A program made the translations under genes and the position numbers. Positions 1-20,592 of a stretch of 20,592 bases of DNA are shown in pieces. The DNA lies in IMG/VR virus record IMGVR_UViG_3300006869_000146, positions 1 to 20,592 of that record; one strand, written 5' to 3'. Position 1 is the stretch's first letter. Each line of letters starts with the position of its first letter. The stretch comes from a virus. The notes under the pieces were generated by a model, which was not told the origin of the DNA, did no database searches, and saw nothing but the letters and a program-made list of their open reading frames with translations.

Positions 1-2286
1 GCGTGTCAAATTGTTCTGTTCTCTCATTGCATTTGCAATCATATTTAACGATTCTTTTAAGTTTACACTCAAATGCTGGCCTCCGTCAACCCCATTATTT
101 GCCATTCTGTTATATCTTTCGGTTTCGCCCTTATCTAAAACACGTTCGTCTTTGTGAATGTATGCCAAAGTATCCGCAGGTTCTTTCGTCAAACCGGTCA
201 TTCCCTGTGTGCCAAAACTTCTGTATGTTGGAGTGATACCGCCAAACTGTTGTGCATTTTTTAAAGTTTCCGAATCTCTTAAAGGATTATACCTATAATG
301 ATAGGAAGTTCCTGTCATTTCGTCATAATACGAACGACTTTCGTCTTCGAGAAACTTTTGATATGTATTTAATCTATCAATTACTTTTAGCATTTGATCT
401 ATTGGCAACATCTCGGAAGTTCTTTTTCCCTCATAGTCCTCATCGAGTTTATACATTGTTTGACCTTGCTTGTTTGTATAACTTTCGATTAAATCATCAA
501 TTCCCATCCACCCTACTTCATAATCCTCAAATTTCTTTAGTATAGCGTCTCTTCTACCACTCAATATATCTTTAGTCTGTTGAATGTTAGCCTTTACTCT
601 CTCATCGATCATCTCTTTGAGGAATTTTCTGCCACTGTCGGTAGTTTGTTCATTTCTGGCTTTTTCCAACTCCTCCATGGTAGCACCGCTATATTTTGCT
701 TCTAGATCTCTTTTAAGTCCTTTGTCACTAACAGCAATGCCTAGTTTGTCATTAATTGCTAGCCTTAGATCCAACATTAAATCTGTCCAAACACTCTTTA
801 ACCAACCAAAGAATCCTTTTTGTTTAATGTCTTCTGTTATTCCCAGCATGAATTTGCTAAAATCGTCAGCCATTATTGGAAGAACTTCTGCCAGTTTTTT
901 CAAGGCACTCTGTACAGTCTCGGAACCTAGTATTTGTAAGAAGGTTTCATTAAAGACATCTCTAATTTTTTTCATTGCCAGTTCTAATTCAATAAATGTG
1001 TCTGTTAGTGTGTCTGTTTCACCTGCGGCACTTGCTTGAGAATTTAGGTAAGCGTTTGTAAATAGTGCCATTGAACTTCCCGCTTCACCGTATTGATCTC
1101 CCATCATTCCTAATATGGTAAAATATTTTGAATTTTTGTCAACAAAGGTTTTGTTGGTTTGTGCTAATCCCATCAACTGGCTGTGCATCGAGTTTGTAAA
1201 CATTTCCAAAGAACCGGAATGGGCCTTTGCCTGTCCGGCTAGGCTTGTGAATGTTCGATTTAAGCCTGGCATCAGTGATGAAAGATTTTGTGCGCCTTCG
1301 GTTAGTGGTGCAACTCCCATCAATGCCGCCTGCATTGCTTCAGCCATTGCTGGACCGCCGGTGCTGGCCGCTTTGATTAATTCTTCTGATGCTAGTTTTG
1401 CACCCTCTGGTAGAGTAGCAAGGAAGTTTTCAAACATCTTGTTTTGTTTCATTCTGTTTAATTCTTCTTCTTGCTCGTCAGCAGTTTTACCTGAAATTTC
1501 TGATAGTCTTCTTAAGTTCTTGACATAGTCATCTGAATTTTCAACCAGATAACTCATGCTCATTGTACCTTTTTGAATTGCTAGAGCATTAGCGGCAACC
1601 AATTCGTTGTATCTTTCGCTTTGTTCTTCAAAACTTACTCCGTATCGTAATAGTGTTCTGCCAAACTTATCACTCATTTCGGCAGTTAATTCTACTGCTT
1701 TAGCGGCACCCTGTGTTGCGGTTCCCATGTACGCCAATCTTTGGGAATTTTTTGTAAGTTCCCCGGCCGCTTGTGCAAGCGATACGCCCAGTTTTGTGCC
1801 CAATCTGGTCAGTGTGGTCATTCTATTACCAAACATGATACCACTGGATGATAATTGCTGGAATGTGTTATAGTTTTTTTGAAGCAAACTAACAACCGCT
1901 TCAAGGGCACTGCCTAGGCCCAAAAAGTCTCCGGTTGCACTTTTGATACCTTTTGCAAGATCAACAACCGTTGGTTGTGCATCAATTAAGGATGTGCTAA
2001 ACTGTACCGCCGCACTTCCTGCGTGTGCAAGGGCGGTAAACCCTTTAACAACACCACCCACAACCTTACCAAGGAGATTAAACCCAACGTTAACAACATT
2101 GAGACTTTTGCCTAGTTTTACCAAACCAGCGGTTGTTCCGCCGGCTCCACCACCAACTGCACCACCAACACCGCCGGTTCCTTTACCACTTTGGATTGCC
2201 TCCAAAATCTTCTTCATAGTGGCTTCTTCAGCCGCTCCGACTAGTTCTATGCGTTCGCCGTTGATTTCAGCAAATATGTTTGCCAT
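1..2286 (-). CDS. Tail tape measure protein, 3' end off the window
   Basis: An open minus-strand frame of 762 codons runs from the ATG at 2286 to the window edge without a stop, so the C-terminus is missing. Tape measure proteins set tail length and fill the tube lumen before DNA ejection. Seen here: a short N-terminal segment, a Gly-rich linker (residues ~34-50), a long Ala/Gly/Leu-rich, mostly helical body with hydrophobic stretches (~60-400), a charged helical part, and near the end IHKDERVL (~709-716). The last resembles the 'hKgErVl' motif common near tape measure C-termini. A GGGGA ribosome site lies just upstream of the ATG. It is transcribed divergently from the gp26-like gene, which is unusual because chaperone and tape measure normally share a strand. 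The role is inferred from composition, the motif and context. It could instead be another large virion protein. Confidence 0.75.
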   Translation of the reverse strand, partial: MANIFAEINGERIELVGAAEEATMKKILEAIQSGKGTGGVGGAVGGGAGGTTAGLVKLGKSLNVVNVGFNLLGKVVGGVVKGFTALAHAGSAAVQFSTSLIDAQPTVVDLAKGIKSATGDFLGLGSALEAVVSLLQKNYNTFQQLSSSGIMFGNRMTTLTRLGTKLGVSLAQAAGELTKNSQRLAYMGTATQGAAKAVELTAEMSDKFGRTLLRYGVSFEEQSERYNELVAANALAIQKGTMSMSYLVENSDDYVKNLRRLSEISGKTADEQEEELNRMKQNKMFENFLATLPEGAKLASEELIKAASTGGPAMAEAMQAALMGVAPLTEGAQNLSSLMPGLNRTFTSLAGQAKAHSGSLEMFTNSMHSQLMGLAQTNKTFVDKNSKYFTILGMMGDQYGEAGSSMALFTNAYLNSQASAAGETDTLTDTFIELELAMKKIRDVFNETFLQILGSETVQSALKKLAEVLPIMADDFSKFMLGITEDIKQKGFFGWLKSVWTDLMLDLRLAINDKLGIAVSDKGLKRDLEAKYSGATMEELEKARNEQTTDSGRKFLKEMIDERVKANIQQTKDILSGRRDAILKKFEDYEVGWMGIDDLIESYTNKQGQTMYKLDEDYEGKRTSEMLPIDQMLKVIDRLNTYQKFLEDESRSYYDEMTGTSYHYRYNPLRDSETLKNAQQFGGITPTYRSFGTQGMTGLTKEPADTLAYIHKDERVLDKGETERYNRMANNGVDGGQHLSVNLKESLNMIANAMREQNNLTR

Positions 2287-2311
2287 TATTTAAATCCCCA
2301 TTAAGTGCGTA

Positions 2312-2319
2312 TATAAATA
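2312..2319 (+). promoter_or_regulatory. T4-type late promoter (TATAAATA) for the gp26-like gene
   Basis: A perfect match to the T4 late promoter box TATAAATA, which is recognised by RNA polymerase carrying gp55. It lies 46 bases before the gp26-like ATG. Transcription would begin about 2325-2327, and a GAGG ribosome site follows at 2353-2356. Confidence 0.8.
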
Positions 2320-2323
2320 CATT

Positions 2324-2338
2324 TACTAATTATTAGTA
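2324..2338. repeat. 15-bp palindrome between the two facing late promoters
   Basis: TACTAATTATTAGTA is a perfect inverted repeat of 7-bp arms around one central T (2331). The midpoint between the two late boxes is about 2332, so the whole 2312-2352 segment is close to dyad-symmetric. The palindrome covers the expected start site of one promoter and adjoins that of the other. It may be an operator or a consequence of symmetric initiator sequences. Confidence 0.6.
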
Positions 2339-2344
2339 TAACGT

Positions 2345-2352
2345 TATTTATA
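2345..2352 (-). promoter_or_regulatory. T4-type late promoter (TATAAATA) for the tape measure gene
   Basis: TATTTATA on the plus strand is a perfect minus-strand TATAAATA late box. Transcription would start about 2337-2339 and run left into the tape measure ATG at 2286. The box abuts the GAGG ribosome site of the gp26-like gene on the other strand. Confidence 0.78.
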
Positions 2353-2365
2353 GAGGATAGCAACC

Positions 2366-3226
2366 ATGGAAAATCAAAGCGTTTTAAGCAAGTATAAACG
2401 TCAACCAAAAATTTACTTGAATTTGCCCAGCGGAGGCAAGTTTTACAAATCCAACCCAATGGAAAAATCAGGGTCTGGAGAATTACCAATTTATTCAATG
2501 ACAGCCAAAGATGAACTATTAATGAGGACACCGGATGCACTAATGAACGGTGACGCCACAGCAGAAGTTATAAAAAGTTGCTGTCCTTTAATCACCGATC
2601 CGTGGGATATTCCAATGATTGATTTAGATGCTATCCTAATTGCAATCAGAATTGCCACATACGGTGAATCCATGGACGTAGAAGTTCCGATTATGGGACT
2701 GGAAGAGCCAACTACCGAAAAAACATCGGTTGATCTTCGAGAAGTGCTTGACTCAATGCAGGGAAAAGAATGGCCTAACACATTCAAGTATCAGGATTTA
2801 ACGTTTCACATGAAACCTTTAACCTACAAACAAAGCACAGGATTTTATCAATCCACATACGAACAGCAAAGACTTACAGGGTTGTTACAGAGAGAAGATG
2901 TACCAGATGAAGACAAACTTAAGGCTTTTAAAGAAGGCTTTAAAAAACTCAGTGCTGTAACATTAGACATGATTCTAAGCCAAGTTATTGCTATTGAAAC
3001 TCCAGACGGAACAGAATCGAATCCAAGTGCTATTAGAGATTTCTTTAACAACACAGATAAGGATACCTTTGTAGCGGTTGAAAATCATTTGGAAGAAGTA
3101 AAAAATAACTGGACGATCAAACCTAGACGAATCAAGGTAAGCCAAGAACTTGTTGATAAAGGAGCACCGGAAGAAGTAAACGTTCCACTGATGTTTGATC
3201 AATCAAGTTTTTTCGTATCAAGGTAG
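2366..3226 (+). CDS. 26: gp26-like baseplate hub assembly protein (zero-frame product)
   Basis: A 286-residue protein of the T4 gp26 / T4 baseplate protein family. The N-terminus has the family pattern LPSGGKFY (residues ~20-27), then a 'SMTAKDE.LMRTPDALMNG' region (~43-62), paired cysteines (~71-72), and an acidic segment ending in IRIATYGE (~94-101). T4 gp26 (208 residues) is needed to assemble the baseplate hub but is not found in the finished baseplate, so an assembly-factor or tape measure chaperone role fits. The start is supported by GAGG nine bases upstream and a late promoter at 2312-2319. The zero frame ends in SSFFVSR-stop, three codons after a T TTT TTC heptamer, and a -1 frame continues to 3444. 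Family assignment is good; function here is by homology. Confidence 0.85.
   Translation: MENQSVLSKYKRQPKIYLNLPSGGKFYKSNPMEKSGSGELPIYSMTAKDELLMRTPDALMNGDATAEVIKSCCPLITDPWDIPMIDLDAILIAIRIATYGESMDVEVPIMGLEEPTTEKTSVDLREVLDSMQGKEWPNTFKYQDLTFHMKPLTYKQSTGFYQSTYEQQRLTGLLQREDVPDEDKLKAFKEGFKKLSAVTLDMILSQVIAIETPDGTESNPSAIRDFFNNTDKDTFVAVENHLEEVKNNWTIKPRRIKVSQELVDKGAPEEVNVPLMFDQSSFFVSR
3208..3214 (+). other. Programmed -1 ribosomal frameshift site, T TTT TTC
   Basis: In the gp26-like frame the codons read AGT TTT TTC GTA TCA AGG TAG, giving the heptamer T TTT TTC in the X XXY YYZ register required for tandem -1 slippage. The zero-frame stop is at 3224-3226. After slippage reading continues CGT ATC AAG GTA and stays open to TAA at 3442-3444. 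Phage P2 uses the similar T TTT TTG in tail genes E/E'. No strong downstream stem-loop or close upstream Shine-Dalgarno stimulator was found, so efficiency cannot be judged. Confidence 0.75.
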
Positions 3227-3444
3227 CAACACTCTCGATTTCTGAAATTATAGAATACGTTAAAGATCTAGAAAATCAAGCAAAGAGTATTGTTGCCGAT
3301 CTAATTAGATTATCCTGGTATATGCGTGGTGGACTTCAAATAAAAGATGCTTATCAAACCACCTTTGAAGAAAGACAAGCAATAGGTGAACTTGTTCAGG
3401 AAAATTTTAAAAATACCAAAGATACTGGAATTAGTTTTATCTAA
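3214..3444 (+). CDS. -1 frame extension of the gp26-like protein (predicted chaperone fusion)
   Basis: This stretch encodes 76 residues read only after -1 slippage at 3208-3214, giving a predicted fusion of about 359 residues. The frame is open from 3199 to 3444 and has no ATG, GTG or TTG before the ATG at 3322. That ATG has no ribosome site and would leave only 40 residues. The peptide includes IRLSWYMRGGLQIKDAY and, further on, a 'FEERQAIGELVQEN' segment. This aromatic-MRGG pattern followed by a short helical pair is what I recall from frameshift-extended tail assembly chaperones and from small ORFs after gp26 in T4-like phages (T4 has gp51 there). The ORF fills the gap completely and overlaps the convergent gene's end by 8 bases. 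Coding status is likely; the role is inferred. Confidence 0.72.
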   Translation, partial: RIKVATLSISEIIEYVKDLENQAKSIVADLIRLSWYMRGGLQIKDAYQTTFEERQAIGELVQENFKNTKDTGISFI

Positions 3445-3955
3445 TTGATTTAAGCAAGGCTCGCAGTTTATTTCTGCCTTGTGGATCATCCAATGCTGTT
3501 CTTACCGCTTGAAGAACCGGAGCAAGTTCAGATAGTTCATTTTTGCTAGGCACTCTGCCCTGCTGTATTTTGTTCAACCCTGTAATAATAAGTTGTGGAT
3601 TTTCAAATCCCAATTCCTGCTTGAGCATGTTCAAACCACTTCTGGTTTTGCTGTCGGTGTTACCTTTTTTATCCTTGGCTATTTCATCACCGTCATCGTA
3701 TGCGTTTTTAGCCTTGTCGATTTTTTTGACTATTTTGTCTTTAAGTCCTTTTAGTCCCGTAGGATCATCAAAGCCTGATGCAAACGCACCAAGTGCATTA
3801 GTTGGATCTTTTGTTTTTACGGTTTGTGTAGTTTGTGTTGATTTGCCAATACCAAACTGTTTTTTCATTGCCGCAATTTCTTCTTCTGTGGGAGTGTTGC
3901 CCGCAATGTTGACCTGTTGAACACCATTGGGTGTTTCGACTTTAATAACTGGCAT
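3437..3955 (-). CDS. Unknown protein, 172 residues, coupled to the upstream gene
   Basis: A basic, mostly helical protein of unknown function. The N-terminus (MPVIKVETPNGVQQVNIAG, then a TPTEEEI helix) is a short beta pair followed by a helix, a pattern I associate with N-termini of phage structural proteins. The middle is Lys/Asp-rich and low in complexity (~45-105). The C-terminal ~60 residues form amphipathic helices ending in LRALLKSIR. Its ATG overlaps the stop of the preceding gene as TAATG, so the two are probably translationally coupled under the late promoter at 4639-4646. A late virion or head/tail accessory role is plausible. The stop overlaps the end of the -1 frame ORF on the opposite strand by 8 bases, leaving no room for a terminator. 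Confidence 0.75.
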   Translation of the reverse strand: MPVIKVETPNGVQQVNIAGNTPTEEEIAAMKKQFGIGKSTQTTQTVKTKDPTNALGAFASGFDDPTGLKGLKDKIVKKIDKAKNAYDDGDEIAKDKKGNTDSKTRSGLNMLKQELGFENPQLIITGLNKIQQGRVPSKNELSELAPVLQAVRTALDDPQGRNKLRALLKSIR

Positions 3956-4620
3956 TAGTTAAATCTCCAAACACCATCTTTGCCCTGTGTCATGCCACCC
4001 GCGGATTGACCTGTGCTTGTGGGTTTAGTATCTGTACCCCCGGTATTAGGAGCAAAAGAACTTGCGCCTCCTAGGTCAGCACGTTGTTGGAATCCTGCTC
4101 TAACAATGTACATGAGAATTTGATCAATTGCTTTGTCGCTTAGTATTTGGGATTTTGGTACCGCTTCATACATGCTTGCGGCTACTTTTTCTTGTTCCTT
4201 GCCACCATCCTGCACGTTGAGATTTGGTTTTAGTGCGGTTGGTTTTGCACCGGTCATTTTTGGTAAACCTTTTTTAAAGTTCTTCCAACCCTTGGCAATT
4301 TTTTGTGCTATGCCTGGGTTTGGTTTACCTACACTTTTTGCAATAGAATCTAATTCCTGTGTGTTAGCAATTGGAAAGCCTTTTGCTTGTAGGTACTGTA
4401 CCATAATTTCTTTTGTGGGTTGCTGTGCATTAGCGTTTTTCCAAAAACTGGTAAACTGCTTTTTAAGTGCATTAGCCTCTTTGCCAATCGCGCCAGCGTC
4501 GGCGGCTCGCTGAGAGCCCATTTTTGCGGCAACTTTATCGCCTAGACCTTTTAGCATACCGTACGGTGCTTCATCGATCTTTTTTGCTTCGTTTAAAACA
4601 GCAACTTCATTAATTTTCAT
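3955..4620 (-). CDS. Unknown protein, 221 residues, first gene of a late pair
   Basis: No family was recognised. The protein starts MKINEVAVLNEAKK, has a Lys/Ala-rich helical first half (residues ~20-130, including QPTKEIMVQYLQAKGFP), a helical segment 'DKAIDQILMYIVRAGFQQRA' (~160-180), and a Gly/Ser/Thr-rich disordered tail ending in DGVWRFN. There is no signal peptide or membrane helix. A strong AGGAG ribosome site sits immediately upstream of the ATG, and a perfect late box lies at 4639-4646. Late expression suggests a virion or assembly protein. The same operon continues with the 172-residue gene through a TAATG overlap. Confidence 0.75.
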   Translation of the reverse strand: MKINEVAVLNEAKKIDEAPYGMLKGLGDKVAAKMGSQRAADAGAIGKEANALKKQFTSFWKNANAQQPTKEIMVQYLQAKGFPIANTQELDSIAKSVGKPNPGIAQKIAKGWKNFKKGLPKMTGAKPTALKPNLNVQDGGKEQEKVAASMYEAVPKSQILSDKAIDQILMYIVRAGFQQRADLGGASSFAPNTGGTDTKPTSTGQSAGGMTQGKDGVWRFN

Positions 4621-4638
4621 ACCAAAATCTCCTAATCG

Positions 4639-4646
4639 TATTTATA
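4639..4646 (-). promoter_or_regulatory. T4-type late promoter (TATAAATA) for the 4620-3437 pair
   Basis: TATTTATA on the plus strand gives a perfect minus-strand TATAAATA. Only 18 bases separate it from the ATG at 4620. With the usual late start 5-7 bases past the box, the transcript would begin at or next to the AGGAG ribosome site, giving an unusually short leader. Confidence 0.78.
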
Positions 4647-4721
4647 TAATCACAGTTTGAAACATATAAAACCAAATAGCGTAGTTTAATTGTAATAAGT
4701 ACTTACCTAAATATTTACACG

Positions 4722-4904
4722 ATGATTACAAAATATATAGTGTACGAAAATGGTGTAGAAATAACCGTTGCTAATTCACAGGAAGAAGCACACACTTGCA
4801 TAGAGTGTATGCGTACACAGAATCCACATAAAGAATACGAGTTAAAGGAAATTCAGATTAGTTCAGTTAAACCTGGTTTCGGAAGAGATCCTGATTTACA
4901 TTAA
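4722..4904 (+). CDS. Small unknown protein, 60 residues
   Basis: MITKYIVYENGVEITVANSQ begins with two beta strands, followed by a helix with CIEC (C-x2-C, residues ~27-30) and a third strand (YELKEIQI). This beta-alpha-beta outline is typical of small phage proteins, but I do not recognise a family. The two cysteines alone are too few to claim metal binding. No clear Shine-Dalgarno precedes the ATG. Its stop is followed 12 bases later by a rho-independent terminator on the same strand, which supports it as a real transcribed gene. Confidence 0.6.
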   Translation: MITKYIVYENGVEITVANSQEEAHTCIECMRTQNPHKEYELKEIQISSVKPGFGRDPDLH

Positions 4905-4916
4905 CTAATACAAGTA

Positions 4917-4943
4917 AAGTGAACTGCGTTCACTTGTGTTTTT
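4917..4943 (+). terminator. Rho-independent terminator after the 60-residue gene
   Basis: A perfect 8-bp stem AAGTGAAC / GTTCACTT (4917-4924 and 4928-4935) with loop TGC is followed by GTG and five T (4939-4943). It would stop rightward transcription from the 4722-4904 gene. The stem also forms on the other strand, but only TACTTG follows there, so leftward termination would be weak. Confidence 0.75.
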
Positions 4944-5427
4944 CGCTATCGCTCAAACACCACTTTCTTTTTCTTAATATATAAGAACAATAATTGCGAA
5001 GCAATTTAGCATCATGTAGATTGTTTCAGTCAGACGGAACCTGTTTACGGTTCCATCTAATCTTGAACATCATGTGAGTTCGTCACAGCCAAGACTTGGA
5101 AGTAGGTTTTTGTTTATACACCTGTTTGTGGGGCTCTGACCTTTCCCCTACCTACGTCGACATCACGTAAAAATCTGCTAACAAATCGCTTTGCTATCGC
5201 AAGCCGCTTCGCGGCATCTTACGCTACCTCCCGCCTCGTTCCGTTGCGGAGAGTTTTTTCAAACACAGTGTTTTCGACTGACAGCATTCAATCTCCGTTA
5301 ACCAGTTGGCCCAATTTGTTTGATGGCTTACCTCACAGTGGTGGTCGATCAACGTGTACGAGTGTCCTTCTCAGGGGACCTTTTACTCAGCGGTATTTGC
5401 AAACTGGCCCGCCAACCTTATGTGCTG
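4944..5427 (+). ncRNA. Gene-free, hairpin-rich region; candidate structured RNA
   Basis: No convincing ORF lies in these ~480 bases, between convergent gene ends. G+C is about 48% (145/300 at 5101-5400), against about 30% in a sampled gp6 segment (18/60 at 17041-17100). Visible helices: AATTGC/GCAATT (4992-5006); a 14-bp compound stem with GGAACC/GGTTCC as its tip (5018-5063); TGTGA/TCACA (5073-5087); GTAGGT/ACCTAC (5102-5107 with 5150-5155) enclosing GGGG/CCCC (5130-5133, 5145-5148); CGTAA/TTACG (5166-5170 with 5219-5223) enclosing GCTTtGC/GCAAGC and GCCGC/GCGGC; GAGT-GTCC/GGAC...ACTC near 5360-5390. A terminator-like hairpin with a T run closes at 5228-5259, favouring the plus strand. It is not a recognisable tRNA, tmRNA, RNase P RNA or group I core. 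A large phage RNA of the GOLLD/ROOL kind is possible but not shown. Strand and ends are uncertain. Confidence 0.5.
5228..5259 (+). terminator. Terminator-like hairpin within the structured region
   Basis: CTC(C)CGC at 5228-5234 pairs with GCGGAG at 5246-5251 (six pairs, one bulged C), followed by AG and six T (5254-5259). The T run exists only in the plus orientation. The segment CGGAGA (5247-5252) can instead pair with TCTCCG (5292-5297), an alternative fold that would disrupt the terminator. Confidence 0.5.
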
Positions 5428-5859
5428 TTATGTTTTGCCTAATTTTTCGAGTGCTTCTTTGAGAATCTTTGAACTGCCTACTCTTACATTAATAATTCCG
5501 TTATAATACTCGTCTGTCTCTAATACTCTGCGTTCAAATTGTTCTCTAGCCTCAAGATAACTCATTAAGCCTCTGCTATTACAAAAATGGAGAATTTCGC
5601 GTGTGAACTTTTCTGGGCCTAGTGCCTCAACGTCTGCCTGTAAATGATCTGAAGATCCCCAATAGTCTCTCCAATCACTTTCAACTTTGCTTCTTCGTTT
5701 GTTTTTCTTGCCTTTGAGTGGTGGGCGTGTTTTCTTGAATTTTGCTAATTTTTTGCCTACGTACTTACGATTGTTGGTAGTGTTTGTTATCAGGTAAACA
5801 AAACCTTCGCAATCTTGCGGAAGTTCTTGTACTATTTTGCCCTGATAAGTCCACTCCAT
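5428..5859 (-). CDS. GIY-YIG nuclease, Seg-like, 143 residues
   Basis: A free-standing GIY-YIG domain protein resembling the Seg-type endonucleases of T4-like phages. The first strand reads GFVYL (residues 19-23, the GIY position) and the second KYVGKK (32-37, the YIG position). A Lys/Arg-rich insert RPPLKGKKNKRR (~45-56) and SDWRDYWGSS (~61-70) follow, then a helix YLEAREQFE with the likely metal-binding Glu (E103), and finally N124 in IINVRVG. This order matches the family fold (about 90-100 residues), with no clear added DNA-binding domain. Such enzymes nick or cut DNA and often act as homing endonucleases. It is the last gene of the gp47-gp46 leftward operon, 24 bases after the small basic gene. 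Catalytic activity is inferred. Confidence 0.82.
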   Translation of the reverse strand: MEWTYQGKIVQELPQDCEGFVYLITNTTNNRKYVGKKLAKFKKTRPPLKGKKNKRRSKVESDWRDYWGSSDHLQADVEALGPEKFTREILHFCNSRGLMSYLEAREQFERRVLETDEYYNGIINVRVGSSKILKEALEKLGKT

Positions 5860-5883
5860 AGTGATACTTACCGTGCCTTAAAT

Positions 5884-6114
5884 TTAGGTGTCTTGATTCT
5901 GGTTTTGAGTCTTATTTTGCTTTTTTTCCGTTTTTAATGCCTTGCGTTTTGCCTGTATTTCGTTGCGTCTGGTCGTGGCTAACCTTCTAATATCACTAAG
6001 AATAACTCGTGCTTTGCGTCCAGTTTCATCAAAACCTTTTGCTTCAAAGCGTTCCTGTGCGTTATAGTAATCCATCATTGCTTGAACAAGCAACTCATGG
6101 GTAGATTTAGGCAT
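5884..6114 (-). CDS. Small basic helical protein, 76 residues
   Basis: The ATG overlaps the end of gp46 by 8 bases (ATGCCTAA), indicating tight translational coupling. The protein is helical: a first amphipathic helix (residues ~5-25), then KARVILSDIRRLATTRRNEI, then a Lys/Gln/Asn-rich tail of about 20 residues. I recall small proteins of this pattern (RKAL.DI.KLA..RR.EI) near gp46/47 in marine T4-like phages, always of unknown function. The charge and location suggest DNA binding or an accessory role in recombination, but no motif proves it. Confidence 0.72.
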   Translation of the reverse strand: MPKSTHELLVQAMMDYYNAQERFEAKGFDETGRKARVILSDIRRLATTRRNEIQAKRKALKTEKKQNKTQNQNQDT

Positions 6115-7888
6115 TCACAACCTCCGTGTCGTTGGAATATGAAGTGAATCCGTTATCCTTAATTACCTTCAAGATGTTATTCACACGTGAAGATAGTTCA
6201 TCTTTGTGCGAAATGAGATATATGTTTTTACCACGATCTCTAGCCATCTTTTTAAGAATACCGATTGAACTTTCTACACCAGCGGCATCCAATCCGTTAT
6301 CAATAAGTTCGTCAATAAACAACAAATTAATGTTCTGATATAGACTTTCCCAAACGTCACGGAACGCCCAACTCATTGATAAAATAAGTCTATTTCGTTC
6401 TCCTCTACTGAGGTTATCAAAGTCTAAGTCACGTCCTAGTTCTGTAATTTGTACCGTTAAATCGTTCAAAAATAATACCTGATGCGGTAATCCTGTGCGT
6501 TCTAGATAGTATTGTAAACGCTTGTTAAGGAATGCCAAGTTTTGATCAATAATACGCTTACGAATAAAAGAGTCCTTGCTTGTTAACAGTTTGTACAAGA
6601 AGTCCATATGTTCCTTCATTTCAGTTAGAGCATTAATATTGTCCCAACTTACTTCTTGTAGTGCTTGTTCACGCAATTCTTTCATTTGTTCTGTATACGG
6701 ATTTAATTCTTCTTCTTTTTCACGTTTTCGATCTTCTAGACTTGCAAGATTGTTTCTATGATTATATGCTTCTTCACTGCTATCATAAAATGTTTTCGGA
6801 CATCCGTTAATATTTCCAATGTCATCTATTTTCTTTTGTACATCTTTTAACTGCAACACGATGCCGTCAATATAAGTTTGACTTTCTGTTACATCATTTT
6901 GTTTTTCAGCAAGAATTTTTCCATGTGCTTCGTCATGTAAATCCTGTCCACAAGTAAAACATTTTTTGCTTGCAATGTCTTTTAATTCTTGTTCATATTT
7001 TGAATGTGTGCGTTCGGCACGTAACAAACTACTTTCTAAACTTGCCTTTTCTTTATTAAGATTGGTAAGTTCGTTGTTTTTGTTATCCCATTCTTCTTTG
7101 TTTTTATGTGCTTGAATTTCTGCATCAATATCAACCGTAATTAATTGACTAATTGCTTTGGTTGTTCTTGCAAGTTCTTCTGCTTGATTTGCGTCCCATG
7201 CTTTTGATTTAATTTCTAAATTGTCGATTGATTCTTGTACTTTTTTGTTTGCTGTTTCAATACCTTTTATTGTTGCTTCTTCTTCACTAATAGCATCACG
7301 CACACGCTTTTGTTCATCTTTTAGACGTTCTGCTTTTTCGGATAGGATGGTGATGCCCAACAACTGCTCAATAATTTCTCTTTGATCATTGGCTTTGAGT
7401 GAAAGGAAAGGCTCAGTGTATGTGTTGAGCGCCACCAAATGCTTGAACATGGTGTGTGTCATGTTCAGTAATTGTATAATATCTTCTTGTGTTTTACGAC
7501 TGTCGCCCTGTGACTCGTCAATGTCGTCAGCAGTAACATCGATATCTTCTCTAAAAAATTTAAGAATATTTGGCTTACGTCCACGTTCGATACGATAATT
7601 TTGACCGTCTTTTTCAAACTCAACGGTAACCAACATACCTTTGCCGTTGGTTTTATTAATTAAGTTTTCTCTACGAATTTTTGTAAGTGCTTCGCCATAC
7701 AATGCATAACTTAAAGCATTTACAATGGTAGTTTTACCCGTACCGTTACGAGAACCTGCATCGTCTCCACCTAAATCTAGGTTTTCTCCTAGTACAAGTG
7801 TTAATAAGTTCTTATCAAAATCTACTGCTTGAGTTTGGTTACCCACACTCATAAAGTTTTTAACTGTTATTGTTTTGATTTTAAACAT
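6107..7888 (-). CDS. 46: gp46, SbcC/Rad50-like recombination nuclease ATPase
   Basis: This 593-residue protein is the ATPase half of the phage Mre11-Rad50-type complex, which with gp47 resects double-strand ends for recombination-dependent replication and repair. All landmarks are visible: Walker A GSRNGTGKTT (residues 45-54), a long coiled coil (~180-300), a zinc hook CFTC (310-313), the returning coil (~320-440), signature LSRGERNR (493-500), Walker B LLFIDE (522-527) followed by a D-loop NGLD (531-534), and the H-loop histidine in LISHKDE (H561). Length is close to T4 gp46 (about 560). Its ATG overlaps the gp47 stop as TAATG, giving coupled synthesis. Nothing is missing, so it should be functional. 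Confidence 0.96.
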   Translation of the reverse strand: MFKIKTITVKNFMSVGNQTQAVDFDKNLLTLVLGENLDLGGDDAGSRNGTGKTTIVNALSYALYGEALTKIRRENLINKTNGKGMLVTVEFEKDGQNYRIERGRKPNILKFFREDIDVTADDIDESQGDSRKTQEDIIQLLNMTHTMFKHLVALNTYTEPFLSLKANDQREIIEQLLGITILSEKAERLKDEQKRVRDAISEEEATIKGIETANKKVQESIDNLEIKSKAWDANQAEELARTTKAISQLITVDIDAEIQAHKNKEEWDNKNNELTNLNKEKASLESSLLRAERTHSKYEQELKDIASKKCFTCGQDLHDEAHGKILAEKQNDVTESQTYIDGIVLQLKDVQKKIDDIGNINGCPKTFYDSSEEAYNHRNNLASLEDRKREKEEELNPYTEQMKELREQALQEVSWDNINALTEMKEHMDFLYKLLTSKDSFIRKRIIDQNLAFLNKRLQYYLERTGLPHQVLFLNDLTVQITELGRDLDFDNLSRGERNRLILSMSWAFRDVWESLYQNINLLFIDELIDNGLDAAGVESSIGILKKMARDRGKNIYLISHKDELSSRVNNILKVIKDNGFTSYSNDTEVVNA

Positions 7889-8910
7889 TATAATCCTCTA
7901 TAGATATCCAACAACAGATTAGGTTTATATGTTGTGCTATCTATTTTTGTTATTTGATCTGTTACAATTTGATCCACTGATTCAAAATCAATTTCGCCTG
8001 ATTCTAGTTTGTTTATTTCGTCATCAGCATTGGTGTCAGGCAATAAACTAATTTCTCTAATATCATATTGACTTGAAAAGTTTTCTTTAATAAAATTTGC
8101 TTCTTCGTAACTGATATCAATATCGAGTGTTACTCGCAAATACAGATTTTTAGGAGAAAGTATTTCTTCCGTTTTATCTAGTAATCTGCTAAGTGGTATA
8201 GTTCTATATTTTGGACAATCCGGCCAGTCGATGAACTCGGGCTCACCTCCCCATTCTAATATCATCATACCACGCTCATCATCCCAGGCATCGGCGTAAT
8301 TGTGTGGAAAGGCATTGCCGATATAATAGATGTTTTTGCGTTGCTGACGTTTGTGGAAGTGGCCCGTGAACACCATTTCTTGGTTAGCAAAGTCGTCTGC
8401 TTTGATTTCTCCTGTATCAGGCATTTCAACCATAGCATTCATTTTGAAGTTAGGAAGTTCAAAGTGTCCAAACATATATTTGCACTTCATCTTTGCAACT
8501 TCTTTCCATTCTTCTTGCACTAACCATGGAACCAATGCAACATCATCAATGATCATTGGCTCGTTTACCACAGTAATACCTGGTACGTGTTTACCAAATA
8601 CTACACTGTGAATCTCTCGTTTGTCTTTGTAATACAAATCGTGGTTGCCTGGAAAAAAGTAAAACTTATCAAATGCCTTACCTAGTTTTTCCAGTGAACG
8701 CAAACTAGCATCCATGGTGGTTAAATTTAACGCACTTCTGTTATGATGCCAGTCGCCTGTGAATATACCTACATCACAGCCGTTTGCTTTTGCTTGTTCA
8801 ATATACCAATCGATGAATCTTTCGCAATCATCGTTGTGAATTTTTGAGTTACTTTTGAGACCGAAGTGTATATCCGTGAATACCGCGGCCTTTTTAAATA
8901 ATTGTGCCAT
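7888..8910 (-). CDS. 47: gp47, SbcD/Mre11-like recombination nuclease
   Basis: This 340-residue protein is the metallophosphoesterase half of the gp46/gp47 complex. The phosphodiesterase motifs are intact and in order: DIH (residues 13-15), GDWHH (52-56), GNHD (88-91), a histidine in FGHFE (147-151) and GHFH (183-186). Together these bind two metal ions. The C-terminal ~120 residues are the cap and Rad50-binding part. Length matches T4 gp47 (339). The ATG at 8910 is preceded by AAGGAAAGG, and a consensus sigma70-type promoter lies at 8935-8964. First gene of a leftward operon with gp46, the small basic protein and the GIY-YIG nuclease. Confidence 0.96.
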   Translation of the reverse strand: MAQLFKKAAVFTDIHFGLKSNSKIHNDDCERFIDWYIEQAKANGCDVGIFTGDWHHNRSALNLTTMDASLRSLEKLGKAFDKFYFFPGNHDLYYKDKREIHSVVFGKHVPGITVVNEPMIIDDVALVPWLVQEEWKEVAKMKCKYMFGHFELPNFKMNAMVEMPDTGEIKADDFANQEMVFTGHFHKRQQRKNIYYIGNAFPHNYADAWDDERGMMILEWGGEPEFIDWPDCPKYRTIPLSRLLDKTEEILSPKNLYLRVTLDIDISYEEANFIKENFSSQYDIREISLLPDTNADDEINKLESGEIDFESVDQIVTDQITKIDSTTYKPNLLLDIYRGL

Positions 8911-8934
8911 GCCTTTCCTTATACTAATCTCTAT

Positions 8935-8964
8935 ATTATACGAGATTTTAGTTTAGTTTGTCAA
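8935..8964 (-). promoter_or_regulatory. Consensus sigma70-type promoter for gp47-gp46
   Basis: Reading left, TTGACA (8964-8959) and TATAAT (8940-8935) are both perfect, separated by 18 bp. Initiation is expected near 8928, with the ribosome site AAGGAAAGG following. The -35 begins two bases beyond the gp55 stop, so the operon can be expressed early and independently of gp55. Confidence 0.85.
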
Positions 8965-8965
8965 C

Positions 8966-9820
8966 CTAATAATCTGCTTTTGGACGTCTAATACTCTTGT
9001 AAAATTCTGCCAATTTTTCTTTATCCTCTCTAAACACTTCTTGATTCTGTCTTGTGAAAGAAGGATTAAGACCATTTTCTTGTAGAATGTCGTCTCTAAT
9101 ATTTTGATTTTTCTTTTCTATGTTTAGTACCCGTGTAAACGAGTTTGTAACAGCCGCCGTGTAATACGCAAACGGGTTTTCACTTTTGCTTTCGTCAAAC
9201 TGTAAACCAATTTGCGACAGTTGTAGCACAGCCTGTGCTCGCATTTCGTCGTTGTATGTGTATCCACGCCAGTTGCTTCTTGTTCCATAACGATCAGCAA
9301 GTTTTAAGAACATGCGTCCTAGTTCTTCCGAAATACGACCGTGATCCTTGCTAAAATAGCCGTTGTGTACTCCACCTTTCCAGTGGCTCTTACCAACACA
9401 AATTAAGTTGTCCTTTGCATCATACTTCCAATGTTGAAAAGGAGGAAAGTTGCAACGTTCATGTTCATCTGCTACTGTTTTGGTTTTGCGTTTACGCCCA
9501 GGTGCTAGTGGAATATGATCAAACGTCATGATTCTAAAAATCAAATCAGTTTTGTCAATTTTACGCCAATCCGGTGTAACATCCGCTAGTTTTGTCTTTT
9601 TATCGCCTGATTCACGTGCTTGCTCGTATGCTTGTTTACCGATACGTTCTGCACGATTACGCTTTGCTTCTGCTACTGTTAGTCTGTTAACTTTGTCTAA
9701 ATTTGCTAAAATGATATCATATGTCGCATACTCGTCGTCAGCATACGAACTAAAACTGTTCTTACTTTTATGGATCTGTTTAAGCAGATCTCTGTTATTC
9801 AAATATTTTACTTTTCTCAT
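8966..9820 (-). CDS. 55: gp55, late-transcription sigma factor
   Basis: A highly diverged sigma70-family factor that directs host core polymerase to TATAAATA late promoters. The recognisable part is sigma region 2, residues ~163-243: 'RMFLKLADRYGTRSNWRGYT', then DEMRAQAVLQL, FDESKSENPFAYY and the basic KK near 237. This matches T4 gp55's NW..YS/NPFAYFT pattern. At 284 residues it is longer than T4 gp55 (185), with an extra N-terminal ~130 residues including a basic PGRKRKTKT segment. I start it at 9820 rather than at the ATG at 9832: GGAG at 9830-9827 lies six bases before the 9820 ATG, and the 9832 ATG overlaps that ribosome site. It has its own sigma70-type promoter at 9844-9872. The late boxes found in this window are its predicted targets. 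Confidence 0.88.
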   Translation of the reverse strand: MRKVKYLNNRDLLKQIHKSKNSFSSYADDEYATYDIILANLDKVNRLTVAEAKRNRAERIGKQAYEQARESGDKKTKLADVTPDWRKIDKTDLIFRIMTFDHIPLAPGRKRKTKTVADEHERCNFPPFQHWKYDAKDNLICVGKSHWKGGVHNGYFSKDHGRISEELGRMFLKLADRYGTRSNWRGYTYNDEMRAQAVLQLSQIGLQFDESKSENPFAYYTAAVTNSFTRVLNIEKKNQNIRDDILQENGLNPSFTRQNQEVFREDKEKLAEFYKSIRRPKADY

Positions 9821-9843
9821 GAGAGTCTCCATGTATAAGTAGT

Positions 9844-9872
9844 ATTATAAACTACGTAGTTAAAAATTGCAA
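9844..9872 (-). promoter_or_regulatory. Sigma70-type promoter for gp55
   Basis: Reading left, TTGCAA (9872-9867; 4 of 6 to TTGACA) and TATAAT (9849-9844; perfect) are spaced by exactly 17 bp. Initiation is expected near 9837, upstream of the preferred ATG at 9820. The spacer carries a 12-bp palindrome (9850-9861), and the -35 overlaps the rightward late box at 9871-9878. Confidence 0.78.
9850..9861. repeat. Perfect 12-bp palindrome in the gp55 promoter spacer
   Basis: AACTACGTAGTT is a perfect palindrome located wholly between the -10 and -35 elements of the gp55 promoter. A dimeric regulator bound there would block the promoter, so it is a candidate operator. No regulator gene was identified in the window. 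Confidence 0.55.
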
Positions 9873-9878
9873 TAAATA
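9871..9878 (+). promoter_or_regulatory. Late promoter box (AATAAATA) for the baseplate operon
   Basis: AATAAATA matches 7 of 8 positions of TATAAATA and fits the NATAAATA form described for late promoters of cyanophage Syn9. Transcription would begin near 9884, before the AGGAG at 9890-9894 and the ATG at 9905. The first two bases are shared with the gp55 gene's -35 element. Confidence 0.65.
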
Positions 9879-9904
9879 TTGTTACCAAAAGGAGCCAAAA
9901 TAAT

Positions 9905-10750
9905 ATGCCAGATAAAGATGATTGGTGGAAAACAAATTCCAACCGTTCAAAAGATGCCGCAAAGCAAGGAGCCAAGGATACCAGCACGTCTTCGGGTCTT
10001 AATGGTTTTGGTACCAATCTTGTAAAAAATTTAAAAAATGCAACCGGGTTAGGCGGAGCATTTGAAAGGCTTGGCGAAAAACTAGGCAAAGGTGGAAAAG
10101 AACCTGCTAAAGAAGAACCATTGAAACAGTTTTGGCAAGAAGGTGGAAAAGCATATGAACGTGATCCTCGTATCAAAATAAGAATTCCCAGAAATTATTT
10201 ACAGGGTCCTGCAAGGCATCTAGCAGATGTAGAAGATAATGCAGTTGTTTTCCCCTTTACTCCACAAATAGTTGTACAAACAAGGGCAAATTATAATGGA
10301 TTAAACCCTGTGCATAGTAATTATACATTTTATTCATATCAGAACTCACAACTGGAGGCAATATCAATTGTTGGAACATTTTCAGCACAAAGTTTAGCCG
10401 ATGGTAGATATATGCTTGGTGCAATTCATGCATTGAGATCTGTTACTAAAATGAGTTTTGGGTCAAGTGGTAATTCAGGTGCACCACCCCCTGTGTGTAG
10501 ACTAGACGGTTATGGTGCATACCAATTTAATAACATGCCTGTGGTAATCAGTAGTTTCTTTTACACTCTAAATGAAGACGTTGATTACATACAAATTACA
10601 GACGAAGCAAGCGGAAAAGCAACAAATGTACCAACAAGAGCAGAATTTACTATTGAATGCTTACCAGCATTTTCAAGAAGAGATCAGGCTCAGTTTACTA
10701 TTGAAAAATTTATAACAGGTTCTGAAACAGAATCTAAAGGAATGATCTAA
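9905..10750 (+). CDS. gp48/gp54-like tail tube cap or tube initiator
   Basis: A 281-residue protein. The N-terminal ~90 residues are polar, Gly/Lys-rich and probably extended. From ~100 a beta-rich domain begins (FPFTPQIVVQTRANYN, then LADGRYMLGAIHALRSVT, FNNMPVVISSFFYTLNEDVDYI), which looks like a tail-tube (gp19-type) fold. In T4, gp48 and gp54 sit on top of the baseplate hub and start tube polymerisation. Their order next to gp53 and the hub gene agrees. I cannot decide between gp48 and gp54, and only one such protein is visible. AGGAG lies ten bases before the ATG. Its stop overlaps the gp53 start as TAATG. Confidence 0.75.
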   Translation: MPDKDDWWKTNSNRSKDAAKQGAKDTSTSSGLNGFGTNLVKNLKNATGLGGAFERLGEKLGKGGKEPAKEEPLKQFWQEGGKAYERDPRIKIRIPRNYLQGPARHLADVEDNAVVFPFTPQIVVQTRANYNGLNPVHSNYTFYSYQNSQLEAISIVGTFSAQSLADGRYMLGAIHALRSVTKMSFGSSGNSGAPPPVCRLDGYGAYQFNNMPVVISSFFYTLNEDVDYIQITDEASGKATNVPTRAEFTIECLPAFSRRDQAQFTIEKFITGSETESKGMI

Positions 10751-11052
10751 TGTCAATATATTCAAAAACAAGTTTATATGGGTCAACATTGCAGGAGAAT
10801 CAACAATTAGATATTTTAAATTACAGAAAGATTCCTGAACTTACTGATGACGTATTATATGAAATAAGACCACAATATAATTATAGACCTGATTTACTAG
10901 CAAGTGATTTATATGATGATCCTAATTTATGGTGGGTTTTTAAATCAAGAAATCCAAGTGTGCTAGAAGATCCTATTTTTGATTTTGTTTCAGGAGTTAA
11001 CATTTATATCCCCACAGAAGATACAATAAGAGCCGTCATCGGAGGAGCATAA
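10750..11052 (+). CDS. 53: gp53-like baseplate wedge protein
   Basis: A 100-residue version of the gp53 family (T4 gp53 is 196 residues). The core 'YEIRPQYNYRPDLLASDLYD' followed by WWVFKSRNPSVLEDPIFDF and GVNIYIP is the LysM-like family signature: a strand, the 'L..DLYDDPNLWW' helix, and the 'D.F..G..IYIP' strand. In T4, gp53 joins neighbouring wedges around the hub. The N-terminus is short, so a minimal form is likely. It is coupled to the preceding gene through TAATG and followed two bases later by the next ATG. The GGAGGA ribosome site for that gene lies within the end of this one. Confidence 0.85.
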   Translation: MSIYSKTSLYGSTLQENQQLDILNYRKIPELTDDVLYEIRPQYNYRPDLLASDLYDDPNLWWVFKSRNPSVLEDPIFDFVSGVNIYIPTEDTIRAVIGGA

Positions 11053-11053
11053 T

Positions 11054-13729
11054 ATGGCAAACACTGAATCATGGGATTGGACCAGATTTTATCCTGGTGT
11101 AAAAGGTCGCCATAACGTACTTCACGATTATAATCTTTACAACTATAATTTTGCACTAGTAGCATTATCTGCGAATCAACTCGAAAATCCCGACAGTTAT
11201 AAAAATCAAATTTTTACCAATGGAAAAGAAAATCCAGGATTTTATGTTGTTGCTAGATCCGGCGGATATGGTAGAGATAACAGTACCGGAGGATACAAAC
11301 AATCAGGTGGGTCTCGAGATAAAGATATTTTCATACAAACTGTTCGTTTTGAAACAGTGTGTGGAATAAACAGCATGGGTAACAGTAACCTAACCAGAGG
11401 AACAATGACTTTTGTTGAACCGTTTGGTGTTGCTGGACTGTATGAAGAATTATTTGCCGCCGCAAAATTTGCAAAACACGAGAATTATATTAGAGCACCG
11501 TTTTTATTAGTGGTAACATTTGTAGGTAGAACTGTTGACGGAGATGCTGTTATTCCTGAAAAGACAACTAGACATATTCCTATAATGTTTACAAAAAGTG
11601 ACATGACTGTTACGGAAGCAGGTGCAGAATATAATGCAGAATTTGTAGCATACAATGCGATGGGAGGATCAAATATAAATCAAACACTATGGGATGATGT
11701 CGAAGGAAGAACGAGAGAGACTGAAACAGTAGAAAGTGTTTTGACTCATTTGTTTTATCAACAAAATGAAAAATATGAAAAGATGATAACAAAAACTCAG
11801 GAATCTGAACAAGCCAAAGGTAAAAATGCGTCAGCCTTTGTGGCAGAGAGAATTGATAAAGCAAGAGAAATAAGAGGGCAATCAGGCAAGGGGTCAGAAG
11901 TACCAATTGATGCTTTTGTTCCTGAAAAATGGTGTATTTGGTTTGCACAAGATTATTCATCGTTCCCTCCAACGGTGGGTCCGGGCACCAAGATGACTTA
12001 CAAAGATTGGAAGACAAAAGCAGAATTTATAATTGACACAGAAAAATCTACTCCCGGAAGTAGCAGTGCTCCTTTTACTAACAAATTTGCAGAAGCAAAC
12101 TTTGACACAGACTCGGGTTTTATACCAACACCAGGTCTAAAAATTAAAGATTTTGATAAATCAGTTGATGACGAAACAGACAAAATAAAAGCGGAGCAAG
12201 ACAAAATTAAAACCGCACAAGGTGTTCTTACTGGTACAATAAATGCGTACAAGGCTACAAAAAAATCGTTAGTAGCAACAGCAAAATTATATATTACAAT
12301 TCCAGAAGAAAAGAAATCAAGTTCTCCTGATATTAAAGCAACGTCGGCACCAAAATTTCTAATAGAAGAAACGACCAAGCAAACACAAGAACTAGAAAAA
12401 ATTGCAACATCTGTTGCTTTAACTCCGCCAACGGTGCAATACGTTAAGGATGATCAACCACCTGCAAATACTACTCCGACCACAAAGGATACCCCAACTG
12501 TTGCAACATTGATGGCTAAAATTACAGAATTAGATGGAGAAATTAAAAAACAAGCAGGAGAGATTAAAAAAGCACAAGAAGCCATTGAGGCTAGTAGCAA
12601 AACGGTTGGAACACTTAAAGCCACACCATATACACTGTTTGGTGAAAAGGCAAGTCCATGGAGTTTCAAAAAAGGATTTAACTTATCAAACGCAATCCAT
12701 CTTCTAATAGCAAATTCATCCTATATGAAATTGTTTACAGATGCAGGCAAAGTAAATGAAATAGCACAGAGCGAATATATACCTTGGTATAAAATTGATA
12801 TCGTACCGAGAATAATAGCATTTGATGTTGTAAAAATGGATTTTGCTTATGAATATCATTTTATTGTTTCCCCTTATGATATACATTATAGTAAATTTCC
12901 TGGACTTCAAATTATTTTTTCAACAAGAAAATTAAGAGAAAGAGCAGTAAGAGAATACAACTATACCTACACAGGAAAAAATTTAGATGTTTTAAGATTT
13001 GATGTTAGATACAACAATTTGTTCTTTACACCGATGTTACTAGTTCCGCCGGAAGAAGAAGCAAGTTCATCAACGGAAAATGCAGTAAAAACAAATAATG
13101 CTTTTATGCCTAAAACTATGTACCAAGATGCAATCAACAACCTACAGAATGGTGTTTCAAATTATTTAGGCGCTTCGGGTGGCTTGCCGTCACAGATGAT
13201 TGAAAAAAGTCAATATAGAAGAACACAGGTTACTAACAGGGCACAAATTGCTCAAACCCTGCAGGATTTTCTTTATAATCCACCAGCAGAGCAAGCATTA
13301 ATTAGAGCAGAGATTACTATAATAGGCGACCCTGTTTACATAATAGGAAGCGGAATAACTGAAAGACCAAAATTAAATTCAACCGATCCTATAGTTGAAG
13401 ATACGGGAGAAATGAATACATTTACCAGAGAGCCTGATATAGTTTTTAGTCTAAGGTACCCTGACGATATTCCTACTGCTTCAGAACTTGAACAGGGGGT
13501 TGACGTACAACAACGAATTAAAGAAGGAGGCCTAAGCGGTCTTTATCAAGTTGTAAAAATTGAAAATATGTTTGAAGAAGGAACATTTACACAAACAATA
13601 CATGGTTTAAGAAGACCAAATCAAGAAAAAGATTATGAGAATCCGGGTCGTAGGACCTTCTTAAAAACAGACGGTTCAGACAATAAGGATTATAAAGCAA
13701 ATAACGAGTGGTCAAACAGAGGAAGATAA
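11054..13729 (+). CDS. Large baseplate hub protein, probable gp27 counterpart
   Basis: An 891-residue protein in the place where a hub protein is expected, before the spike gene. The N-terminal ~200 residues are beta-rich (TRGTMTFVEPFGVAGLYEEL, then RHIPIMFTKSDMTV), consistent with a first tube-like domain. A polar, Lys/Glu/Thr-rich middle (~225-520) contains two helical coiled-coil-like stretches (~366-400, ~483-520). A second folded part (~540-650) leads to a C-terminal hub-like domain (~744-870) with IIGDPVYIIGSG, IVFSLRYPDD, and LSGLYQVVKIEN followed by the 'F.QTIHGLRRP' pattern typical of gp27/gpD-type hub proteins. T4 gp27 is 391 residues, so this version is more than double, mostly through the central insert. 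Strong GGAGGA ribosome site. Hub role inferred. Confidence 0.65.
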   Translation: MANTESWDWTRFYPGVKGRHNVLHDYNLYNYNFALVALSANQLENPDSYKNQIFTNGKENPGFYVVARSGGYGRDNSTGGYKQSGGSRDKDIFIQTVRFETVCGINSMGNSNLTRGTMTFVEPFGVAGLYEELFAAAKFAKHENYIRAPFLLVVTFVGRTVDGDAVIPEKTTRHIPIMFTKSDMTVTEAGAEYNAEFVAYNAMGGSNINQTLWDDVEGRTRETETVESVLTHLFYQQNEKYEKMITKTQESEQAKGKNASAFVAERIDKAREIRGQSGKGSEVPIDAFVPEKWCIWFAQDYSSFPPTVGPGTKMTYKDWKTKAEFIIDTEKSTPGSSSAPFTNKFAEANFDTDSGFIPTPGLKIKDFDKSVDDETDKIKAEQDKIKTAQGVLTGTINAYKATKKSLVATAKLYITIPEEKKSSSPDIKATSAPKFLIEETTKQTQELEKIATSVALTPPTVQYVKDDQPPANTTPTTKDTPTVATLMAKITELDGEIKKQAGEIKKAQEAIEASSKTVGTLKATPYTLFGEKASPWSFKKGFNLSNAIHLLIANSSYMKLFTDAGKVNEIAQSEYIPWYKIDIVPRIIAFDVVKMDFAYEYHFIVSPYDIHYSKFPGLQIIFSTRKLRERAVREYNYTYTGKNLDVLRFDVRYNNLFFTPMLLVPPEEEASSSTENAVKTNNAFMPKTMYQDAINNLQNGVSNYLGASGGLPSQMIEKSQYRRTQVTNRAQIAQTLQDFLYNPPAEQALIRAEITIIGDPVYIIGSGITERPKLNSTDPIVEDTGEMNTFTREPDIVFSLRYPDDIPTASELEQGVDVQQRIKEGGLSGLYQVVKIENMFEEGTFTQTIHGLRRPNQEKDYENPGRRTFLKTDGSDNKDYKANNEWSNRGR

Positions 13730-13742
13730 TAGGAGAAGCAAG

Positions 13743-14438
13743 ATGTTTCCAACAAGTGCAGAAAATAAAAAAACAGAACCAGCAGATCAAGCACAAACAA
13801 ATATACACAAGAAACCTACCATAGTAACTGTGCCATCCAATGCTTCTTCCAAAACTAGTTTAATTAGTGCGGCACAAGGAACAGGAACAACTGCTGTTGG
13901 CTCGGGAGTTATTTCAGGAAGTCAGGCCGCGGCCAAAGGAGCCGATGCGGTTGCAACAGCAAAAGCAAATGTACAGAAAGTAAAAAGTGCAATCGCTACA
14001 GCACAACAAGCGGCAAGCGATCCTGTTGGTTTTGCTTTAAGTGCAGTACAAGCGGCAACTGGATTTAGCATTCCAAGCAGTCCAGAAGGAATAGCATCTT
14101 TATTAGGAAAATTTGCAGAAAAACCAGATCCAAGAGGTGACGGAACAACTGATATATCAAAAGAGAAAAAAGAAGGATCTAGCGTATTAAGTAAGTTAGG
14201 TGATGTTGCAAGTTTAAATCCAGCAGATGCATTATCTAAAGTAACATCTGCGGCAAGTCAATTTGTGCCCGAGGGAGTAACAGAAGCAGTAAGTAGTGTT
14301 ACTGAAATAGCATCATTGGGCGGAGTACCTGTTGATAATGTTGTTAGCACTGCTGTCAACAAAGTTACACAACCTGTACAATCTAGTTTACAAAAAGTAA
14401 AAAATGTTACAGATAGTACACAAGGAATTATAACATAA
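13743..14438 (+). CDS. Ala/Ser/Val-rich helical protein between hub and spike genes
   Basis: A 231-residue protein of unknown function. The N-terminal ~40 residues are polar and probably disordered. The rest consists of low-complexity Ala/Ser/Val/Gly helices with repeated Lys spacing (e.g. AKANVQKVKSAIATAQQAAS, residues ~73-92) separated by Pro/Gly breaks, with no cysteine or tryptophan. The composition suggests a long, flexible helical assembly. AGGAG lies eight bases before the ATG, just past the preceding stop, and the gene ends TAATG into the spike gene. A structural linker, internal or scaffold-like tail protein or spike chaperone are possibilities. None is proven. Confidence 0.7.
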   Translation: MFPTSAENKKTEPADQAQTNIHKKPTIVTVPSNASSKTSLISAAQGTGTTAVGSGVISGSQAAAKGADAVATAKANVQKVKSAIATAQQAASDPVGFALSAVQAATGFSIPSSPEGIASLLGKFAEKPDPRGDGTTDISKEKKEGSSVLSKLGDVASLNPADALSKVTSAASQFVPEGVTEAVSSVTEIASLGGVPVDNVVSTAVNKVTQPVQSSLQKVKNVTDSTQGIIT

Positions 14439-16402
14439 TGGGAAAAGGTATATTCGCAAAACATTCTAAAACATTAAAGGTCACTGCACCTAAGCATTTC
14501 AACGAGTTGCATGACACATTATTTGATGTATTAGTAATGGGCCAGGTAAAAGAAATTGGTGGTATTGATTCTTTTAAAGTAAAATTATTAGGAAAACAAT
14601 ATACTGATTCAGATCCTATTACTGTAAGGCAGTTATATCCATACATTAGTAGTAAGGATAGAAACTACGTAGGTTCTGATGCTAAAAAATTTGATGATTC
14701 ACAAACATCATCGGGATTTATTCTACCAACACCAGAAATAGGAACACAAGGATTAATAGCACTTGCAAACAAAAACTCAACAGAAGGGTTTTGGCTAGGA
14801 GGTATTATGCCTCCAGGAATAGGACACACTATTCCAGACTTTTCAACAACTTCTAATATAGCGGCCGAAAAAAGTAAATTAGATGAGTACGCAAGTGGTG
14901 TAGGTTTACCAGCATCAGAAATTCATTATTCATCTAATGATGGTTCAACAGAACCTACTAAATTAAAAAGAGCAATTCATCCTTTTGCAGAAGTATTAAA
15001 AAAACAAGGTCTGTTGGTTGATACAGTTAGAGGACAAACAACATCAAATCTGTTAAGAGACAAAAGAACAGGAATTGTTGGATTTAATACTCCTGGAAAG
15101 TTTGCTGAAAAGAAAGATTTAATTGATGTATCTATAAATTACAAAAAAGAAAAAAGAGAAGCACGTCTTACTAATTTAGGCGGTCATACATTTACAATGG
15201 ATGACGGTGATTTTCTTGGAAATAATAATTTAGTTAGAATTAGATCTAGCAAAGGTGCTCAAATACTTTTACATGATACTGAGGAAATAGTTTACATAGC
15301 AAATCAATCCGGCAGTGCTTGGATAGAAATGACAGCAGACGGCAAGATTGATGTTTATGCCAAAGACAGTGTAAGCATTCATACAGAAGCAGATTTTAAT
15401 TTTCGTGCAGACAGAGATATTAATTTTGAAGCAGGCCGTAATCTAAATCTAAAAGGAACAGAAAGAACTTATTTAGAAGCAAGTGAATTAAGATTGCTTG
15501 GAAAAATTGATGGTAGAATAGAAACAAGAGGACCTTTAGACATACAGTCAGACGATGCAAGAATTTCTGCTTCAGACTTTTCTTTAAGCACCGATAACCT
15601 AGATATTAGTAATAAACTAAACACAAGAATTAGAACGGGCGAAATTGATTTGGTTTCACAGTTTGGTCAACGTTACAGTGCAGGTACAGGTATTGAATTT
15701 AAGACCAACTTGCCTGAAAATCAAATTTGGAATAAGGTAACGTATAATCCTCAGAGAACATACTACAAAGGCAACACTGTTGTTTTTGCAACACAATTCT
15801 TTAAAGCATTAACACAAACCACATACCCTTCTAGCAATAACGCACCGGTACCGCCGCAAGCAGGCGAGTATTGGGAAATAGTTCCTCCGGTTGTACCAAA
15901 GACCACTCATGCTGACTTTAGGATTGATACGAATATTGTAGGACCATTGGAAGCAAAGTTTCAAGTTAATAGTAAGCACGATATTAGGTTGACAACTTTA
16001 AAGGGTAAAGTACAAGTTGTCGCAGTTACAGATACAATTGATATAACATCAACGAAAAATGTACATATTGATGGACTTCAGGTACATCTTAACTTGCCAG
16101 GCCCAGGAGCATTACCTTCTGATCCTATTGCAATATCAGCATTAGGCATACCTACACCTGATTCTAAAATTCCATTCGACACAGGTGCTGAAATGCCGTA
16201 TAACGTTCCTGCACTTGGAGTATTTCCTAATGAAAAGACTGATAATACTCTGGAATGGAAAAAAGGTTACTATGCATCGGACACACCATTGATTAGCATA
16301 ATGAAACGTATACCAATGCATGAACCATGGTCTGGACATGAAAGTAGAGATAAGAGTCTTTCATCTAGTGCCTACACTGACATAGAAATAAGCGGTAAAT
16401 AG
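14438..16402 (+). CDS. 5: gp5-like central spike protein, no lysozyme, CBM-like insert
   Basis: A 654-residue spike. An OB-fold-like N-terminal domain (residues ~26-130, LFDVLVMGQVKEIGG...LPTPEIGTQGLI...FWLGGI) corresponds to gp5 N-terminal domain and would sit on the hub. Residues ~250-420 show short repeating strands (IDVYAKDSVSIHTEADFNF, DINFEAGRNLNL) typical of a trimeric beta-helix needle. At ~428-483 a compact aromatic module interrupts the helix: W431, Y442/Y443, KGNTVVF, FFKALT, W479, like the small CBM5/12 chitin-binding domains. The helix resumes (~490-550), and the C-terminus has IPMHEPWSGHE, which I recall from marine T4-like gp5 proteins. No T4 gp5-type lysozyme domain (Glu-Asp-Thr) is seen. 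Starts TAATG; gp25 follows after 4 bases. Confidence 0.82.
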   Translation: MGKGIFAKHSKTLKVTAPKHFNELHDTLFDVLVMGQVKEIGGIDSFKVKLLGKQYTDSDPITVRQLYPYISSKDRNYVGSDAKKFDDSQTSSGFILPTPEIGTQGLIALANKNSTEGFWLGGIMPPGIGHTIPDFSTTSNIAAEKSKLDEYASGVGLPASEIHYSSNDGSTEPTKLKRAIHPFAEVLKKQGLLVDTVRGQTTSNLLRDKRTGIVGFNTPGKFAEKKDLIDVSINYKKEKREARLTNLGGHTFTMDDGDFLGNNNLVRIRSSKGAQILLHDTEEIVYIANQSGSAWIEMTADGKIDVYAKDSVSIHTEADFNFRADRDINFEAGRNLNLKGTERTYLEASELRLLGKIDGRIETRGPLDIQSDDARISASDFSLSTDNLDISNKLNTRIRTGEIDLVSQFGQRYSAGTGIEFKTNLPENQIWNKVTYNPQRTYYKGNTVVFATQFFKALTQTTYPSSNNAPVPPQAGEYWEIVPPVVPKTTHADFRIDTNIVGPLEAKFQVNSKHDIRLTTLKGKVQVVAVTDTIDITSTKNVHIDGLQVHLNLPGPGALPSDPIAISALGIPTPDSKIPFDTGAEMPYNVPALGVFPNEKTDNTLEWKKGYYASDTPLISIMKRIPMHEPWSGHESRDKSLSSSAYTDIEISGK

Positions 16403-16406
16403 AGTT

Positions 16407-16847
16407 ATGGGACAGTATAAAGAAATAAACATACAAACAAAAACTTCTAATGTAAACAATGCTACGAAAGTATCGCAGTTTTACAAAGGAATATCTACGA
16501 TTAACGAAAATTCAAAGTCATTTTCTTTATATGACACAGAACTAATAAAACAAGATATTCTTAATCATTTTAACATACGCAAAGGAGAAAAAATATATAA
16601 TCCGGAGTTTGGTACTATGATTTGGGGTATACTGTACGAACCACTTACTGAATCAGTTAGAGAAAAACTAATGGAAGATGTTTCAAGAATTATTGCGGAA
16701 GATCCTAGGGTCGATGCACGTAACATAATCATTGAAGAAAAAGGGTATGGAATACAAGTGTTGTTAGAACTTGAATTTAGTGCTTATAACCACATTGAAA
16801 CAATGGTCCTAAAGTTTGATCGAGACAGTGGTTTAAGCAGTCGGTAA
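16407..16847 (+). CDS. 25: gp25 baseplate wedge protein
   Basis: A 146-residue member of the gp25 family, a small wedge protein that connects gp6 to the inner baseplate and resembles the sheath-initiator fold shared with contractile injection systems. Residues ~45-140 carry the family core: QDILNHFNIRKGEK, NPEFGTMIWGILYEPLTE (with the EP turn), AEDPRVD, and a final strand pair VLLELEFSAYNHIETMVLKF. The N-terminus (~40 residues) is longer than in T4 gp25 (132 residues in total). It lies directly between the spike gene and gp6, as in other T4-like phages. Confidence 0.92.
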   Translation: MGQYKEINIQTKTSNVNNATKVSQFYKGISTINENSKSFSLYDTELIKQDILNHFNIRKGEKIYNPEFGTMIWGILYEPLTESVREKLMEDVSRIIAEDPRVDARNIIIEEKGYGIQVLLELEFSAYNHIETMVLKFDRDSGLSSR

Positions 16848-16884
16848 TAATATACGCAGTTTATAATTTAAGGTAAATATTTGC

Positions 16885-19800
16885 ATGGCAAGTTATGACA
16901 GACAAAACTCACTTTTAGTTACAGAAGACTGGTCTAAGATCTATCGATCATTCACAGACGCAGACTTTACAGCATATGATTTTCCTACTATTCGTAGGAC
17001 AATGATCAACTACCTACGTAAGAATTATCCAGAAGATTACAATGACTATATTGAATCAAGTGAATATCTTGCACTTATTGACGTTATTGCATTTTTAGGA
17101 CAAAGTTTAAGTTATCGTGTTGACTTAAATGCTAGAGAAAACTTTATTGAAACTGCTGAGAAAAAAGAAAGTGTGTTACGACTTGCTAGACTTGTTGGTT
17201 ATAACAACAAAAGAAATGAATGTGCAAGCGGAATTTTAAAAGTTACAGGAATTCAAACCACAGAAAATTTAACAGATAGTTCAGGAACTCCTTTAAGAAG
17301 TAGATTTATAACTTGGAACGATGATTCAAATCCAAATTGGTTAGAACAGACAATTACTATTATGAATAGTGCATTTTCTGGATCAACAATTTACGGTAAA
17401 CCTAATTCGTCTGAAATTATTGGCGGAATACAAACTGATTTATATAAAGTAAACAGTAACAACACAGATATTCCTGTTTTTACTTTTAGTAAATCAATTA
17501 ACGGTACACAAACTCCATTTGATGTGGTTAGTGCTAAAATTGATTCAACAAACATTAGTGAAGAAACTCCTTTACCAGGGAATACATTTGGATTGTTATA
17601 TAGAAATGACAAAAAAGGAAATAGTTCTGAGAACACAGGATTCTTTGTACATTTTAAACAAGGAGAATTAGTTACTTCAGATTTTACAATTAACGATCCT
17701 TCAAACAATGAAATCATTAATCTAAATACTCCAGACATAAACAATTCAGATGTTTGGTTATGGGAATTAGATCAGTTTGGAAATTACAAAACCGAATGGA
17801 CTAAGTTAGACAGCACTATTGGCAGTAATGCAATATATAATTCTATTTCAAATAATAATAGAAAAATTTATACTGTTGTTTCTAGAGATTTAGATCAAAT
17901 TAGTTTGAACTTTGCTGATGGAAATTTTGGTGATCTACCTAACGGAACTTTTAAAACATATTACAGAATTTCAAAAGGTGCAACTTACACAATTAGACCT
18001 GCAGATATGCAAAACATTGTTTTAGAGATTGGTTACACAAGTAAGTCAGGACAACAAAATACATTAATATTGCAATGTGCTTTACAGTCAACAGTGACAA
18101 ATGCAAGTGCAACAGAAAGTGTTGATAACATCAAACGTAATGCACCACAGGCCTACTACACACAAAATAGAATGATTACAGGAGAAGATTATAATACTTT
18201 TCCTTTAACTTCAAGTCCACAAATTGTTAAGGCAAAAGCAGTTAACAGAGCAAGCAGTGGAATTAGTAGACAGTTTGAAATTAAAGATCCAACAGGAAAA
18301 TATTCAAGCACCAACATAATTGCAGACGACGGCATAATTTATAAAAATGATTTTGAAGTTGATTTTGCATTTACGTTTTCATCTAGAAACGATGTATTAG
18401 GTGTTCTTAGAAATAGAGTCGAGCCAATTATTGCCGGAATTGCAACAAAAAGTTTTTACTATGATAAGTTTCCAAGGGTTAACACCACAGGACTTAACAT
18501 TGATTGGGTAAAGTCAACAAATACGACAGGTGGAGTTACTGGTTATTTTAGAAATACAGTTAATGGTGCACCAATCACTGTCGGATCATTTACTGGAAAC
18601 AACTTCAAATTTATTGCAACTGATTCAATGATTAAATTTGTTCCTCCAAGTGGGCGATACTTTTTACCTAATGGCGAGTTAACAACAACAAAAACAAAAA
18701 CTACTAGAGATTACATCTGGGTTAAAGTTTTAAATGTTGTTGGTGATGGTTCAAATGGCGGATTAGGAGCGTTGGATGACGGTACTGGTCCTATTATATT
18801 AAGTGAAGTTATTCCAGCACTGTCAATACCAAGTGAAATTATTCCTAATATTGTTACTGATTTACCAAGCGATATTGAAACAGAAATAGTTGACCTAGTG
18901 TTTAACTATAAAAACTTTGGAATCAGATACGATCAATCAACACTTACTTGGAAAATTGTAACAAACGCCAATGTTAACACTATTGATCCTTTTAGTTTAG
19001 ATAGAGAAGGTGATATATCTGGAACAAAAGCAGATAAAAGTTGGTTTGTATTATTTGAAACAGACGGTGAAACTTACACAGTTACATATCGTGGATTAGA
19101 TTATAGATTTGAAAGTGAAAATCTAGTACAATTTTATGTTGATGCAAGAGGAAAGACATACGATCCTAAAACAGGATTAGTAATCAAAGATCAAGTTAAA
19201 ATTTTAAAAGTTAATGAAGATCCAATATTGGATACTATATTAACAAAAGATTATCCATGGGAAATCACAGGTACTATTAGAAATCCAGATGGATTTGAAG
19301 ATACTAACAGAGTAGAAGTCAATTTGTATGATTCTGATGACGACGGAATGATTGATGATCCAGACAGTTTTATAAATGTTGTTGCACCCGATTCTGTTGA
19401 CGTTAGAGGATATAAAGATAAATTTGTTTTCTTTCAAAATACTGTAGTTGATAATGTTACTGTTGCAAAAAAAGTTTCTGCAACCAACTTTATAATTTTT
19501 GATAAAGAAAGCAGTATTCCTGCACTAAGTGATTATACAAATGGACAATTATTTTATTTCTACGGGTCAACAGAAAATGTTGTAAAGAGTTACAATTCAA
19601 CAACAGGTTCTTTAGATTTACAAAATTCTTATTTTGCAAAACCAGGCAGAGATGGTGTTAAGTTTCAATATATTCACAATGCTGAAAATGATCGTAGATT
19701 AGATCCAAGTAAAACAAATATAATTGATTTATATATGTTAACTGAAGCATATGATGATTCTTATAGATATTATATCAACAATGGCGGAACAAAACCAGAA

Positions 19801-20349
19801 GAACCAAGTTCAGAACAACTTAGAAGTCAATTTGAACCTGCATTAGAAAAGGTTAAATCGATTAGTGATACATTAATTTTTCATACAGTAAAATATAGAG
19901 AACTTTTTGGATCAAACGCTGATACGGATCTTCAAGCACAATTTAAAATTGTAAGATCACAACAAAGTGCAATTAGTGATAATCAATTAAAGTCGGGTGT
20001 AATATCTGCGATTAATGAATTCTTTGATATACAGAACTGGGATTTTGGTGACACCTTCTTTTTTACAGAATTAGCAACGTATGTTCACAATAAATTGGCG
20101 CCGGATTTAGCAAATATTGTTATTGTTCCTCGTAGCAATAGTCAAGCATTTGGATCTTTGTTCCAAATAACAAGCAAGTCAGATGAAATTTTTATTAGCA
20201 GTGCTACAGTAGATAACGTTGAAATTATAGATAGTCTAACAGCCGCAAACTTACAGTCATCAGGAAATGTTGTAAGTAGCGTCGACCAAGTAGGTACAGT
20301 TTCCGTTACTTCAACTAGCACTTCAAGTAGCGGAGGTAGTACTTACTAA
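16885..20349 (+). CDS. 6: gp6 baseplate wedge protein, enlarged
   Basis: A 1154-residue gp6-family wedge protein, well above T4 gp6 (660). Gp6 forms the ring that ties the baseplate wedges together. The N-terminus has the characteristic 'TDADFTAYDFPTIRRTMINY' and EYLALIDVIAFLGQSLSYRVDLNARENFIETA (~25-95). The C-terminus has VKYRELFGSNADTDLQAQF through FFTELATYVHNKLAPDLANIV (~1000-1080). The extra length lies in the middle, a beta-rich Asn/Asp/Thr/Gly-rich part. It includes DSDDDGMIDDPD (816-827), which resembles a calcium-binding DxDxDG loop. AAGG lies 11 bases before the ATG. The stop overlaps the next start as TAATG. Confidence 0.92.
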   Translation: MASYDRQNSLLVTEDWSKIYRSFTDADFTAYDFPTIRRTMINYLRKNYPEDYNDYIESSEYLALIDVIAFLGQSLSYRVDLNARENFIETAEKKESVLRLARLVGYNNKRNECASGILKVTGIQTTENLTDSSGTPLRSRFITWNDDSNPNWLEQTITIMNSAFSGSTIYGKPNSSEIIGGIQTDLYKVNSNNTDIPVFTFSKSINGTQTPFDVVSAKIDSTNISEETPLPGNTFGLLYRNDKKGNSSENTGFFVHFKQGELVTSDFTINDPSNNEIINLNTPDINNSDVWLWELDQFGNYKTEWTKLDSTIGSNAIYNSISNNNRKIYTVVSRDLDQISLNFADGNFGDLPNGTFKTYYRISKGATYTIRPADMQNIVLEIGYTSKSGQQNTLILQCALQSTVTNASATESVDNIKRNAPQAYYTQNRMITGEDYNTFPLTSSPQIVKAKAVNRASSGISRQFEIKDPTGKYSSTNIIADDGIIYKNDFEVDFAFTFSSRNDVLGVLRNRVEPIIAGIATKSFYYDKFPRVNTTGLNIDWVKSTNTTGGVTGYFRNTVNGAPITVGSFTGNNFKFIATDSMIKFVPPSGRYFLPNGELTTTKTKTTRDYIWVKVLNVVGDGSNGGLGALDDGTGPIILSEVIPALSIPSEIIPNIVTDLPSDIETEIVDLVFNYKNFGIRYDQSTLTWKIVTNANVNTIDPFSLDREGDISGTKADKSWFVLFETDGETYTVTYRGLDYRFESENLVQFYVDARGKTYDPKTGLVIKDQVKILKVNEDPILDTILTKDYPWEITGTIRNPDGFEDTNRVEVNLYDSDDDGMIDDPDSFINVVAPDSVDVRGYKDKFVFFQNTVVDNVTVAKKVSATNFIIFDKESSIPALSDYTNGQLFYFYGSTENVVKSYNSTTGSLDLQNSYFAKPGRDGVKFQYIHNAENDRRLDPSKTNIIDLYMLTEAYDDSYRYYINNGGTKPEEPSSEQLRSQFEPALEKVKSISDTLIFHTVKYRELFGSNADTDLQAQFKIVRSQQSAISDNQLKSGVISAINEFFDIQNWDFGDTFFFTELATYVHNKLAPDLANIVIVPRSNSQAFGSLFQITSKSDEIFISSATVDNVEIIDSLTAANLQSSGNVVSSVDQVGTVSVTSTSTSSSGGSTY

Positions 20350-20592
20350 TGGCTTATAGTGACAATAGCAACGTTCCTGTCAATTCAACGAACAAGGACA
20401 AATATAGAAACAGTTCCGCATTACTGCCGATGTTCTTTAGAACAGAAGCAAACAAGAAGTTTCTTGGGTCTACAGTTGATCCTTTAATTTCAAAAGGACA
20501 ACTAGAGAGAATTAATGGTTTTGTTGGAAGTAGATATTCCAAAACTGTTTCTCCGAATGATAGATATATTCCAGAACCAACATCAAATAGAA
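20349..20592 (+). CDS. Baseplate/virion structural protein, 5' end only
   Basis: The ATG overlaps the gp6 stop (TAATG) and the frame stays open to the window edge, giving 81 residues. The start MAYSDNSNVPVNSTNKDKYR is followed by LLPMFFRTEANKKFLGSTVD, then INGFVGSRYSKTVSPNDRYI. I recall this 'L..F.T..N.KFL..T.D.L' opening from large structural proteins encoded after gp6 in T4-like marine phages. T4 has gp7 in this place, but the N-terminus does not look like T4 gp7, so I give no gene symbol. Confidence 0.7.
   Translation, partial: MAYSDNSNVPVNSTNKDKYRNSSALLPMFFRTEANKKFLGSTVDPLISKGQLERINGFVGSRYSKTVSPNDRYIPEPTSNR

Follow-up and report, generated by a model that had tools for sequence, protein, structure and literature searches.

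A T4-type tail assembly chaperone gene with a probable programmed -1 frameshift in a viral contig, and its relation to T4 genes 26 and 51

The sequence examined was the whole of IMG/VR record IMGVR_UViG_3300006869_000146, 20,592 bases in length and referred to below as the window, and the features discussed here are collected in Table 1. The zero-frame gene begins with an ATG at 2366 and terminates with a TAG at 3224-3226, and its 3' end reads AGT TTT TTC GTA TCA AGG TAG. The stop codon starts 16 nt after the first base of the heptamer T TTT TTC, with three sense codons (GTA TCA AGG) lying between TTC and the stop, and the in-register position of the heptamer described in an earlier note made from the letters alone was thus confirmed by coordinates and frame reading. 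Following a slip, the -1 frame is read as CGT ATC AAG GTA from 3214 up to a TAA at 3442-3444, which would give a fusion of 359 aa, and the first ATG, GTG or TTG in this frame is found 98 nt beyond the zero-frame stop, so the long open frame without an early start, which the same note had pointed out, was also verified.

Table 1. Coordinates of the features of the chaperone locus in the window
Feature	Position	Strand	Remarks
Probable tape measure protein gene, divergent neighbour	1..2286	-	Truncated by contig end
Zero-frame gene, tail assembly chaperone short form (T4 gp26/gp51 family, PF12322, phrog_150)	2366..3226	+	286 aa
Slippery heptamer T TTT TTC	3208..3214	+	In phase; kept in relatives
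-1 frame extension, long form only	3214..3444	+	76 codons and stop; no early start codon
Candidate stimulatory stem-loop	3222..3297	+	3222-3229 with 3290-3297; 3231-3235 with 3284-3288; unproven in window sequence

The heptamer alone is not rare, since TTTTTTC occurs 18 times in the window against 15.5 expected. The probability of finding it in phase among the final 14 codons was 0.0013 by codon shuffling, and that of a -1 frame remaining open for at least 73 codons past the stop was 0.007. Among the 16 genes of the window, the gene at 2366-3226 was the only one that had a heptamer near its stop along with a long -1 ORF other than simply the next annotated gene.

The zero-frame product matched PF12322 with 31.6 bits, which is above the curated cut-off of 24.5, and phrog_150 at 2.6e-12. 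Its AlphaFold2 model had a pLDDT of 86.8, and the top Foldseek viral match of this model was a T4-like baseplate hub assembly protein (E 3.3e-19, TM 0.84). A fold search of the PDB with the same model gave no match at E<=0.001, and no solved structure was found by sequence search. The extension was modelled as all-helical with a pLDDT of 90, and is thus predicted to be a helical C-terminal domain; searched alone, the window extension had no match among the PHROG and Pfam families. The window protein is 25-30% identical to its relatives from jumbo-phage isolates, and the CxxC (zinc-ribbon-like) motifs kept in the seven jumbo isolates are absent from the proteins of the window clade (2366-3223 in the window).

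A long divergent ORF adjoins the chaperone gene in 66 of 69 relatives. One aligned homologue of this neighbour matched tape-measure PHROGs at 2.7e-6, while no match to these PHROGs was obtained for the window copy and no alignment to it for T4 gp29. The neighbour is probably a tape measure gene, and the adjoining tape measure gene proposed earlier is tentatively supported in the form of a divergent, tape-measure-like ORF. Elsewhere in the window, a SegE-type GIY-YIG endonuclease (5428-5859, minus strand; PF19835, 5.6e-36) adjoins gp46/gp47-like nuclease genes, and several jumbo relatives carry an endonuclease VII in the region corresponding to its site.

The protein search identified Serratia BF, Sinorhizobium Phosso, PA5oct, Atu_ph07, XaC1, 121Q and fEgEco12 as the jumbo-phage relatives in the identity range given above, all of which have a long -1 frame and, 10-40 nt ahead of the stop, an in-phase TTTTTTC. 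This layout of heptamer and -1 frame is common to 121Q, RaK2, BF, PA5oct, Atu_ph07, KVP40 and Syn9. At least 598 relatives came out of a scan of viral contigs, and for the best 80 of them together with the isolates, the in-phase heptamer was present in 87 of the 87 loci with a readable stop. After removal of near-copies, 76 sequences with less than 90% nucleotide identity (median 60%) were kept, in which the slip-site codons were TTT in 76/76 and TTC in 76/76, against a background phenylalanine codon usage of 77:23 for TTT:TTC. The codon before the slip site was AAT, AGT, CAT or ACT, thus ending in T in all 76 relatives, and among 51 well-conserved columns of multi-codon amino acids, only the two slip-site Phe codons were codon-invariant. 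For a second set, obtained by a scan started from cyanophage and KVP40 proteins, the heptamer was found in 80/80 loci, exactly 10 nt before the stop. The alignment of relatives which had been proposed as a check on the heptamer and the -1 frame thus showed both to be conserved.

TTTTTTC was also seen in Aeromonas 65, LPCS28, Astolliot, PhiW-14 and S-RIM8, and TTTTTTT in phiM19 and HTVC008M. Counted against the frameshift reading is Vibrio phage K386 (positions 2043-2260 of its locus), in which the -1 ORF is kept and the site holds no heptamer of the form X XXY YYZ; the zero-frame stop of this phage overlaps an ATG, and it may therefore have switched to coupling. The pN/pS ratio of the extension was 0.43 in the -1 frame, and in the other two it was 0.94 and 1.36, demonstrating purifying selection on the -1 frame. 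Bacillus phage G was considered as a family member and dropped, as it had a weak phrog_150 match (E 0.002) and no -1 ORF of this kind.

RNA directly 3' of the slip site was more stable than expected from synonymous resampling, with a mean z of -1.73 (SE 0.20) for the window clade and -1.70 (SE 0.18) for the cyanophage clade, and the excess stability was absent by +36 nt in both of these separate clades. The claim of RNA structure made here is based on this resampling test and not on any single stem. For the window sequence, a stem of 13 possible pairs starts 7 nt 3' of the heptamer, and its z depends on the stretch folded: -2.17 for 100 nt, +1.05 and +1.60 for shorter stretches, and -0.54 with flanks. 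This uncertain status of the window stem-loop was counted against the frameshift reading. The consensus stem across relatives had five pairs and one compensatory change, and a single conserved stem-loop is therefore not claimed; no match was found in Rfam.

The overlap of start and stop codons in some relatives brings up another explanation, namely that ribosomes re-initiate at the zero-frame stop, or are coupled there, and translate the downstream ORF as a gene of its own. TAATG or ATGA overlaps occur in several relatives, whose annotation shows two genes, and the ATG of the -1 ORF overlaps the zero-frame stop in 121Q, BF, Phosso and Atu_ph07, which was counted against a pure frameshift and by which coupled re-initiation could contribute in these four phages. 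It cannot, however, explain the window or PA5oct because neither has a nearby start codon, the latter having no ATG, GTG or TTG in its -1 frame at all; moreover, the start codons vary among relatives, whereas the heptamer and its Phe-Phe codons are invariant. As a general account of the locus, we therefore regard a separate downstream gene as very unlikely. As a separate observation, an ATG of the -1 frame overlaps the zero-frame stop in some relatives (3822-4031 of one locus and 3876-4055 of another), and a free extension protein might thus be made in such relatives besides the fusion.

Two further explanations concern the run of T itself. The two frames would fuse into a single continuous ORF if one extra T were present, as would be expected if the run had been misread in sequencing or assembly; however, exactly six T followed by C were found in two further near-identical contigs, and the same T6-C in over 150 further loci, some of them from finished isolate genomes, which refutes an error in practice and leaves it with a negligible probability. 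The long form might also be made by slippage of the RNA polymerase instead of the ribosome, as a homopolymer run exists and one added U leads to the same frame. Six T are short for transcriptional slippage, the run is no longer in the window-clade relatives, and the conserved unit is an in-phase X XXY YYZ with RNA structure at the usual distance, all of which makes this origin extremely unlikely.

We conclude that 2366-3444 is, with high probability, one T4-type tail assembly chaperone gene giving two products by a -1 slip at T TTT TTC. The programmed frameshift in a tail assembly chaperone layout put forward in the earlier note is thus supported, and for the sequence observation behind it the conservation in relatives is decisive. 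Most ribosomes would terminate at 3224 and produce the short form, while a minority, a low to moderate fraction, would slip back by one nucleotide at the heptamer with both Phe tRNAs re-pairing on TTT TTT, probably aided by the RNA structure just downstream, and would produce the long form with its helical C-terminal domain. The chaperone action itself is proposed from lambda G/GT and T4 genetics: by analogy with G/GT, the short form would serve as a coat on the tape measure protein and the long form, through its extension, would bring in tail tube or hub subunits, with both forms departing before the tail is completed.

T4-like tail assembly chaperone genes were reportedly identified in 2022 by Vladimirov, Gautam and Davidson (Virology 566:9-15), and the idea of a chaperone frameshift is therefore not new here. 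For the RaK2/121Q/PA5oct-type lineage, no report of frameshifting was found in the literature searched, some of which phages may be covered by the 2022 study, and the present finding would thus extend the published T4-like principle to a marine and jumbo-phage lineage. Some T4-like phages are described as having a fused long gene beside a short one (PMC10885494), and poly-T -1 slip signals are cited for T4-like chaperone genes (PMC12846349). A review of 2016 treated T4 as the exception to the conserved G/GT frameshifting (PMC5009743). Similar to lambda G/GT, the window gene has a probable -1 frameshift site near its end and a probable tape measure gene beside it, and both lambda products are absent from virions (PMC5009743); the likeness is one of layout. 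The differences are that the window slip sequence is T TTT TTC and that its likely tape measure gene lies divergently and not downstream.

The literature counts T4 gp26 and gp51 among the hub assembly chaperones (PMC3004832). Each of them matches PF12322 and phrog_150, so that they belong to the same protein family and represent short and long forms as in the window gene, with the difference that T4 obtains its two forms from two paralogous genes, which lie on opposite strands, and the window from one gene with a slip site. T4 gp26 ends in GLKEFFELL, in which the two phenylalanines are encoded by TTC TTT with no slip site, and stops where the slip site would be, while gp51 runs in frame into the extension. 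Judged from these sequences, the whole gene has two paralogues in T4, gp26 resembling the unshifted and gp51 the shifted product. The unshifted window protein is therefore related to both of them, and the 76-aa extension would have its counterpart solely at the end of gp51. Of the proposal that a gp26/gp51-type pair is joined here as one frameshifted gene, the single gene with two forms is retained, and the correspondence has to be revised in that gp51 matches the long form and not the extension alone.

The -1 ORF of Syn9, P-SSM2, S-PM2 (all annotated with gp26 and gp51) and KVP40, which have heptamer and -1 ORF as in the window, matches the C-terminal part of T4 gp51. The cyanophage and KVP40 extension, at about 55-65 codons past the stop, is the shorter one and its match to the gp51 end is clear, with an hhalign probability of 97.1% for the cyanophage extension, whereas the window-lineage extension matches weakly, with a probability of 41% (p 2.8e-4; shuffles <=1.5%), so that its similarity to the gp51 end is suggestive only. 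Direct hhalign of an eight-sequence profile against single T4 gp26 or gp51 gave low-confidence, misplaced alignments and was rejected; family profiles worked.

In the phylogenetic tree, gp26 and gp51 form a group (93/91) beside the frameshift-type proteins, which fall into two deep clades. The tree was rooted at its midpoint only, and the direction of change is therefore one that we infer. It seems likely that the frameshifted gene is ancestral to the whole T4 superfamily including the jumbo lineages, and that T4 genes 26 and 51 came from one duplication, after which the extension was lost from one copy and became fused in frame in the other. In Enterobacter phage EC-F2 (positions 2001-3291 of its locus), a gp51-type and a gp26-type gene stand in tandem and share a strand, with a wedge gene after them; in T4 the two are on opposite strands. 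This tandem is possibly an intermediate of the duplication.

In general, the analysis indicates that the frameshift is retained in much of the T4 superfamily, T4 itself having two genes in its place, and natural pairs are now available for testing the role of the extension. It also suggests that many phages carry a wrong annotation in which the gene is split in two ("gp51", "hypothetical"); in S-RIM8 and KVP40 the -1 ORF bears an annotation of its own, "baseplate hub assembly catalyst", and the KVP40 record already likens the small ORF to the end of gp51. In addition, Foldseek with the zero-frame model linked proteins of about 450-690 aa from the jumbo phages Ralstonia RSF1 and RP12, Erwinia Special G and phiEaH2, and Aeromonas PS1 with TM of about 0.4-0.5, and these fold matches could be unrecognised chaperones.
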